Shown here in pieces: positions 1 to 64,000 of a stretch of DNA of 64,000 nucleotides. This stretch comes from Fimbriimonadaceae bacterium. Lineage in GTDB: Bacteria; Armatimonadota; Fimbriimonadia; Fimbriimonadales; Fimbriimonadaceae. Location: positions 2,397,564 through 2,461,563 of the forward strand of contig CP075366.1 in the NCBI GenBank assembly GCA_019454145.1. Direction: 5' to 3'. A program made the translations under genes and the position numbers. Below the pieces are notes generated by a model that searched no databases, was not told the origin of the DNA, and saw only the letters and a list, made by a program, of their open reading frames with translations. Numbering within the stretch: position 1 is the first letter of the stretch; every line of letters begins with the position of its first letter.

Positions 1-1
1 T

Positions 2-193
2 CGAGCAGAATTTTTGCGGAGACTCGAACGCCTAGGCTCGGAAGTCGGAATGGAACTGCCAAAGGGTGCCGGGCCGGGGGTTGATTCCACTGCAAAGCGT
101 TTAGTAGAAGCTAAAGGCAAGGAAATTTTAAGAGAAGTGGCCAAGACTCACTTCCGAACTACGGAAAAAGTTCTTGGCCACGCTTTAGTCTAG
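2..193 (+). CDS. C-terminal end of a protein cut by the window start
   Basis: An open frame enters from the left edge and ends at TAG 191-193, leaving 63 residues. The fragment is charged and helical in character and ends in KVLGHALV. I do not recognise the family. The next gene lies on the other strand, and the two stops are about 7 bases apart. An imperfect inverted repeat, 190-199 with 205-214 (one G-U pair), covers both stops and could end transcription from both sides, although it has no T tract. Confidence 0.5.
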   Translation, partial: RAEFLRRLERLGSEVGMELPKGAGPGVDSTAKRLVEAKGKEILREVAKTHFRTTEKVLGHALV

Positions 194-200
194 TTTGAAT

Positions 201-464
201 TTAGTTCAAATTAGATTCGGTTGGGCTTTTTACGAATTCGAGGACAAATACGCGGCCTTCTGAATTCACAAATGTCCTTTGTTCCTTGGTTTGCTTTGGC
301 AGATGATCCAAGTTGCGCCAATCAAAAGATTTGCTCATTGATGGCTTTGGAGAAGTCGTGACTGCGGGCTTTTGGACTGGCGCTTCTTTTGCCGCCACGG
401 ATACAGCGATTGCTTTGGCTAAAACCACCATTGCTTTCACTACTTGTCCAAAAAGTTCGTTCAT
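201..464 (-). CDS. Small hypothetical protein, 87 aa
   Basis: I do not recognise this protein. It starts with a short helix rich in V, A and K (MNELFGQVVKAMVVLAKAI), followed by a Pro/Lys/Ser linker and a polar C-terminal part. The start is well supported: on the minus strand AAAGGAGAAAGAA stands directly before the ATG, the best ribosome site in this part of the window. A frame on the other strand (313-537) overlaps it but has no such site. The gene is monocistronic, with 251 bases to the divergent pyrimidine operon. It is too short and compositionally plain for a function call. Confidence 0.6.
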   Translation of the reverse strand: MNELFGQVVKAMVVLAKAIAVSVAAKEAPVQKPAVTTSPKPSMSKSFDWRNLDHLPKQTKEQRTFVNSEGRVFVLEFVKSPTESNLN

Positions 465-635
465 TTCTTTCTCCTTTGTAACCCTTACAGTTTTTGGGGA
501 ATGTTTAGTTCCCGGCCCTGTAAGACTTAACGCATAAAGGGGCGGAGGGTTTACGGTGAATTTTGAAAATGGAGGAAAAGGGTAGCGAAACTCATAGTTT
601 CCTCACAAGCGAAATCAACTCAGTTAACGGGTAGA

Positions 636-655
636 CAGACTCAAAAAATAGTCTG
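636..655 (+). promoter_or_regulatory. Hairpin upstream of pyrR
   Basis: CAGACT at 636-641 is perfectly complementary to AGTCTG at 650-655, with an A-rich 8-base loop. A second weaker hairpin (TTCCCT with AGGGGA) lies near 681-697. They may belong to a PyrR-responsive leader, but no terminator T tract follows and I cannot see a convincing PyrR binding loop. Confidence 0.25.
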
Positions 656-702
656 GATTGCCTGACTTTTACAATCTCCGTTTTCCCTGAAAGGGGACTG
701 GT

Positions 703-708
703 CATAAT
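703..708 (+). promoter_or_regulatory. Candidate -10 element of pyrR, leaderless spacing
   Basis: CATAAT stands 7 bases before the pyrR ATG at 716, so the expected transcription start falls on or next to the start codon. No -35 box is clear. See the finding on leaderless genes. Confidence 0.4.
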
Positions 709-715
709 AAGTTCA

Positions 716-1258
716 ATGGCGGAAGTCCTTCTCGATTCCTCAGCAATGAAGAGAACCCTCTCGCGTATGGCGCATGAGATCCTTGATGGCAATTCGGGCG
801 GTCAGGACTTGGTGGTTGTTGGAATTTTGCGGCGGGGATATCCGGTTGCGAAGCGGTTGGCATTTTTAATGACTCAAGTTGAAGGGGCGACTATTCCCTG
901 CGGAAAGATCGATGTTCGCTCTTTTCGCGACGACTTGAAGGATGAAGCCCCCACGGATGAAACGGAGATTCCATTCCAGATAAACGACCGCAGAGTGGTT
1001 TTAGTGGACGAGGTGATCTTTACGGGTCGGACGGTTCGCGCGGCGATGGAAGGAATCATGCGCCTTGGGCGACCAAGCCATATCCAGCTTGCATCGCTGG
1101 TGGATCGCGGTCATCGAGAACTACCGATCCAAGCAGATTATGTCGGTCGCAAGGTGGAAACCCAGCGGGAAGATCATATTTTTGTTAAGTTGAGCGAATT
1201 TGACGGAGAAGACTCGGTAGTTTTAGCCAGAGGCGGAGTAGTGGAGAGCTTGAAATGA
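716..1258 (+). CDS. pyrR: PyrR bifunctional regulator / uracil phosphoribosyltransferase
   Basis: PyrR senses uridine nucleotides and usually represses pyr genes by binding their mRNA leader; it also makes UMP from uracil and PRPP. The 180 residues match the family length. The type I phosphoribosyltransferase loop VVLVDEVIFTGRT is at residues 94-106, with the earlier GILRRGYPVAKRLA segment typical of PyrR. It is the first gene of pyrR-pyrB-pyrC, and its stop overlaps the pyrB start in ATGA. No Shine-Dalgarno sequence is seen; a -10-like CATAAT lies only 7 bases upstream. That leaves little room for a leader, so the usual attenuation mechanism is doubtful here. Confidence 0.93.
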   Translation: MAEVLLDSSAMKRTLSRMAHEILDGNSGGQDLVVVGILRRGYPVAKRLAFLMTQVEGATIPCGKIDVRSFRDDLKDEAPTDETEIPFQINDRRVVLVDEVIFTGRTVRAAMEGIMRLGRPSHIQLASLVDRGHRELPIQADYVGRKVETQREDHIFVKLSEFDGEDSVVLARGGVVESLK

Positions 1259-2181
1259 ATCAGAGCATGTTAGCAATACGACACACGTCGGCAGAGGATA
1301 TTCGTGAGTTGATCGATCTTGCCGCTCAATTCAAGGCCGATATTGAGGCGGGTCGTGAAGTAGATGCCGGGCCGCGACGCACGATTGGTCTTCTTTTCTT
1401 TGAAAACTCCACCCGAACCCGCGTGAGCTTTGAACAAGCCTGCAACTATCTGAATTATCGGGTTGTGAACTTTTCTGGAAGTGGAAGTTCGCTGAGCAAA
1501 GGTGAATCGCTTAAAGACACGATTCTCACACTCAAGCACGAAAGATTAGAAGCGGTCGTAATGCGGCATAGAGCTAGCGGAGCGGCCCAACTCGCGGCGG
1601 AATATTTCGGCGGTCCACTTGTCAATGCAGGTGATGGTCAGCACGAACATCCGACTCAAGCACTAGGAGATGGATTGACAGTTCTTAGCCATAAAGGCAA
1701 ACTGGAAGGACTGCGAGTTGCGATAGTTGGTGACATCATGCACAGTCGGGTCGCGCGGAGCAACGCTTGGCTATTTAGCAAACTTGGTTGCGAAGTCCGG
1801 TTTGTTGGACCGCGAACGCTGATTCCTGGTTCAACCGCAAAGCTTCCTGGCGAGGTTTATTACGATCTCCGTACAGGAATTTCTGGTGCTGACGTTGTGA
1901 TGTGCCTGCGGTTGCAAAAGGAGCGTATGACAGAGGGACGTTTGAGCTCTCTCGGCGAGTACCGGCGGCTTTATCAGATCAACCGGCGAACCCTGAAATG
2001 GGCGGCAGATGATGCGCTCGTGATGCACCCGGGGCCGATCAACCGAGGGGTTGAGGTGGATGACCTCACCGCCGATGGCCCGCAAAGTGTGATTTCTGAT
2101 CAGGTGACAAACGGTGTTTACGTGAGGATGGCGGTTTTGAACTGGGTGTTCCAAAAACAAATGGCGGCGGTGGCGAAATGA
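1255..2181 (+). CDS. pyrB: Aspartate carbamoyltransferase catalytic chain
   Basis: The enzyme joins carbamoyl phosphate and aspartate in the committed step of UMP synthesis. The carbamoyl phosphate loop STRTR is at residues 52-56 and HPTQALGD at 132-139; SKGES near 81-85 matches the loop that reaches the neighbouring subunit's site. The length of 308 residues is normal. It overlaps pyrR and pyrC by four bases each (ATGA), which indicates translational coupling. No pyrI regulatory chain is present, so the enzyme is probably a free trimer or a dodecamer with dihydroorotase; the latter is an inference from the gene pairing. Confidence 0.96.
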   Translation: MNQSMLAIRHTSAEDIRELIDLAAQFKADIEAGREVDAGPRRTIGLLFFENSTRTRVSFEQACNYLNYRVVNFSGSGSSLSKGESLKDTILTLKHERLEAVVMRHRASGAAQLAAEYFGGPLVNAGDGQHEHPTQALGDGLTVLSHKGKLEGLRVAIVGDIMHSRVARSNAWLFSKLGCEVRFVGPRTLIPGSTAKLPGEVYYDLRTGISGADVVMCLRLQKERMTEGRLSSLGEYRRLYQINRRTLKWAADDALVMHPGPINRGVEVDDLTADGPQSVISDQVTNGVYVRMAVLNWVFQKQMAAVAK

Positions 2182-3503
2182 TAACGGTATTCAAAAATGG
2201 GCGGATTCTTGATCCTTCTCAAGATTTAGACATCATCGGCTCCATTATTTTGGAAGATGGTCAGGTCACCGAAATTGGCGAAGATGTTGAGATCGGCGAA
2301 TATGATGAGCTTTACGATTGCAGTGGTTTGTGGATCACGCCTGGTTTGGTTGATCTTCACACACACCTACGTGAACCAGGTGAAGAGCGGCGAGAAACCA
2401 TTAAGACGGGCACTCAAGCGGCAGCGGCGGGCGGATTTACCACTATCTGCTGCATGCCAAACACAAGCCCCGCGTTAGATAATCCTGCGATTGTTGACTT
2501 CATCTTGGATAAAGCGGCTTCGCCCGAAGCAGGCGGGATATTTGTTCAACCCATCGGAGCACTCACTAAGGGCCAGCTTGGGCTTGAACTTGCCGACATT
2601 GCTGCCTTGCGACAGGCTGGGGTTGCCGCCGTCAGTGACGAAGGATGCCCGATTCAAGACGCCAGCGTGATGATGCGGGCGATGGAATTCTGCCTTCAGC
2701 TTGATCTGCCGATCATGGTGCACTGCGAAGACGTTTCTCTTACTGTCGACGGTTGCATGAACGATGGCCCGACTTCGGCGATGCTTGGCTTGAACGGAAT
2801 TCCGCGCAGTGCGGAAGAGATCATGATCATGCGCAACTGCGTTCTTGCGTTGAACACTGGTTGCCGCGTTCACTTTATGCGCGTGAGTACATGGGGCGGG
2901 GTCGAAATGATCCGCCAGTTTAAGTACCTCGGCGCGCCAATCACTTGCGAAGTCAGCCCGCCGCACCTAACACTCACCGATGAAGCAATTGGTGAGTTCA
3001 ATCCCATCTACAAAACAACTCCACCATTACGATCTGAAGTTGATATTGATATCTTGATGCAAGCCCTTGCTGATGGAACAATTGATGCAATCGCCAGCGA
3101 TCACTCACCTTATGCGCCATTTGAGGTTGAAGTCCCGTTCGAGGAAGCTCCTATGGGCATGAGCACCCTGGAATCAACTCTCGGCGTAATCCTCACCCAT
3201 GTCACCCACAAGGGAATCTTGACTCCGCTTGAAACCATCCACCGGCTCAGCACTGGGCCAGCTCAAATTCTCGGTTTGGAAGCAGGCACGCTGATTCCGG
3301 GCAAAACTCCGGTAGCTCAAATGACAATTATTGACCCGAATTTGGAATGGACATTCGATGCTCAGCGTACATTTAGTCAGGGTAAGAACTCTCCTTTCCA
3401 TGGATGGAGCCTTACCGGAAAGGCGATGGTGACCTACTGTGGAAACGAAGTTTATCGAGACCCCATGCTAAGCAGTGAAAGATATGAATTGGCGCTGGCT
3501 TAG
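2178..3503 (+). CDS. pyrC: Dihydroorotase, class I
   Basis: The enzyme closes carbamoyl aspartate to dihydroorotate. The amidohydrolase metal motif DLHTHLREPG is at residues 59-68, a His-containing strand PIMVHCED near 178-185, and the catalytic Asp of ASDHSPY near residue 308. At 441 residues with an N-terminal beta-sandwich stretch, it is the class I form often paired with PyrB. The start overlaps pyrB by four bases, and the C-terminus runs about 20 bases into the following lipoprotein gene. Later pathway genes (pyrD, pyrE, pyrF) are not in the window. Confidence 0.95.
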   Translation: MITVFKNGRILDPSQDLDIIGSIILEDGQVTEIGEDVEIGEYDELYDCSGLWITPGLVDLHTHLREPGEERRETIKTGTQAAAAGGFTTICCMPNTSPALDNPAIVDFILDKAASPEAGGIFVQPIGALTKGQLGLELADIAALRQAGVAAVSDEGCPIQDASVMMRAMEFCLQLDLPIMVHCEDVSLTVDGCMNDGPTSAMLGLNGIPRSAEEIMIMRNCVLALNTGCRVHFMRVSTWGGVEMIRQFKYLGAPITCEVSPPHLTLTDEAIGEFNPIYKTTPPLRSEVDIDILMQALADGTIDAIASDHSPYAPFEVEVPFEEAPMGMSTLESTLGVILTHVTHKGILTPLETIHRLSTGPAQILGLEAGTLIPGKTPVAQMTIIDPNLEWTFDAQRTFSQGKNSPFHGWSLTGKAMVTYCGNEVYRDPMLSSERYELALA

Positions 3504-4245
3504 TTCTGCTGTTTTCTGTTTAGGCTTAGCAGGGTGCTCCGTTATCCAGCTACCTGATCCTAACGATATGGGGGGTAGAGAGCAGATTGACCCTGAGATC
3601 ATGCAACGCAATATCGCACTCGCCTACCAGGATCTTGGACTCCGCGTTAAGCGTGGCGAAATTAATGAAGCCCAAAAAGAAAAGCTAATTCGTGAACTAG
3701 CGGAAAATTTAGCAAGCTACATAAAATTGGAGAATATTCCGGATCATGAGGCGTATCGTTACGCAGATGTTTTGCGACAAGCGAATAGGCTTGCGGAAGC
3801 AAAAGCTGTGTATGAAACCGCAGTATCAGTTGCTAAAACCGAAGATCGACTAGTCAACGATTCTCTTCAATTAGCGCGGGTGATGTGCATGATGGGAGAA
3901 GTAAAGCCTGCGATTGATCTGGCCCGAACGACTTTTACGGCAAGCCCTAAGGAAAAGGCTCCTATTCTGCTTTCTGTGCTTTACGAAATTGTTCCCGCAG
4001 GCAAAGATAAGGGTCACGATGTTGAGCTAGGCGATCTTTTGCTAGATGCGATAGACCAACAAATGTTGGTAGAAGTTGACCCAGAATCTGATGCGGGAAA
4101 AGCGTTCCTTGATGCTTCACAAGTGCATGTTGCTAAGGCATGGCAAGAAGCCATGAAACTCTACAATTCGGCAAATCGTGAAGATTTAATGCGGAAAGCG
4201 ATTGAACGTCGTGACGCTGTTGCCAAAAAGTTTGGGAATTTTTAG
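3484..4245 (+). CDS. Lipoprotein, probably TPR-like helical
   Basis: I chose the ATG at 3484 because the protein then begins MNWRWLSSAVFCLGLAGC, a compact lipoprotein signal with Cys in a LAGC lipobox; an ATG at 3475 is also in frame. The mature part is helical, with segments such as ANRLAEAKAVYETAVSVAK that resemble tetratricopeptide repeats. It begins inside the end of pyrC and abuts the next kinase gene, so it may ride on the pyrimidine operon, but no functional link is evident. The specific family is not recognised. Confidence 0.75.
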   Translation: MNWRWLSSAVFCLGLAGCSVIQLPDPNDMGGREQIDPEIMQRNIALAYQDLGLRVKRGEINEAQKEKLIRELAENLASYIKLENIPDHEAYRYADVLRQANRLAEAKAVYETAVSVAKTEDRLVNDSLQLARVMCMMGEVKPAIDLARTTFTASPKEKAPILLSVLYEIVPAGKDKGHDVELGDLLLDAIDQQMLVEVDPESDAGKAFLDASQVHVAKAWQEAMKLYNSANREDLMRKAIERRDAVAKKFGNF

Positions 4246-5217
4246 ATGAGCTTCCGCGAGTTGCTGGATTCCTTTCAGGGTTTGAAGGCCGTCGTTATCG
4301 GCGACATCATGCTTGACGAATACATCGTTGGCTCTATTGATCGTATCAGCCCTGAAGCTCCCGTGATGGTCGTAAAAAAGGAAAGCACTCGCTGGGTTCC
4401 GGGCGGAGCGGCGAACGTCGCGAAGAATATTGCCGCACTCGGCGCACAAGCTAGGGTTCTGGGAGTCGCTGGCGATGACGAAGGCGGGCGACTACTCAAG
4501 GAAGCCATAGATTCTCAAGCGGGTTTGGATGCGTCTCTTTTCACCGATAAAGGAAGGGTGACGACGAGAAAAACCAGGATTCTGGCGAACCATTCTCACC
4601 AAGTCTTACGAGTTGACGAAGAAACAAATCGACCAGTCAGCCGAGAGGTTTTGGATTGGGTAATCCATTCGCTTGACATTGAATCTGCTGACGTGGTTTT
4701 TCTCAGTGACTACACAAAAGGGATGCTCACTCCCGCATTAAACCAGGCGGTGCTCGAAGCAGCAAAAAAAGCAGGCAAGCTCGTAGTGGTTAATGCCAAA
4801 CCATCCTCCGCAAAGACCTTTTTGGATGCAGATTTACTCACTTTGAATCGTGGCGAGGCGACCGCAGTGCTTGGTCATCGCCCGACAAATCTATCTGATG
4901 GAGTCACCGCCGCGCGTCACTTGCGAAATGAACTCGGTGTGCAGGGAGTCCTGGTCACAATGGGTGATTTGGGAATGAGTGCCGCCTGGCCGGACGGGGA
5001 AGCCCTGGTGAACGCGCCTGAAGTTGAAGCATACGACGTCGCTGGAGCGGGGGATACAGTTCTAGCTACTATCGGACTTGGTTTAGCACGTTCTGGCTTT
5101 AACTCAAACATTTTTGAACTGGCGGCACAAACAAGTGCAAAAGTAGTCCAGCATGTGGGGGTCGCTATTCCTTCAGAAAGTGACCTTGAATCTATCCGGT
5201 CCCTGCACGGGCAGTAG
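4246..5217 (+). CDS. rfaE1: PfkB-family kinase, D-glycero-D-manno-heptose-7-phosphate kinase type
   Basis: Family members of this type phosphorylate heptose 7-phosphate for the ADP-heptose used in lipopolysaccharide core. The N-terminus GDIMLDEYIVGSIDRISPEA and the GGAANVAKNIAALG motif are characteristic of the kinase half of HldE. The ATP-site motif AGAGDTV near residue 266 holds the catalytic Asp. At 323 residues it is only the kinase domain; the cytidylyltransferase half is absent and must be encoded elsewhere if the pathway is complete. It starts directly after the stop of the preceding lipoprotein gene. Substrate assignment is by motif only. Confidence 0.85.
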   Translation: MSFRELLDSFQGLKAVVIGDIMLDEYIVGSIDRISPEAPVMVVKKESTRWVPGGAANVAKNIAALGAQARVLGVAGDDEGGRLLKEAIDSQAGLDASLFTDKGRVTTRKTRILANHSHQVLRVDEETNRPVSREVLDWVIHSLDIESADVVFLSDYTKGMLTPALNQAVLEAAKKAGKLVVVNAKPSSAKTFLDADLLTLNRGEATAVLGHRPTNLSDGVTAARHLRNELGVQGVLVTMGDLGMSAAWPDGEALVNAPEVEAYDVAGAGDTVLATIGLGLARSGFNSNIFELAAQTSAKVVQHVGVAIPSESDLESIRSLHGQ

Positions 5218-5261
5218 GTTCAATTGGTATCATTGCAAATTAGACCAGTCAGGTACATACC

Positions 5262-5531
5262 ATGAGAGTACGAAACAAGGAAATGCGCAATCGTCGCCGA
5301 CGGAAAGAAGAGCGCGTTAAAGAATTAATTAAAGAAGCTAAGGCAGCCGGTAAGGGTGGCAAGAAGAAAGCAGTTGCTCCCGCCGCAACTGAAGCCCCTA
5401 AGAAAGAAGTAGCAGCAAAAAAACCAGCAGCTAAAAAGCCGACCGCGAAAAAAGACACTGCCGAAAAAGCTCCGGCAAAGAAACCTGCCGCTAAGAAGTC
5501 GGCAAAAACAGAAGAAACCAAAGAAAGCTAA
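5262..5531 (+). CDS. Small basic Lys/Ala-rich protein, histone H1-like
   Basis: The first 30 residues are dense in Arg, Glu and Lys and should form a charged helix (RNRRRRKEERVKELIKEAK). The rest is a low-complexity tail of KKPAAKK-type units, like the C-terminal tails of histone H1 and the bacterial Hc1/AlgP-like proteins. Such tails bind DNA or polyanions, so a nucleoid role is possible. An RNA-binding role, or a ribosome-associated one, is an alternative. The gene is single, 44 bases after the kinase gene, and is followed by a terminator-like hairpin. Low complexity makes similarity-based naming unsafe. Confidence 0.75.
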   Translation: MRVRNKEMRNRRRRKEERVKELIKEAKAAGKGGKKKAVAPAATEAPKKEVAAKKPAAKKPTAKKDTAEKAPAKKPAAKKSAKTEETKES

Positions 5532-5560
5532 TTCAACGGTCTCAATTTCAAAACTATCGA

Positions 5561-5599
5561 ATCCCTTAGTCGTTAAGTCGAGTAGGGGATTTATTTTTG
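5561..5599 (+). terminator. Probable terminator after the H1-like gene
   Basis: AATCCCTTA at 5561-5569 pairs with TAGGGGATT at 5584-5592 (one G-U pair) and is followed by TATTTTT. The position, 30 bases after the stop of the basic protein and before the cyclase gene, fits a factor-independent terminator. Confidence 0.6.
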
Positions 5600-5645
5600 G
5601 GCACCAGGAGGGTTCAGCTTTGGTAAAGTGGAGTACGGGTGATTT

Positions 5646-7457
5646 GTGGCTGACGTTTTGAGCCAAGAAGCCCAGCGAGACGTGCCTGTTCCCCTCGCAA
5701 ATCAGTGGGAAGTTTTTGCTGAATATGTCAGGGCTAATCCGGGTTGCTTGGGTCGTACTCCGGATGATCTTGCCCGTGAATTTGAGCTAGATGTAGATTT
5801 TGTGCGTTCGTTTGTTGCCGCCATGCGGACACCCATCGAACAAGAATCATTTCTTGAGGTCGGGGCACGTGCGGTTAAAGAAGCGTTTTCAAAAGTTGTC
5901 AGCCGCGTCAAATCCACTTTTGTTGAACTCACAGGTCGCCCATGGCTGTGCTTGATGGGTTCAACCCTCACAACATTTGCCGTTGTGACGTTGCTGGTGT
6001 TGTTTAGAAACTCTTTTCAGTTAGGAGTTAACTTCCTGTACACGGGTGCGGCAGGCGCACTGGTCGGCGCACTATTTGTAATGACGTTCATCACTCATTC
6101 TGTTTGTTATTACCGGCACGCCCAAATGCGATATGCCTTTGCCTTTTCAGCGGTGATGCTGATGGCTTGGTTTGCTTTTATGAATCTTGCAATGGATTCC
6201 CAGGGTAGGGCAGAAATCGAACGAAACAACCTGCCAGCTGTTCCTCTTATGATTTTTGGCGCGATTATCATGGCGGCACTCTACTTTCTATTTGCGATGA
6301 CTGCTACTTTAAGCGGCGGATATGCCCGGTACCGACGCGAATCGATGGTTGAACGTGAAGTCAGCCGGCAAGAGCTTTTGGATCGGTTATTTGAAGTCAA
6401 TTCGCGGCTTGGAGGATTACTCGCCGCAGATCGGAGAGTGCGGGCAAGATTTTTAGACCGCATTCGTACCGCTAAAACCTACTACCTCAACGTTTTGCTA
6501 TGGGGCATTGCGGTTGGGATGCTCGATGTATTGATCTTCGGGTTGTATTCGCAGACCACGGGGCACGAATTCTCTTGGGACGTTTCTTTGCCCTGGGCAA
6601 TGATCGTTGCCGGAATCAGCCTGACTGTCATCAAGTATGGATTTGCAATTCTCAGCGGATTCATTGCTGGTCGCCCAGCCAGGGCGATGAGCGCAGTGAT
6701 CTCATTTGGTGCTGGTTTATGGCTGGCGAGCTTTTTTCCCCTCGGCACATACGGGTTTAAACACGCGCTAGACCAAGTAAAAATTGGAAACATATTTATG
6801 GGATTGATCGGAGTTGTATTTATCGGGTTGGTCACAGGATATGCGGCCTTGGTGGAAGAACGCAATTACCGCGATTCAAGACTGCGCAACGATGACCCTG
6901 CTTCGCTTTTAGCCCAGCAAATCCAAATTCAATGGCGGCTTGGTTTAGGCACTCAGGCAACCACCGTTCTTGTTGTTGATGTCGCTAAATCCACGACAAT
7001 GAAAGCGAATGCAGACCCGCTCAAGATCGAGTGGAGCTTCCGCGAATATCAGTCATTGATCGAGGAAAAGAGCCGTCAACATGGCGGTCAAGTTCTTTCA
7101 ACTGCGGGTGATGGTGCGGTTGTTGGGTTCCCAAGTCCCCAGCTCGCAGTAATCGCTGCTCGAGAGATATTAACGGAAATGCCGCGGTTCAATATGCGGC
7201 GAAACCGACTGACCGTGCCTTTCCGAATTCGAATTGGGATTCATACTGGACGAACCGAGGCAAACTTGGCTGATGCTCCATTCAATGAGATTATTGATAT
7301 TGCCGCTCACATTGAAGGCGTGGCTCCTATCGGCGGCATTGCCGTGAGCAAGGCAGTAGCCGATGCAGTTACTGAAGGCACCGACTTCGGCGAATTGGCC
7401 CATCAAGTGGATGGGCAGCAAGTTTATGTCGTATTAAATCCGACGGTAGATGCGTAA
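5646..7457 (+). CDS. Membrane-bound class III adenylate/guanylate cyclase
   Basis: The C-terminal domain (about residues 435-590) is a class III nucleotide cyclase. The two metal-binding aspartates are visible in VLVVDVAKST (D445) and STAGDGAVVGF (D489), followed by RIRIGIHTG. Ahead of it are about 90 cytoplasmic residues and a long multi-helix membrane region (roughly 100-405, perhaps seven or eight segments). I expect cAMP, but the substrate cannot be fixed by eye. The start is GTG at 5646. The next gene, lipB, begins directly after its stop. No sensor domain of a known family is visible, so the membrane part may itself be the sensor. Confidence 0.88.
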   Translation: MADVLSQEAQRDVPVPLANQWEVFAEYVRANPGCLGRTPDDLAREFELDVDFVRSFVAAMRTPIEQESFLEVGARAVKEAFSKVVSRVKSTFVELTGRPWLCLMGSTLTTFAVVTLLVLFRNSFQLGVNFLYTGAAGALVGALFVMTFITHSVCYYRHAQMRYAFAFSAVMLMAWFAFMNLAMDSQGRAEIERNNLPAVPLMIFGAIIMAALYFLFAMTATLSGGYARYRRESMVEREVSRQELLDRLFEVNSRLGGLLAADRRVRARFLDRIRTAKTYYLNVLLWGIAVGMLDVLIFGLYSQTTGHEFSWDVSLPWAMIVAGISLTVIKYGFAILSGFIAGRPARAMSAVISFGAGLWLASFFPLGTYGFKHALDQVKIGNIFMGLIGVVFIGLVTGYAALVEERNYRDSRLRNDDPASLLAQQIQIQWRLGLGTQATTVLVVDVAKSTTMKANADPLKIEWSFREYQSLIEEKSRQHGGQVLSTAGDGAVVGFPSPQLAVIAAREILTEMPRFNMRRNRLTVPFRIRIGIHTGRTEANLADAPFNEIIDIAAHIEGVAPIGGIAVSKAVADAVTEGTDFGELAHQVDGQQVYVVLNPTVDA

Positions 7458-8096
7458 ATGAAGGGTCGAATCGTTGATCTTGGTCGGATGGCTTATGAAC
7501 CTGCTTGGGCCGAGCAACTCAAGATTCACGCAGAAGTTCTCGATGGCGCGCCCGACACCCTGATATTTGTTGAACACGACCCTGTTCTCACCCTTGGGGC
7601 GAATTCCCATGAAGAAAACCTATTGCTGTCCCGCGAGGGTTACCAAGAGCACGGCATTGATGTGATCCGTACCGATCGAGGTGGAGATGTTACTTATCAC
7701 GGGCCAGGGCAGCTAGTGATTTATCCGATATTCGATATTTCTCGGCACGGAAAAGATTTGCACAAATGGATGCGGGATTTGGAAGAGACGATGATTCTGA
7801 CTTGCGCAGAGTTTGGGATCGAAGCCGGGCGTCTTTCCGATGTGAATACCGGCGCTTGGGTGGGTAACAAAAAGATCGCCGCAATTGGTGTGAAGGTTAA
7901 GAAATGGACAAATCTCCACGGTATCGCGATCAACTGCGATAACGATTTATCAGTGTTTAATCTAATTGTTCCTTGCGGCGTTGTGGGTCATGGCGTGACC
8001 AGTTTAAGTTCAGAATCTGACCGAATGGTTGATAACGATATGGCAAAACCAGCGGTTATCAGGGCGTTTGGAAAAGTATTCGACCTGCAGTTTTGA
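7458..8096 (+). CDS. lipB: Octanoyl-ACP:protein N-octanoyltransferase
   Basis: LipB moves octanoyl groups from acyl carrier protein to lipoyl domains, the first step of lipoate synthesis. The signature RGGDVTYHGPG is at residues 74-84, the catalytic Lys in NKKIAAIG near 139, and the catalytic Cys in VPCGVVGHG at 173. The length of 212 residues is normal. It starts immediately after the cyclase stop, so the two are probably cotranscribed, although no functional link is known. No lipA is present in the window. Confidence 0.95.
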   Translation: MKGRIVDLGRMAYEPAWAEQLKIHAEVLDGAPDTLIFVEHDPVLTLGANSHEENLLLSREGYQEHGIDVIRTDRGGDVTYHGPGQLVIYPIFDISRHGKDLHKWMRDLEETMILTCAEFGIEAGRLSDVNTGAWVGNKKIAAIGVKVKKWTNLHGIAINCDNDLSVFNLIVPCGVVGHGVTSLSSESDRMVDNDMAKPAVIRAFGKVFDLQF

Positions 8097-8107
8097 CATA
8101 AAATCGC

Positions 8108-8127
8108 CCAGGCATTTTTAAGCCTGG
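8108..8127. terminator. Weak hairpin between convergent genes
   Basis: CCAGGC at 8108-8113 pairs with GCCTGG at 8122-8127 between the ends of lipB and the DUF1501 gene. There is no T tract outside the stem, so termination is uncertain. Confidence 0.3.
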
Positions 8128-8140
8128 ACGATGGAATTAT

Positions 8141-9376
8141 CTACTTCAACACGTCAAGGGATTGGAATTGCTGACCAAGAACGACCTTGCTGTCGTTGCC
8201 CATCCAGTCATCCAAAGCCGTGGCATAGGCTTGACGGAAGTCGATCTTAAAGTTAAGGTCGCCATCGTTCAGGTTTTGCAAGTCTGGCTTCGGCCCGTGG
8301 AATCCGCCCTTCACATTCTTACCAATCAAGAACATCGGCGCGGCTTTACCGTGGTCAGTGCCTTGTGAGCCGTTTTCGTAAGAACGGCGTCCGAATTCTG
8401 AGAAAACCATGGTCAGCACTTTATCGGCTTTGCCAACCGCTTCCAATTCTTTTTGAAAGGCGGCAATTGCGTCGCTAAAGCCTTTCATAAGAGCGGCATG
8501 AGATTCTGGCTGCCGGGCGTGAGTATCAAATCCGCCAACACTGAGATAAATCACACGGGTGCTTGGCGAAGTCGCAATGATTTGCGCGATTTGTTTGAGT
8601 CCTCTACCAAAGGCGTGCTCGCCGTAAGATTCTTTTGGAGAATACTTACCAAGATTGGTTTTCAATGCCGAAATCGCGTCGAGAGCGGTGTTGTTCGCGA
8701 GTTGGATTTGCCTAACCGACGTTCCTTGTTCAGCCGCCATGCCTTGAATCTCGCGAAGCATCCGTTCTGCATCAGCATCGCCGACCATTTGCTGGATATC
8801 ACCCAGGCTGGCAAAACAAGGGATTGAAGCCTCCTTGGCGGTGAGCGCTAACGGGCGCTCAGTGCTGAGGCCGAGTGCTTCGACTGGGTCCATTTTCTTA
8901 CCGGATTCGCAATTGCGGTCAAATGCACGTCCGATCCATCCGTATTTGAGGGTGCTATCTGGGCTGGCCGATTGCCAAATATCCATAGATTTAAAGTGCG
9001 AACGGTTGGGATTGGGGTAGCCGACGTTGTTGATGACCGCGACTTGGCCCTTTTTGAACAGTTCTGCAAATCCAGCCATCGCAGGGTGGAAACCAAGGCC
9101 ATCTGCAGCTTTGAGCACTTCATCTGGCTTAATGCCGAGTGTGGGTCGTAGACGGGCATATTCAGGGTCAAGATAAGGAATAACAGTATTCAAGCCATCG
9201 TTTCCACCAGAGAACTGAATAACAACCAGCACGTTGTCTGGAGCCACTTTTCGCCCGCTGGCCATTTTCACCACATCCGCTCGAGCGATTGCAGAGAGCC
9301 ATGCTGGAGCCATCAATCCAACGGCTAGTACTCCCCCTTTTGCAAATAATTCTCTTCGGCTTAGATCAGTGCTCAT
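8141..9376 (-). CDS. DUF1501 family protein with Tat signal
   Basis: DUF1501 proteins are exported, belong to the sulfatase/alkaline phosphatase-like group, and often pair with DUF1800 proteins. No DUF1800 partner is seen here. The start at 9376 is chosen because GAGGGAAGAAAA precedes the ATG and the protein then begins MSTDLSRRELFAKGG, a twin-arginine signal followed by a hydrophobic stretch. Family features include VVIQFSGGNDGLNTVIPY and, near the C-terminus, TMVFSEFGRR and GTDHGKAAPMF. The 411 residues are typical. An upstream in-frame ATG at 9436 would add 20 residues without a better signal. The enzymatic role is unknown. Confidence 0.88.
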   Translation of the reverse strand: MSTDLSRRELFAKGGVLAVGLMAPAWLSAIARADVVKMASGRKVAPDNVLVVIQFSGGNDGLNTVIPYLDPEYARLRPTLGIKPDEVLKAADGLGFHPAMAGFAELFKKGQVAVINNVGYPNPNRSHFKSMDIWQSASPDSTLKYGWIGRAFDRNCESGKKMDPVEALGLSTERPLALTAKEASIPCFASLGDIQQMVGDADAERMLREIQGMAAEQGTSVRQIQLANNTALDAISALKTNLGKYSPKESYGEHAFGRGLKQIAQIIATSPSTRVIYLSVGGFDTHARQPESHAALMKGFSDAIAAFQKELEAVGKADKVLTMVFSEFGRRSYENGSQGTDHGKAAPMFLIGKNVKGGFHGPKPDLQNLNDGDLNFKIDFRQAYATALDDWMGNDSKVVLGQQFQSLDVLK

Positions 9377-9514
9377 TTTTCTTCCCTCACTTGATTGTAT
9401 GCTGAGTCGGGACGGAATTGAACAGAAATTGTTCATTCTCTTGAGAAATCCGCGTATTTCGTTGGGGAACTTGCAGGTTTACTCAGCAGTTGATTTGAAT
9501 AGACAGGGAATAGA

Positions 9515-9949
9515 GTGAAAGAACGATCATTGCTGGCAAAGAACGAGAAAAGGTGGACGACTTACGGAGCCGCCTTCGCTCTTTCTTTGCTCACTCTAGC
9601 GGTATTTGCTTATTCCAAAGATACTGGCCCTGAAAGTGCGGTTAAGCGATATCAGCAGGCTATTGCAGAAGGAGATATGGATGGAGCCGCTCACTATGAA
9701 TTCAGCCAAGGGCGGTATTCGGGAGTGCTGGCTGCACAAATTCGCGACATTCTGCGGTATAGCCGTCGCATTCAATTAGGTGGCGTGAAAAAAAACGGAC
9801 GAGAGGCATTTGTGGATGTTGTTTATGAGCTTCCCCAGCCAGGCAACATGATGGCGATTCGTTTTGTAGTCAAGAAACCAGATTTGAAGTGGAAAGTAGA
9901 TGCAGAACAGACAGTTCGGCTACTCACCCGAATGCAGCAGTTTGAGTGA
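9515..9949 (+). CDS. Small membrane-anchored protein, 144 aa
   Basis: I do not recognise the family. One N-terminal membrane helix (about 17-35) is followed by a segment starting PESAVKRYQQAIAEGDMDGAAHYEF, the opening typical of NTF2-like or DUF4878-like folds that sit outside the membrane. The start is GTG, with a purine-rich CAGGGAATAGA before it. The next gene encodes a protein with the same layout and overlaps or nearly touches its end, so the two form a pair. A third protein of this layout is at 17140-17595. Confidence 0.7.
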   Translation: MKERSLLAKNEKRWTTYGAAFALSLLTLAVFAYSKDTGPESAVKRYQQAIAEGDMDGAAHYEFSQGRYSGVLAAQIRDILRYSRRIQLGGVKKNGREAFVDVVYELPQPGNMMAIRFVVKKPDLKWKVDAEQTVRLLTRMQQFE

Positions 9950-9966
9950 GGTTAAATAGGAAATTG

Positions 9967-10398
9967 ATGTTGAGACAAGGGAAAGTGCACTGGATGGTTA
10001 TCGCGGGGATATTAGCTGCGGTTGTCATTGGCGTATTGGTTTTTGGCGGTTCTGAAGATCCAACCATGAAAGCGCAAAAGTTTATGACTGCGCTTGCTGA
10101 CGGTGATGCCAAGAAACTGGCCGAATACTCAACATCCGGTACTTATGACCACGATCAGCTAGAAAAGCTTTGGGCAAAGTCGGTCAGCGATGCTGAATAT
10201 TATCGATTCAGATTTAAGATTATGGGAGCGCAACTCTCGAATTCAAACCAGGCGCAGGTTCGGATGCTAGTAAAAAGGAGCGATGATCCCGGCGCGGTGG
10301 AAGATAATTTCCAGCTTGATTTAAAGAAAGTTGACGGTGCGTGGAAGGTTCGATTAGAAGGTCTGAGCCGTGAACTGTACCCATTCCTTCCTCGATAG
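9967..10398 (+). CDS. Small membrane-anchored protein, paralogue-like partner
   Basis: The layout matches the preceding gene: an N-terminal membrane helix (WMVIAGILAAVVIGVLVFGG), then a domain beginning DPTMKAQKFMTALADGDAKKLAEYS and ending in a strand-rich part with GAWKVRLEGLS. This resembles NTF2-like extracytoplasmic domains, but no function follows from that. I prefer ATG 9967, which has AGGAAATTG ahead of it; an in-frame GTG at 9946 would overlap the previous stop. The gene is 51 bases before the first CLWD lipoprotein gene, possibly in one transcript. Confidence 0.7.
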   Translation: MLRQGKVHWMVIAGILAAVVIGVLVFGGSEDPTMKAQKFMTALADGDAKKLAEYSTSGTYDHDQLEKLWAKSVSDAEYYRFRFKIMGAQLSNSNQAQVRMLVKRSDDPGAVEDNFQLDLKKVDGAWKVRLEGLSRELYPFLPR

Positions 10399-10449
10399 GA
10401 AGTTTGAAAATACTGGCTCGTTTTATTCTCAATTTGAGTTATTGAGAAT

Positions 10450-11544
10450 ATGAGTATCCGTCGGCTTGGTTTTTTAGCTGTTCTATTAGCTATTTTTGGT
10501 ATGGGTTGCCTGTGGGATTCTGATACCTTAGCCCAGGAGCTGAAAGGGCTTCCAGAACTTCCTGATATTATCGCGGGGCGGATTGAGCGTAATCCCGATC
10601 TTTACTATGAAATGCGGATCGCTCGCATCGAAAAAGTGATTAACAATAGTGGTTCGAATGTGCCGGAAATGTTTTTTGATCTCGCTGTCGCCTATGACAA
10701 ATTAGGTCGGGATGATGAGGCGATTAAATGCCTGGAAGACCGCTGGGACAAATACCATTCTGTAACAGATATTGATTATTCGAATGAGAAACAAACTGAA
10801 CTTTCGTACAAGAGGAATGCAAATTTAGGCACGTTTTACATCCACCGTGGGATTGGTCTTAAAGAAGATGGTTTAGGCGACCTTAAGAAGGGTCTTGCAC
10901 TTATCGAAAAAGCGGTTGAAATAAATCCGAACGCTCACTTTGGACGTGAAGTCGTTCAAATCGCTTTGGTGAAAGATTTGATTTGGGAGTTAGGCAGTCA
11001 GCTTGATCAGCGGCCCCCTCTTAACATCCCCAAAAAGGAACTGAGGCGGGGTTTGCTTGGGATTGTGGTTCTGGGTGGAGCCTGGGAAAGTCCTCGAATT
11101 TGGGCATGGATTGCCGGAACCCTGAATGCGAGAGACAGCAATGTTAACCATTTGATCATGCTGCGGTGCAAGGAACTCGGCGCGACCGATGAAATTTACA
11201 GGATCAAGCTACCGAGACCCCTGAACATACCGTACTATTGGGCCTCCGGCAAAGCCAACATAGAATCAGAGTTTGCCCACCTGAGAAAAAGTGCCGATAA
11301 ATATCAACAGAACAGGACAGATTTTATGCTTTCTAAACTTAACCTGGGATTGCACCCCGACACTGATTCGCACTTTTGGGATGGCTACAAAGAATCTCCG
11401 AAATATGTAGTACGCGATACCCCGGCAACCATTGTGAATGCTTGGTTTTCAAACAGCACTAATTCGGCTCTCGTAACTTATGGTGCGATTATTGGGGCAG
11501 TTGTCGGGGTGTATGTTTGGTTCCGACGTAAGTGTAGAGCGTAA
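10450..11544 (+). CDS. CLWD-motif lipoprotein with TPR-like repeats, first of two
   Basis: The lipoprotein signal ends in FGMGC, so the mature acylated end reads CLWDSDTLAQE. The same motif follows the cleavage site in the next gene. Helical repeats such as DLAVAYDKLGRDDEAIKCLED and LALIEKAVEINPNAHFGRE look like tetratricopeptide repeats, which suggests protein binding in the envelope. A hydrophobic C-terminal helix (about 340-358) followed by FRRKCRA could be a second anchor. The protein is 364 residues. The exact function is unknown. Confidence 0.75.
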   Translation: MSIRRLGFLAVLLAIFGMGCLWDSDTLAQELKGLPELPDIIAGRIERNPDLYYEMRIARIEKVINNSGSNVPEMFFDLAVAYDKLGRDDEAIKCLEDRWDKYHSVTDIDYSNEKQTELSYKRNANLGTFYIHRGIGLKEDGLGDLKKGLALIEKAVEINPNAHFGREVVQIALVKDLIWELGSQLDQRPPLNIPKKELRRGLLGIVVLGGAWESPRIWAWIAGTLNARDSNVNHLIMLRCKELGATDEIYRIKLPRPLNIPYYWASGKANIESEFAHLRKSADKYQQNRTDFMLSKLNLGLHPDTDSHFWDGYKESPKYVVRDTPATIVNAWFSNSTNSALVTYGAIIGAVVGVYVWFRRKCRA

Positions 11545-11627
11545 TCCGATGTACTAACAAGCCTCAGAGCCGAATCAATAATGCAGTTCACAACCTTTTG
11601 CCGCATAATTGGGTAAGAGATATTAGA

Positions 11628-12704
11628 ATGAAATGCGCGATTATGGTTCTCGTTGCAGCCTTGTTCGCTACCATGAGCATGGCTTGCTTGTGGGATAGAG
11701 ACACGCTCGCCCAAGAGATGAAAGGTCTGCCGGAAATTGCGGATGTGATCGCCGGGCGGTTTGACCGTTTTCCGTCTGAATACTACGAAGATCGCCTCAA
11801 GCGAATCGAAGCAGGATTAGGCGAGACAATGCTAAAGCTGGGCGACTACGACGACGCGGCAGTAGCGTGCGACCGACTTGGACGCTCGGATGAAGCGATA
11901 GAATGGATGGCCCGCAAGCAAGAGGCAATGGCGCAAATGAAGCTCGAAGATAAAGTTCTTGCCGAACACAACTACCGCACTCTCGCTAACCTGGGGACAT
12001 TCCTCGTTCACAAAGCTTTTGCGAGCAAAGAACCTGATTTAGACGGGTTGAAGAAAGGCCTTGCAGAGCTAGAAAAGGCGATAGAAATCAATCCTGATGC
12101 GCACTTTGGTCGAGAAAATGTGCAGATCGCTTTGATCAAAGACATCATTTGGGAAAAAGGCGACCACTCTGAAGAACGCCCTACGGTAGACATTCCTCCC
12201 AAGAAGTTACAAGAAGGTTTGATCGGGTTGATGGTTCTGGGCAAAGCCTGGGAATCTCCCAAGGTTTGGGCTTGGCTGGAAGGCTCGTTGGGTGAAGAAG
12301 ATGCTCATGCCGCTCACCTCATCCGCCGGCGGATGGCCGAGTTTAAAGCAACAGATGTTGCCATCGCCAAAGATCTCCCTAAACCGTTAGCGGCACCTGT
12401 TAGAACTCTCAAAGATGAAGAAGAAACAGACGCGTACTATGAGGAACTTCGTGAGAACGGCAAAAAGTGGAGCGAGGAGCGCAACAAGTTCATCTCAGAG
12501 CAAATTAAGGCGGGGAATCATCCTGATTTGAACGCCAAGTTCTGGGATGATTTTAAGGAAGTTCCCAAGGTTGAACCAAAAAGCGCTGCCGACGCAGGCT
12601 CTCTTAACTCGATTGGCTTGATTTCCGCTTTGGGAATTGGCTCTGCTATTGGGTTAGCTATGGTTCTTGCACAAAGGCAGTTCAATAAAAATAACGTAGC
12701 CTAA
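11628..12704 (+). CDS. CLWD-motif lipoprotein with TPR-like repeats, second of two
   Basis: This is a clear paralogue of the preceding gene over its whole length (for example ACLWDRDTLAQEMKGLPE and KALEINPDAHFGRE-like segments). I chose ATG 11628, giving a signal MKCAIMVLVAALFATMSMAC with Cys at the lipobox; a frame start at 11598 would put an implausible polar stretch first. A hydrophobic segment near the C-terminus (about 330-348) is shared with the paralogue. The pair probably arose by tandem duplication and divergence. No partner enzyme is adjacent. Confidence 0.75.
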   Translation: MKCAIMVLVAALFATMSMACLWDRDTLAQEMKGLPEIADVIAGRFDRFPSEYYEDRLKRIEAGLGETMLKLGDYDDAAVACDRLGRSDEAIEWMARKQEAMAQMKLEDKVLAEHNYRTLANLGTFLVHKAFASKEPDLDGLKKGLAELEKAIEINPDAHFGRENVQIALIKDIIWEKGDHSEERPTVDIPPKKLQEGLIGLMVLGKAWESPKVWAWLEGSLGEEDAHAAHLIRRRMAEFKATDVAIAKDLPKPLAAPVRTLKDEEETDAYYEELRENGKKWSEERNKFISEQIKAGNHPDLNAKFWDDFKEVPKVEPKSAADAGSLNSIGLISALGIGSAIGLAMVLAQRQFNKNNVA

Positions 12705-12802
12705 GAAAAATCTGAAAACAGAAGCCTTAGCAAATTGGCCTAGCCGAATCAAGGCAGGCCTGTTAAGAAAAGCCCTGAAAGCGGTACCTTCCTGACTTCC
12801 CC

Positions 12803-14626
12803 ATGGCTTTAGACGTACGAAATCTTGGCATCATTGCCCACGTTGATCACGGCAAAACAACGTTGGTTGACGCTATTTTTAAGCAAGCTGGATTGTTTAA
12901 GGCCCATGAAGCAGTCACAGATCGGGTGATGGACTCAAACGATTTGGAACGTGAGCGGGGAATCACGATTCTTTCCAAAGTTGCGAGCTGCCTTTATAAA
13001 GGTACGAAAATCAATATTGTCGATACCCCTGGCCACGCTGACTTTGGCGGCGAAGTCGAACGTGTTCTCAGCATGGTAGATGGTGTTTTGCTTATCGTGG
13101 ACGCGTGTGAGGGCCCGATGCCGCAAACCCGGTTCGTTCTCAAAAAAGCGTTTGAGAACAATCTCAAAGTCGTGTGCTGCGTGAACAAGATCGACCGGGA
13201 AGGCGCTCGCCCGCAAGAAGCGTACGATCAAACAATTGACCTGTTTATTGATCTCGGCGCGGACGAAGATGACTTGTATTTCCCCGTGCTTTACACGAGT
13301 GGTGCGGGCGGGTTCGCGCGGCTGACGCCAGATGGAGAAGAGCAGGATATGCAGCAACTGCTAGAAGCTATCGTGCGCGATATTCCGGCTCCCAAGGTTG
13401 TCGAAGATGGCCCGATGCGCCTGCAGATCAACAACCTGGACTACAGCGATTATCTTGGTCGAATTTTTGGTGGAAAACTGCTCCGTGGTCGGGTTCGAGT
13501 CGGTGACCGTCTCACCCAGGTTCACGATGGCGGCAAGCAAACGAGCTTTAATGTCACCAAAGTCTGGATTTACGAAGGGCTGAAGCTGAAGGAAGTTGAA
13601 GTCGGAGAAACCGGAGAAATCGTCATGATGTCCGGTACAGATGAGGTTTTGATCGGCGATACAATCTGTGACGCCAGCCACGTCGAGCCGCTGCCGCGCA
13701 TTGAAGTCGAACCAAGCACACTCACGATGAACTTCTTTGCCAACACCTCTCCTCTTGCGGGTCAGGATGGCGGGAAGTTCTTGACGATTCACAAAATCCG
13801 AGAGCGGCTAGAGAAGGAAGAAAAAGTTTCGGTCACTTTAAAACTAGATAAGAGTGCACCGGCAGACACGGTTCGGGTTGCCGCTCGTGGTGAAATGCAA
13901 CTTTCGGTAATTATCGAAACCATGCGCCGCGAAGGTTACGAAATGGCGATTGCCCGCCCGGAAGTCATCATTACGACCGACGAGCGCGGCAAAAAAATGG
14001 AGCCGATGGAAGAACTCACCTGCGAGTTTGAAGATGGCGCAATGGGCGACGTAATGGAAGAACTCAGTCGCCGAAAAGCTTTGATCACAAATATGTCTCC
14101 TATTGGAGTTGGTCGAAGTCGTGTGATTGCGATTATCCCAACTCGAGGCTTGATCGGACTGCGAAGCGTATATCTCACTATGACCCGAGGTACTGGAATC
14201 ATGGCGAGCATTTTCAACGGATACGAAGAGTATAAGGGCACGATTGAAAACCGCGTGAACGGATCGCTTATCGGAAAAGATCCGGGCAAGATCACTCGCT
14301 ACGCTTACGAGGATGTTCAAGAACGCGGCACGTTCTTCTATCCAGTAGGAACAGATACTTATGCGGGAATGATCGTAGGGATGAACGCCCGCGATGAAGA
14401 CATGATTGTCAACGTGACAAAAATGAAAGCGGCGAACAATATTCGATCCGCTAACTCAGAAGACACAACTGTCCTCAAGGCACACAAAGATTTCAGCTTG
14501 GAGCAAGCATTGAGCTGGCTGCGGGATGACGAACTTCTGGAAGTCACACCCAAATACTTGCGATTCCGCAAAAAGATTCTCGATCATAGCGAGCGTCGGG
14601 TCAGCGAACGCAGAGCAACAGTTTAA
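12803..14626 (+). CDS. typA: Translational GTPase TypA/BipA
   Basis: TypA is a ribosome-associated GTPase needed for stress and low-temperature growth in several bacteria. GTPase motifs are in order: G1 AHVDHGKTT (12-20), RERGITI of switch I, G3 [12 protein letters not shown]4 NKID. The length of 607 residues and the C-terminal KFRKKIL-like end fit TypA rather than LepA or EF-G. It is monocistronic. A -10-like TACCTT at 12785 lies 12 bases before the ATG, with TGTTAA about 18 bases further up as a possible -35. Confidence 0.96.
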
Positions 14627-14927
14627 ACAAAAAAAGGCGAGGCTTTCACCCCGCCATCGAACTGCTTGTTGTGATCATCTGCGCCGCTCCGATTCTATGA
14701 TCAGTTTGTTTCAAACCCTCTTCGTTCCTCCAAAGGCCGTTGCGTCGCGATCCACTTATATAATCGGCTCAAATTGTTAAGAAATTGCTTTAGCCTAGGA
14801 CTAGATTAAGACAATTAGTTGATTTGGGGACTATTTCCGCAACTGAAGAAGCGCAAAAGTAGTTTCCATAGAAAATATTTGCGAACCAACAGGATTTCCG
14901 GCAATCTGACTGATAAGGACAATCAGC
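14627..14927. other. Intergenic region after typA
   Basis: These 301 bases hold no convincing gene. An inverted repeat at 14636-14655 (GGCG-GG with CC-CGCC) follows the typA stop. It has an A7 run on its left side, so it would end minus-strand transcripts better than typA. At 14772-14803 lies AATTGTTAAGA followed 11 bases later by CCTAGGACTA, a pair of motifs that recurs at 16483-16512. AAGGA stands before the ATG of the next gene. Confidence 0.5.
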
Positions 14928-16367
14928 ATGATTACCGCAATCTTGATGGCGTCGCTGATCAATCAGCCAAGTGAAGGAATTCGCACCCGAGCCAACGGGT
15001 TAGAAACGATAGAGTTTTCTGTACCAGAGGGGAAAATTAAAGTTTTGCTACCCGATGACCTCTGCGCGGGGGATGTTATTTCTGGCACTGTGACCACTGA
15101 ACCTAGTGGTTCTGGCAACCAAAAACAAAAGAACAATGATGTTCTTGAAGGCATGGTAATTAGTCTCGGCGGAAGTAATCCACAAACTGACAAAGATCAC
15201 GAAAAGTGGATTTTGTTGGAATCACTTTCGACAACCGTCGAAGTCGCATTGCGGGATAAAGGGGGCAAGCAGATTAGCAAAGCCACAATTCCACTGAACT
15301 ACGGAGCCGAAGGATCGAGCACCTCGCCGTTTGCAGTTGATCCCATTGTTCAATCTGGAAAACCGATCCAAATTTGCGGGCCATTTGATGGCAATGCAGG
15401 CAACTCAAAAGTTTCGCTTGGTTCGGGAAGTCCAACTGCGGTCATTGCGGAATCTCCACGGTCTTGCGTGGTCGCAACTACCCCTCAGCAAAACGGGCCG
15501 CTCAACGTGACTGTTAACGAAAACGGAAGGACGACCGAACACAAAACCCATGTTCTTAGCATTCAGCTTTCTGCCCCGAAAACTGACTTGCTACGCGGCG
15601 AGAGCACAGAACTTCGAGTCAGGGTGTCGGGATTAGAAGGATTAGGCGAGGACGCTTATCCGATTCCGATTGAGCTCACAAACCAAACGCCTTCCATTAT
15701 CCAGTTAGAAGGGGCGACGGGGAACTGCATCAGTCAGGGAATCACCCAGTCTCAAATTCAAAATGGACAGTTCAATTTCAACACCAAAGTAGTTGCGAAA
15801 ATGAATGGCACTTTCCAAATCAAGGGCGTGCTATTCAGAGTTTCACTTCACGATGCAAAAAATCTCATGTCAATGAGCCAATTCAAAGACTGGGTGGGTG
15901 GGCTGATTGCTATCTACGAGGCAAAGATCGCCGAGCTTAAAAAAGAACTTGCGAATGATCCGAAAAATCGCGGACTCCAACTTAATATTGAACGAAGAGA
16001 AAAGAATCTACAAACGTTAAAAGCATTTCGTTCTCCAAGTAGTCAGATGTTTGGTTCCGCAAAAACGGCAGTTGATCGAGCGTTGTCGGTTGATAATTTC
16101 TTCAGCGTTGCCGCAGACCTGATTTCAATTGCTGCAGATATGCTGGGATATTCTGGCTTGCCGATTCCTGGAGTAGGTGCGGTTCTAAAGGGTGCAAAGG
16201 CTTTCGCAAGCAAATTCCCGGATGTGATTAAGGCGATCGAGAAAGCGGAAGCACTTGTTGAAGCATATAACAAAATCACCGACGCTCAGGCAAAGATAGA
16301 TAAAGCGAAAGAGATAAAAGATGCCTTAGACAAAGTGAAAGAGGCCTTGGATAAAGCCGATCAATGA
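14928..16367 (+). CDS. Orphan protein with beta-rich N-terminal part and helical C-terminal tail
   Basis: I do not recognise this protein. Residues about 20-310 are beta-rich, with two segments resembling Ig/IPT-type folds (VDPIVQSGKPIQICGPFDG; LSAPKTDLLRGESTELRVRVSG). A helical stretch KIAELKKELANDPKNRG follows, then a Gly/Pro-containing hydrophobic part, then a charged coiled-coil tail of repeated AKIDKAKEIKDALDKVK units. Only a weak hydrophobic N-terminus (MITAILMASLI) hints at export. AAGGACAATCAGC precedes the ATG. The gene is flanked on both sides by copies of AATTGTTAAGA...CCTAGGACTA. Confidence 0.65.
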   Translation: MITAILMASLINQPSEGIRTRANGLETIEFSVPEGKIKVLLPDDLCAGDVISGTVTTEPSGSGNQKQKNNDVLEGMVISLGGSNPQTDKDHEKWILLESLSTTVEVALRDKGGKQISKATIPLNYGAEGSSTSPFAVDPIVQSGKPIQICGPFDGNAGNSKVSLGSGSPTAVIAESPRSCVVATTPQQNGPLNVTVNENGRTTEHKTHVLSIQLSAPKTDLLRGESTELRVRVSGLEGLGEDAYPIPIELTNQTPSIIQLEGATGNCISQGITQSQIQNGQFNFNTKVVAKMNGTFQIKGVLFRVSLHDAKNLMSMSQFKDWVGGLIAIYEAKIAELKKELANDPKNRGLQLNIERREKNLQTLKAFRSPSSQMFGSAKTAVDRALSVDNFFSVAADLISIAADMLGYSGLPIPGVGAVLKGAKAFASKFPDVIKAIEKAEALVEAYNKITDAQAKIDKAKEIKDALDKVKEALDKADQ

Positions 16368-16462
16368 ACGATAAAGGGGATCACTAACACGATAATCATC
16401 GAGATAATAGACAGCCCCAAAAGGATGTCAACAAGTGTAAGTTGCTTCAGCCTAGGTTGCAT
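16361..16462 (-). CDS. Possible mini-protein resembling a type IV prepilin N-terminus
   Basis: This 33-residue frame reads MQPRLKQLTLVDILLGLS and continues as one hydrophobic helix. The pattern (basic leader, T-L-V-D-I-L-L, hydrophobic helix) parallels prepilin ends of the FTLIELL type, with Asp in place of Glu at position 5 and Gln in place of Gly at -1. It stops right after the helix, so no pilin head exists. It overlaps the end of the preceding gene by 7 bases and has no clear ribosome site. It could be chance or a remnant. Confidence 0.3.
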   Translation of the reverse strand: MQPRLKQLTLVDILLGLSIISMIIVLVIPFIVH

Positions 16463-16547
16463 GATTGACAATTTTGAAAGTGAATTGTTAAGAGATTTGT
16501 AACCTAGGACTAAGGTGGGCCAGTTGGAATCGCCAAAATAGGAATCC

Positions 16548-17156
16548 GTGATTCTCGTCATCGACAACTTCGATAGCTTCACCTACAACTTGGTGCAATA
16601 TCTTGCCCAGTTAGGGGCCGAAGTCGTTGTCAAGCGCAACAACGAAATCACGCGGGCAGAGATTGACCAGCTAGACCCAGATGGAATCTTGCTTTCCCCT
16701 GGCCCTTGCTCCCCTAAAGAATCAGGCATCTGCCGAGACATCAGCAATGCTGCCATTAGCGGACATTACGCAAAGCGAGGAGTGCCCTTATTTGGCGTTT
16801 GCTTGGGCCATCAGACGCTGGGAGACTGCGGCGGGGGATTAGTACGGCAAGCCAAAACGATGATGCACGGGAAGGCAAGCCAAGTAGAGCATGACGGCAA
16901 AGGCTTGTTCACGGGAATGCCAAATCCGTTTTCCGCGATCCGGTACCACTCCCTGGTGATTGAAGAATCGGAAATGCCAGAAGGTTTTATCGTTACTGCT
17001 CGGAGCTTGGACGATGGGGAAATTCAAGGCATCCGCCACGAATCTTTGCCGATTGAGGGAGTGCAGTTTCACCCGGAATCAATCCTCACGGAATCGGGGA
17101 TAAAGATCGTTGAGAATTTCTACAAATCCTGCCGAAAAGTTACAGCGGTTCAATAG
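16548..17156 (+). CDS. trpG: Glutamine amidotransferase subunit, anthranilate/aminodeoxychorismate synthase component II
   Basis: The subunit releases ammonia from glutamine for anthranilate or 4-amino-4-deoxychorismate synthesis. The class I amidotransferase triad is visible: nucleophile Cys in FGVCLGHQTLG, and the His-Glu of FHPESILT near the C-terminus. The opening VIDNFDSFTYNLVQYL is typical of TrpG/PabA. No trpE or pabB is adjacent, so which pathway it serves, or both, is open; pabA is the alternative name. The start is GTG with TAGGAATCC ahead. Its end overlaps the convergent gene by 17 bases. Confidence 0.92.
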   Translation: MILVIDNFDSFTYNLVQYLAQLGAEVVVKRNNEITRAEIDQLDPDGILLSPGPCSPKESGICRDISNAAISGHYAKRGVPLFGVCLGHQTLGDCGGGLVRQAKTMMHGKASQVEHDGKGLFTGMPNPFSAIRYHSLVIEESEMPEGFIVTARSLDDGEIQGIRHESLPIEGVQFHPESILTESGIKIVENFYKSCRKVTAVQ

Positions 17157-17595
17157 AAAACAACTCAATCGCCCATTTATTATTTTCTAATCGCAGATTG
17201 AGCCTCACCTTGGCTTTGCCTCTCTCGAAAGAAGCGCGGCTTTCGTACTTAGCAAGAATAGTAGAGGAATCTTTCGTTCGCTGAGCGTTAACCAGTGACG
17301 CTCGGCCCCGACCAGAAAGAAAAGTGCCAAGAGCTTTCTTGTTTCCTGCGAGGGTTTTTGCGAATTGCTCTTCAGAAAATTCGTCGCGGTATTTAGGAGT
17401 GCTCAAACTTACGAGTTGCTTGGCGTCCCAGTTTTTGAGAATCTGTTTAGTGTAAGCATCACCATAATCGCGAGCTTCTTTTTCTCGCTTATCAACGACT
17501 GCGCTTACGGGGCTAAGGGTCAGCATAACGCCGCCACAACAGGCGAGCATTAGCACACCCATCACGAGAATCCCTACTTTAAAGCCCGTATTCAT
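17140..17595 (-). CDS. Small membrane-anchored protein, third of this layout
   Basis: One N-terminal membrane helix (GILVMGVLMLACCGGVMLTL) is followed by a polar domain of about 115 residues that ends in NNKWAIELFSIEPL. This layout is like the two proteins at 9515-10398, with the closing KW-strand typical of NTF2-like or DUF4864-like folds. I place the start at ATG 17595 because the helix then begins near residue 6; in-frame starts up to 17691 would add a polar stretch. The function is unknown. The 3' end overlaps trpG by 17 bases on the opposite strand. Confidence 0.65.
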   Translation of the reverse strand: MNTGFKVGILVMGVLMLACCGGVMLTLSPVSAVVDKREKEARDYGDAYTKQILKNWDAKQLVSLSTPKYRDEFSEEQFAKTLAGNKKALGTFLSGRGRASLVNAQRTKDSSTILAKYESRASFERGKAKVRLNLRLENNKWAIELFSIEPL

Positions 17596-17688
17596 GAAAA
17601 TTTCATTCTTATTTTCGGTTGAAATTTCCAAACTCCCTAGTGTGTGAAGCATGTGGAAATCGGCGCAAGACTGCTTTGCCAAAAAAGC

Positions 17689-17694
17689 CACAAT
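17689..17694 (+). promoter_or_regulatory. Candidate -10 element of thyX, leaderless spacing
   Basis: CACAAT lies 6 bases before the ATG at 17701, with no Shine-Dalgarno sequence in between. Confidence 0.35.
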
Positions 17695-17700
17695 AAAAGT

Positions 17701-18579
17701 ATGGCGAGAACGGTAGTTCCAGAAGCAGAAGCACTCCTAGACCAGGAGATTAAAGTCCTTGATAAAGGGTTTGTGCGGTTGGTGGATTACCTGGGCGGCG
17801 ACGACCGAATTGTTCAATCTGCACGGGTCAGTTATGGTGCAGGAACAAAAAGCTACCGCCAAGATCGCGGCTTGATTCACTATTTGCTCCGAAACGAACA
17901 CACAAGCCCGTTTGAGCAAGTGGTCTTGACGTTCCACTGCAAAATGCCAATTTTTGTCGCTCGCCAGTGGGTGCGCCACCGCACGGCTCGATTAAATGAA
18001 ATCAGCGGACGTTATTCGATCATGCGGGATGAGTTCTACTTGCCAGAACTCGACCAAATGCGAGTTCAAAGCGAAGACAACAAGCAAGCCCGCGGTGAAG
18101 AGTGCCTGGACGATGCTACCGCCCGCGCAATGATCGCGGAAATGGATGCCGATCAACGCGCGATCTACGATCACTACACTCAAATGATCGAAAAAGGTCT
18201 CGCCCGGGAAATTGCTCGCGCAAACTTGCCGAACTCGCTTTACACCGAGTGGTACTGGCAGATCGATCTTCACAACCTCTTCCGGTTCCTGCAACTCCGT
18301 ATGGATAGTCACGCGCAGTACGAGATTCGGGTTTTTGCTGAGGCAATGGCCCAATGTGCAAAAGCAGTGGCTCCATGCGCTTACGAAGCGTTTGAAGAGC
18401 ATGTTTTGGGTTCAGTCAAGCTATCCCGCGCAGAGTGCGAGGCAGTCGCGGCTTTGATTGCCGGAAAAGAAAATCCGCTAGAAGGTCGCCCGCTGGCGAT
18501 ATTTGAACAGAAGTTATCGAAGATTCAGGCGGCGGAGCCGGCAAAAGAAATTGAGCAAGCGGTAGTTCAACCGCAGTAG
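17701..18579 (+). CDS. thyX: Flavin-dependent thymidylate synthase
   Basis: ThyX makes dTMP from dUMP with methylene-tetrahydrofolate, NADPH and FAD. The ThyX motif is present as RHRTARLNEISGRYS at residues 92-106. I chose ATG 17701 (292 residues); a frame start at 17644 adds 19 residues with no ribosome site. No thyA is seen in the window, so this may be the main route; folate genes such as folD lie elsewhere in the window. Its stop abuts the stop of the convergent MerR gene with no spacer. Confidence 0.95.
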   Translation: MARTVVPEAEALLDQEIKVLDKGFVRLVDYLGGDDRIVQSARVSYGAGTKSYRQDRGLIHYLLRNEHTSPFEQVVLTFHCKMPIFVARQWVRHRTARLNEISGRYSIMRDEFYLPELDQMRVQSEDNKQARGEECLDDATARAMIAEMDADQRAIYDHYTQMIEKGLAREIARANLPNSLYTEWYWQIDLHNLFRFLQLRMDSHAQYEIRVFAEAMAQCAKAVAPCAYEAFEEHVLGSVKLSRAECEAVAALIAGKENPLEGRPLAIFEQKLSKIQAAEPAKEIEQAVVQPQ

Positions 18580-18903
18580 TTACGCGGCTTCTTTGTAGTA
18601 GCGAGCCAAGTGACGGCGCGCACCTGCGATGCTGAACATCTCATCGCGGAGTAATTTACGAAGTTCTAACACAACTTGTATGTCTTCGGCGCGATAGCGT
18701 CGTTGACCACCATTTGTGCGGATTGGGTTCAGATAGCCAGCAAATTCTTTTTCCCAGTACCGGAGGGTATGAACTTCCACTCCCGTAATCTGGCTTGCCA
18801 GGCTGATGCTGACTCCCTTATCGCTTTTCTTCCTTCGTAAGCTCATGCTTGATAGGCCATGCCGATGTGGCGTGGGATTTGCTCCCAAAGAGATATTCGG
18901 CAC
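18580..18903 (-). CDS. MerR-family transcription regulator
   Basis: The 107 residues hold a MerR winged-helix DNA-binding domain: SISLASQITGVEVHTLRYWEKEF followed by RRYRAEDIQVVLELRKLL. There is almost nothing after it, so no effector domain and no metal-binding Cys. That is typical of small MerR-like proteins of the HspR/MlrA type or orphan regulators. The start is GTG 18903, preceded by GCTAGGTC; ATG 18846 is an alternative. The target is unknown. The gene is convergent with thyX. Confidence 0.85.
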   Translation of the reverse strand: MPNISLGANPTPHRHGLSSMSLRRKKSDKGVSISLASQITGVEVHTLRYWEKEFAGYLNPIRTNGGQRRYRAEDIQVVLELRKLLRDEMFSIAGARRHLARYYKEAA

Positions 18904-19006
18904 GACCTAGCAAAAAAACGAGGGTCTATTCGACGTTTTGTGTTCATTTATGCGTAGAAACCGTGTGGGTTGGGTCACACGCGTGGTGGATGGGTGCTGG
19001 TTGAAT

Positions 19007-19012
19007 TACAAT
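19007..19012 (+). promoter_or_regulatory. Candidate -10 element of the 650-residue orphan
   Basis: TACAAT stands 14 bases before ATG 19027, and AAGGA lies in between, so a very short leader with a ribosome site is expected. This supports the start at 19027 over the in-frame TTG at 18970. Confidence 0.4.
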
Positions 19013-19026
19013 ATGCGGATAAAGGA

Positions 19027-20979
19027 ATGAATTCCGACTGTCCGAAATTCCGTTCAGTAGTAGAGGAACTTGATCGAGTTTCTCCCGGTGTTCCTTTACT
19101 CGCGCTAGGTCAAACCGTATTCTGGGATGAGCCCATGAAGTCGGGCATCTTCGCCGCTTTTCAAGAATGCGGCAAGCCTCGCCAGTATATTGCTGGCGTC
19201 CACGATACGGATTATTTTGCTAAGTTTAAAGGGAGCGGAAAAGGATTTGCCGCCTTACCGCATAACGACACCTCCACCAAAGATTTATGGAGCGCGGCGG
19301 GTGAATTCAGCCATCTCTTTGGAAGTGAAACGGTAGTTACCAAAGAAAAGCTTTCTTCGGCAGGGGCAAAAATTTCGATGCTGGAAGAGCATCGCCCCGG
19401 CTTCTTAGATGAAATCACGGAGGCGTACGGTTGGCGCGGGGTTGTTTCGCTGAGTGATGAATCGAAAATCACTGCGGAAAAAGAACTCAGCCGGATGTTG
19501 CCGCAGATTTTTGATACGTTCACCTGGGCGGTGGATGAAAGTCTGCGTTTGATTTCCGGTCGGCATCATTCTGAATCCGAAAAAATGCGCGATCACCTCG
19601 TTCAGTTGATCTGCGAAACCGCTGAATCGTCGGCAGATCCTAGTCTTGCCGCATATTACGAAGTTTTGATTCCTGAGTTCTACCAACTCGTTGCCGGGCG
19701 AAAGTTGGATATCGAGACAACTCGTACAACGCGGCTGTTGAAATTCAATCTAGAAACTTGTGGGCTAGATCGATTTAAGATCGTTGATTTGTTTTTGAAC
19801 CCGAAAACTAAGTCGATTGCTCGTGCCGCTTACGATGATGCGGTGTCTGGTTCAGAGATTTATACGCTCGACCGGTTTGGTAGCGGCACTTTGCCGTTCG
19901 ATTTGTATATTCCGGGTGTGGGGCGGGGAACGCTGAGGCTGGGAAATCGGGGCGGAGTTGTCATGACGGATAGTCCGATAGGGTTCTCGTTCAAAAAACC
20001 GATTGAATCTATTCAGCAACTTGCCGAAGTCATTGAGGCTAAGTTCGGGCCAGACTGCGTTCTGGTCGGTAAGGCAGTTTCGTTGATTTTAATGCTGAGT
20101 GCCGAATTCGTTTTCGTGTTCCATGAAGGAGCAAGTGGTTACGTGTGGCGATCAGCGCAAATGGCGGAATCGCTAGTCAAATCAGGAATTGAGGCAAAGT
20201 GGCATCCGATTTTGCGGACAAAGCTCAATCCTTGGGATGCGATGGACGACTGTTGCGCCTGGTTGCATCTACCTGAAACCATGCACCGCGCATTTGGTAC
20301 AGATGAACTTAGCGCTCCCACGTTTGCGTTGCGGTGGAGGGAAGTTGCAAAAGCCCAGCGGGCAAGGCTCACTGAGCTTGCAGAAGTCCGGCGTCCTCTC
20401 GCGCTGTTGGGATATCTGCAAAGAGAACTGGGTGGGCAATGGGAGTGCCTTGCTCATGAATACGGTTCGATTCAACAAGAATTTGCACAACTTGGCGAAC
20501 AGATTAAATCGGTTAAAGACCAGAAGCGGGCGGTGCTCGCCGAATTCAAATCAGCTAATCAAAGCCGCAACGAGTTGCAAGATGAAAAGGGTCGCCACTG
20601 GCGCGAGGCGATTTTTGAGAAATCTCCTAGCGATGAAGATTGGGCAAAACGAGAAGAGATCATCGCAAAAATTCAAAAATCAGATAGCTATAGGTACGGG
20701 CTTCACAACAAATACGAAGAACTGGAATCACAGCAGAATGAACTTGTGAACAGCCAAGTTGTTGCACGTTTGCGAGAACGGAGATTTAACATTGCGTTGG
20801 AAGCAGAACTTATGCGGGCCAAGCTGATCCGTGAAGCCGTGGTCAGTAGCGCCGGTTTGGAAAAGGCAGGTTATAGGCCAGCAGCGTGGTGGTTCCCGCT
20901 GGTGTGCCCAGATGGAACTTGGTTCCGCAGTACGATGATGAAAACCGAATGTCGTTTGGAGCCGCTCCTTAAGCCGTGA
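19027..20979 (+). CDS. Large orphan protein, 650 aa
   Basis: I do not recognise this family. The N-terminal half is mixed alpha/beta with no membrane segment or signal, and includes GSEIYTLDRFGSGTLPFDLY and GTLRLGNRGGVVMTDSPIG. The C-terminal third is a long charged helix rich in Glu, Gln and Lys (about residues 470-610), probably a coiled coil, ending in a Trp-rich segment YRPAAWWFPLVCPDGTWF. It is cytoplasmic by appearance. The stop overlaps the start of dapF (TGATG), so coupling to lysine/peptidoglycan precursor synthesis is possible but may be incidental. Confidence 0.7.
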   Translation: MNSDCPKFRSVVEELDRVSPGVPLLALGQTVFWDEPMKSGIFAAFQECGKPRQYIAGVHDTDYFAKFKGSGKGFAALPHNDTSTKDLWSAAGEFSHLFGSETVVTKEKLSSAGAKISMLEEHRPGFLDEITEAYGWRGVVSLSDESKITAEKELSRMLPQIFDTFTWAVDESLRLISGRHHSESEKMRDHLVQLICETAESSADPSLAAYYEVLIPEFYQLVAGRKLDIETTRTTRLLKFNLETCGLDRFKIVDLFLNPKTKSIARAAYDDAVSGSEIYTLDRFGSGTLPFDLYIPGVGRGTLRLGNRGGVVMTDSPIGFSFKKPIESIQQLAEVIEAKFGPDCVLVGKAVSLILMLSAEFVFVFHEGASGYVWRSAQMAESLVKSGIEAKWHPILRTKLNPWDAMDDCCAWLHLPETMHRAFGTDELSAPTFALRWREVAKAQRARLTELAEVRRPLALLGYLQRELGGQWECLAHEYGSIQQEFAQLGEQIKSVKDQKRAVLAEFKSANQSRNELQDEKGRHWREAIFEKSPSDEDWAKREEIIAKIQKSDSYRYGLHNKYEELESQQNELVNSQVVARLRERRFNIALEAELMRAKLIREAVVSSAGLEKAGYRPAAWWFPLVCPDGTWFRSTMMKTECRLEPLLKP

Positions 20980-21815
20980 TGGTAGAAATCCCGTTTTGCA
21001 AATTAGAAACGGTTGGCAACGACTTTGTTTTGCTGGATCAAACCGATGTTCCTCATGGTGACTGGCCGGAATTAGCCCGTATATTGTGCGAGCGACGGTT
21101 TTCGATTGGTTCAGACGGCTTGATGGTGATTTGGCGCGAGGGCGATGAAATCCACCTCAGGTTTTTTAATCCCGATGGCAGCGAAGATTTTTGTGGAAAC
21201 GGACTGCGTTGCGCCGCTTGGTACAGTTATCGGCAAGGCTGGACTGGTTTAGAATTTGCAATCCACCAACTTGGGCAAGTCATTCACATGTCAATTAATC
21301 CCGCTGGACGGGTCAAGGCACTGATGCCCGCGGCGGATTACAGCCCGCATGGAGTTCCACTTGTTGGAACCGAAGAGTTTATTGATCAAGAAATTCATGG
21401 TGTGGTTGGCACGGCGCTAACAACCGGTAGCGCTCACCTGATCACTTTTTGCGACGAACTCCCTGGCGACAGAGAATTTTTCCGTCTTGGCCCTCTGATC
21501 GAAAATGATCCGATCTTCCCTGAACGTATTAGTGTGATGTGGACAAAAGCGATCACTGACCGCAATTTGTACATGAGAATTTGGGAACGAGGCGTCGGCG
21601 AAACTCTTGGTTGTGGAACGGGAGCGACTGCCGCCGCGAGTGCCTGGTGCCGCAAACATAACATGACCGGCCGGATTGAGATTGGGAGTTTGGGCGGGGT
21701 GATTTCCGTGGATATCGAACGCTGGGATTTGCCTATTTCAGTCGAATGCGACCCGGAAGAACTCTTTTTTGGCAAGGCACTTGTGCCGCAGTCAGCTCTG
21801 GTAACGCCTATTTGA
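20979..21815 (+). CDS. dapF: Diaminopimelate epimerase
   Basis: DapF turns LL- into meso-diaminopimelate for lysine and peptidoglycan. Both catalytic cysteines sit in their motifs: NPDGSEDFCGNGLRCAAW (C72) and ETLGCGTGATAAA (C212). The length of 278 residues is usual. The start is taken at ATG 20979, overlapping the upstream stop as TGATG; a GTG one codon earlier is equivalent. No other dap gene is near. One base separates its stop from that of the convergent kinase gene. Confidence 0.95.
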   Translation: MVEIPFCKLETVGNDFVLLDQTDVPHGDWPELARILCERRFSIGSDGLMVIWREGDEIHLRFFNPDGSEDFCGNGLRCAAWYSYRQGWTGLEFAIHQLGQVIHMSINPAGRVKALMPAADYSPHGVPLVGTEEFIDQEIHGVVGTALTTGSAHLITFCDELPGDREFFRLGPLIENDPIFPERISVMWTKAITDRNLYMRIWERGVGETLGCGTGATAAASAWCRKHNMTGRIEIGSLGGVISVDIERWDLPISVECDPEELFFGKALVPQSALVTPI

Positions 21816-21816
21816 C

Positions 21817-22734
21817 TTAATCATAAGTTGCGAGAGTTTTAGTTTGCTCGGCGAGAAGTTGGTGGATTTCATCAAGTGTAGGAATCGTTGCCGTTGCCCC
21901 TAAGCCTCGGCAAGCCAACGATCCAGCTGCGGCAGCAAAAGCAAAACAGTCGCTCAACGATTTGTTGAGATCCAGCGAATAAATCATTCCTGCCCTAAAG
22001 CAATCGCCAGCTCCGGTCGAATCGATTTGCGGCGTGACATGAAATGGCTGAAAGTGTCTTGCGGGAAGACTGGCTCCGCAGGCATAGAATCCGTATTTCC
22101 CGTCGCTTAGAATCACCAAAGCTCCTGTCTGCTCATGGAATTGACTGATAAATTCGATATTTTTAGCGACATTTTGTGATTCCCCAAATTGATCTGTTGA
22201 AGATTGCCACACATCACCAGGTTGATACGGCAGTGCGTTTTTTGATTTGGGAACTGGGAAATCCATCCAATAGATTTTTGCGCCTAAATCTCGAGCATTT
22301 TTTGCCGCGACAATGCTTGAATCGCCTAGATTCGGATCAACGGTCAACCAACTCGCGGCTAAATCCTTCACTAAGTTTGGGTCAGAGAAGTGATCCAGAT
22401 TGGCGAAGCCTAATCCGAACATTGTTCGTTGACCATCGGGGGTGACCATGATTTCGCAGATCGGGGATGGGTTTGCCATTTTGGGAGTTACTGCGTGTTG
22501 CAAATGGCAATTCTTGAGATACGAGTAAATGAGCTCAGACGTAATACCGGTTCCTAGCGAATTGCCAATCAGTTTGAAGGTTGCTTTCCATTTTTGTAGA
22601 GCAAAAGCAGTATTGGCGGCTTCTCCACCTAGCCCGGTTGTTGATTCAGATATTTCAACGTATCCACCTGGCTTAGGTAGCCGCGGAACTCGGTGGATAC
22701 GGTCAAGGCAAATCGTGCCAAATACCAGAATCAT
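21817..22734 (-). CDS. PfkB-family carbohydrate or nucleoside kinase
   Basis: This is a ribokinase-fold kinase of 305 residues. The glycine-rich substrate motif GLGGEAANTAFALQKW is at residues 34-49, and the C-terminal ATP/anion-hole motif DSTGAGDCFRAGMIYSL holds the catalytic Asp. The substrate cannot be read from the sequence; ribokinase, fructokinase and adenosine kinase relatives all share these motifs. It is monocistronic. The start ATG has no ribosome site, but TAAAAT lies 8 bases upstream. Confidence 0.85.
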   Translation of the reverse strand: MILVFGTICLDRIHRVPRLPKPGGYVEISESTTGLGGEAANTAFALQKWKATFKLIGNSLGTGITSELIYSYLKNCHLQHAVTPKMANPSPICEIMVTPDGQRTMFGLGFANLDHFSDPNLVKDLAASWLTVDPNLGDSSIVAAKNARDLGAKIYWMDFPVPKSKNALPYQPGDVWQSSTDQFGESQNVAKNIEFISQFHEQTGALVILSDGKYGFYACGASLPARHFQPFHVTPQIDSTGAGDCFRAGMIYSLDLNKSLSDCFAFAAAAGSLACRGLGATATIPTLDEIHQLLAEQTKTLATYD

Positions 22735-22742
22735 GGTCGGGG

Positions 22743-22748
22743 ATTTTA
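22743..22748 (-). promoter_or_regulatory. Candidate -10 element of the PfkB kinase gene, leaderless spacing
   Basis: On the minus strand TAAAAT is 8 bases before ATG 22734. A divergent candidate for the next plus-strand gene lies at 22763-22768. Confidence 0.3.
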
Positions 22749-22762
22749 GCCGTTTGTACAGG

Positions 22763-22768
22763 TAGATT
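22763..22768 (+). promoter_or_regulatory. Candidate -10 element of the small membrane protein gene, leaderless spacing
   Basis: TAGATT is 6 bases before GTG 22775; no ribosome site is seen. Confidence 0.3.
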
Positions 22769-22774
22769 GCGAGT

Positions 22775-23119
22775 GTGATTTGGGCGCAAGGCAGTGGTTG
22801 CCTAATAATCTGGCTTTTGGCTGGCTATTGGGCAGGGAAGAAAGCTCAAACCTTAAATCTTCCAAGTAAGCCGGAAGCCGGCATTTTAACAATGATTGCA
22901 GCAACGCTCGTTATGTTTGTTGGCATGTGGCTGGTGGGATCAACGGGAGGCCTGATTGCTGGCAAGCTCACGAGTTGGGCTTGGATAGCCGTTTTGCTTC
23001 TCGGTTGCATCTTTGTCGGAGGACAAGCTCTAGGCGCAGTCTGGGTATTGCGCAGTGTTGTCGCACGCGAAACCAGTAAGAATGAAGAGGCGTCAGAATC
23101 GCAGGAACGAGAATTATGA
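22775..23119 (+). CDS. Small integral membrane protein, 114 aa
   Basis: Three hydrophobic segments are visible (about residues 6-20, 38-58 and 68-92), followed by a charged, Glu/Ser-rich cytoplasmic or periplasmic tail (SKNEEASESQERE). The family is not recognised. It starts with GTG. Its end overlaps the start of the next, exported protein gene by four bases (ATGA), so the two are translated together and may act together. Confidence 0.65.
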   Translation: MIWAQGSGCLIIWLLAGYWAGKKAQTLNLPSKPEAGILTMIAATLVMFVGMWLVGSTGGLIAGKLTSWAWIAVLLLGCIFVGGQALGAVWVLRSVVARETSKNEEASESQEREL

Positions 23120-23703
23120 AGTGGTTGGCATTATTCATGGCATTTGCTGTATTTGGAACATCTATGGCAGAGGCTCCTACACCTCAGTTGATGAAAGAAG
23201 ACCCCGTTGCAACGAGAATTAATCTCAAAATCCGACGGGTCGAAATTTTAGACCAACTCCTTCCCGTTCTCATGACAAAAGAGCAAATAAAGAAACTGCT
23301 GCCTATTGTTGAAAAGGCTCGGCAAATGGAAGTGGATTTGCAGAAAAAAGAATTGGGAATGCTCAAGGATTTAGAGCCCCTAGTTGATAAGGAACTTGAG
23401 AACGGGATTAAGAAGCAAATGCTCACGTCTGCGGAATTCAATGCTGAGTACGCAAAGATTGTTGCGAAATTCCACACTGGTCGCGCTGGGCTAATTGGCA
23501 TGTCCACTGGAATGGTTTACGAAGAAATGAAAAAAGTTCTCAATGACGGACAACGGACAGCGGCGGCTAAAGCAGTTCCAGCTGTTCATTTCCCTGGTCG
23601 TGAATTGAATTCGGTATCTCAGGAAGAAAAACTCAAAGTTTGGATTCGAGAAGTGATGCTTGACCGAGCGAGCTACGAACTTCTCTCCGATATGGCTCGC
23701 TAA
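23116..23703 (+). CDS. Exported helical protein, 195 aa
   Basis: A signal peptide MKWLALFMAFAVFGTSMAEA leads a helix-rich domain with many Lys, Glu and Leu (LLPVLMTKEQIKKLLPIVEK). The LMTKEQIKKLLP pattern resembles LTxxQ-type periplasmic proteins of the Spy/CpxP kind, but I would not name it so. It lies between a membrane protein and a nitroreductase gene, overlapping both (ATGA before, TAATG after). Confidence 0.65.
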   Translation: MKWLALFMAFAVFGTSMAEAPTPQLMKEDPVATRINLKIRRVEILDQLLPVLMTKEQIKKLLPIVEKARQMEVDLQKKELGMLKDLEPLVDKELENGIKKQMLTSAEFNAEYAKIVAKFHTGRAGLIGMSTGMVYEEMKKVLNDGQRTAAAKAVPAVHFPGRELNSVSQEEKLKVWIREVMLDRASYELLSDMAR

Positions 23704-24509
23704 TGTTTGAGGAATTGTTCGCCGAAGCCTGGAAACTGCGCTACGGGACGGAAGCTTTGCCAGACGTTGAGGATCGTCTGGCAAAGTTTTTAACTCACCG
23801 ATCAGTTCGCAAATACTCAGATCAGCCGATTTCGCACGAATTAATGAGTTCGCTTATCGCTTGTGGTCAGAGTGCTGCTACTAGTTCAAATTTACAACTG
23901 TGGTCGGTGGTTTCAGTTCAAGAACCCGAACGACGCACGACGATTGCCAAGATGTGTGGCGACCAAGATCAGGTTCATAAAGCACCTTGGTTTTTGGCAT
24001 TTATTGTAGATTTGAACCGGGTCGCCCAAGCCGCTGAATCAGTAGGCGAGAATCCGGCCGCCCTTACTACTGCGGAGTTCTACACAATGGGTTGCGTTGA
24101 TGCGGCCCTTGCCGCCGAAAGAATTCTGGCAGCCGCCGAAAGTATTGGAATTTCAGGTTGCTACATCGGTGCTCTGCGGAACGACGCTTACGGAATTAAG
24201 GAATTTTTGCAGCTACCTGATCGTTGCTTCGGTATTTTTGGTCTATGTTTGGGTTATCCAGCGGAGAATGTCCAGGCGGAAATCAAACCTCGCTTGAGTC
24301 AGGAAACCATTTGGTTTGAAGAAGTTTATGATAGCAATCGAGGGATTGGCGATTATGACGAGCGCATGACCGAGTTCTACGAAACTCAGGGCATGAAGGG
24401 CGACGTCACTTGGAGTATGCGAAGCGGTCGGCGCGTAAACGGCTCGCAAATGACTGGGCGCGAAGTTATCAAACAGTTTCTTGCTGATCAAAAATTGGAT
24501 ATCGAATAA
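23703..24509 (+). CDS. Nitroreductase-family flavoprotein, NfsA-like
   Basis: FMN-dependent, NAD(P)H-using reductases of this family act on nitroaromatics or quinones. The family opening is visible as LTHRSVRKYSDQPISHELMSSLI, followed by AATSSNLQLWSVVSV (substrate/FMN pocket) and later GCYIGALRND and LCLGYP, which match the NfsA/FRP subgroup. The length of 268 residues fits. It overlaps the previous stop (TAATG) and is probably the last gene of that three-gene unit. The natural substrate is unknown. Confidence 0.85.
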   Translation: MFEELFAEAWKLRYGTEALPDVEDRLAKFLTHRSVRKYSDQPISHELMSSLIACGQSAATSSNLQLWSVVSVQEPERRTTIAKMCGDQDQVHKAPWFLAFIVDLNRVAQAAESVGENPAALTTAEFYTMGCVDAALAAERILAAAESIGISGCYIGALRNDAYGIKEFLQLPDRCFGIFGLCLGYPAENVQAEIKPRLSQETIWFEEVYDSNRGIGDYDERMTEFYETQGMKGDVTWSMRSGRRVNGSQMTGREVIKQFLADQKLDIE

Positions 24510-24536
24510 AAAAATGCCCCGCCATTGAGACGGGGC
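24508..24536 (-). terminator. Factor-independent terminator of ftsZ
   Basis: GCCCCG at 24516-24521 pairs with CGGGGC at 24531-24536. On the minus strand the stem is followed by seven T (24514-24508). It lies 38 bases beyond the ftsZ stop. Confidence 0.8.
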
Positions 24537-24573
24537 CATTCGTTGGACCAGTACGTTGCTTAGATTTAAATCG

Positions 24574-25716
24574 TTACTTTTTCTGTCGCCGCAAGAAACT
24601 CGGGATATCGAGATCAATTTCCGCGAGTTCGATTGGCTTTACATTTGCTCTTGGTGCGACAAGCTCTTGAGGCTGTTCAACCACGGTTCGAGGAATTGGC
24701 GGAGCCTGCTCAAATACTGTTTGTTCAGGAGCACGGCGAGTGGCTTGCTCCATTCCTGCCGCAAGCAAGGTGATATACACTTCGTCGCTGAGGTTTGGAT
24801 CGGTTACGTGGCCCATGAAGATTTCCGCTTCTTCGGAATCCGCAAGCTGGTTGACGTATTCCATTGCTTCGCGCACTTCGCCGATTGAGAAACTTGGGCC
24901 GCCTGTGATGTTGACGAGTATCTTTTTTGCGCCCTGGACTTTAGTTTCGAGCAACGGAGAGTTTGCGGCGGCTTCAGCAGCATTGCGTGCTCGGCTGTCG
25001 CCGATACCTCGTCCCATACCCATTAGAGCAATTCCCGCATCTTTCATCACGCTCTTCACATCGGCGAAGTCAACGTTGATGAGGCCAGGCTTGGTGATGA
25101 TGTCGCTGATACCTTGCACGCCTTGGCGGAGAATGTCATCGGCGGCGCGGAAAGCGGCGGACATCGGTGCGCCTTTGTCCACGACTTCAAGAATCTTGTC
25201 GTTAGGGACAATGATGAGCGTATCAACTTGAGCTTTAAGGTTGCCTGCGCCAGTGACCGCGAGATTCTTCCGCTTTGGCCCTTCAAACATGAACGGCTTG
25301 GTGATGACGCCAATGCTGAGGATATCAAGTCTTCGCGCAAGTTCTGCGACGACGGGAGCGGCACCAGTTCCCGTTCCACCGCCCATACCAGCGGTGATGA
25401 AAACCATGTCGCAACCATCAAGGATATCGAGGATGGCGCGCTCAGATTCTCTGGCGGCTTCTGCGCCACGGCTTGGATCGCCACCTGTACCAAGGCCGCG
25501 AGTGGAGATTTCACCAAGGCAGAGCTTTGTATCGGCAAGGCTTTGTTCAAGTGCTTGCTTATCCGTGTTCAGGGCAACGAATTCAACGCCGGAAACTCCA
25601 GCTTCTACCATGCGGTTCACTGCATTGCAACCACCGCCACCCACGCCGATCACCTTGATGATGGCCTGGGATTCAAAAAGATTGATTGGCGTCATATCGT
25701 CCATCCTGAAATCCAT
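24574..25716 (-). CDS. ftsZ: Cell division GTPase FtsZ
   Basis: FtsZ forms the division ring. The tubulin signature GGGTGTG is at residues 112-118, GVGGGGCNAVNRM near 24-36, and NVDFADVKSVM contains the catalytic T7-loop region. The C-terminal tail LDIPSFLRRQKK is the conserved peptide that normally binds FtsA, ZipA or SepF. Neither ftsA nor other dcw genes adjoin it, so the gene is detached from the usual cluster. Three in-frame ATG codons (residues 1, 5 and 8) compete as starts and none has a good ribosome site. A strong terminator follows. Confidence 0.97.
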   Translation of the reverse strand: MDFRMDDMTPINLFESQAIIKVIGVGGGGCNAVNRMVEAGVSGVEFVALNTDKQALEQSLADTKLCLGEISTRGLGTGGDPSRGAEAARESERAILDILDGCDMVFITAGMGGGTGTGAAPVVAELARRLDILSIGVITKPFMFEGPKRKNLAVTGAGNLKAQVDTLIIVPNDKILEVVDKGAPMSAAFRAADDILRQGVQGISDIITKPGLINVDFADVKSVMKDAGIALMGMGRGIGDSRARNAAEAAANSPLLETKVQGAKKILVNITGGPSFSIGEVREAMEYVNQLADSEEAEIFMGHVTDPNLSDEVYITLLAAGMEQATRRAPEQTVFEQAPPIPRTVVEQPQELVAPRANVKPIELAEIDLDIPSFLRRQKK

Positions 25717-25824
25717 GAGAAAGTGTTTTGACCAATTGGTCTTGTAAAACGGACGGAGGGTTCATCAGGAAAGCATCGGTGCCCAGTAAAAATTTGACCG
25801 ACTTTTCCACATTGATTGCGGGAG

Positions 25825-25830
25825 TATCAT
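25825..25830 (+). promoter_or_regulatory. Candidate -10 element of purE, leaderless spacing
   Basis: TATCAT is 6 bases before ATG 25837, with no ribosome site between. Confidence 0.4.
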
Positions 25831-25836
25831 TAGCGC

Positions 25837-26334
25837 ATGGGAAATCCGGTTGTTGGGATCATCATGGGGTCGGATAGTGATCTACCTACGATGGAAGCGG
25901 CAGAAGCAGTCATGCAGGAATTTGCGGTTCCTTATGAACTCAGAATTGTGAGCGCGCACAGGACACCGGATTTAATGTATGACTACGCAAAAAGTGCGGT
26001 GGAACGCGGTCTGAAGGTGATTATCGCTGGAGCTGGTGGGGCCGCTCATCTGCCAGGGATGGTCGCTTCGCTCACTCGGCTGCCCGTTATCGGTGTTCCA
26101 GTTGAAAGCAAAGTTTTGAAAGGCGTAGATAGTCTGCACAGCATTGTTCAGATGCCAGCGGGGATACCAGTCGCTACGGTTGCTATTGGAAACGCTCGCA
26201 ATGCCGGATTACTCGCGGTGCGCATACTGGCCGTGGAAGACCTTAACTTGGCTGAAATGATGGACGGATTTCATCAAAGTCAAACTGAAAATGTGCTGGC
26301 GAAAGACCAGGTCACTCGCCGATCATCCGAGTAA
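25837..26334 (+). CDS. purE: N5-carboxyaminoimidazole ribonucleotide mutase
   Basis: PurE class I moves the carboxyl group of N5-CAIR to C4 in purine synthesis. [19 protein letters not shown] and the active-site [11 protein letters not shown] segment are visible, and [14 protein letters not shown] is the second substrate loop. The 165 residues match. No purK is adjacent. folD follows after 8 bases, which makes sense because purine synthesis consumes formyl-tetrahydrofolate. Confidence 0.95.
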
Positions 26335-26342
26335 ATTGAGGC

Positions 26343-27209
26343 ATGAACGCCAATGCAAGCCCGATTGTTTTAGATGGACGAGCCCTCGCAAGAGAAGTGC
26401 GAGAAGAACTCAAGGTTCGGGTTGCAAACTTAAAGGCGCGAGGCGTTAACCCACGTTTGGAGGCAGTTGTTGCCGCTCAAGATCCTGCGAGCCTTGCCTA
26501 CGTCGAAATGAAAAAGAAGTGGGCGGGCTGGGTTGGAATCGAAAGCGGCGAATTCTTAGTAACTGCTGATGTTTCACAAACTCAGGTGTTGGATCACGTA
26601 GCAAAGTTGAATGCTGATCCGAAGGTTCATGGGGTTTTGATTCAGCACCCATTGCCGGGCCACATTGATGAAGACTTGGTGCTGGAATCGCTCGGCGCGG
26701 AAAAAGATGCGGACGGGATTACTTCTCACAGTTTGGGCTTGCTCACGGCTGGCCTCCCAGGGTTTCGGTGCGCTACTCCGCTTGGCATCACTAAAATATT
26801 AGATGCATATAACATTGAATGCCAAGGCAAAAATGCGCTGGTGATCGGTCGGTCAAATATTCTCGGCAAACCAATGGCTTTGATGCTTCTCGAAAAAAAT
26901 GCGACGGTGACTATTGCCCATTCTCGAACTCAAAACCTCGCCGAAATCTGTCGTGAAATGGATATCGTTTTCGCAGCCGTCGGGCGTGCTGAAATGGTGA
27001 AAGGAGATTGGCTTAAGCCAGGCGCGGTTGTAATTGATGCCGGTTACAATAAAGTTGAAGGCAGAGCAACCGACGTCGGTGACTGCGAGTATGAAAGTTG
27101 TGCGGCAGTTGCAAGTGCCATCACTCCGGTTCCTGGCGGAGTCGGGCCGATGACAGTTGCAAGCCTGCTGGCAAACACAGTAGATGCGGCGGAAAAAAGT
27201 TTGGTTTAG
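26343..27209 (+). CDS. folD: Methylenetetrahydrofolate dehydrogenase/cyclohydrolase
   Basis: This bifunctional enzyme interconverts methylene-, methenyl- and formyl-tetrahydrofolate. The catalytic Tyr-Lys region ASLAYVEMKKKWA is near residues 51-63, the VHGVLIQHPLPGH motif near 97-109, GRSNILGKPMALMLL is the NADP loop, and TPVPGGVGPMTVASL stands near the end. The length of 288 residues is standard. It supplies both purE-pathway steps and the folate used by thyX. It overlaps the next gene by 26 bases. Confidence 0.96.
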   Translation: MNANASPIVLDGRALAREVREELKVRVANLKARGVNPRLEAVVAAQDPASLAYVEMKKKWAGWVGIESGEFLVTADVSQTQVLDHVAKLNADPKVHGVLIQHPLPGHIDEDLVLESLGAEKDADGITSHSLGLLTAGLPGFRCATPLGITKILDAYNIECQGKNALVIGRSNILGKPMALMLLEKNATVTIAHSRTQNLAEICREMDIVFAAVGRAEMVKGDWLKPGAVVIDAGYNKVEGRATDVGDCEYESCAAVASAITPVPGGVGPMTVASLLANTVDAAEKSLV

Positions 27210-28044
27210 AGTGGGTTTTGTTTTAGCGGGCTTGGTGATAGCTTACTGGTTGGGTTGTGCTTCTATGGCCCAAGGATATGTTTCGCCGATTCGGCTTAAG
27301 AGCGGCGAAATATTTGATGGATTCACTGAACAAAATATCGCCTACAAAAACTATGAAATTCCCATTTGGGTAGGCGGAAGCCAAACCCGTGATTACTTTA
27401 TTTTGGTTCATGGCTATGGCGGGACGCGGGGGTACTGGCGAGATATCGCTCCATTGCTAGCCAGTCGGGGAACAGTCTATATTCCTTCCACGATGGGTCA
27501 GAGCGAAAGCCCGGCGAAGCAAGTTGGATTCGGCAAGGGTGAATCGGGCGAGATTATTGCGATAGCTGAAGCCATCCGAGCTAAGGATTCAAGTGCTCGA
27601 ATTCACTTACTTGGCGTCAGCATGGGCGGTGCCGCTACTTGGCTCGCCGCCGGTGAACGCCCTGATTTATTTTCCAGCGTCACGAGTGAAGCATCCTTTG
27701 CCCAACTCGATTGGGGTTCGGATGACTTTTTGAGCGTAAATATTCCGGGCGGATCAAAGCTCTTTCGTCCGATTATTTGGATCGCCGAACGCAAAGTTGG
27801 AATCAAGGGAAGCGAGGTTTCTCCCGCCCATGCTGCGGCTAACTTCAAAGGGCCAAGCATCATTATGCAAAGCCATGGCGATATCATGTTTGGCGCAAGA
27901 CATTGCGATTCCATCGCTCAAGCGGCGAATTCGCAGGTTACGTGGTTTGAAGAATATAAACACGCGGAAATCTTTCAAGATGAGGCAGAGCGGGTTGATG
28001 AGATGATTGGCAAAATGATTTCCAAATTGCCGCAGGTGAAATAA
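27184..28044 (+). CDS. Alpha/beta hydrolase anchored at the N-terminus
   Basis: A basic start MRRKKVWFR and one hydrophobic helix form a signal anchor, then an alpha/beta hydrolase domain: HGYGGTRGYW (oxyanion region), nucleophile Ser in LLGVSMGGAA, and a probable catalytic His in EEYKHAEIF near the C-terminus. The substrate is not evident; esterase or lipase-like action at the membrane is likely. The start overlaps the folD end by 26 bases; GTG 27211 would avoid the overlap but lose the basic leader. The stop overlaps the comEA-like start (TAATG). Confidence 0.82.
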   Translation: MRRKKVWFRVGFVLAGLVIAYWLGCASMAQGYVSPIRLKSGEIFDGFTEQNIAYKNYEIPIWVGGSQTRDYFILVHGYGGTRGYWRDIAPLLASRGTVYIPSTMGQSESPAKQVGFGKGESGEIIAIAEAIRAKDSSARIHLLGVSMGGAATWLAAGERPDLFSSVTSEASFAQLDWGSDDFLSVNIPGGSKLFRPIIWIAERKVGIKGSEVSPAHAAANFKGPSIIMQSHGDIMFGARHCDSIAQAANSQVTWFEEYKHAEIFQDEAERVDEMIGKMISKLPQVK

Positions 28045-28622
28045 TGTGGAGTGAACTTTCTAACCGCCAAAAAGTAGGAATTTTCAGCATTTTAGGGTTA
28101 GTTCTGCTTGCGGGGGGCTATTGGTTAGGAATAGCTCAAAGGCCAGCACAAGAACCCAAAATCGAAAAAATTGAATCCCCGGCTGGTGTACCTGAGCCTA
28201 CTCAGACAGAGAAAAAACTGATTGTCATACATGTCTCGGGCGCGGTGATGGAACCGGGAGTTTACGAAATGCCAGAGGGAAGCCGCGTGATGGAGGCAAT
28301 CCAACTTGCGGGCGGAAGGGCTCCTGACGCCGACATTGATTCGGTGAATTTGGCGCGAATCCTCAAAGATGGCGACCAGGTGGAAGTCAAGCATCAAAAA
28401 GAGCGCCAACAGGTTGATGACCGTATTTTCCCAATCTCAATCAACGAGGCGAGCCAGCCGGAACTGGAACAGTTGCCTGGCATCGGCCCAGTGATCGCGA
28501 GAAGAATTATCCGTTACCGGGATGAACACGGAAACTTTGTTTCGGAAGAAGATTTGATGAAAGTCGAAGGCATTTCTGAACACATTGTCCAAGAAATACG
28601 GCAGTTGATTCGATTCAACTAA
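28044..28622 (+). CDS. comEA: ComEA-like DNA-binding competence protein
   Basis: ComEA binds incoming DNA outside the cytoplasmic membrane. An N-terminal membrane helix (about 11-29) is followed by a SLBB-type domain (HVSGAVMEPGVYEMPEGSR) and a C-terminal pair of helix-hairpin-helix motifs (INEASQPELEQLPGIGPV and LMKVEGISEHIV). This order is that of Gram-positive-type ComEA. No comEC adjoins it. Its stop shares two bases with the stop of the convergent glycosyltransferase gene. Confidence 0.9.
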   Translation: MWSELSNRQKVGIFSILGLVLLAGGYWLGIAQRPAQEPKIEKIESPAGVPEPTQTEKKLIVIHVSGAVMEPGVYEMPEGSRVMEAIQLAGGRAPDADIDSVNLARILKDGDQVEVKHQKERQQVDDRIFPISINEASQPELEQLPGIGPVIARRIIRYRDEHGNFVSEEDLMKVEGISEHIVQEIRQLIRFN

Positions 28623-30085
28623 TCCTTTGTTATGTAGATCCCGATGTAGCGACCTCTAGGTTCCACCCTCATAGTGTTACCATTGCTCAACTTTTGGGGC
28701 TCGCGATCAAACGCAAGCTCAACCTCGCGGAAAATGGTGAGACTGTTGAGTGGCAACAGTTCCAGATCGCCAGCTGAGCCATCCAAGATTGGCTTTCGGT
28801 AATAATAGAAGCCCAGCGAAGGGTGACCAGTGTCGTTGAGGTTTAAGTTAACTTCGTCAGAGGCATCCTCGGATCGTCCAAGATTCCCTTCAACTAATTG
28901 CAGATTCTTTTCTCTCGCTTCGATTGCGAACGACTGCACATCTTTGAATCTCTTTTGCCAATCCGAGTAGAAAGCGTATTGTGCAATTCCGAAAATAGCG
29001 AAGGAAACTACGGCTGACTGAGTAATCCAAGATTCAATTGGCCGAGGTTTTGGATGGCGAGCGAGCAGAGCATGGGCGATAAGAATGGAGAGAGGAGGAA
29101 TGCACGGGAGTACGTAGTGAACGAGTTTGGTTCCGGAGATACTAAAGAACACGAGAACAACACAGAACCAGATCAATAAAAAAGTTGTTGCTGGATTTTT
29201 TGACTGATCGGTATTTGAGGTGTGCCACCATTTAGATCGGAATGCTCCGACAATCCAAGGCAGGCTAGACAAAACAATCACAAGTGGGTAAAAGAGGAAA
29301 TACGACGGGATTTTTAGCCAAGCCAGCGGGTCTGTATCTTTTAGTGCGTGGGCTGTGTCGCCGCCCCTAAATCGCCCGATGTTTTGTTCGATTAAAAACT
29401 GTTGAATAAAGGTCTGACCATTGGCAAGGTAACTGGGTACGTACCAAGCCGCGATGATGGCGGCAAGAATCGCCGTTCCGGTAATCCAATGTTTATTCCA
29501 ATGTGAACGGGTATCTGGCAGTCGCCAGAATGTGAAAATACCAATCAGTCCAAATATGACCAAAGCCACAGGCCCCTTTGCTAGAACCGCGAACCCAAGT
29601 GCGGTTGCAGTGATTAGCCTGAACTTTTGATTCCCTTGCAGACTTTCATAAAAAGTAGTAAATGCGATGGTCAGACAAAGGACAAGCGGCGCATCGGTCA
29701 TCATCATCCGACCGATGGCAACGGTGAGAAGGCTTGTACTATAAATGAAGGTTGATAGAATCGCTGTATCTTCGGAGAACTGCTTTTTTACAAATCGGTA
29801 CAAAATCCAAGCTGTTGCCAATGTGCATAGAAAGGAAGGAAGCCGGGCGCCAAATTCGTTGGGCATCACGCTGACAAAAGGCATGGATAACCAATAGGCA
29901 AGAATGGGTTTTTCAAACCAAGGGACACCGTTCAGAGTAGGAGTAATCCAATCTCCCCGGCGGAGCATATCCATCGTGACTGCCCCATAAAATCCTTCAT
30001 CAAGATCACTTAGTCCATAAGTCCAGAACCCAAGATAAGGAATCACACATAGCAGATACCAATAGCGGCGGAGCAGGGAAGTCAT
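28619..30085 (-). CDS. Membrane glycosyltransferase, GT39/ArnT-like
   Basis: A polytopic membrane protein of 488 residues with about ten hydrophobic segments. The N-terminal loop SDLDEGFYGAVTMDMLRRGDW carries the acidic motif typical of PMT/ArnT enzymes that use polyprenyl-phosphate sugars, followed by GVPWFEKPILAYWL. Such enzymes transfer sugars to lipid A, proteins or glycolipids outside the membrane; the acceptor here is unknown. It overlaps the Ppx/GppA gene by four bases, so the two form one transcript. Confidence 0.85.
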   Translation of the reverse strand: MTSLLRRYWYLLCVIPYLGFWTYGLSDLDEGFYGAVTMDMLRRGDWITPTLNGVPWFEKPILAYWLSMPFVSVMPNEFGARLPSFLCTLATAWILYRFVKKQFSEDTAILSTFIYSTSLLTVAIGRMMMTDAPLVLCLTIAFTTFYESLQGNQKFRLITATALGFAVLAKGPVALVIFGLIGIFTFWRLPDTRSHWNKHWITGTAILAAIIAAWYVPSYLANGQTFIQQFLIEQNIGRFRGGDTAHALKDTDPLAWLKIPSYFLFYPLVIVLSSLPWIVGAFRSKWWHTSNTDQSKNPATTFLLIWFCVVLVFFSISGTKLVHYVLPCIPPLSILIAHALLARHPKPRPIESWITQSAVVSFAIFGIAQYAFYSDWQKRFKDVQSFAIEAREKNLQLVEGNLGRSEDASDEVNLNLNDTGHPSLGFYYYRKPILDGSAGDLELLPLNSLTIFREVELAFDREPQKLSNGNTMRVEPRGRYIGIYITKD

Positions 30086-31002
30086 GACGTTGGTTCGTAA
30101 TCAAGTAAAGCGTATCGCCACCCGCGAACGCTTACGCGACACTCTAAAGCATGAACGCACTGCATGAAACGCTCAAGGATCAAATTTCCGAGATGGATCG
30201 TTTTTTCACGACCAAGTTCAATGCCCACAAGAGATCGGCGCTGGGCCTCGGTCATGTCGCAGAGCCAGCTAACAGACCGTGATACCTCTTCAAAATCCAA
30301 AGTTGCTCCGTGGACTTGATCTGGTTGCCAGGTGGCAAGTTTTTCCCTTATGGAAATCATGTTCGTGCCAGTTGCTCCGAGCACAACGCAGGTACCGCAT
30401 TGGTGGGGCAAATACTCTAGCCCAATCGTCGAATCAATTAAGTCAACCCCAGCTAACCGCTCGGCAAACCCGGGACTCTCCGATGGCATCGGGCCATCAA
30501 TCAGGCCAAGTGCACCGACTGAGAAAGATTTTCGAAGCAAGGTCATCCAGCCACTTTCTGTGCGCTCAGCGGTTTGAAGTTCAGTACTATGTCCACCTGG
30601 ATCAATGATCGTAATTCTCTTTTCGCCCGCAAATAACGGGTCATTGGCAACGGCCAGAAATCCGAATTGGGCTTCATCTTCAGCACTCAAGATCATAGTT
30701 GGTGTCTTTTGTTCAGCCGCGCGTTCTAGAAACTGCTGCGAATTATTCGCAATTCTTAAAGCCATGGTTCCGGCGCAGATGATTTCTTCGGCTCCGAGAT
30801 TCTGAGCAGATTCAAAAGCTTTTCTTATTGCTGCAAGAGTAGCTAACTGCGCGTCTTCGTTGAGCAGGTGAGTCTTTTTGGTTCCCGCACCGAGTCCCGT
30901 AATTTCGCTCGATTCGTAGATAGTTTTCCAACCGGTTTGATGCTTCTGGGCGACAAGTAAAAGAGTGGAATTTGAACCCACATCAATAACGGCTTTAATC
31001 AT
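30082..31002 (-). CDS. Ppx/GppA-family phosphatase
   Basis: This ASKHA-fold family hydrolyses polyphosphate or pppGpp. The first phosphate loop DVGSNSTLLLVA is at 7-18 and the second DPGGHSTEL near 145-153. With 306 residues it is the short two-lobed form without the C-terminal HD-like domain, as in Ppx2-type proteins. Substrate preference cannot be told by eye. The start ATG has TAGACT 10 bases upstream. It is the first gene of the pair with the glycosyltransferase. Confidence 0.87.
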   Translation of the reverse strand: MIKAVIDVGSNSTLLLVAQKHQTGWKTIYESSEITGLGAGTKKTHLLNEDAQLATLAAIRKAFESAQNLGAEEIICAGTMALRIANNSQQFLERAAEQKTPTMILSAEDEAQFGFLAVANDPLFAGEKRITIIDPGGHSTELQTAERTESGWMTLLRKSFSVGALGLIDGPMPSESPGFAERLAGVDLIDSTIGLEYLPHQCGTCVVLGATGTNMISIREKLATWQPDQVHGATLDFEEVSRSVSWLCDMTEAQRRSLVGIELGREKTIHLGNLILERFMQCVHALECRVSVRGWRYALLDYEPTS

Positions 31003-31108
31003 CGCAATGTCCAGTCTACTTGGGCAGCCAAGAACGAGATCGATATGACCGCTGGGCCTTAGTGCTTTGAACCTGAATAAGAGTCCCTTTCAGTTTTGTT
31101 GGCTGGGC

Positions 31109-31114
31109 TACAAT
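31109..31114 (+). promoter_or_regulatory. Candidate -10 element of the S1-domain protein gene
   Basis: TACAAT is followed by TATGG; the expected start of transcription leaves a leader of about 60 bases. The leader contains a proper ribosome site (TAGGAACCAC before ATG 31182). Confidence 0.35.
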
Positions 31115-31181
31115 ATGGCTCACAAAACTTTGGTGAGGGCTAACTCTTTATTCAAGTACCCCACCCTTGACTAGGAACCAC

Positions 31182-32819
31182 ATGATGACCGACGAGAAAC
31201 AGACTCCTGAAGCAGAGGCTGAAGCAACCGCGCAAACCGCAGAAGTTGCAACAGAAACTCCTGAAGCAGAAGTCGCGCCGAGTGAACCAGAGCAAGCTGA
31301 AGTAGTTGCAGAAGAAGCACTATCAGCACCTGCTCCGGTTGAAACCCCTGCCGCACCAGCCGCTAAGGCCGAAAAGCCTGCTGCTAACGCATCAGGAAAG
31401 ACCGAAGATGAAATGCTTTTCGAAGCAGCTATGGCTAGTTTGGCAAGTGAAGAAGCCAATAACGAGCGTGGCGGCGGCGGATCAGGATCACTCACAAAGG
31501 GTGAGCGCATTGAAGCTAAGGTCATTCAGGTTGAAAACGATCGCGTTTTTGTTGACCTCGGTACAAAAGCAGAAGGCGTGGTACCCCTAGCAGAGCTTTC
31601 AAGCGAAAAAATCGAATCCGCTATTGGTCATGTTAAGCCAGGCGATACTTTTGAAGTCATCGTTTTGAAGACCCACAGCGCAGAAGGCAACCCCGTTGTT
31701 AGTAAGCGACGAGCAGATTTTGATGTCCAGTGGCAACGAATCCTGGATTCATTTGAATCAGGCACAGTGTTCGATGCAAATGTTATTGATCGCGTCAAAG
31801 GCGGTTTGGTCGTTGATATCGGAGTTCGCGGATTCGTTCCAGCTACTCACGTTGGAAGCGGCAAGCTTCGCAACATCGAAAAGTATGTCGGACAAACCAT
31901 GCCCGTCAAAATCATCGAAGTTGATAAAGAGCGAAAGAAAGTTGTTCTGAGCAACAAATCAGCCGAAGATGAGCGACGTGATGAAGTTCGAGAAAAGCTT
32001 TTCTCAGAAGTCAAGCCAGGCGAAGTTCTTGAAGGAACTGTTCGACGCCTGACCGATTACGGCGCATTTATTGACCTGGGTGGTGTAGACGGTTTGCTTC
32101 ACATCAGTGAAATGAGCTGGATTCGCATCGACCATCCGAAGGAAGTTCTTAAGGAAGGCGAAGATATCAAGGTTATGGTTCTGCGACTCGATGAAGGCGG
32201 CGGACGAATTAGTCTCGGGCTTCGACAAGTCTTGCCAGATCCTTGGAACCTGATCCGCGAAAACTACAAGCTTGGTCAAAAGATCAATGTCACCGTGAGC
32301 CGCATGGTTCAAGCCGGTGCATTCGTTCGATTGCCAGAAGGTGCAGAAGCATTCTTGCCAATCAGCGAAGTGTCTGATGAAAGAGTTAAGAAGCCAAACG
32401 ACGTTTTGGAAGATGGTCAAGCAATTGAACCAACAATTATTGATCTTCGCCCAGATGAGCGACGCATGGTTTTGAGCCTTCGATCTAACCCACAGGTTGG
32501 CGGATACCGCATGGATCCGAGCGTTGGTGCTCAAATGCGACCAGGCGGCGGCGGTCAAGGCGGCTATGGCGGGGGCCAGGGCGGCTACGGTCAAGGCGGA
32601 GGCAAACGACGTTCCGGCGGCGGTAAGTTCCGACAGCCAGAAGCAGACACTACTCCAGCAAACCGAACTGCAAGCGGTGGCGCAACCATCGGTGAGCGTC
32701 TTGGCCTGCTCAAGGGCTTGATGCGCGACAACGATGGTGCCGAAGAAGCAAAGCCAAAAGCAGCTAAAGCAAAAGCTCCGAAAAAAGAAGAAGCAAGTTC
32801 GGAAGAATCTGCTGAGTAG
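31182..32819 (+). CDS. rpsA: S1-domain RNA-binding protein, ribosomal protein S1-like
   Basis: Four S1 repeats are visible, opening near residues 107, 194, 280 and 364 (for example EGTVRRLTDYGAFIDLGGVDGLLHISEMS in the third). The third is the most canonical. Before them is an acidic, Ala/Glu/Pro-rich extension of about 100 residues, and after them a Gly-rich GGQGGYGGG stretch and a Lys/Ala tail. S1 helps mRNA bind the 30S subunit, and four-domain forms occur in many phyla; the low-complexity tails are unusual. The start at 31182 follows TAGGAACCAC. A strong terminator follows. Confidence 0.9.
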   Translation: MMTDEKQTPEAEAEATAQTAEVATETPEAEVAPSEPEQAEVVAEEALSAPAPVETPAAPAAKAEKPAANASGKTEDEMLFEAAMASLASEEANNERGGGGSGSLTKGERIEAKVIQVENDRVFVDLGTKAEGVVPLAELSSEKIESAIGHVKPGDTFEVIVLKTHSAEGNPVVSKRRADFDVQWQRILDSFESGTVFDANVIDRVKGGLVVDIGVRGFVPATHVGSGKLRNIEKYVGQTMPVKIIEVDKERKKVVLSNKSAEDERRDEVREKLFSEVKPGEVLEGTVRRLTDYGAFIDLGGVDGLLHISEMSWIRIDHPKEVLKEGEDIKVMVLRLDEGGGRISLGLRQVLPDPWNLIRENYKLGQKINVTVSRMVQAGAFVRLPEGAEAFLPISEVSDERVKKPNDVLEDGQAIEPTIIDLRPDERRMVLSLRSNPQVGGYRMDPSVGAQMRPGGGGQGGYGGGQGGYGQGGGKRRSGGGKFRQPEADTTPANRTASGGATIGERLGLLKGLMRDNDGAEEAKPKAAKAKAPKKEEASSEESAE

Positions 32820-32839
32820 GAACTTAAATTGATTAAGGC

Positions 32840-32880
32840 AACGCCTTTCCCGGTAACTTGGGAAAGGCGTTATTATTTTA
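32840..32880 (+). terminator. Strong terminator after the S1 gene
   Basis: A perfect 12-base stem, AACGCCTTTCCC at 32840-32851 with GGGAAAGGCGTT at 32860-32871, followed by ATTATTTTA. It separates the S1 gene from coaE, which has its own AGGTAGG site. Confidence 0.85.
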
Positions 32881-32893
32881 GGTAGGCATAAAT

Positions 32894-33433
32894 ATGAAGC
32901 CAGTGATACTGACGGGAGGAATTGCAAGCGGTAAAAGCACCGTACTTAATGTGTGGCGCGAAATGGGGGTAGAAGTAGCTTCTGCTGACGAAATAGCGAA
33001 GCAAGTCTTTCTAAGGGAATCAGTACAGCAAGCGATTAAAGATAAAGCTGGCACTCAAGATGTCTCTCGAGAAAAAATTCGCACATTAGTCGCTGAAGAC
33101 GCTGATTTTAGAAATTTTTTGAACAAATTAACCCATCCTTTGATTTTTCGCGAAATAGAGCAATGTGAGGCACAAGCAATCGAAATTCCGCTGGCTATTG
33201 AAGCTTGTTTATGGAATTACGGCCGTGCCATGGTTGTCACGTGGTGCCCCATAGAGGTCACTACAAAGCGGCTTTTTGAACGTGGATTAAGTACTGAAGA
33301 AGCTCAAGGGCTAATTTCAAGCCAAGTTTCCCCTAATGTGCGACTTTGTTTTGCTGATCATGTCATCCGAACGAATGATGAGATGTCAGCCGTCTTGGAA
33401 TCAGCCCGCGAAATTGGCAATGCTCTTTTTTAA
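32894..33433 (+). CDS. coaE: Dephospho-CoA kinase
   Basis: CoaE phosphorylates dephospho-CoA in the last step of CoA synthesis. The P-loop GGIASGKST is at 8-16, followed by VEVASADEIAKQVF, HPLIFREIE and a lid-like segment rich in Arg. At 179 residues it is slightly shorter than usual (about 200), and the CoA-domain helix region looks reduced. AGGTAGG stands 8 bases before the ATG. It is single, between a terminator and the long leader of the exported-protein cluster. Confidence 0.9.
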   Translation: MKPVILTGGIASGKSTVLNVWREMGVEVASADEIAKQVFLRESVQQAIKDKAGTQDVSREKIRTLVAEDADFRNFLNKLTHPLIFREIEQCEAQAIEIPLAIEACLWNYGRAMVVTWCPIEVTTKRLFERGLSTEEAQGLISSQVSPNVRLCFADHVIRTNDEMSAVLESAREIGNALF

Positions 33434-33488
33434 GGAACTTTTCTAATTTCGTTGGAAATTCTGCGAGATATTCTCGCGGGAGCCGTGC

Positions 33489-33494
33489 TATACT
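33489..33494 (+). promoter_or_regulatory. Candidate -10 element for the exported-protein cluster
   Basis: TATACT at 33489-33494 would give a leader of about 180 bases before GTG 33679. Just upstream, GCGAGA and TCTCGC form a 6-base stem with a 3-base loop near 33463-33477. No other gene is convincing in this leader. Confidence 0.35.
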
Positions 33495-33678
33495 CCCCGG
33501 GAGTTGGTGAAGACTGCTCGTGCTTCGTCAGGCAATTTCCTTTGTCTGCCGTTGCGTTAGGTGGTGTACATCGGCTAAGATGGGTAATAGGCCCACGAAA
33601 GCGGACTCATTTGGGACGAGCCGGTTTTGGGAACGTGAACATGCGAAACACGAAGTGGTACGAGGAGGACTTCTCACA

Positions 33679-35607
33679 GTGAAACTGTCAACGATGTCTG
33701 GAGTAAGTGGGCGATTCGCCCGAATTGGCGCGCTATTATTAGCAGCCGTGTCGATTGGTATTGCCGGTAAGGCCAATGCCCAGATTACTGAAACCGAGCG
33801 ATATGCGGTGACGCCATTTGGTGTACGCGTTCCTAGCCAAGAGCTTAGCCTTGGTACGGAAGCGGGCGACAAAGTGCGCGACGCTCTCGGTCAGGTGTTC
33901 TCACGGAATCGTGAAACGGTTCCGTCCGACCAAGTTGCGAGGGCTATGCGCGATCTTGGTTTGATTCCACCTGTAACCCGCCCAGCAGATTTGCTTCGAC
34001 TTGGCGACGCAGTGGATGCCAACTACATCGTAACTGGTGAAGTTGCTAACTGGCGTGTAGTTGATGTTCCTGGTGGAAAACAAGCCCAAGTCATCATGTC
34101 TGTACAAATCCGTACAGTAGGTGGCGGAGTACCGGTAAACGGTGCAGTTGTTACTGGACGATCTGCTCCACGAGCTGACGATACTAGCGTTGCTACAATG
34201 CTGTCGGATGCTCTTGTGGATGGTGCGTTCCATGCAACTTCCGAAATGGAATCAAACATTTTGCCAAGCGCAACCGTTTTGAATACCCTTGAAGGTCAAG
34301 CGCTTGTTAATAAAGGCGCACGTTCTGGGTTCAAGAATGGCATGAAAGTTATTTTCATGCGAGGACGCGATCAAGTGTCCGAAGGCGTTGTTACCAATGT
34401 TGATCCAGATTCAGGTTTTGTCCGCATCACGCGCGGATCCAAAGGTGTCCAACCTGGTGACAAAATTCAAGCCATTGTTGACCTTCCGGCCGTAAATGGC
34501 GTATTTGGGGGCAACGGCGATCCTAAAACTAGTGTGCGCAGATCTTCCAGCGGAAACCAAGGTCTGTTCTCAATGTTGATCCTCTTGGTCATCCTTGGCT
34601 TCTTGCTACTGGGTGGTCGAGCTGGGGACAACACTCCAATTGGAAACGTAACTGCAGAAGCATTTACTCCAAGCACATCGCCAGGAGTTCGAGTCAGTTG
34701 GACTCTTGATGCCTTTACTCGCGGCAACAACGAAGGCCCTTACCGATGGCAAGTCTGGCGACAGGGTGTCAACACGAACCCAGTTGCTACTGTTCTTGCT
34801 CCTGCAAGCTCGGTTGTGGATGATACGGTAGGAACTTACTCGCCAGCGAATGGCACGTCATGGGATGATTTCGGCGGCATTACTGGTGGCAACAGCTGTA
34901 CAAACGGCTCACCTCCAGGTGGCGGAACCCCAACCGTTCCTGCTCTTCAACCAGGTGTTCCTATGACTTACAGTGTGGAAATGGTCTATCGGGTTGACCC
35001 CAACTCGCTCCCATTCCCGCCAAACACAACTGGTAGCGGTGGTAGCACTGGTACGACAAGTACTTCCGGTACTACCAGCTCCTCCGGTACGACAAGCACC
35101 TCGGGAACTACTAGCACCTCCGGTACGACAAGCACCTCGGGAACTACTAGCACCTCCGGTACAACAAGTACTTCCGGTACGTCAGGCGGACAGCAGTACT
35201 GCTACTTCGTATCGGTAAGAGTTCCGGCAAGTGGCCAAGCAACTCCGTTGCAAAAGCCAAACCTGATTGCTCCGATCGATCCGTCCAACGATTCTGGTAC
35301 GACCAACTTCTCATTCCAGTCGGTTCGTGGACTTGACCCAACCATTCCTCTAGAATATGTGGTTCAAATCTCGCCAGATGTGCTGTTCGGCAGCCAATCA
35401 GTCACTGTAAACGCATTCGTGGATACCTCCACCGCGTTTGGTCAGACTCTCGCGTCTGGTGCAGTGAATACAGGCTCTCTCTTCCCGACATCGAGCCAAA
35501 TTTACTGGAGAATCGGTGTCCGTAACGTTGCTGACGTTCCAGGCCCAGTGCCTGATAGTTCCGGTAAGCGTTACATTTGGAGCGGCGCTCGCCGACTCAA
35601 CCGCTAA
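33679..35607 (+). CDS. Exported multidomain protein with CsgG/FlgT-like N-terminal part and TTSTSG linker
   Basis: I place the start at GTG 33679: GAGGAGG lies 10 bases upstream and a signal peptide follows (RFARIGALLLAAVSIGIAGKANAQ). Frame positions back to 33520 lack such signals. The N-terminal domain (YAVTPFGVRV, ANYIVTGEVANWRV) recalls the CsgG/TolB-N-like fold of outer-membrane lipoproteins. Next comes NKGARSGFKNGMKVIFMRG, like the C-terminal domain of FlgT, then a membrane-type helix (FSMLILLVILGFLLLGG), Ig/Fn3-like domains, a seven-unit TTSTSG linker and a final beta domain. It heads four exported genes. The domain matches are by eye only. Confidence 0.75.
   Translation: MKLSTMSGVSGRFARIGALLLAAVSIGIAGKANAQITETERYAVTPFGVRVPSQELSLGTEAGDKVRDALGQVFSRNRETVPSDQVARAMRDLGLIPPVTRPADLLRLGDAVDANYIVTGEVANWRVVDVPGGKQAQVIMSVQIRTVGGGVPVNGAVVTGRSAPRADDTSVATMLSDALVDGAFHATSEMESNILPSATVLNTLEGQALVNKGARSGFKNGMKVIFMRGRDQVSEGVVTNVDPDSGFVRITRGSKGVQPGDKIQAIVDLPAVNGVFGGNGDPKTSVRRSSSGNQGLFSMLILLVILGFLLLGGRAGDNTPIGNVTAEAFTPSTSPGVRVSWTLDAFTRGNNEGPYRWQVWRQGVNTNPVATVLAPASSVVDDTVGTYSPANGTSWDDFGGITGGNSCTNGSPPGGGTPTVPALQPGVPMTYSVEMVYRVDPNSLPFPPNTTGSGGSTGTTSTSGTTSSSGTTSTSGTTSTSGTTSTSGTTSTSGTTSTSGTSGGQQYCYFVSVRVPASGQATPLQKPNLIAPIDPSNDSGTTNFSFQSVRGLDPTIPLEYVVQISPDVLFGSQSVTVNAFVDTSTAFGQTLASGAVNTGSLFPTSSQIYWRIGVRNVADVPGPVPDSSGKRYIWSGARRLNR
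35053..35178 (+). repeat. Tandem 18-base repeat encoding TTSTSG units
   Basis: Seven units of 18 bases in frame, each coding a Thr-Thr-Ser-Thr-Ser-Gly hexapeptide (the second reads TTSSSG). The 36-base pair at 35089-35124 is repeated exactly at 35125-35160, which suggests recent unit duplication. The encoded linker is flexible and possibly O-glycosylated. Confidence 0.9.
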
Positions 35608-35633
35608 GGAACTAAATCAGCTCCTGATCACGT

Positions 35634-35673
35634 CCCACATGTGGGCTTGGTAATCTAAATACCAAGCCCACAT
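35634..35673 (+). repeat. Large hairpin between two exported-protein genes
   Basis: A perfect 14-base stem (35639-35652 with 35660-35673) with a 7-base loop follows the stop by 31 bases. The left arm overlaps a 12-base palindrome CCCACATGTGGG at 35634-35645, so two structures compete. No T tract follows, so it may stabilise mRNA ends or limit read-through rather than terminate cleanly. Confidence 0.75.
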
Positions 35674-35697
35674 CCTAAAAGAAAAAAGATTTTGGCC

Positions 35698-38526
35698 ATG
35701 AAAATGATTTTGAGAAGAAGTATTGCAGCAAGCGCGCTGGCATTGTTGTCAGCGGGTGCTTTTGCGCAATGGAGCGGTGAATGCCTTGACCCAACGGTCA
35801 TGGATCCAAGCACCCTTTATTCAGTTCCGTTTTTGTATAACGGGCCTCCGATAACACCAATGATGGGGGCGGTTGTGGGTTTGGGCGGTACCGTTCAGTA
35901 TGGAAGTACTAACGGTTTTTGTTATCCCTCAACTATTTCGCAAGAGAACCGCGGTCGATTTGCATTTGGGGTTCCCGGATTCGGAACAGTCCAAGACAGT
36001 TTTGATGATGGAATGGCTCTCACGATGGGCTGGCCAGATGAGCCAGTAGGTGACTATAACTATGCGATGATCACCGGGCCAGATGGTAATCCTGCAACCG
36101 CTGAGCTTTTCGGTACCAATGCTATCGGTTTCTTTGGCGGCGCAAGTAAGCGGTACGCTCTTTTCCAAACCAACATTACTCAAGGCGGCGCTGCTTCCGG
36201 GCAGGTGACTCTCGAAGTCAAAATTCTTGCCGACGTGGCGCGACTGCGCTGGCGTTTCCTGAATACTCAAGCTTCAACAACTAGCTTTGGTCTGATTTGG
36301 GTGCTCTGTCCTTGGTTAAGGGCGGTCAATGGCCCAGATCACTTTGGTTTTACGCAAGCGAACACCAACATTCTTTCGGCTACTGGAATTGCAAAGGATA
36401 TTGATCGGTATATGGGCTATGTCACGTTTGACGATGGCTTCCCAATCCGAACGGAAAAGAAGCGCGAGCAAACGGATCCGAATTTCCCGCTCACCGTTAA
36501 AGCTCTGTTTGGACAAACCGAGGCGTACGGTATTCGCTTGGACAATGGCCCAACGGCTAGCACTCCGGACGCATCCATCGCTGACTTTGTCAAAGTCGGC
36601 TCTTGGTTTGCTACTGGCCGAAGCAATCAGGTTAACTTCAATCTTTACTTTGATCCGACTGGAACGGTAGACGATAACGACTGGTTGCTGAGCAATGGCT
36701 CTCCTCATGGAGGCGCGCAAATCGTCCAACGGTTTACCAACGTTCTGGTTCAAGCTGGCGGAACTGCTGATATCGTTCACTATATTCGTGGCCCATGGAG
36801 CGTTGGTTCTTACACTGACCCTTACACGGTTATTATGGATGCACCGAGAGCAGTTCACTACGCTAGTGGATCAACCACTCTTGGCCCCGAGCCTCTGCAG
36901 ATTCGTGCTTGGATTGATAACCAATATGCGACTATTGACAAAGAAGTTTCTCTGGTGAACGTTAGTGCTCGCATTAACCTTCCTGCTGGATTGACTCTTG
37001 CCCCTGGTGAAACTCAGGTCAAGAACTTTGCAACCATCGCTCCAAACGCACTTCAGTCAATTGACTGGAACGTTATTAGTGACGGTGAAACTTATGGTGA
37101 TCTTCCGGTCACTCTCACGATCAACTCAACTCCTGGGCCGTCCAAAACAATTGGAACAACGATCCGCGTAGCCGCAAAGCCAACCATGAGCTTTGTTGCT
37201 GGTCCAAACATGGTCACCTTCCCGTACATGTTCGGAAGTTCTTCGTTGGACAGCATTCTTGGGCTGACTGCTGGTGTTGATTACGTTGCCTACGGTTGGG
37301 ATGCCGAGTTGCGAGCTTACGTTCCAACTACCAACGTTCAACGTGGTATCGGGACATGGGTTATTCCTAACAATGCCATCAACTCCTACAATCTCCCTGG
37401 CGCAAATCTTCCTACGGATATTGATACCGGCGGAACGTTTGTTAACCTGAAGCCAGGTTGGAACTTGGTTGGTAACCCTTACAACTATGGTGTTCCAGTA
37501 GCGCAACTCTTTGGTGTCCCAGAGGACAACAACGTTGATGCAATGACTTGGCAACAAATGGTGCAAAGCCAGTTTGTTTCAAGCGCTCTCACCTACTTCC
37601 AGCCTAATAGTGCTCTGCCAGGTGGTGGAAGCTACGTCTTGACCTCACAAAATCCAGTAATGGAACCTCATAAGGCATATTGGATGTTCGTTGGTGCAGC
37701 AAAACCAATCCGATTGGTCTGGCCACCGCTCTTCCAAGAAACATTGCCAAATGCAGCTCGATCGGTAAACACCTCGTTCGCTCAAAACGACCGAGAATGG
37801 AGACTCCAACTTTCTGCTCGCTCCAATGCAGGATTTGATGCAGAAAACTACGTTGGCGTTGTTACAGACCGAAACAAAGCGAAGCTCTTGCAATTCCCTA
37901 AAGCTCCGGAAGCACCTGGTGCTCAACTTGAGTTGGCAGTTATTGCTGACTTCCAAGGTCAAGAAACTCGAATGGCTCAAAGCATTGCTGACCGACAAGG
38001 AAAGCAAGAGTACAAGCTGTTGGTTAAATCGGAAACCGCTGGCGACGTTACGGTCACTTGGCCGAACCTGCCATCAATTCCTCGAAACCTTCGGGTGAAA
38101 CTGGTTGATGACCTCACTGGCGATAAGCGAGATATGCGAGCATCCAGCGGATACACATTCCGAATGGATCAGCCAGGAACTCGCTCATTCACAGTAGCAG
38201 TCGAACCAAGTGGTAACAGCCGACCTGTCATTGGAAACGTCATCGTTCAGCCTTCAAGCCGCGAAAACAATAGCCCAATGGTTATTAACTACTCGCTATC
38301 AGCTGACGCTTTGGTCACCGTCCGAATCCTCTCCTCAACTGGTAAGGAAGTCTATACGGTTACACGAAGCCGATCTGACAATGCAGGCGAAAACAGCGCA
38401 ACCTGGACTCTGAAAGACAATGCAAACCGTGCGGTAGCACCAGGAACCTACAAAGTAGAAATCCTGGCAGAAACTCCAAACGGCGAGCGAGTGCGAAAGA
38501 TCGTTCCGGTCAACGTCATCCGCTAA
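35698..38526 (+). CDS. Large exported protein with C-terminal FlgD-like Ig domain
   Basis: The signal peptide is MKMILRRSIAASALALLSAGAFAQ. The body is long, beta-rich and has few cysteines; a KPGWNLVGNPYNYG segment occurs near residue 590. The last 100 residues (VINYSLSADALVTVRILSSTGKEVY through APGTYKVEILAE) match the FlgD-type Ig fold found at the ends of many surface or secreted proteins. Length is 942 residues from ATG 35698. No catalytic motif is seen. Structural or surface-layer roles fit. It is second in the exported cluster and is flanked by large hairpins on both sides. Confidence 0.75.
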   Translation: MKMILRRSIAASALALLSAGAFAQWSGECLDPTVMDPSTLYSVPFLYNGPPITPMMGAVVGLGGTVQYGSTNGFCYPSTISQENRGRFAFGVPGFGTVQDSFDDGMALTMGWPDEPVGDYNYAMITGPDGNPATAELFGTNAIGFFGGASKRYALFQTNITQGGAASGQVTLEVKILADVARLRWRFLNTQASTTSFGLIWVLCPWLRAVNGPDHFGFTQANTNILSATGIAKDIDRYMGYVTFDDGFPIRTEKKREQTDPNFPLTVKALFGQTEAYGIRLDNGPTASTPDASIADFVKVGSWFATGRSNQVNFNLYFDPTGTVDDNDWLLSNGSPHGGAQIVQRFTNVLVQAGGTADIVHYIRGPWSVGSYTDPYTVIMDAPRAVHYASGSTTLGPEPLQIRAWIDNQYATIDKEVSLVNVSARINLPAGLTLAPGETQVKNFATIAPNALQSIDWNVISDGETYGDLPVTLTINSTPGPSKTIGTTIRVAAKPTMSFVAGPNMVTFPYMFGSSSLDSILGLTAGVDYVAYGWDAELRAYVPTTNVQRGIGTWVIPNNAINSYNLPGANLPTDIDTGGTFVNLKPGWNLVGNPYNYGVPVAQLFGVPEDNNVDAMTWQQMVQSQFVSSALTYFQPNSALPGGGSYVLTSQNPVMEPHKAYWMFVGAAKPIRLVWPPLFQETLPNAARSVNTSFAQNDREWRLQLSARSNAGFDAENYVGVVTDRNKAKLLQFPKAPEAPGAQLELAVIADFQGQETRMAQSIADRQGKQEYKLLVKSETAGDVTVTWPNLPSIPRNLRVKLVDDLTGDKRDMRASSGYTFRMDQPGTRSFTVAVEPSGNSRPVIGNVIVQPSSRENNSPMVINYSLSADALVTVRILSSTGKEVYTVTRSRSDNAGENSATWTLKDNANRAVAPGTYKVEILAETPNGERVRKIVPVNVIR

Positions 38527-38546
38527 GGCACAGAAAACAGAAAAAT

Positions 38547-38589
38547 CGATAGCCAACCTGAATTTCAGGTTGGCTATCGCAATTATTTA
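38547..38589 (+). terminator. Strong terminator after the FlgD-like exported protein
   Basis: A perfect 14-base stem, 38547-38560 with 38566-38579, loop AATTT, A-rich before and CAATTATTT after. It isolates the gene from the next, which has its own -10-like TACAAT. Confidence 0.85.
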
Positions 38590-38604
38590 GGGTCAAAAGT
38601 CGTC

Positions 38605-38610
38605 TACAAT
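38605..38610 (+). promoter_or_regulatory. Candidate -10 element of the barrel protein gene
   Basis: TACAAT ends directly before an ATG at 38611 and 9 bases before an in-frame ATG at 38620. Transcription would then start near 38617-38620, making 38620 the likelier start and the mRNA almost or fully leaderless. Confidence 0.4.
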
Positions 38611-38619
38611 ATGTTGGGA

Positions 38620-40662
38620 ATGAAATCGGTCTGCAGATTGGGAGGTTTGCGCATTGCATTCGTCTGGTTGCTACTTGTAGCGGCCGTCTTTTCTTTTGCC
38701 CAAAACGGCGTCTTTCAACTAGAAAGTTATCCCGCGGTTATGGTCGCCGATGGCCGCAGCACCCTCACCGTAACCGCGCAATTACGTGATAGCAACGGCA
38801 GTCTGGTTCCCGATGGTACGCAGGTCGTTTTCGATTCTAGCCTTGGTTCATTCCGCGAGAAGATCGTAGAAACCGCAAACGGATTTGCGAGAGCAATTTT
38901 GGTCGCCGGGGATATTCCCGGAACCGCTCGAATACGTGCCAGCGCCCTCAGATTCAATGCCGCGGCTGAACTTGATGTCGAATTTGTTGCTAGCCGAGCT
39001 CAGTTAAGTTCTGCGCAGGATTACATCGAGGTTGTGGGCAGTGAGACTCTCTGGTACAGCGTTCAAGACCGAGTACTTTCTGCTACCGGGGCTGATCGCG
39101 GCGCAAAGCTCAAATTCCAAAACATCGAAATTGAAGCAAACGACTTACAGGTTCAGGTGCAAACCTATGAGGTACGTGCCCGCAAGGCACTTGTTCGCAT
39201 TGGCAAGTGGGAACAAGAATTTGAAACCCTTTATTTTCGGCTGAACCGAAAAGATGGGTTTGGCACCGCTACAATTATGATAGAGGACGACCGGGCTCTT
39301 TCTGGCTCGGATATATTGAACCAAGAACTTCAAAAAACTTCCTATACAGGAACGGAGCCACCTCTCCGGCCTTATTTTGGTATGGTGGAGGTGAAAGGGA
39401 AGTCAATCAAACTCCCGGATTCCCAACCTGATGTGCGAATGCTGAGATTTCAAGATATTAGTGAGTCAGTCTCGATGATTTCGGCAAAAAAAGCGGTTGC
39501 CTACCCGCGTAAGGAAGTCCAGTTTCATAAAGCGGATGTGCAGATGGCAAACCAGCGCATCATGCAAGTGCCGCTGTTTAGAATCAACGTCAATACGGCT
39601 ACTCCAGTTATCACCGAACAGTGGGTGAACGTATCCAATAACAGCTTTGCCCTCAATTACCCCCATTACTTATCGCTCAAACCAGGGGAAACAAGCCTCC
39701 TGCGATTTAAATACGGATCAAGCTACGGAACCGGGTCAGGCGGCGGTACAGGAACATTTTTAGACTACGAACTCAACTGGAATAGAGGAACCTTTTTCGA
39801 CGGAGGATTAGTCGTTGGGGGCATTGGTCGCGATGATTGGGGTTTGGGGCTAAGGCAAACGTGGAGCAGTACGGATTCCACAATTCTTTCAGCGCAAGTT
39901 GATTTTCCTGCGCACAAAAGTATGTTTGCTACTACTAACCTGTCGCGTCAGTTCACAGGGTTCAACACAAACCTCAACTCTTCTTATGGACAGAGCCTAC
40001 AAGGCACTCGTTTTACAACTGACCGTAATAGTCTGGTTATCGAAAAAGATGCGATAAAAACTAGTTTGATTCCTGGTCGTGTGTACTTAGGGTTCACAGC
40101 GAACCAATCGAGATTAACGGGCGAAGGAAACAGTTACTACCAGCAAAGCGCGGGTGCTCGGCTACGTTTTGTCGCAAATCCTGTGCGACTTGGTCTGGGA
40201 AACATGCTGAATTTCTCCTACTCGGTTTCCCATCTCAGCGGACATAACGTCACCCAAGGGCTCAGCCAACTGGCAAGCCTGAATCTCGCGATGAATCCGT
40301 TTGATGGTGCGTTTCTAAACACCACATACGAATTTACCGATGATGGCTTCTCTTCCGATCTACTCGGAAAACATAAAGTCATCTTTGAAGGCCTCTACAA
40401 TAAAGGTTTATTGAGCTTTACCGGATTTTATTTACAAAGTTTAGATGTAGATCGTATGAGTGCAAGTGCTCGGATGAGGTACAAATTGGGGCCGTTGTGG
40501 CGCGTTTCTTACGGCTACTACTTTGACCAGTTTGGGCCAGATTCTTTCTTGGATCAGTCGTACATCCTGAGCTATCGCCTGGGGTACAGAGAGCTTGGCC
40601 TGAGCTATTCGCATCGGACGAAGAGACTTGGGATTGAGATTTTGGGCACCAGTATCGATTAG
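38620..40662 (+). CDS. Outer-membrane barrel protein with Big_1-like N-terminal domain
   Basis: The signal is MKSVCRLGGLRIAFVWLLL and ends near SFAQ. An invasin-type Ig (Big_1) segment follows: YPAVMVADGRSTLTVTAQLRD and PDGTQVVFDSSLGSF. Next is a stretch like the OstA/LptD periplasmic repeat (IEIEANDLQVQVQTYEV). The C-terminal 350 residues alternate polar and hydrophobic residues with many Tyr, Asn and Gly, as in a large beta-barrel, and end YSHRTKRLGIEILGTSID. Whether it belongs to LPS transport or is a surface protein is open. The end overlaps the next gene by 35 bases. Confidence 0.72.
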   Translation: MKSVCRLGGLRIAFVWLLLVAAVFSFAQNGVFQLESYPAVMVADGRSTLTVTAQLRDSNGSLVPDGTQVVFDSSLGSFREKIVETANGFARAILVAGDIPGTARIRASALRFNAAAELDVEFVASRAQLSSAQDYIEVVGSETLWYSVQDRVLSATGADRGAKLKFQNIEIEANDLQVQVQTYEVRARKALVRIGKWEQEFETLYFRLNRKDGFGTATIMIEDDRALSGSDILNQELQKTSYTGTEPPLRPYFGMVEVKGKSIKLPDSQPDVRMLRFQDISESVSMISAKKAVAYPRKEVQFHKADVQMANQRIMQVPLFRINVNTATPVITEQWVNVSNNSFALNYPHYLSLKPGETSLLRFKYGSSYGTGSGGGTGTFLDYELNWNRGTFFDGGLVVGGIGRDDWGLGLRQTWSSTDSTILSAQVDFPAHKSMFATTNLSRQFTGFNTNLNSSYGQSLQGTRFTTDRNSLVIEKDAIKTSLIPGRVYLGFTANQSRLTGEGNSYYQQSAGARLRFVANPVRLGLGNMLNFSYSVSHLSGHNVTQGLSQLASLNLAMNPFDGAFLNTTYEFTDDGFSSDLLGKHKVIFEGLYNKGLLSFTGFYLQSLDVDRMSASARMRYKLGPLWRVSYGYYFDQFGPDSFLDQSYILSYRLGYRELGLSYSHRTKRLGIEILGTSID

Positions 40663-42421
40663 TGCAGCGTGGCTATGCCTCGCCGCATCGTCGTTTGCGT
40701 CAACCGGACGATTCGCGTACAACACGCTTCCGCAGGTTCCAGGCATTGAAATCATGCGCGGCGGAGTCCGCGTCGCCCATTCGGTTGCAGATACGGTTCA
40801 CTTTTACTCTCCCATTCCTGACCTCGCACCAAAACGCCTTAGCGAAGGTGAAGCAGTGTTCCAAGGCAAAGACTTTGCGTACACGCCAAGCGCTATCAAA
40901 TATTCAGCCTGGCGGCCAGGCGCAGAATTCTATTTCCCCTTAGATTTCCGCCTACGTATGACAACTGACTTGAGCCCGTTCCTTACTTGGGCGGAAGGCA
41001 GTGTGGGCGCCGAGGTTCCTAGCGCGCCTTCCAAGTGGCATCTCGTTTCATTTAGAGATGGTCAAGCTCCGCTTATGCTGGTTTTTGAAGAACCTGTTCA
41101 ACTTGTTATAGGCGGTGAAACTGGAAACTGGATTCTCCAGACAACTAGTAAGTTCAAAGGATGGATGCGGATTCTCGCTCCTCTTGGCCCCAAGCCTATC
41201 GGAAGCTCGGTGGGCGCATTAGGCGAGACCGTCCAACGTGTAAAACCATTAGCCGAAAAATTGAGCCAGCCAACGCCTGTGCTGCAAGACTTCACCGTTC
41301 GGTCGGATGCGGGCGGATTGACCGCGATCTGGACATTCGACCGCCCAGGCGCAGAAATTCCACCCGCTTTGTTACTTTGCAAACAAGGCGGTTACGCCAC
41401 TCGAATTCTCACCGGCATCAGTAAAACTGTACTCGAAGAAGTGGAAGGCCCAATCGCTTTCTCTGCCGAGCCAAGGATTGTGGTTCGGTTCCCTCTGCGT
41501 CGAATCCCCATTGGCAGAAGTTTGAGCGTAGGCACGGTAGAGCAGTCTATTAGCTCTGCCAGTGCCTTCGATGTTCCGAGCGTCGTAGAACTGGCTCTCA
41601 TGCACATGGCGGCGGCTCCGGATTATCTCACTCGCGATGCGGCGGCAACTGCGAGCGAAGAGTTTCTACGGGTAATGGTCACACAAATAGATCCAATTAC
41701 CGGAAAGCGGTCTCCGCTTCCAGCGAGCGGGGCAGGTGCTGATCTGCTAGCGGCCCACGCTTTGTTGCAAGCATCTTTGCAAAGCAACAGTCTTTCAGGA
41801 AAAAACGAATTTTTAAGTTCCGTTGAAGATCGCTGGGATCCATGGAGTTGGCGGATCTGGGCGAATAAATACGATACGTCAATGAGGGCAACGGCAATCT
41901 TCGCCGCGGCTGGGGCATCCGCACCCGATTTGGTCACGCGGGCTAAAGCGGCAATGGCTCAAGCGGCATGCGCGGCTGAATCTGTTATGCCGGATTATCG
42001 TCGCAAAAGAGAACTGCCTCTAGCCGAAATTACTGTCGTCAATCCCATCCGCGATTTGAGGCGGGCAATCTATGCCGACCAAGCTGTAGACGTGGAAGAG
42101 AACGGATTTGCTGAATCATTGATGAGCCCAGTACGGATCATTGGCGACATCAAGATTTTGGTTGAAAAACGTCCGAACGGATACCTGGTGAGCTGGGATC
42201 ACTTGGAAGGCAAAGCGGCAGAAATGACTTTGATTTCTGCGTTCCCGGTTGAAGTAGAAGCGGGGGACAACGTTAACCAAATTGTGCCGAGCACTTTTTT
42301 AGCGGAAACACAACTTAAAGTTGTACCGAAAGCTATTGGGAAATGCTCGTTCTTACTCCGACTTCCGCCTTGGGCGCAAGAACTCCCTAACGCAATGCCT
42401 CCGCCAAAGTACAGCGAATAA
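40628..42421 (+). CDS. Exported orphan protein, 597 aa
   Basis: I do not recognise it. A signal-like N-terminus (GLRFWAPVSISAAWLCLAASSFAS) starts from a TTG at 40628, inside the barrel gene, so it is probably translated from the same mRNA. The body is beta-rich with one helical part near residues 320-440 that is rich in Ala. There is no catalytic motif, no membrane anchor and only a few Cys. The 35-base overlap with the barrel gene suggests a joint function at the cell surface. The end lies one base from the convergent nadB stop. Confidence 0.65.
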   Translation: MGLRFWAPVSISAAWLCLAASSFASTGRFAYNTLPQVPGIEIMRGGVRVAHSVADTVHFYSPIPDLAPKRLSEGEAVFQGKDFAYTPSAIKYSAWRPGAEFYFPLDFRLRMTTDLSPFLTWAEGSVGAEVPSAPSKWHLVSFRDGQAPLMLVFEEPVQLVIGGETGNWILQTTSKFKGWMRILAPLGPKPIGSSVGALGETVQRVKPLAEKLSQPTPVLQDFTVRSDAGGLTAIWTFDRPGAEIPPALLLCKQGGYATRILTGISKTVLEEVEGPIAFSAEPRIVVRFPLRRIPIGRSLSVGTVEQSISSASAFDVPSVVELALMHMAAAPDYLTRDAAATASEEFLRVMVTQIDPITGKRSPLPASGAGADLLAAHALLQASLQSNSLSGKNEFLSSVEDRWDPWSWRIWANKYDTSMRATAIFAAAGASAPDLVTRAKAAMAQAACAAESVMPDYRRKRELPLAEITVVNPIRDLRRAIYADQAVDVEENGFAESLMSPVRIIGDIKILVEKRPNGYLVSWDHLEGKAAEMTLISAFPVEVEAGDNVNQIVPSTFLAETQLKVVPKAIGKCSFLLRLPPWAQELPNAMPPPKYSE

Positions 42422-42422
42422 T

Positions 42423-43922
42423 CTATTTATCTAGATCGGCATTGTAATGCAAGCCGACATTTTCGGTTCGGGCTAAGGCTCCGTTCACAATGAGTTGGGC
42501 ATTAATCAGCAGATTTCTGGTTTCTGCTGAGTAAGCACTGAATCCCGCTGTTGCCTGTGTGTCGTATTGGGTGAGAGCAGACGCAATTTTGTCCGAAGCT
42601 TCTTGTAAGCCAGCAGTAGTTCTAAAGATTCCCGCCTGAGCCGACATCAATTTTTGGAGAGCGTGTCGCAGAAGAATCGCTTCATTTTCTGGCAAGCAAG
42701 TCGGTGATTTCGGTTCTTGAACTTCGGGTACCTCAGTCGGTTCTGCTTGAACAACTTCTGCCGCTTTGAACGAGAACACAATTGCTTCTAGCAGTGAGTT
42801 GCTAGCCAATCGGTTCGCCCCATGAACGCCTGTGCAAGAAACTTCACCACTTGCGTAAAGCCCAGGAACATTCGTTCTGCCGTTTAGGTCAGTAACAACC
42901 CCGCCGCATGAATAGTGCTGGGCTGGAACGACGGGAATCCAATCGCGGTCAATCAGGAGGCCAATTTCGGAGAGTCGCTTCCAAATGGTCGGAAATTCTT
43001 CTTGGAGAAGCTCAGAGGGCAAGTGTGTCGGATCGAGGTAAACGCACCATGTTTCCAGTTTCTGCATTTCCCTGGCGATAGAACGCGCAACGACGTCACG
43101 AGGCGCCAGTTCTAGCCGAGAATCGTAGTCGAACATGAACCTGCGACCGTTGTGATTCCTGAGCGTTGCACCTGCGCCTCGCATGGCTTCGGTGATGAGA
43201 AATCCGCTGAGTTGCGGATGGTGCAAGGTTGTTGGATGGAATTGCTGGAATTCCATGTTGGCGATGTTTGCTCCGACTTTTTGCGCTAAAGCTACGCCGT
43301 CCCCGGTTGCAACACGCGGATTGGTGGTGCTGTCGTAAACTTTGCCGACACCACCAGTAGCGACCATTGTCGCACGCGCGGTAAACATCACTTGTCCGAC
43401 ATCGGGAATTGTTCCTGTGGCACCAACGCAACGACCGCCACTCATGAGGAGATCGGTGACAAAGCAGAACTGATAGACAACGATATTTGGATTCGCCCTC
43501 ACTGCCGCGCTGACGGCTCTTTCCACTTCCCAGCCAGTTTTGTCGGCATGATGGACGATGCGATTTCGGGAATGCCCGCCTTCCCGCCCTAAATCAAGCT
43601 CATTGCTCGCTCCGAGATCAAACCTGGCTCCAAGTTTGGCTAGCCATTCAATGGCCTGCGGAGCGTTTTGCACGAGCATTCTTACGGCATCCGGGTCGCA
43701 TAGACCGGCCCCAGCAATAAGAGTATCTTCTTCATGCAGGCGCCAATCATCGGATTCTCCTACGGCAGCCGCAATACCACCTTGCGCCCAACTGGTGTTA
43801 GAGTCTTGAACTCCTGCCTTTGTAAGCACCACCACTTTCCCGTGTTTAGATGCCTCCAGAGCAAATGCAAGACCGGCAAGCCCACTGCCGATCACTAAAA
43901 AATCAGTTTGCTCTTTTTTCAC
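42423..43922 (-). CDS. nadB: L-aspartate oxidase
   Basis: NadB oxidises aspartate to iminoaspartate, which NadA condenses to quinolinate for NAD. The FAD loop GSGLAGLAFALEASKHGKVVV is at 12-32, with SSWAQGGIAAAVGE-like TSWAQGGIAAAVGES near 43-57 and SCTGVHGANRLASNSLLEA near 350-368. The length of 499 residues is usual. The start is GTG 43922. nadA lies 5 kb away on the other strand, so the pathway genes are near but not in one operon. Confidence 0.94.
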   Translation of the reverse strand: MKKEQTDFLVIGSGLAGLAFALEASKHGKVVVLTKAGVQDSNTSWAQGGIAAAVGESDDWRLHEEDTLIAGAGLCDPDAVRMLVQNAPQAIEWLAKLGARFDLGASNELDLGREGGHSRNRIVHHADKTGWEVERAVSAAVRANPNIVVYQFCFVTDLLMSGGRCVGATGTIPDVGQVMFTARATMVATGGVGKVYDSTTNPRVATGDGVALAQKVGANIANMEFQQFHPTTLHHPQLSGFLITEAMRGAGATLRNHNGRRFMFDYDSRLELAPRDVVARSIAREMQKLETWCVYLDPTHLPSELLQEEFPTIWKRLSEIGLLIDRDWIPVVPAQHYSCGGVVTDLNGRTNVPGLYASGEVSCTGVHGANRLASNSLLEAIVFSFKAAEVVQAEPTEVPEVQEPKSPTCLPENEAILLRHALQKLMSAQAGIFRTTAGLQEASDKIASALTQYDTQATAGFSAYSAETRNLLINAQLIVNGALARTENVGLHYNADLDK

Positions 43923-43930
43923 TGTATACG

Positions 43931-43936
43931 AGTGTA
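43931..43936 (-). promoter_or_regulatory. Candidate -10 element of nadB, leaderless spacing
   Basis: On the minus strand TACACT is 8 bases before GTG 43922. No ribosome site is visible. Confidence 0.35.
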
Positions 43937-43967
43937 TTCGATCTCAGTCCGTTAAGGGGGATTGCGT

Positions 43968-43973
43968 CATACT
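43968..43973 (+). promoter_or_regulatory. Candidate -10 element of the HTTM partner gene, leaderless spacing
   Basis: CATACT is 6 bases before GTG 43980. Together with the nadB element, a divergent pair of near-leaderless promoters sits in a 57-base gap. Confidence 0.35.
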
Positions 43974-43979
43974 TAATAG

Positions 43980-44609
43980 GTGGCAGACGAGCCGGCAAAA
44001 AAACGCAGTGTGCATTGGGGGATCAAAGTTTGGCTTGCGATTCACTGCTTTTTTGTGATTTGCCGCGCTTTACCATTGCCAAGCGAGGTTGACCGTCAAA
44101 TCGCAGCCCAGCCAGGCTTTTCAGTAGGAAAACTGGCAAGCAGCATTAAAGTGCTAAACACAAATACCGTTCGCAACACCAAGTACGGCGGGTTGCTTTA
44201 CACAGAAACTCTCGGATTTTGGCAGTACTGGGATATGTTTGCGCCGAACCCATCTCAGGAAGATATTTGGCTAGATGCGGTTGTGCAGTTTCAAGATGGT
44301 TCGGAAAAGGTTGTTCGATACCCCCGCATGGCTGATATGAATCTATATGATAAGTACCTGCATGAAAGGTATCGCAAGTATGCTGAACGTATTTATGGCC
44401 TTGGATATTCTTGGAAATGGCCTCACACCGCCAATTGGTTTGCAGCCAAGGCCTGGACAGACCCCGAAAATCCTCCCATTTTTGTGAAGCTCCGAAGGCA
44501 CTACTACCGTGTTTTGCCGCCGGGAAAACCACTTCCTGATCAATACATCACTATCGAATACTATTCTGAAATCATCAACCTGGAAGAACTAAAGGAGATG
44601 AAGCAGTGA
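43980..44609 (+). CDS. HTTM-associated protein with WDMFAPNP motif
   Basis: A single N-terminal hydrophobic segment (IKVWLAIHCFFVICRAL) is followed by a soluble part with GFWQYWDMFAPNPSQEDIWL. The aromatic W-x-M-F-A/S-P-N-P motif occurs in small proteins encoded beside, or fused to, HTTM membrane proteins. The next gene is such a protein and overlaps by four bases (GTGA), so the two are a unit. The biochemical role is unknown; the HTTM family is related to vitamin K-dependent carboxylase, but no carboxylase activity should be assumed. Confidence 0.72.
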   Translation: MADEPAKKRSVHWGIKVWLAIHCFFVICRALPLPSEVDRQIAAQPGFSVGKLASSIKVLNTNTVRNTKYGGLLYTETLGFWQYWDMFAPNPSQEDIWLDAVVQFQDGSEKVVRYPRMADMNLYDKYLHERYRKYAERIYGLGYSWKWPHTANWFAAKAWTDPENPPIFVKLRRHYYRVLPPGKPLPDQYITIEYYSEIINLEELKEMKQ

Positions 44610-45538
44610 AGAAGTTCTTTGCCGATGCAAATGAAGCGATTTTCGGCTATGGTTCACCTTTGACCATGTGTATTTTTAGGATTTTTGTCGGTCTGTTATC
44701 ATTTGTAAATCTGTTGATATTGATGGTTGTTTTCAAGGATATTTATACGGAAAAAGGGTTGTTTCCGGTTTGGATGTCGGAGCGGTATACAGAGGGAATT
44801 CCGCGTTTTAACCTATTAGCGGGGGTGACCGACGAGCGGGTGACGATGGTTGTATTCGGCCTCGCGGTGGTCGCATCAGTTCTGACCATGATCGGCCTCT
44901 GGACACGGGTTGCGAGCGTTGGACTCTTCGTACTGATGGTTACCTTGCACCACCGGAGCGGAGACATTCTTCACTCAGGAGACTGGCTGCTTCGTTTATG
45001 GGTTTTTGCGGTTGCTGTTGGGCCAAGTGGAGCGGCACTTTCGGTTGATCGATGGCTTAAGAAGCGCAAAGGAACTGCGCCTGAAGAACTTGAAGAAGTA
45101 TCTTTGTGGCCGCAACGCCTCGTAGTCTTCCAATTGTGCATTCTGTACTTCAATACTGTTTGGCTCAAATGGAGCGGTGATTTATGGCGTAACGGCACGG
45201 CAACCTATTACTCTCAGCACCTAAATGAGTTCAAAAGATTACCGATCCCGCCATTTATGGATTCGATGCTCGTTATCCATTTGGCAACTTGGGGGACGTT
45301 ATTAGTCGAACTCGCGATGACCTCGCTTGTTTTTGCCAAACCGTTTCGCAAATGGATCCTCCTCGCGGGGCTGTGCATGCACGGTTATATTGAGTATTCA
45401 ATGAACATCCCTTTATTCCAGTGGGTGATTGTCAGTGCGTACATCTGCCACTACTCGGGCGAGGAAATAACGGCTTGGTGGAATCGAAAAGGGTTCGCCA
45501 AGAAGTTCTCTCAGAAGCAGGTAGAGAATGCGGCGTAA
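44606..45538 (+). CDS. HTTM-domain integral membrane protein
   Basis: About six to eight membrane helices in 310 residues, with the HTTM-type opening FGYGSPLTMCIFRIFVGLLSFVNLL and the segment QLCILYFNTVWLKWSGDLWRNGTA, which is typical of this carboxylase-related family. The start is GTG, coupled by GTGA to the partner gene. The last 10 bases overlap the following 302-residue gene, giving a run of four overlapping genes from 43980 to 46878. Confidence 0.82.
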   Translation: MKKFFADANEAIFGYGSPLTMCIFRIFVGLLSFVNLLILMVVFKDIYTEKGLFPVWMSERYTEGIPRFNLLAGVTDERVTMVVFGLAVVASVLTMIGLWTRVASVGLFVLMVTLHHRSGDILHSGDWLLRLWVFAVAVGPSGAALSVDRWLKKRKGTAPEELEEVSLWPQRLVVFQLCILYFNTVWLKWSGDLWRNGTATYYSQHLNEFKRLPIPPFMDSMLVIHLATWGTLLVELAMTSLVFAKPFRKWILLAGLCMHGYIEYSMNIPLFQWVIVSAYICHYSGEEITAWWNRKGFAKKFSQKQVENAA

Positions 45539-46436
45539 AACTACACTGCGCGAGCTATTGAGCTTTAAACCGAAAAAAGGGCCGGGGTTTGAGATTAAAC
45601 CGACTTTCTATCTTTCGGTGATGGCGGCGAAGATGCCTCTACCGAGCATTCGGCAAGTAGTTGAGCCCCAAGGGGAGAACGGCGCGATCAAAGGCTTTGG
45701 TGTTCCTCTGGCCGGGAATAAAGAAGATTTAGAAAGGCCAATGGAGCGCGGAGTCTATGCGATCGCGAGCATGGATCGCAAAACGGTTTTGCGCGCGACG
45801 GTGATTAGCAAAGAAGAAGCGGGATTTGATCCAGAACCGTTCTTAAGAAGCGAACTGGCCGCAGAACTAAGCGAGGAAATGAGATCGCGTATGCGCTCAA
45901 CTTGGACGCTAATTCAGATCACTTTTGAAAGTTTTGATCCTGAGGTTTATCCTGCGGTCTTATTTGCGCTGGCAGTTGCCGAGCGAATTGCATTGCTCAC
46001 GGAAGGGTTAGTTGCCGACCCAGTCAGCCAAGTTTACAAAATGCCGGGCGATTTGATTTCCGCTCCGCCAGAAAATGCACATTTGAATGCTGCAGATGTG
46101 GTTCATGCGCGCCACAAGGTTACTGACGGCAAACATCACATCTTTACCCTGGGATTGCAGAAGTTTGGCCTTGCCGAATTGGAGATTCAGGGAATCAATC
46201 CCGTGAATGACGCCTTAGCGGTGACATTTTTACTCAACGTCGCGCAGCTTTCGCTTAACGGGTTAGGGGTGGAAGTCGGGAACACTTTAGGTGCAAATGA
46301 AGAACGGCAATTCCAAGTCACTCATGGAGGGCTTGATAAAACAATTTGGCAAGGGGTGGAGGCCTACGAACTCATACCCCAAGGAACTGAGGACGTGAAC
46401 ACCGTTCTAGTAAGGTGGGTTCGTGAATCAGACTGA
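45528..46436 (+). CDS. Hypothetical protein, 302 aa, perhaps DUF4261-like
   Basis: A soluble alpha/beta protein with no signal or membrane helix. The C-terminal half includes HHIFTLGLQKFGLAELEIQG and VNDALAVTFLLNVAQLSLNG, which faintly recall DUF4261 proteins; I would not rely on it. The start overlaps the HTTM gene by 10 bases and the end overlaps the GAF gene by 14 bases, so it is cotranslated with both. No catalytic motif is visible. Confidence 0.6.
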   Translation: MRRKTTLRELLSFKPKKGPGFEIKPTFYLSVMAAKMPLPSIRQVVEPQGENGAIKGFGVPLAGNKEDLERPMERGVYAIASMDRKTVLRATVISKEEAGFDPEPFLRSELAAELSEEMRSRMRSTWTLIQITFESFDPEVYPAVLFALAVAERIALLTEGLVADPVSQVYKMPGDLISAPPENAHLNAADVVHARHKVTDGKHHIFTLGLQKFGLAELEIQGINPVNDALAVTFLLNVAQLSLNGLGVEVGNTLGANEERQFQVTHGGLDKTIWQGVEAYELIPQGTEDVNTVLVRWVRESD

Positions 46437-46878
46437 AAAGACGATGGCCTTTGCTCGCATTTTGGGTGCCGTGAGTGAAAGCGAGTTGAATGGGTTCGAT
46501 TTGCGGCAGTTTGCTATGGATCAACTCGACACTCTGCCCACTTATGATTGGAGCGGCATCTACCGTTTAGAAGGCCAGATACTTTACCTAGATGCTTACA
46601 CAGGCGCGGCGACAGATCACACAGAGATTCCGGTTGGACGTGGAGTATGCGGTACTGCCGTCGCAGAAGATGCAAACCAAGTTATAGACGATGTTCGCGA
46701 ACTGAGCAACTACTTGAGTTGCAGTGCGTTCACACGTAGCGAAATTGTTGTGTTGATTCGCAAAGATGACGAGATCATTGGTCAGATCGATATTGACGGA
46801 CACACAGTTGGTGCATTTGATAAGGATGACGAGAAATTTTTGGAAGAATTAGCTGAGGTGCTGGCTAACAGGTGGTAA
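46423..46878 (+). CDS. GAF-domain protein of the free methionine-(R)-sulfoxide reductase type
   Basis: The family reduces free methionine-R-sulfoxide using cysteines in a GAF fold. IPVGRGVCGTAVAE (C76), SNYLSCSAFTRSEIVVLI (C100) and IIGQIDIDG are characteristic. The E. coli enzyme has a further Cys about ten residues before the GVCG cysteine; here that place is His66, so only two of three are kept. Activity is therefore uncertain, and sensing is an alternative. It starts at GTG 46423 inside the previous gene. The length of 151 residues is normal. Confidence 0.75.
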   Translation: MNQTEKTMAFARILGAVSESELNGFDLRQFAMDQLDTLPTYDWSGIYRLEGQILYLDAYTGAATDHTEIPVGRGVCGTAVAEDANQVIDDVRELSNYLSCSAFTRSEIVVLIRKDDEIIGQIDIDGHTVGAFDKDDEKFLEELAEVLANRW

Positions 46879-46932
46879 GCCCAATGGACAACCGTTGGCT
46901 CAAAAACGACGTACGATACGTTAGGTGATTTA

Positions 46933-48855
46933 ATGGACTCAAATTTCCCATTCCTGAATCAGATTGTGAATCCCCTGGATTTGCACAAACTGAGTGACAA
47001 GGAGCTTGCGGAAGTCGCAAAGGAGGTTCGGCGAGCCATTCTGGAAAAGGTGAGCCAAACGGGCGGTCATTTCAGTTCAAATTTGGGAACGGTTGAACTC
47101 ACTGTGGCGATGTACGCCAGCTATCACATTCCGGGCGACAAAGTGATTTGGGACACAGGGCATCAGGCATATCCCCACAAGTTGCTCACTGGGCGATTGC
47201 CAAGGTTTGAAACTCTCCGCAAACACAAAGGCTTGAGCGGATTCCTCAAGCGAGATGAACACGAACTGGATTATTTTGGAGCGGGTCACGCAGGAACCGC
47301 TATTTCAGCTGCTTTAGGATTTGCCGCCGCAAGAGATCAAGTTGGCGGGAAAGAAAAAGTTGTCGCCGTTACTGGCGATGCCGCTATCTGCGCGGGAATG
47401 AGTTGGGAAGCTCTCAACCACGCTGGAGAACTGGGCACCGACCTACACGTCGTTTTGAACGACAACCGCATGAGCATTGCGCCCAACGTTGGTGCGCTTA
47501 CGAATTACTTCAACCGATTGCGATCTCGCCCTTATGTGCAGAACATGGCACAAACGGCAAAACGAGTTATCGAAAAAATTCCTGGCCCAGCACCACGGAT
47601 CGCCGCTGGTTTACGCCACGGCGTGACCCACTATTTTGCTCCTGAACAGACGGGGACGATTTTTGAAGAAATGGGTTTTGAGTACATCGGGCCTGTGGAT
47701 GGTCACGACCTTCCGACTCTGCTAGAAATCTTCCGAAACATACAAGAAGTCCGGTATCCCGTGTTTATCCACGCGATTACAGTGAAAGGCAAGGGTTACG
47801 ACGTTGCTGAGGAAGACGCGACCAAATGGCACGGCGTTGTTCCATTTGAACTTGAAAAATGTGAATTGCCGAGCAAAGCCGCAGTCAGCAACTACACCTC
47901 GGTATTTGGCGACGCTATGAAAGAAATCGGCGAAGCTGACCAAAAGGTTGTGGCGATTACGGCAGCTATGCCCGATGGCACTGGTCTAAACGGATTCAAG
48001 GCAAAACTCCCGGCTCAGTACTACGATGTTGGCATTGCTGAGCAACACGGTGTTACGTTCGCCGCTGGCTTGGCAGCGGCAGGAATGAAGCCGTTTGTTG
48101 CCATCTATTCAACCTTCCTGCAACGAGGTTACGACCAAGTTCTGCACGATGTTTGTATTCAAAACTTACCAGTTCGATTCGCGATGGATCGAGCTGGTTT
48201 GGTGGGTGATGATGGGCCAACTCACCATGGAACATTCGATATCAGCTTCCTCACCCATATCCCAAACATGACCCTTTGCGCTCCACGCGACGCAACCGAA
48301 CTGCGTGAAATGATGCAGCTTATGGCTGGTTACGACCGAGGCCCAATAGCCGTTCGTTACCCGCGTGGAAATACACCGGATAACTTGCCTGAATCACGGA
48401 CTTCCATTGAATTCGGCAAAGCAGAAGTTCTCGGTGTGCCGGGCGTACCGCGAGGAGAAGAAGGCAAATTAGATGTGGTTTTGGTTGCGGTCGGTTCTAT
48501 GGTCACCGAAGCTTGGGCAGCGGCGCAAAAACTTGCAGATGAAGGAAAAACAGCATTAGTAATCAACGCTCGTTGGTGTAAGCCTATTGATTGGCAAACG
48601 GTTGCTCAACATCTCACGTCTTCAACTTTGCTCGTCACCATTGAAGAAAATGTTCGTTCAGGAGGATTTGGTCAACAACTCCTTGACCTTCTGGTGGAAA
48701 ATGATGTCCCGATCTCTAAGTTCAAGGTTATGAGTTTGCCTGATAGCTGGGTTCACCACGGTGCACAGCCGATCATTCGAGGCGAGCAAGGATTGGACGC
48801 CAACGGAATTGTTGAAGTTGTTAAATCGAACGTAATGAAGCGGGGACTTGCCTAG
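46933..48855 (+). CDS. dxs: 1-deoxy-D-xylulose-5-phosphate synthase
   Basis: Dxs condenses pyruvate and glyceraldehyde 3-phosphate with thiamine diphosphate to begin the non-mevalonate isoprenoid pathway. Visible are GHQAYPHKLLTGR, the thiamine diphosphate motif GDAAICAGMSWEALNHAG...NDNRMS near residues 153-184, and the transketolase-C part with MDRAGLVGDDGPTHHGTFD. The length of 640 residues is normal. AGGTGATTTA precedes the ATG, and TACGAT at 46912 is a possible -10. It is single; no other MEP gene is near. Confidence 0.97.
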   Translation: MDSNFPFLNQIVNPLDLHKLSDKELAEVAKEVRRAILEKVSQTGGHFSSNLGTVELTVAMYASYHIPGDKVIWDTGHQAYPHKLLTGRLPRFETLRKHKGLSGFLKRDEHELDYFGAGHAGTAISAALGFAAARDQVGGKEKVVAVTGDAAICAGMSWEALNHAGELGTDLHVVLNDNRMSIAPNVGALTNYFNRLRSRPYVQNMAQTAKRVIEKIPGPAPRIAAGLRHGVTHYFAPEQTGTIFEEMGFEYIGPVDGHDLPTLLEIFRNIQEVRYPVFIHAITVKGKGYDVAEEDATKWHGVVPFELEKCELPSKAAVSNYTSVFGDAMKEIGEADQKVVAITAAMPDGTGLNGFKAKLPAQYYDVGIAEQHGVTFAAGLAAAGMKPFVAIYSTFLQRGYDQVLHDVCIQNLPVRFAMDRAGLVGDDGPTHHGTFDISFLTHIPNMTLCAPRDATELREMMQLMAGYDRGPIAVRYPRGNTPDNLPESRTSIEFGKAEVLGVPGVPRGEEGKLDVVLVAVGSMVTEAWAAAQKLADEGKTALVINARWCKPIDWQTVAQHLTSSTLLVTIEENVRSGGFGQQLLDLLVENDVPISKFKVMSLPDSWVHHGAQPIIRGEQGLDANGIVEVVKSNVMKRGLA

Positions 48856-48912
48856 GTTTTACATCCCAAGGTCCAAGACAATGCTCCCGTACAATCTAAG
48901 CAAGGTTGATTG

Positions 48913-50025
48913 ATGTACCAAGCCCCACTTCCGGCAATCTACACAGAACTTAGCGACGAGGCTTTAGCGGAGCGAATCCACGCCGCAAAAGCTAAGCTAG
49001 GCAAGCGACTGGTGATTCTCGGGCACCATTACCAGCGCGATGAGATCATCGCGTTCGCTGATTATCGCGGCGATAGTTACAAACTTGCGAAGGATGCTGG
49101 TTCTCATCCGGAAGCAGAGTTTATAGTCTTCTGCGGTGTACACTTTATGGCGGAATCGGCAGACATCCTCACCGAAACCGACCAAAAGGTTATATTGCCA
49201 AATCTTGCCGCCGGTTGTAGTATGGCGGATATGGCGAATTTGTTCCAAGTGCGCTCTTGCTGGAAACAATTAGGTGAAGTTCTGGGCGATGATCTTAAAG
49301 GAGTAATCCCGGTCACGTACATCAATTCCGCCGCGAATTTGAAGGGATTTGTGGGAGAGCATAGTGGAACTGTCTGTACCTCGACTAATGCGCCTGGAGC
49401 AGTTGAATGGGCTTTGGAGCAAGGGAGCAAGGTGCTGTTCTTCCCCGATCAACACCTCGGTCGTAACACAGCGGTTAAGCTGGGATTCGATGCAGAGCGA
49501 GATACATTAGTCTGGGATCCATTTAAACCGTTAGGTGGAAATACTGTCGAGCGATTACGTGAGGCGAAGTTTATCCTGTGGAAAGGACATTGTTCTGTTC
49601 ATAAGCGGTTCACAGTTGAGCAGATCGAAAAAGCGAGAAAAGAATTTCCTGGAATCAATATTCTTGTTCACCCGGAATGCCCCTTGGAAGTAGTACAGGC
49701 CTCGGATTTCGCCGGTAGCACAGAATACATCATCAATAAAGTTGCTGGGGCGGAGCCTGGCTCCGCTTGGGCGGTTGGAACCGAGATCAACTTGGTTAAT
49801 CGTTTGGCAAAAGAATTTCCTGACCGAACCGTTTTCTGCCTTGACCCTGAAATCTGTCCTTGTAGCACGATGTACCGAATCCATCCCAGTTTTCTTTGCT
49901 GGGTGCTGGAACGGTTGGTAGAGGGCGAAGTGGTCAACCACATTGAGGTGCCACCGGAAACCGCCAAGTGGGCTAAAGTGGCTCTTAAGAGAATGCTGGA
50001 TATTGGCGCGACCGTTCGCGATTAA
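48913..50025 (+). CDS. nadA: Quinolinate synthase
   Basis: NadA makes quinolinate from iminoaspartate and dihydroxyacetone phosphate using a 4Fe-4S cluster. ILGHHYQRDEIIAFADYRGDS is near the N-terminus, the cluster cysteines are in FVIFCGVHFM-like, CSVHKRF/HPECPLEV and CPCSTMYRI contexts. The 370 residues fit. A -10-like TACAAT is at 48890 and AAGG lies 8 bases before ATG 48913; the TTG before it is also in frame. Its stop shares two bases with the convergent lon stop. Confidence 0.94.
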   Translation: MYQAPLPAIYTELSDEALAERIHAAKAKLGKRLVILGHHYQRDEIIAFADYRGDSYKLAKDAGSHPEAEFIVFCGVHFMAESADILTETDQKVILPNLAAGCSMADMANLFQVRSCWKQLGEVLGDDLKGVIPVTYINSAANLKGFVGEHSGTVCTSTNAPGAVEWALEQGSKVLFFPDQHLGRNTAVKLGFDAERDTLVWDPFKPLGGNTVERLREAKFILWKGHCSVHKRFTVEQIEKARKEFPGINILVHPECPLEVVQASDFAGSTEYIINKVAGAEPGSAWAVGTEINLVNRLAKEFPDRTVFCLDPEICPCSTMYRIHPSFLCWVLERLVEGEVVNHIEVPPETAKWAKVALKRMLDIGATVRD

Positions 50026-52373
50026 GCCAGCGCAAGTTCTAAAACTTCATCAGCATTCTCGACAAAGTGGAATTGGATTTGGTTTCGAACAATTTCTGGC
50101 AGGTCATCTAAATCTCGCTCATTTTCTGCTGGCAGAATGATTGTCCTGATTCCCGAACGGTGAGCGGCAAGAACTTTCTCCCGTATTCCACCAACTGGTA
50201 AAACTTTTCCTCGCAAAGTGATTTCGCCGGTCATAGCGATGTCGCATCGCACTGGCTTTTTGGTAAACGCACTCACAATGGCAGTGAAAATGCCAACGCC
50301 AGCACTCGGGCCATCTTTTGGAACTCCGCCTTCGGGCACATGCAGGTGAACATCGTAGCGGAATTCATCACTAGAGAGTTGCCGCTGGTTTGCTCGCACG
50401 TAGCTCATTGCGGCGTAAGCAGATTCTTTCATCACGTCGCCAAGCGAGCCAGTCAGCTGAATTGTCGGCTGCTCGGCGTACGGCTCAGTGAGTGCGACTT
50501 CAATCGCGATGATGTCTCCGCCGTACTCGCTGTAGACTAGCCCGGTAACAAGCCCGATTTCGTTCTTTTTGCCTTTGAGCCCATAGCGATATTTGGAACG
50601 GCCAAGAAAATCAGAGAGGTTCTCAGTGGTGACATCAACTTTGGTTTCTCCCAGCTCGGCGATTTTGCGCGCTGTTTTACGGCAGACAGTGGCAATCTCT
50701 CGGTTGAGAGAACGGACGCCCGCCTCTCGCGTGTATTCGCGGATTATCGCCTCCATCGCTTTCGGTTGGACCTTTAACTGCGATTTCTTTAGCCCATGTT
50801 CGCTGATCTTCTCGGGCAGAAGATATTGCTTAGCAATCTGCATTTTTTCGCGTTCAGTGTACGAAGGAAATCGGATGACTTCCATTCGGTCGCGGAGAGG
50901 AGCGGGGATGTTCTCCAAAAGGTTAGCCGTGCAAATAAACATAACGGCACTCAAATCAAATGGAGCCTCGATGTAATGGTCGCTGAAATTCGCGTTTTGC
51001 TCTGGGTCAAGGGCTTCCAACAGTGCAGATGTTGGATCGCCGCGAAAATCCATCGTCATTTTGTCGATTTCATCAAGCATGAACACAGGATTTTTCGTGC
51101 CGCATTGTTTGAGACCCTGAATCAACCTTCCGGGCATGGAGCCGATGTAGGTTCGGCGGTGCCCGCGGATTTCTGCCTCATCGCGAAGTCCGCCAAGTGA
51201 AATGCGGTGGAATTTTCGCCCCAGTGCTTCTGCGATAGATCGCCCGAGCGATGTCTTACCAACCCCGGGAGGGCCAACAAAACAGAGAATCGGGCCACGG
51301 AGCGAATGAGAAACTTGCCGAACCGCGAGGAAGTCGGCGATCCGGTCTTTTACTTGGGTTAGTCCGTAATGGTCGCGATCTAAGATCGAAACTGCTTTGC
51401 GGACATCAATTGAATCTTCGGTCACTGTATCCCAGGGCAGTGCGAGGAGCCAATCCAGATAATTACGGATAACCATCCCCTCGGGCGAACTGCTCGGCGA
51501 ACGATCCAGGCGGCGAACCTCTTGCATCGCCCTATCAAGAGTTTCCTCTGGCATGCCGCTGGCTTCCAGTTTGATCCGATACGTCTCGCCTTCGTCGCTG
51601 AGAGATTCTTCACCGCCGAGTTCTTGCTGAATTGCTTTGAGTTGCTCTCTTAAATAGTATTCGCGCTGAGTTTGACCGACTTCGTTTTCAACTTTAGTAC
51701 GGAGCTGAACTTGAAGCTCAAGAACCTGCAGTTCGCGACTGAGAACGTTTACAAGTTCGGTTAGCCGCTCTTCGGTGTTCATGATTTCCAGCATCGATTG
51801 CTTAACCTGGCTGGAAGTGGGCATATGGTGGGCGATCGTATCCGCCAAGTGACCAGGATCATCAATGGCAGTGATGGTTTCGCTGACTTCGGGCGGAATT
51901 TGAATTCCTAAGTTCGCCGCCTGCTGGAAAATCGAAATCGCCTCTCGCATCAATGCTTCGGTGGAGTTCGTGGTCGGGTTGATTTCGGTTGAAACTGTGT
52001 ATTCGGCAGAGAAGGCACCGGAACGGAAGACAAATTTATCTATTTCAACCCGCGCCATTCCGCGCAAAACAACCCTCATCGTGCCATCGGGCAATGGCAA
52101 AACGTGAAGCACTTCGCTGAGCGTTCCTACGGAGTACAGATCCGATGATTCAGGTTCTTCAACGAGCTGATCTTTCTGACCAACGACAATGGCTTCACGG
52201 TCTTTGTTGAGAGCATCCTGTAAAGCCCGAACAGACATTTCGCGACCAACAAGCAGAGTCTGAATGACACCAGGGAAGTGCACAGTGCCACGAACGGGCA
52301 GAACGGGTATCCGGGGAGAAACTCGTTTCGTTTTTGAATCCTCAGTGGGTTTCGGCTTTGCCGTTCGTGCCAT
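50022..52373 (-). CDS. lon: ATP-dependent protease Lon
   Basis: Lon degrades damaged and regulatory proteins. Order: N-terminal LAN domain (about 20-220), coiled region, AAA domain with Walker A GPPGVGKT (367-374) and Walker [11 protein letters not shown], and the C-terminal protease with the Ser-Lys dyad, Ser in [10 protein letters not shown] near residue 690 and Lys in [14 protein letters not shown] near 733. The 43-residue spacing is the one known for Lon. Length is 783 residues, normal for LonA. The neighbour upstream on the same strand is a MarR/GbsR regulator with 34 bases between. Confidence 0.97.
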
Positions 52374-52407
52374 ATCTGAGTGAACCTTACCGCAGGCCGC
52401 GCATAAA

Positions 52408-52974
52408 TTAACCTGGCGAGTCTTCCGGTGTTTTTGATTTTGGTTGAGAAAATGATTCGAACATCGTTTTCACAGATTCATTTGAAGCAAAAATCTGTTT
52501 GAAGATTTCATCAAAAATTTCAAATAGCTCAAGCAGAACCGCTAATCGGTTGCGTAAAACATCGGCCTCATGCGAATTGTCTGATTCGGGAACCATGGCC
52601 ATGCAATCTCGGATAGCCGAAACAGTTGGATCAATTTCTCGACGTTTGCGTTCGCGAACAACGTGGGCGAACATCTGAACAATATCGTCAGGAGCGTGGT
52701 AAACATCCTTCCGGTTACCAGGGTGTCGGTACCGGCTGATCACACCCCACTCATGCAGATCGCGGAGGTTCATACTTGCGTTTCCACGACTGATGTGCAG
52801 CCGTTCAATCATTTCATCCATCGTCAGTGATTGGCCTGTAATCAACAGCAGGGCATGGAGTTGCGCCATTGTGCGGTTGATTCCCCAACTAGAGCTCATT
52901 CGCCCCCATTCCATCACAAATCGTTCTTGCGCCTGCATTGTTTGCGGAGTAGGATCGGGCGATGATTGAGACAC
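52408..52974 (-). CDS. GbsR/MarR-type transcription regulator
   Basis: A winged-helix protein of 188 residues. EWGRMSSSWGINRTMAQLHALLLITGQSLTMDEMIERLHISRGNASMNLRDLHEWGVI is the signature region of GbsR-like regulators, which sense choline or betaine in Bacillus; the ligand here is unknown. A helical dimerisation part follows. It begins with GTG and has a -10-like TAAAAT 6 bases ahead. It lies just upstream of lon, in the same direction, and may be cotranscribed with it. Confidence 0.85.
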   Translation of the reverse strand: MSQSSPDPTPQTMQAQERFVMEWGRMSSSWGINRTMAQLHALLLITGQSLTMDEMIERLHISRGNASMNLRDLHEWGVISRYRHPGNRKDVYHAPDDIVQMFAHVVRERKRREIDPTVSAIRDCMAMVPESDNSHEADVLRNRLAVLLELFEIFDEIFKQIFASNESVKTMFESFSQPKSKTPEDSPG

Positions 52975-52980
52975 TCCGAT

Positions 52981-52986
52981 ATTTTA
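52981..52986 (-). promoter_or_regulatory. Candidate -10 element of the GbsR-type regulator, leaderless spacing
   Basis: On the minus strand TAAAAT is 6 bases before GTG 52974. CGGA between the two could also act as a weak ribosome site. Confidence 0.3.
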
Positions 52987-53112
52987 CGGGTTTTTTGAAA
53001 TTGAATTCGGAATTTTGAATTCAATAATAGTATTTGCAGAAAACCGTTACATTTCTTCATCTAATTCTCCGCGCAACCAAAGCCGACACTATAAGTTGGG
53101 CGGAAGCTTGCT

Positions 53113-53775
53113 ATGGCATTGACTTCACAAGAAAGTTTTGTTGGTACACGCGCCAGATTCCAACGATTCCGGGATGGAAAGTTCTTCTACGGATGGGTTG
53201 AGCAGTTTTCTGGCAATTATCTGCGTGTGACAACTCAGAACCACTATCCGGTGGTTGTGAATGATGAGTTCCGATTCGAATGTTGCGGTCGGGATTCCTC
53301 TGCTGTATTTAAAGCGGCCCTCTCCGACGTTTGGTTGCCTACCGCAAATCTTGTTGAAACTAAGGATGCGATTCAGGGGAGTACGGCCTTAAAGATATCT
53401 GCAGTCAATCGCTCTACATTTGAACTAAAAGTTGATGGACTGATTGAGTACGTTGCCAATAGCGAAGTCGTACGCATGAAGTTGCCAGAAATCCCCACAA
53501 CTGTGACGGTTCGCGGTCAGCAAGTAGAAGGCTACGCTATTGATATCAGCACTGGCGGAATTGGAGTCATCAGCCCAATGCCGATTCCAACATCAAGTGA
53601 AGTTCACGTTGTCATCGATTCAAAAGTAAGCGAAATCCTTGTTTCGGGAGATGTAGTGTACTGCCGACCAGACCAACTGCTGAACGGGATGCACCGGTGC
53701 GGAATTAAATTTTCAGACCTCAGTCGTAGTACGTTGGCTCAGATCAACCGCCTCATCCAGGTGAGTGGATTTTAG
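53113..53775 (+). CDS. PilZ-domain-like protein, first of two paralogues
   Basis: The N-terminal half (SFVGTRARFQRFRDGKFFYGWVEQFSGN) is shared with the next gene. The C-terminal half is PilZ-like, with DISTGGIGV at 144-152 fitting the D-x-S-x-x-G motif. The partner motif R-x-x-x-R that contacts c-di-GMP is not seen where expected, so binding is uncertain. The layout resembles YcgR-like flagellar brakes, with an N-terminal beta domain and then PilZ. TATAAG near 53091 and GGCGGAAGC before the ATG look like ordinary expression signals. Confidence 0.72.
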   Translation: MALTSQESFVGTRARFQRFRDGKFFYGWVEQFSGNYLRVTTQNHYPVVVNDEFRFECCGRDSSAVFKAALSDVWLPTANLVETKDAIQGSTALKISAVNRSTFELKVDGLIEYVANSEVVRMKLPEIPTTVTVRGQQVEGYAIDISTGGIGVISPMPIPTSSEVHVVIDSKVSEILVSGDVVYCRPDQLLNGMHRCGIKFSDLSRSTLAQINRLIQVSGF

Positions 53776-53835
53776 TTTTGAACCTCAATTTGAGTTGAAT
53801 AAAACCGATAAATAGATGGAGACCAATCTTTAAGC

Positions 53836-54495
53836 ATGTCAAGAATCTCTGCCCGCAGCTTTATCGGAACCCGTGCTCGTTTTCAGCGGCTGCGCGATGC
53901 TAAGTTTTTTAATGGGTGGATTGAGGATTTCTCGGGGAACCGGTTATCGATTTCAACACATAATCAACATGCGGTCGAGTTAGGCGACGAGTTTCGCTTT
54001 GAGGGCTTCGGTCATCACATTTCGGTTGTTTTTAATGCTCGATTGGATCACATCGGTCAGCTTGATTTAGGGGCTGCCGGTGCAATGGTCAGTCAGATCG
54101 AGGGCTCTAACGTGCAAGTTATTGAAGCGTGCCGCACTACATTTGATTTCACGGTGACTAGTCCGATCCGGTTCGCGGCTTCAAACGAAAGCGTGCGAAT
54201 GCAGATGCCAGAAATCTATACAACCATTGATTTTGAAGGGCGCACAATAGAAACTTTCACAATTGACGTTGGGCCACAAGGAATAGGAGTGATTCTCCGC
54301 GAAAGTTTGCCTCACAACGCTATTGTGGACGTAACCGTTGAAACGAGACTTGGAGCGGTCAGTGCTCATGGATCAGTACGTTACTGCCGCAAAGATCCAG
54401 ATCGCGCTGGCATGATGCGTTGCGGGATTATGTTTACAGACCTTGGCCGCATGGAAAAACCACGCTGGGAACGGTTCCTACGTGATCTTAGTTAA
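53836..54495 (+). CDS. PilZ-domain-like protein, second paralogue, degenerate
   Basis: A paralogue of the preceding gene (SFIGTRARFQRLRDAKFFNGWIEDFSGN), 60 bases downstream in the same direction. The C-terminal motif reads DVGPQGIGV: the Ser of D-x-S-x-x-G is replaced by Gly, and R-x-x-x-R is missing too, so nucleotide binding is probably lost. It may be a partner or scaffold for the first copy. Its stop abuts that of the convergent ferredoxin gene. Confidence 0.68.
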   Translation: MSRISARSFIGTRARFQRLRDAKFFNGWIEDFSGNRLSISTHNQHAVELGDEFRFEGFGHHISVVFNARLDHIGQLDLGAAGAMVSQIEGSNVQVIEACRTTFDFTVTSPIRFAASNESVRMQMPEIYTTIDFEGRTIETFTIDVGPQGIGVILRESLPHNAIVDVTVETRLGAVSAHGSVRYCRKDPDRAGMMRCGIMFTDLGRMEKPRWERFLRDLS

Positions 54496-54744
54496 TTAAG
54501 TGTCTGCGAGGCGACGGCCTTCCACAGCGTTTTTATCAATAAAGTCGCGCCAGTTGTCCGGTACATCGGTATCAACAAAAATTGCCGAAACAGGGCACTC
54601 CGGTTCGCACAAGCCGCAATCAATGCATTCGTCCGGATTGATAAACACCATGTCATCACCTTCGTAGATGCAATCTACAGGGCAGACAGTCATACAGGAT
54701 TTATCCTTTACTCCGATACAAGGTTCAGCGACGACGTATGGCAT
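54496..54744 (-). CDS. fdxA: 7Fe ferredoxin, FdxA-like
   Basis: A small electron carrier of 82 residues. Cys9, Cys17 and Cys50 fit the 3Fe-4S site, and Cys21, Cys40, Cys43 and Cys46 the 4Fe-4S site ([28 protein letters not shown]). GAGGCAA precedes the ATG and a -10-like CATAAT is at 54755-54760. It is divergent from the Fe-S carrier gene at 54995; the 250 bases between hold expression signals for both. Confidence 0.93.
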
Positions 54745-54994
54745 TTGCCTCTTTATTATGCAGAATTCATGCCTGGAGTTTCCAAACTAGGTGTTTTTTC
54801 AAGTCTTGAGATAGTTGCCGCATTGTTGACGCTCCAAATCCGGGTGGTCGAACTGGGAATCAAGCTAGAAAAGTACAGTTTTATAGGTCATTCGGGTGCA
54901 TATTCGGGCTGTTCTTCACACCTAGTCCCTACCAAAGCAACGATTACGCTGAATTCCGCCTAAAATGTAAGTAGGAGTTGCAAAGTAAATCTAA

Positions 54995-55372
54995 ATGGCA
55001 ATCACACTTTCAGAACGGGCTGTATGCGAGTTGAAGGAACTCATTGTTAGCCAAGAGAATATGTCGGCTGCTCTGCGGGTATGGGTCGCAGGCGGTGGAT
55101 GCTCTGGTTTGACTTACGGGATGGCACTGGATAACGGTGATCCTGAAGAAGGCGACAACGTCTTTGAACAGTCCGGTATTAAAGTTGTAATTGATTCCAT
55201 GAGCCTTCAGTACATGAACGGCTCCACAGTGGATTACGTGGACGACATGATGGGCGGCGGTTTCAAGATCGAAAATCCAAACGCAACCGGTAGCTGCGGA
55301 TGCGGCTCCAGCTTTAAGACCGAAGATGGTCAAGGCGGCGGTGGTTGCGGTAGCTGCGGTTGCGCAAGCTAA
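54995..55372 (+). CDS. A-type iron-sulfur carrier/insertion protein with extra Cys-rich tail
   Basis: HesB/IscA/ErpA family, which receives and passes on Fe-S clusters. The three conserved cysteines are C36 (VAGGGCSGLTYG), C101 and C103 (SCGCGSSF). After the usual end at about residue 107 an extra tail adds C118, C121 and C123 in GGGGCGSCGC. The tail is unusual and could hold metal. ErpA and IscA cannot be told apart here. It is single, followed by a strong terminator. Confidence 0.88.
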   Translation: MAITLSERAVCELKELIVSQENMSAALRVWVAGGGCSGLTYGMALDNGDPEEGDNVFEQSGIKVVIDSMSLQYMNGSTVDYVDDMMGGGFKIENPNATGSCGCGSSFKTEDGQGGGGCGSCGCAS

Positions 55373-55393
55373 ATAACCAAGCAACAACAAATT

Positions 55394-55427
55394 AAAAAGC
55401 CTGACTCAAACTGAGTCAGGCTTTTTT
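55394..55427. terminator. Bidirectional terminator between convergent genes
   Basis: A perfect 15-base stem, 55394-55408 with 55412-55426, including A5 and T6 arms, so it can work on both strands. It lies between the Fe-S carrier gene and the small PilZ gene. Confidence 0.9.
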
Positions 55428-55446
55428 GTGTGATCGGGAGAGTTTT

Positions 55447-55812
55447 TTAGCCAGTCAGCATTTCGCCTTGGGCTTTGAATACGCTGTGTACATATTCCAC
55501 CCACTCAATGCGTTCCATGGCTGAGGTTGGGATCAGTCGGAATCCGGTTGAGAAAAGGTCGGAGCCATCAATTTCGATTGAGTTCAGGGCTTCGCCATGA
55601 ACGACCACTGGGCTTGCGTTTCCGCGACCGATTTCAATTGCGTACTTTGATCCAGCAACGAAGGGAGTACGGGATCGCACTTGAAGTCCGCCTAAGCTGA
55701 TGTCAACGATTACAGAACGGGTTGAATCCGTGCTGCCATCTTTAGTAAGGATTGCGTAGTCCATGAGCTCGAATCGAGCGTGTTTTCTACGATCAGACAG
55801 GTTGTGTTCCAT
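55447..55812 (-). CDS. Stand-alone PilZ domain protein, c-di-GMP binding type
   Basis: A single PilZ domain of 121 residues. Both binding motifs are intact: RKHAR (R9 and R13) and DISLGG (D37, S39, G42). It is thus a likely c-di-GMP receptor, unlike the two paralogues upstream. It is transcribed in the same direction as the HD-GYP gene, whose 3' end lies 74 bases upstream of its start, so phosphodiesterase and receptor may share a transcript. Confidence 0.88.
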   Translation of the reverse strand: MEHNLSDRRKHARFELMDYAILTKDGSTDSTRSVIVDISLGGLQVRSRTPFVAGSKYAIEIGRGNASPVVVHGEALNSIEIDGSDLFSTGFRLIPTSAMERIEWVEYVHSVFKAQGEMLTG

Positions 55813-55886
55813 TTCTTTGTTTGCTCCCGGTGTTCACACCACTACTTATTGTTCTTATTGGTTCAAATAAGCAGTTTCCTTAGTCT

Positions 55887-58067
55887 TTATGCCGCATTCG
55901 AGTCCGTTTTTAATGCGTCTTGTGGAATTAATCCATTTTCTCGGATGACGTGGCAGAAAGTTGAAAACAGTTGGTAATCGATTTCGCCTTTTTCGGCAAG
56001 CCCGTGCATCACATCAAGAACCCTATCAATCTCCATGCCCTTACGATAAGCGCGGGTAGAGGTCATTGCGTCGAAGATGTCAGCGATAGCAGAGATACGG
56101 ACGAGCACGGAGAGCTCGTCGCCTTTCAGGCCATCTGGGTAGCCCTTTCCGTCTAACCGCTCGTGGTGCCAACGCACAATCGGAAGACACTCTTGGAACA
56201 TCGCGATGTTTTCAATGATCGCCACCCCGTATTCAGGGTGCTTTTTAATGATCGCATACTCTTCATCCGTAAGCTTATCGGGCTTGGTGAGGATTGCGTC
56301 CGGAATACCGATTTTTCCAACGTCATGGACAAGGGTTCCGAGTTCGAGAATTCGTTTCTCGTATGGCCCGAGGCCGATTGCATCGCCGAGCATTAGGCTG
56401 TACTGCATCACCCGCTCAGAGTGACCAGCGGTGTACGGATCCTTAGCTTCAACCGCTTTAACAAGCGCTCGGACAACACTTTCCAGGTTTTCTTCAAGTT
56501 CGGCGAGCGCGTTGGCCAGAAGTTTGTTCTTGTGCTCAACTTCTCGGTAGGCGTTTTCAACGGCTTGTCCCGCTTCCACCGTTGGGGTCATGTCAATCGA
56601 GAATCCGAGCATGCGCCGGCAAATGCCATCCACATCGTAAACGGGAACGCCCCGAGTTTCCATGTGCTGGGTTTGCGAACCGTCAAAGTTCAGGCGGTAC
56701 AGAATTCGGAAAGATCGTGCCTCTTGAGCCGCAGCCATGAGCTCATGAATTGTTTTTTCTTGGTCATCTTCATGAATTGCCGCGCGAAGATCAGAAAGGT
56801 GTGCTTGCCCAGGCGATCTGACTTGCTCAAGCCATTCTGAATTGGCAAAAGTGATGTCGCCATTTTCGAGAATAAACATTCCAACCGGAAGGTTTTCAAT
56901 AAGACTGGTCAGCTGCGCCTGGAAGGAACTAGATTCGGATCGCGCACGGGCAACAGATTCGTCAAGATTCGCGCTGTACCGAACAATAGTAAATACAACG
57001 ATACCAAGGAGAGCAACCCCGATCATTAACCTTAGAATAGATTTGTGCTGATCTTTTTCCGCATTTTTTAGGAGCGTTTGCTGAACCACGGTAGAAGACT
57101 TTAATTTGCCAATGATTTCATCTAGTTGCTTGAGATTTGCGCTATTAGGTTGGAGATCATTCTCCTCGGAATTATCTGTCCAATTGATCGAAACAAGACG
57201 CAATGCGGAATTCAAGGTTTCGTGAAGCTCTTGCGTGACTTTCCCTCGCAAAGTGGCTTCATTTCGGGCCTCCATCGCTAAAGTGAGGGCGTTCTCTTGG
57301 CTTTGAGATTTCGATGTTATTTCCGCAATTTTTTGAACATGCGAAAGGCTCATCACAACCTCAAAAATAACAAAGAGCACGAGAACACCAAGGGCAATTT
57401 CAGTGGCTAGTCTGAGTTTGCTGGAAGTGGCCCGGAAGAGATTTTCTTCAAATCCTCGCGCTACTGGGCCAGCCGCGATCCAGGCGGTTGCTAAGCCAAG
57501 TATGAGAACAAGCAAGCCCGTAAGGCGCAAGCTGTTAAGAATTTTTTGATCGCCAAACTGAATTTTCTTTACGTCTCGATCAACTTCTACAACTCCCACC
57601 ACATTTCCGGCGGAGTTAATGACCGGAGCAAATGCCGAATACCAAGTCCCCCAGCGGTCTTCAAACGGTTCTTGGCTCGCTACACCTACTCTGTTAGTCA
57701 GCGATTCGACAAGTTCGTTAGGGATGTCGTCGGCTGGATCGAGAAGTTTGGATTTCGATTTTTCTTGACCACCCAATGAGGCATCAACAACAAAGTGATA
57801 TTGAGGCCCAATTTGTTTGAGAACCGCCACGTGATCAATATCTGAGGCAGAACTAGAAATAGCTTCGAGCTTTTTTGTTTCCTCAATAAATTGCGGAGTT
57901 TCCGTTTGAGTCGGCTCTTCTAAAGCTTTAATTGCATCAGGATTGACTTGGAGCGCAATGACTTCAGCCAACGACCGTAACTGGGCTCGATTTTGTTCGT
58001 GATAAGTTTCCAGAGAAGACTGATAGATTAAGTAAACGCAGAGCGCACCTACCGCCGTGAACAACAC
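55887..58067 (-). CDS. Membrane sensor HD-GYP c-di-GMP phosphodiesterase with PAS domain
   Basis: Order: N-terminal membrane helix, extracytoplasmic sensor (about 20-180), second helix, long linker with coiled coil and another helix near 350, PAS domain (about 385-500), HD-GYP domain (540-710). HD is in VHDVGKIGIP (H581 and D582) and GYP in DGKGYPDG near 639-646, so catalysis is likely. The GTG at 58067 would start inside the first membrane helix; the frame is open further up to an ATT at 58109 that has GGAG 6 bases ahead, which may be the true start. The sensor ligand is unknown. Confidence 0.88.
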   Translation of the reverse strand: MLFTAVGALCVYLIYQSSLETYHEQNRAQLRSLAEVIALQVNPDAIKALEEPTQTETPQFIEETKKLEAISSSASDIDHVAVLKQIGPQYHFVVDASLGGQEKSKSKLLDPADDIPNELVESLTNRVGVASQEPFEDRWGTWYSAFAPVINSAGNVVGVVEVDRDVKKIQFGDQKILNSLRLTGLLVLILGLATAWIAAGPVARGFEENLFRATSSKLRLATEIALGVLVLFVIFEVVMSLSHVQKIAEITSKSQSQENALTLAMEARNEATLRGKVTQELHETLNSALRLVSINWTDNSEENDLQPNSANLKQLDEIIGKLKSSTVVQQTLLKNAEKDQHKSILRLMIGVALLGIVVFTIVRYSANLDESVARARSESSSFQAQLTSLIENLPVGMFILENGDITFANSEWLEQVRSPGQAHLSDLRAAIHEDDQEKTIHELMAAAQEARSFRILYRLNFDGSQTQHMETRGVPVYDVDGICRRMLGFSIDMTPTVEAGQAVENAYREVEHKNKLLANALAELEENLESVVRALVKAVEAKDPYTAGHSERVMQYSLMLGDAIGLGPYEKRILELGTLVHDVGKIGIPDAILTKPDKLTDEEYAIIKKHPEYGVAIIENIAMFQECLPIVRWHHERLDGKGYPDGLKGDELSVLVRISAIADIFDAMTSTRAYRKGMEIDRVLDVMHGLAEKGEIDYQLFSTFCHVIRENGLIPQDALKTDSNAA

Positions 58068-58203
58068 AGCGAGAGATAAAAAGACTCCCAGCCTTGACCT
58101 GTTTTGAATAGTGCTCTCCGTTTGGGAAGAGTTCCCCGCAATTATTCTTGGTTGATTCTGGGGTTCTCAAGAGGGTTGAGGTTTTTGAACTTAAAAATTA
58201 ATA

Positions 58204-58233
58204 AGCCCTCCGAACCTTTCGGGCCGGAGGGCT
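58204..58233 (-). terminator. Terminator between the copper-amine-oxidase-like gene and HD-GYP gene
   Basis: AGCCCTCCG at 58204-58212 pairs perfectly with CGGAGGGCT at 58225-58233. On the minus strand T/A-rich sequence (TATTAATTTTTA) follows. It closes the gene at 58256-59611. Confidence 0.75.
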
Positions 58234-58255
58234 ACAAGTCAGGATGAGAGTTGAC

Positions 58256-59611
58256 TTACTTTTTCTTGGTTGCGGATTGAATCAATACGTGACCAGTATT
58301 TGGGTCGTATTGAACATCAATCTTGAGTGCTTCAGCCATAAAGCTGAGTGGAACGATAGATCGGCCTCTTTCGAGGAACGGAGCCATTTCCATGATGACA
58401 CTGTGTCCATCTACCTTTGCATTTGGATCGCCAATCTTGAACCATACGTTCATTGCATCAGCAGAAGCGGTAACGGATTTCGTGTCGTTGTCCCACTTTA
58501 CGTCTCCGCCGTAACCTTCAAAAAGGTGTCGGAATGGAGTGAGGGGGACGCCGTTGGTGACTCGAGGAGCAACATCGAAGTTAACTTTGTTTCCATCAAG
58601 GAAGATGTCGAAGGAGTCCACGTCGGCAAGTCGTCGGCCTTTATTGATCGCCAATGGCTTAAGACCAGTGTGATTGATTGTTGGAACCGTGCCTTCAACT
58701 GGCTTAGTTGTGTTCGCATTGATTGCGATCAATTCTTCTGGCTTGTTAGGATCATTGGTGATCGTAACGTTCTTCGGCTCGTTAGCATTCACCTTGCCAG
58801 CAGTTCCCTTTGGATCGGCTGTTTTCGGGCCAGTTGCTTCACCTTGGCTGTTGGTGGTTGAACCTTTTGCTGAGGTCACAGTTGGGTTCATCGGAACCGT
58901 TACTGGTTGCTCTTCGCCTTTTGCCGGAGTATTTGGCTTAGCGGTAGGAATTTCTTCGGTGTTTTGTCGTTTGGTGCGACCACCTGGGTTATTGACAAAC
59001 AAGCGAAGCTTTTCGGTTTTGAACGTTGCGTTTGCATCATCCACAACCCAAGCTTGAACTTCGTGCCATCCGTTAGGGACGGTCATCGTATCCCAGCGAT
59101 AGCTGTAAGGAGGGAAGTTCTTGAGAATCTTAAATTCATCGTTGACAAAGAAGCTGACATAAACGTTTTTCAGTTGCTGTCGGAAACCAACTTTAATTTC
59201 AACCACGCCTTGGTTATTTGAATCTGGCTTTGGTGAAACAAAGAAAACTGGGCCTTCGCCGCTTCGGTCAATCTTGATGTCAGATTTCTGAGTACCAAGG
59301 AGCTTGCCTTGAGCATCGAAAAGTCGGATTTCGACTTTGTTGCTTCCAGTTTCGAGGTTTGCCGTGTCGATGTCAAAGGTTGTTTCGCCCGAATTGAAGT
59401 CGGCAGAAACTTGCTTTGATTGCACGCTGACTCCGTTGATTCGAAGTTCAACCATGCTTGCACGAGCACCGTCGTACTTAATTGTCAATGTTTTATTGTT
59501 GGCGGCCCGATCAATCATGATCGAAGCGTCAACAAAGCTGGCATGTGCCGCAAGTGCCGTTAACAGCAGCCCCGCACACAAAGCAAGCTTGGACTTGATT
59601 CCGTTTCTCAT
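58256..59611 (-). CDS. Exported protein with C-terminal copper amine oxidase-like domain
   Basis: The signal peptide MRNGIKSKLALCAGLLLTALAAHA is followed by two Ig-like beta domains (about 30-200), a Pro/Thr/Asn/Lys linker (205-300), and a copper-amine-oxidase N-terminal-like domain (about 320-450: INKGRRLADVDSFDIFLDGN, LTPFRHLFEGYGGDVKWDN, RSIVPLSFMAEALKIDVQYD). This last domain binds cell-wall or surface polymers and is not an oxidase. Length 451 residues. It is monocistronic with its own terminator. The role is probably structural in the envelope. Confidence 0.83.
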   Translation of the reverse strand: MRNGIKSKLALCAGLLLTALAAHASFVDASIMIDRAANNKTLTIKYDGARASMVELRINGVSVQSKQVSADFNSGETTFDIDTANLETGSNKVEIRLFDAQGKLLGTQKSDIKIDRSGEGPVFFVSPKPDSNNQGVVEIKVGFRQQLKNVYVSFFVNDEFKILKNFPPYSYRWDTMTVPNGWHEVQAWVVDDANATFKTEKLRLFVNNPGGRTKRQNTEEIPTAKPNTPAKGEEQPVTVPMNPTVTSAKGSTTNSQGEATGPKTADPKGTAGKVNANEPKNVTITNDPNKPEELIAINANTTKPVEGTVPTINHTGLKPLAINKGRRLADVDSFDIFLDGNKVNFDVAPRVTNGVPLTPFRHLFEGYGGDVKWDNDTKSVTASADAMNVWFKIGDPNAKVDGHSVIMEMAPFLERGRSIVPLSFMAEALKIDVQYDPNTGHVLIQSATKKK

Positions 59612-59779
59612 CCCGTATTTGTCCCAAATGTTGGCTAGAGCCTAGGGCTCATGACCAAATTTTTGGCATAAATTGACCAAGAGTCAGACTTACACCGCCT
59701 ATATAATAGCTGGTCCCAGGGAAAAAACGCATACTTTCTGTAATTCAGCCGAGAATTTAATCAAATCCACAAGATAAAT

Positions 59780-60985
59780 GTGGAACAAGCATATTCGAGG
59801 CGGGAGTTTATGAAAGAGATGTTCGTCGAAAAAGTGTCGAATTTTGATCGACTGGGGCAATGGGAAGTGCGCGACGGCGTATGCCACTTAAAGGCGCATG
59901 TGTGGCAGGGTCATACATGGGAGCACGAGATCAAAATCTACCGACCACTAGTGGAATCGGTTTCGGACGCATGCTACGTTGAAATCACTGGCGACAACGC
60001 AGGCGCAGTAGATGATAGTTATGGTCAAGCGTTAGCAGATGCGTTGCGAATGCCGGTTGCTACTGTTTTTCAGGTTCCCAATCAGCCTCTTTGGGAAATG
60101 CGTGAAGATGACCTGATTGCACACACCTTTGAAAAGTTTGTTGAAACCGGCGATGCCGAGTGGCCTCTCCTTGTACCGATGGTTCGGTCGGCAGTTTGTG
60201 CTCTCGATACTTTGGATGCATGGTTTGAAGGGAAATTCAAAAAGTACATCGTCGGTGGTGCAAGCAAGCGCGGATGGACGAGCTGGTTGCTGGCGCAAGT
60301 CGGTGATGAGCGAGTGGCTGGAATCGTTCCTGTCGTTTTTGACAACCTAGGAATCAGCGTTCAATTAAAACGGCAAGAGGAGCTTTGGTCAGAACAAAGC
60401 CCGATGCTTGATGACTACACCCGTCGCAAGCTCCACGAAATTTCAAGCACTCCACGAGGCCAAGAATTGGTCGAAATGGTTGATCCATGGACTGGTTTGG
60501 CTGATCAGAAAGTGCCAGCGATGGTCATTACAGGAAGCAACGATCCATTCTGGACAGTTGACGCGGCTCGACACTATTACGCGAACTTGCCGAAAGGTTC
60601 TGGTTTGCTTGTCGTGCCAAACATGGGCCACTCAACCGGGGAGTGGGAATTCCGCCTGAGCACGGTTGCGGCTTTCTGTAACGCTTGTTTGGGCAAGTGT
60701 GCGTTCCCCGAAGTTTATTTCGAAATCGTCGAAGGCGAGCGGGGCGTAGAGTTCATCTGCAATTCAGAAGTCAATCCAAACGCAGTTCGAATTTGGGGCG
60801 CAACGAGCGAAAACTACTGGTTCGCCGATAGTGAGTTTTTTGTGGACATCCTTCCGGAAACCAATGTACGGATTCGTAAACAACGCGAACAAAACCAAGC
60901 GTTGTTCTTGGAAGTGGAATTTGCGGGAAGCCACGGGCCAGTTCGGTTGACCAGTCCGTGCGCGATTATTCCTAAGATTGCTTAA
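59780..60985 (+). CDS. PhoPQ-activated pathogenicity-related family hydrolase, no signal peptide
   Basis: An alpha/beta hydrolase of the PhoPQ-related family (relatives include PqaA and Dictyostelium AprA). The nucleophile Ser lies in VGGASKRGWTSWL (S162), with VITGSNDPFW and VPNMGHSTG carrying the likely Asp and His. Many relatives are exported, but no signal is seen here. The start is uncertain: GTG 59780 lacks a ribosome site, while ATG 59810 has GGCGGGAG directly ahead. TATAAT is at 59702-59707. The substrate is unknown. Confidence 0.82.
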   Translation: MEQAYSRREFMKEMFVEKVSNFDRLGQWEVRDGVCHLKAHVWQGHTWEHEIKIYRPLVESVSDACYVEITGDNAGAVDDSYGQALADALRMPVATVFQVPNQPLWEMREDDLIAHTFEKFVETGDAEWPLLVPMVRSAVCALDTLDAWFEGKFKKYIVGGASKRGWTSWLLAQVGDERVAGIVPVVFDNLGISVQLKRQEELWSEQSPMLDDYTRRKLHEISSTPRGQELVEMVDPWTGLADQKVPAMVITGSNDPFWTVDAARHYYANLPKGSGLLVVPNMGHSTGEWEFRLSTVAAFCNACLGKCAFPEVYFEIVEGERGVEFICNSEVNPNAVRIWGATSENYWFADSEFFVDILPETNVRIRKQREQNQALFLEVEFAGSHGPVRLTSPCAIIPKIA

Positions 60986-61005
60986 GCGAGGAGACTGAAA
61001 AATCT

Positions 61006-61033
61006 AAAGGGAGTCCAAATGGACTCCCTTTTT
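61006..61033. terminator. Bidirectional terminator between convergent genes
   Basis: AAAGGGAGTCCA at 61006-61017 pairs with TGGACTCCCTTT at 61020-61031; T-rich on the right and A-rich on the left, so it can stop both the hydrolase and queF transcripts. It abuts the queF stop. Confidence 0.88.
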
Positions 61034-61421
61034 ATTCTGGTTTAGAACCTGTTTCTACCGTAATCACACTGCCGATCCCACCGCGAACGGCAAACCTCCC
61101 TGTCACCTGCATCCAGCGCGGATTGCAAACCCCGCTCAATTCATCAAGCAATCGGTTGGTAACTGCTTCATAGAAAATCCCTTCGTTGCGGAAGCTGTGG
61201 TAATAGAACTTGAGCGATTTCAACTCAATACATTTTTCATCAGGAATGTATTCCAACTCGATGGTGGCGAAGTCTGGCATCCCCGTAATTGGGCAGACAG
61301 AAGTGAATTCTGGCGTGGAGTGGTGGATCACATAATTCCGGTGCGGAGCGGGATTGGGGAACGTTTCCAGAATTGATTGACTCATGGTCATGGAATGTAC
61401 CAGTGAGGGTGAGAAGGACAT
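61032..61421 (-). CDS. queF: NADPH-dependent 7-cyano-7-deazaguanine reductase
   Basis: QueF reduces preQ0 to preQ1 in queuosine synthesis. The short type I form: catalytic Cys in [14 protein letters not shown] (C43 in this frame), the QueF motif [20 protein letters not shown], and [10 protein letters not shown] near the end. At 129 residues the N-terminal portion may be overlong; ATG 61391 or 61385 are in-frame alternatives (from [11 protein letters not shown]). No other queuosine gene is near. It is divergent from fabD with 24 bases between. Confidence 0.93.
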
Positions 61422-61433
61422 GGTTCAGAGGGG

Positions 61434-61439
61434 TACAGT
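61434..61439 (+). promoter_or_regulatory. Candidate -10 element of fabD, leaderless spacing
   Basis: TACAGT is 6 bases before ATG 61446. GGGG between them might be a weak ribosome site, but its spacing is too short. Confidence 0.4.
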
Positions 61440-61445
61440 TGGGGC

Positions 61446-62378
61446 ATGATTGCCGTGGTTTTTCCGGGTCAAGGTTCCCAGCGACCGGGGATGGGTCAGG
61501 ATCTTTACAAGCAGAATTCGTACGCCCGCCAGGTGTTCGACCAAGTTGAACAGGCCACTGGCATTAATGTTTCCAGCCTTTGCTTTAATAGCGACGAAGA
61601 AACTTTGCGGCAAACCCAAAACGCGCAAATCGCACTCTATACATGTGGGTTGGCGGCGTTCTATGCGTTTCACGACGCTTGCCCAACGGTCAAATTTAAC
61701 GCGGCGGCCGGGCATAGTGTTGGCGAATATGCGGCACTGGTGGCTGCGGGAATTCTTTCGCTGGAAGAAGGAGCACAGTTAGTTCAAAAGCGAGGCGATA
61801 TCATGGCGCGGGCCGGACAACTCCGTCCAGGAACCATGGCGGCGGTACTCGGATTGGATCGCAGTGAGATTGAACCGATCCTCAAAACCGTCAAAAGTGG
61901 AACTGCAGTTGTCGCGAATGACAACTGTCCAGGTCAGTTAGTGATTAGCGGAGATTTGGATGCCGTTCAAGAGGCCACTGCGCTTCTCGGCGAAAAAGGA
62001 GCAAAGCGAGTTCTGCCTCTTTCGGTCAGCGGCGCATTCCATAGTCCATTGATGGATGAGCCAGCAGAAAGCATGCGTACAGCCCTCGATCAAGCGCATT
62101 GGCAGAAAGGTGAACTTCCTGTTTACAGCAATGTAACGACAAAGCCTGGATCAGATTGGCCTGACCTACTTGAGAAGCAACTCAAGTCGCCGGTTTTGTG
62201 GACTGATTCCGTACAGCAAATGATTAGCGACGGAATCACAACTTTTATTGAATGCGGTAGCGGAGAAGTCCTGACAGGATTGCTCCGTCGTATAAACAAG
62301 GAATCGGTGGGCTTGCGAGTGCTCGATGTAGCAACGTTAGAAGAAACGCAGAAAAGCGTATGCGGTGATCAATCATGA
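61446..62378 (+). CDS. fabD: Malonyl-CoA:ACP transacylase
   Basis: FabD loads malonyl groups onto acyl carrier protein. VFPGQGSQRPGMG at 5-17, nucleophile Ser91 in GHSVGEYAAL, and a His in VSGAFHSPLM near 200. The 310 residues are normal. It opens the fabD-fabG-acpP-fabF run and overlaps fabG by four bases. fabH and plsX, often in such clusters, are not in this window; it starts right after a short divergent gap, so they do not precede it. Confidence 0.96.
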   Translation: MIAVVFPGQGSQRPGMGQDLYKQNSYARQVFDQVEQATGINVSSLCFNSDEETLRQTQNAQIALYTCGLAAFYAFHDACPTVKFNAAAGHSVGEYAALVAAGILSLEEGAQLVQKRGDIMARAGQLRPGTMAAVLGLDRSEIEPILKTVKSGTAVVANDNCPGQLVISGDLDAVQEATALLGEKGAKRVLPLSVSGAFHSPLMDEPAESMRTALDQAHWQKGELPVYSNVTTKPGSDWPDLLEKQLKSPVLWTDSVQQMISDGITTFIECGSGEVLTGLLRRINKESVGLRVLDVATLEETQKSVCGDQS

Positions 62379-63118
62379 TGAATTTTAAAGATGAAGTCGT
62401 AGCAGTAACTGGCGCGAGTCGGGGCATTGGTCAAGCCATTGCAATGAAGTTTGCCGAGCTTGGCGCCAGCGTTGCCTGCATGGCAACCAGCGAAGCCAAC
62501 GCGGCAAAAACCCGTGATCTGATTGTTGAAACTGGTGGCGTTGCAGCGGCATTTGCAATAGATGTTTCGAGCGAAGAAAGTGTGGCGAGCGCATTCAAAG
62601 CAGCTTCTTCTGACTTGGGCGAAATCTCCGTATTAGTCAACAACGCCGGGGTCACTCGCGACGGTTTGATGATGCGCATGAAAAGCGAGGATTGGGACAC
62701 AGTTCTCAACACCAACCTCAAAGGCTCCTACAACTGCATCCAGGCGGTGATGAAGGGAATGATGAAAGCTCGGTACGGGCGGATCATTAATATTTCCAGT
62801 GTGGTTGGGCTCCACGGAGCACCTGGCCAAGCCAACTATGCCGCTAGCAAAGCCGGATTGATCGGTTTGACCATGGCGACGGCAAAGGAACTTGGGAGCC
62901 GTGGAATCACTTGCAATGCAGTTGCTCCTGGCTTCATTGAAACCGACATGACCAGCGATTTACCCGAAGATTTTCGCGAATACGTGCAGAAAACAGCACC
63001 GGCTGGTCGCTTAGGAACTCCGGGTGATATCGCGGCGGCAGTTGTGTTTCTAGCTTCGAGTGAAGCGGCTTATATCACGGGTCAAACTCTCACCGTAGAC
63101 GGGGGCCTGTTCATTTAA
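62375..63118 (+). CDS. fabG: 3-oxoacyl-ACP reductase
   Basis: FabG reduces the beta-keto group with NADPH. The Rossmann motif TGASRGIGQA is at 13-22, NNAGVTRDGLMMRM near 86-99, and the Ser-Tyr-Lys triad is in NISSVVGLHGAPGQANYAASKAG. Length of 247 residues and the C-terminal ITGQTLTVDGGLFI are typical. It is coupled to fabD by ATGA. Two consecutive ATG codons make the exact start a matter of one residue. Confidence 0.96.
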   Translation: MMNFKDEVVAVTGASRGIGQAIAMKFAELGASVACMATSEANAAKTRDLIVETGGVAAAFAIDVSSEESVASAFKAASSDLGEISVLVNNAGVTRDGLMMRMKSEDWDTVLNTNLKGSYNCIQAVMKGMMKARYGRIINISSVVGLHGAPGQANYAASKAGLIGLTMATAKELGSRGITCNAVAPGFIETDMTSDLPEDFREYVQKTAPAGRLGTPGDIAAAVVFLASSEAAYITGQTLTVDGGLFI

Positions 63119-63173
63119 GTGCAAAAGACCCGACTAGCCCTGGCAACTTAGCTAGGCGATTGGGAGTAATATA

Positions 63174-63189
63174 GGGCGGGCAAACGCCC
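63174..63189 (+). promoter_or_regulatory. Hairpin in the acpP upstream region
   Basis: GGGCG at 63174-63178 pairs with CGCCC at 63185-63189, just after a -10-like TAATAT (63167-63172), so acpP may have its own promoter and a structured 5' end. AAAGGA follows before the ATG. Confidence 0.35.
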
Positions 63190-63212
63190 CCGACAAAGGA
63201 AAATTCAGCATT

Positions 63213-63449
63213 ATGTCAGCAACAGTTTTTGATCGCGTTAAAAAGGTCATTTGTGAGCAGCTCAGCGTTACCGAAAGTGAAGTAACTATGGAAAAGAGAT
63301 TCCAAGAAGACCTCAACGCCGATTCGCTGGACGTGGTGGAACTCATCATGGCCCTTGAAGAAGAGTTTTCAATCGAAATTCCCGATGACGACGTTACCAA
63401 CATGAAAGCGGTCAGCGATGTTGTTAACTACATCGAAGAAAAGGTTTGA
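63213..63449 (+). CDS. acpP: Acyl carrier protein
   Basis: The 78-residue carrier holds growing acyl chains on phosphopantetheine. The attachment Ser38 is in [20 protein letters not shown], the standard motif. AAAGGA stands 12 bases before the ATG. It also supplies octanoyl chains to LipB. A small perfect hairpin, CTAGCA at 63453-63458 with TGCTAG at 63464-63469, lies between it and fabF and might trim the mRNA to favour acpP; that is a guess. Confidence 0.97.
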
Positions 63450-63481
63450 TTTCTAGCAATCTCTGCTAGTCAACTTTAAAC

Positions 63482-64000
63482 ATGGGATTCCCTCCAGAAC
63501 CATCTGGTCGAGTAGTCATTACCGGAATGGGGGCAATTACGCCCCTTGGCAACAGCGTGGCGGAATTTTGGCCTCGCATGTTGGCGGGTGAAAGCGGCAT
63601 CGGCGAAATCACGCTGATGGACACGACCGACTATCCAACAAAAATCGCCGGTGAAGTCAAAGACTTCGATCCTGAGCTTTACTTAGATAAAAAAGAAGCT
63701 CGCAGGGTTGACCGTTTCATCTCGTTTGCCGTTGGAGCTTCGGCAATGGCTCTGGAGGATGCAAAATTCCCGATGGACAATGACGAGCTCAAGCTCGAAA
63801 CGGGTTGTCTGATTGGTTCTGGGATTGGCGGACTCATTATGATGAGCGAGCAAACCAAGAAACTCCATGGTGAAGGCCCGAGCCGGGTTTCTCCATTCTT
63901 GGTTCCATACATGATTCCCGACATGGCGAGCGGATATGTTTCGATTGTCAACGGATTCAAGGGGCCGAACACCTGTGTTGTCACCGCTTGTGCAACGGGT
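63482..64000 (+). CDS. fabF: 3-oxoacyl-ACP synthase II, N-terminal part, cut by the window end
   Basis: The frame from ATG 63482 is open to the right edge (173 residues of about 410). RVVITGMGAITPLGNSVAEFW is the usual FabF opening, and the active-site Cys170 is in VVTACATG at the very end. FabF extends acyl chains by condensing malonyl-ACP, and acpP-fabF is a common order. The rest of the gene, including the catalytic histidines, is outside the window. Confidence 0.94.
   Translation, partial: MGFPPEPSGRVVITGMGAITPLGNSVAEFWPRMLAGESGIGEITLMDTTDYPTKIAGEVKDFDPELYLDKKEARRVDRFISFAVGASAMALEDAKFPMDNDELKLETGCLIGSGIGGLIMMSEQTKKLHGEGPSRVSPFLVPYMIPDMASGYVSIVNGFKGPNTCVVTACATG

Follow-up and report, generated by a model that had tools for sequence, protein, structure and literature searches.

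What does a 650-residue protein do whose stop codon overlaps the start of a diaminopimelate epimerase (dapF) homologue? The open reading frame (ORF) that raises this question lies in a window of 64,000 nucleotides, which is the whole stretch of DNA analysed here. It belongs to a Fimbriimonadaceae bacterium whose genome is one 2.76 Mb contig, and the nearest named relative of this genome is a Fimbriimonadaceae assembly with 94% protein identity. An earlier note had proposed a new role in cell wall or lysine metabolism, on the grounds of the size of the protein and its tight coupling to dapF. The features of the locus are summarized in Table 1.

Table 1. Features of the ORF, of the coupled gene and of related loci (window positions; Hi-DapF, Haemophilus influenzae DapF; PBP, penicillin-binding protein).
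Feature	Position	Strand	Remark
ORF, 650-residue protein	19027..20979	+	BshC-like predicted fold; stop codon TGA 20977-20979
Predicted catalytic domain, residues 8-435	19048..20331	+	Class I synthetase-like Rossmann fold with insertions
GQTVFWDEPMK, residues 28-38	19108..19140	+	Invariant in 36/36 (alignment A1); after the model's first strand
HDTDYF, residues 59-64	19201..19218	+	After the model's second strand
Helical/coiled-coil region, residues 430-616	20314..20874	+	From the predicted model
C-terminal tail	20875..20976	+	Invariant RP (617-618), WW (621-622) and W632
DapF2, divergent second diaminopimelate epimerase homologue	20979..21815	+	Translationally coupled to the ORF
DapF2 catalytic Cys72 codon	21192..21194	+	
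DapF2 Ser151	21429..21431	+	Place of Hi-DapF Asn157
DapF2 Ser185	21531..21533	+	Place of Hi-DapF Asn190
DapF2 catalytic Cys212 codon	21612..21614	+	
PBP loci of family f13			L068, L070, L071, L124, L125, L143, L148; L068 and L125 are one contig

The coding frame of the ORF (19027-20976) comprises 650 codons, and its start at ATG 19027 is backed by relatives. Its TGA shares one base with the ATG of the dapF-type gene (20979-20981), giving TGATG, so the frame and the overlapping stop described in the earlier note were borne out by the coordinates. Among 66 junctions in relatives, read with a crude script, a possible start lies at -8 to +20 bases from the stop in 44; an ATGA overlap is the commonest form (25), and the script found no start for 10. 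The long coiled coil that had been claimed appears in the model as long helices between residues 471 and 616 (471-529, 536-574 and 577-616). The Trp-rich segment stood as a short conserved motif, with W621, W622 and W632 invariant in 45 aligned members, but not as a matter of composition, as the last 50 residues hold 3 of the 15 tryptophans. Pfam and NCBIfam gave sub-threshold coiled-coil matches only, PADLOC gave none, and a PDB sequence search with the ORF family profile returned only chance coiled-coil and adaptor matches. The claim that the protein holds no known domain was thus right for sequence families, whereas its predicted fold resembles BshC and the class I aminoacyl-tRNA synthetases.

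Across 45 diverse members, 40 columns are invariant, including GQT, WDEP, H59, DYF, GRG, GKA, RP, WW and W; within the HDTDYF motif, H59, D62, Y63 and F64 are invariant in 45/45 members (alignment A4). Judged from the alignment, this pattern is that of an enzyme. A structural or regulatory coiled-coil protein of the envelope, with its enzyme fold inactive, is most improbable. The long coiled coil would suit such a protein, as would the SpoIIM-like and PBP neighbours in family f13, but dozens of polar and aromatic residues of the catalytic domain are invariant and conservation in the family alignment is lowest in the coiled coil.

The ORF gene was found in all 41 searched genomes of the order, window genome included, and in 198 of 291 Armatimonadota genomes, three of which are weak matches (G209, G211 and G266, E 1e-10 to 8e-8). 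Among the phylum genomes of ≥ 90% completeness and ≤ 5% contamination, 148 of 194 carry it. A dapF-type gene lies directly downstream in 66 of the 102 non-redundant loci whose downstream stretch is 300 bases or longer, a count made after dropping five loci without the C-terminus, one with 166 bases downstream and duplicates; the remaining 36 have no dapF downstream. Six further loci, of families f8, f10, f18, f36, f39 and f40, also have the ORF adjacent to DapF2. Given its presence in 41/41 genomes of the order and this frequency of a downstream dapF-type gene, the ORF is far beyond chance. The pairing, checked in relatives, is thus kept over a long evolutionary distance.

A scan of 84,980 species by short patterns, low in sensitivity, resulted in 50 loci. 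One of these, L050, is an ORF-DapF2 locus of the Fimbriimonadales type in a record labelled Methanoregulaceae archaeon, which is probably a mislabelled or mixed bin. Viral contigs gave 36 pattern matches for the ORF family, of which 0 were confirmed; BFVD held no match to the ORF model below E 0.03, and no ORF relatives were found on plasmids. In one locus (L067) the ORF is split over two frames, possibly by a sequencing error. Neither the ORF nor an M15 peptidase match is present in two genomes of the window's family (G153 and G154; 1.5 Mb, 97% complete), each of which has a single dapF. The window neighbours thyX, trpG, merR, pfkB, nitroreductase, ftsZ and purE shuffle between relatives; neighbour-protein clusters 0, 4, 7 and 8 were left out, as they look like out-of-frame readings. 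A 479-residue protein at window positions 14928-16367, with no Pfam match at E ≤ 1, occupies the same place in the 94% relative and has no tblastn match in the other loci listed. No description of the ORF family, nor of bacillithiol in Armatimonadota, was found among the open-access papers listed.

The coupled gene had been taken for the lysine and peptidoglycan precursor enzyme. This part of the proposal was not supported. An ordinary dapF (DapF1, G000:C1:141680-142456, 255 bits) lies elsewhere in the genome, immediately after a miaA-like frame; its paralogue, the coupled gene, shares 31.6% identity with it and has changed substrate-binding residues. Lysine or DAP synthesis as the simple reading was rejected because of this ordinary copy. 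DapF2 scores over the DapF cut-off TIGR00652 (164.1 vs 114.65 bits) and is therefore annotated as an ordinary diaminopimelate epimerase, so that any pathway it serves is hidden in annotation.

The DapF model matched 277 of 291 phylum genomes. At least two matches were present in 173 of 198 ORF-positive and 10 of 93 ORF-negative genomes, counts that are approximate because a gene split over contigs may be included (G245, G274). By family, a second dapF occurs in 27/29 ORF-positive and 3/16 other families (p 6.7e-7, Fisher, ignoring phylogeny); families are not independent, so this value and that for the dipeptidase below serve as a guide only. The 25 ORF-positive genomes with fewer than two matches include the well-assembled G024, G033, G096 and G155-157 and all eight ORF-positive genomes of f43, and the single copy of G033 is DapF2. 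Most but not all of the 10 ORF-negative genomes with at least two are incomplete (G228 is 95% complete). In one genome (G006:C1:738632-739401), DapF1 is in two pieces, possibly by a sequencing error.

In a tree of 111 dapF sequences, every ORF-adjacent copy fell on one side and 58 DapF1 sequences on the other (SH-aLRT 98). The split was kept when 27 second copies were added (SH-aLRT 99), and all 27 were placed on the DapF2 side; the ORF adjoins 6 of them and is absent from the stretch of about 10 kb fetched for each of the other 21, which means that the ORF and DapF2 are kept together in genomes even when unlinked. Since seven of the 27 duplicate sequences that the tree had included before, its 80 DapF2 rows represent 73 distinct genes.

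In H. influenzae DapF, as set out in a portion of PMC8225329, Asn64, Asn157 and Asn190 contact the far carboxyl of DAP, Arg209 provides a salt bridge and Glu208 serves the far amino group. Placed by alignment to 1bwz, the equivalent of Asn157 is absent in 73/73 distinct DapF2 copies (position 151: Ser in 52, Thr in 21) and that of Asn190 in 70/73 (position 185: Ser in 68, Thr in 2, Asn in 3, all of f32), whereas DapF1 has Asn at these places in 54/58 and 58/58. Cys72, Cys212, Asn14, Asn64, Glu203 and Arg204 are kept in all 73. From these residues, we infer that DapF2 is probably an active epimerase, and that the far end of its substrate would be amino-acid-like but not quite that of DAP. Other DapF-like enzymes (HisR/CntK and PddB) act on other amino acids, according to excerpts of PMC8225329 and PMC11602996.

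In 10 loci, from families f8, f10, f11, f19 and f32, DapF2 has an M15 (VanX-type) dipeptidase-like gene as its neighbour or less than 1 kb away; in four of these, the ORF is not in the stretch fetched. A profile search of the phylum gave 169 of 291 genomes, and 163 after six weak rows were dropped (G067, G099, G213, G214, G289 and G290). The dipeptidase is present in 159/198 ORF-positive genomes vs 4/93 ORF-negative ones, and those four are 64-73% complete. By family, the counts are 21/29 vs 0/16 (p 1.2e-6, Fisher, ignoring phylogeny). It is missing from 39 ORF-positive genomes, among them 13 of the 15 ORF-positive genomes of f2. The Zn and catalytic pattern (H-x6-D, E-x2-H) is present, with H131, D138, E194 and H197 invariant in 10/10, and the best PDB match is the D-Ala-D-Ala dipeptidase 1r44. 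The copy of the window genome (C1:651346-651984) is not linked to the ORF and, by our own reading, starts without an obvious signal peptide. In two loci (L131:9905-11308 and L150:4541-6019), a gene downstream of DapF2 encodes a methyltransferase domain with an M15 domain fused after it.

For the ORF itself, AlphaFold2 gave a model of the full length from 36 sequences (pLDDT 92.7, pTM 0.87) and of residues 8-435 from 45 sequences (pLDDT 91.6). Foldseek against the PDB was weak, with best E values of 0.022 (class I LysRS, full length) and 0.087 (domain), and BshC 4wbd was absent among its best 50 listed matches for either model. VIA-align, which re-aligns Foldseek's candidates, placed BshC 4wbd first for the full-length model (Z 12.9, rmsd 5.4 over 432 residues; LysRS tied at 12.4), where a Z near 13 is possible from helices alone by the tool's own warning. 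The catalytic-domain run is better evidence because most of the coiled coil is left out; BshC 4wbd was again first (Z 15.5, rmsd 3.9, 291 residues), followed by LysRS (1irx) with 12.3, GlnRS with 8.3 and MshC (3c8z) with 5.9. BshC had been guessed from sequence motifs before the fold was modelled, so this match was a prediction and not a pick.

The sequence profiles gave a different answer. A comparison of the ORF family with BshC by hhalign returned a probability of 0.2-0.3%, the BshC alignments being shallow (5 and 7 sequences), and a global profile comparison, with only 10 columns aligned, was also negative. PF10079 (BshC) had no ORF match at E ≤ 1, no relative over the cut-off (0/41), and was absent among the 25 families listed for 36 ORF members. 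No sequence homology to BshC was detected in five profile comparisons, all of them negative. The HxGH and KMSKS motifs of class I synthetases occur in 0/45 ORF members. Because of the negative profiles and the absent motifs, the predicted fold is called BshC-like and the protein is not filed as BshC; the likeness, as modelled, is one of fold only.

Another account of the ORF, a very improbable one, makes it a class I synthetase-like enzyme for loading a tRNA or carrier, while DapF2 and the dipeptidase would act for a metabolite linked to it. This account draws on class I LysRS (1irx) as the second structural match (Z 12.3-12.4) and is countered by the loss of both signature motifs in the whole family, by the lead of 3 Z units that BshC holds for the catalytic domain, and by the lack of any recognised tRNA-binding domain in the ORF.

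Canonical BshC is present in 6 of 291 phylum genomes, none of which has the ORF. BshA scored over the cut-off in 9 of 291: five of these genomes have the ORF and no canonical BshC (G043, G124, G126, G127 and G274), and four have canonical BshC and no ORF (G188, G189, G214 and G216). In the window genome, there is no canonical BshC, no BshA over the cut-off (the best match is a full-length GT4 with 132 bits vs 273.7), no BshB1 match and no PIG-L deacetylase match. For these reasons, bacillithiol is unlikely in the window genome, and its synthesis was set aside there as the main role. The ORF as a divergent BshC of Armatimonadota, making bacillithiol or a close relative, is improbable: the whole-length resemblance of the predicted fold, the complementarity of ORF and canonical BshC in the nine BshA genomes (5 vs 4) and a possibly diverged BshA in the window genome (the GT4) are offset by the 193 of 198 ORF-positive genomes without BshA over the cut-off and by the missing BshB1 and PIG-L genes, the latter without a match in 8/8 genomes of the window genus. 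Among the 41 relatives in the order, 24 have a PIG-L match. In Bacillus subtilis, the bshA/bshB1 operon includes dapB, as stated in part of PMC5372718. BshC activity had never been shown in vitro, according to an extract of a 2015 review (PMC4360819). In Bacillus velezensis and Paenibacillus cellulosilyticus (L169, L170), bshC lies just before, or one gene from, mraZ of the division/cell-wall cluster.

A transpeptidase PBP gene neighbours the ORF in seven loci of family f13 (two of them on one contig) and is directly downstream in six. A SpoIIM-like gene lies upstream in six of these PBP loci. In three other loci (L063, L065 and L127), a cytidylyltransferase-like gene, which we take to resemble HldE/RfaE, follows immediately after the ORF stop.

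The PBP gene bears on a reading in which racemase, ligase and VanX-type dipeptidase would make a variant stem-peptide end or cross-link, which we regard as unlikely. VanC-type operons change the stem end of peptidoglycan by a racemase, a ligase and a dipeptidase (vanT, vanC and vanXY), as described in a section of PMC9866002. The same three enzyme kinds are brought together here, though the enzymes are unrelated, and the intact Zn and catalytic residues of the M15 partner, its match to 1r44 and the f13 PBP loci fit the analogy. However, we saw nothing that links the set to mur, ddl or dcw genes, only family f13 has the PBP neighbourhood, the ligase fold is not ATP-grasp, and no description of the peptidoglycan of these bacteria was found in the open-access literature. 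ATP-grasp enzymes are the known ligases for D-amino-acid dipeptides. In a more specific, decidedly unlikely version, a pathway used by much of the phylum, a BshC-fold ligase would take their place: it would build a DAP-like amino acid, epimerised by DapF2, into a different kind of peptidoglycan end or cross-link or into a conjugate of the envelope, and the VanX-type dipeptidase would clear the ordinary dipeptide.

The reading that we prefer, at even chances, is broader: a BshC-fold ligase, an epimerase of altered specificity and a dipeptidase would belong to a pathway, so far undescribed, that forms amides or peptides and perhaps supplies the envelope. The ORF would be a cytosolic enzyme of BshC fold, in which the coiled coil comes after a Rossmann core like that of class I aminoacyl-tRNA synthetases, and it would most likely couple an amino acid to an amine through an amide or peptide bond. 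DapF2, as a cofactor-independent epimerase with its two-cysteine machinery kept and the far-end substrate pocket changed, would fix the configuration of an amino acid. The ORF enzyme would attach this epimerised amino acid or add something to it, and the VanX-type M15 dipeptidase of most lineages would remove a competing or spent dipeptide. The composition of the enzyme set suggests such a pathway, with an epimerised amino acid ending up in a product that has an amide or peptide linkage; the bond formation, substrates, step order, chemistry and envelope link we infer.

A role as an enzyme is thus supported by the size and conservation of the ORF, whereas coupling to an ordinary lysine/peptidoglycan precursor DapF is not supported. 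As for its place in metabolism, the lysine/DAP half fell with the ordinary dapF elsewhere in the genome; a role near the cell wall is possible, since a VanX-type dipeptidase co-occurs and a PBP gene adjoins the ORF in one family.

The ORF family has no name, and many members of a single phylum have it. As a second large family of BshC-like predicted fold, with no bacillithiol genes found in the window genome, it offers an independent route to the function of this fold. If the pathway does serve the envelope, Armatimonadota would have a cell-wall chemistry not seen elsewhere.

Compared with known systems, BshC (PF10079; 4wbd) and the ORF model both have a Rossmann core with insertions and a C-terminal coiled coil. 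In both, strand one is also followed by a G-Q pair and strand two by a D-x-D, by our own reading rather than a residue-level structural alignment. Unlike BshC, the ORF has a DapF homologue as its partner, and the bacillithiol pathway genes were not found in the window genome. Class I aminoacyl-tRNA synthetases (LysRS 1irx) and MshC (3c8z) share the catalytic fold with the ORF model, but their HxGH and KMSKS signatures do not extend to the ORF family (45/45 without). MshC is a class I synthetase relative that forms an amide without tRNA, and others have been predicted, as reported in a passage of PMC2922099. The Zn ligands and the catalytic Glu of VanX/DdpX (PF01427, 1r44) are also found in the M15 partner, whose best NCBIfam match is a D-alanyl-D-alanine dipeptidase model, whereas the window genome copy scores far below the equivalog cut-offs (68 vs 176 and 35 vs 320 bits). 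DapF2 resembles DapF (TIGR00652) in passing its cut-off with both cysteines, but two of the three far-carboxyl Asn are replaced by Ser/Thr. The O-ureidoserine racemase 7vdy is a DapF-like racemase that acts on a non-DAP amino acid.
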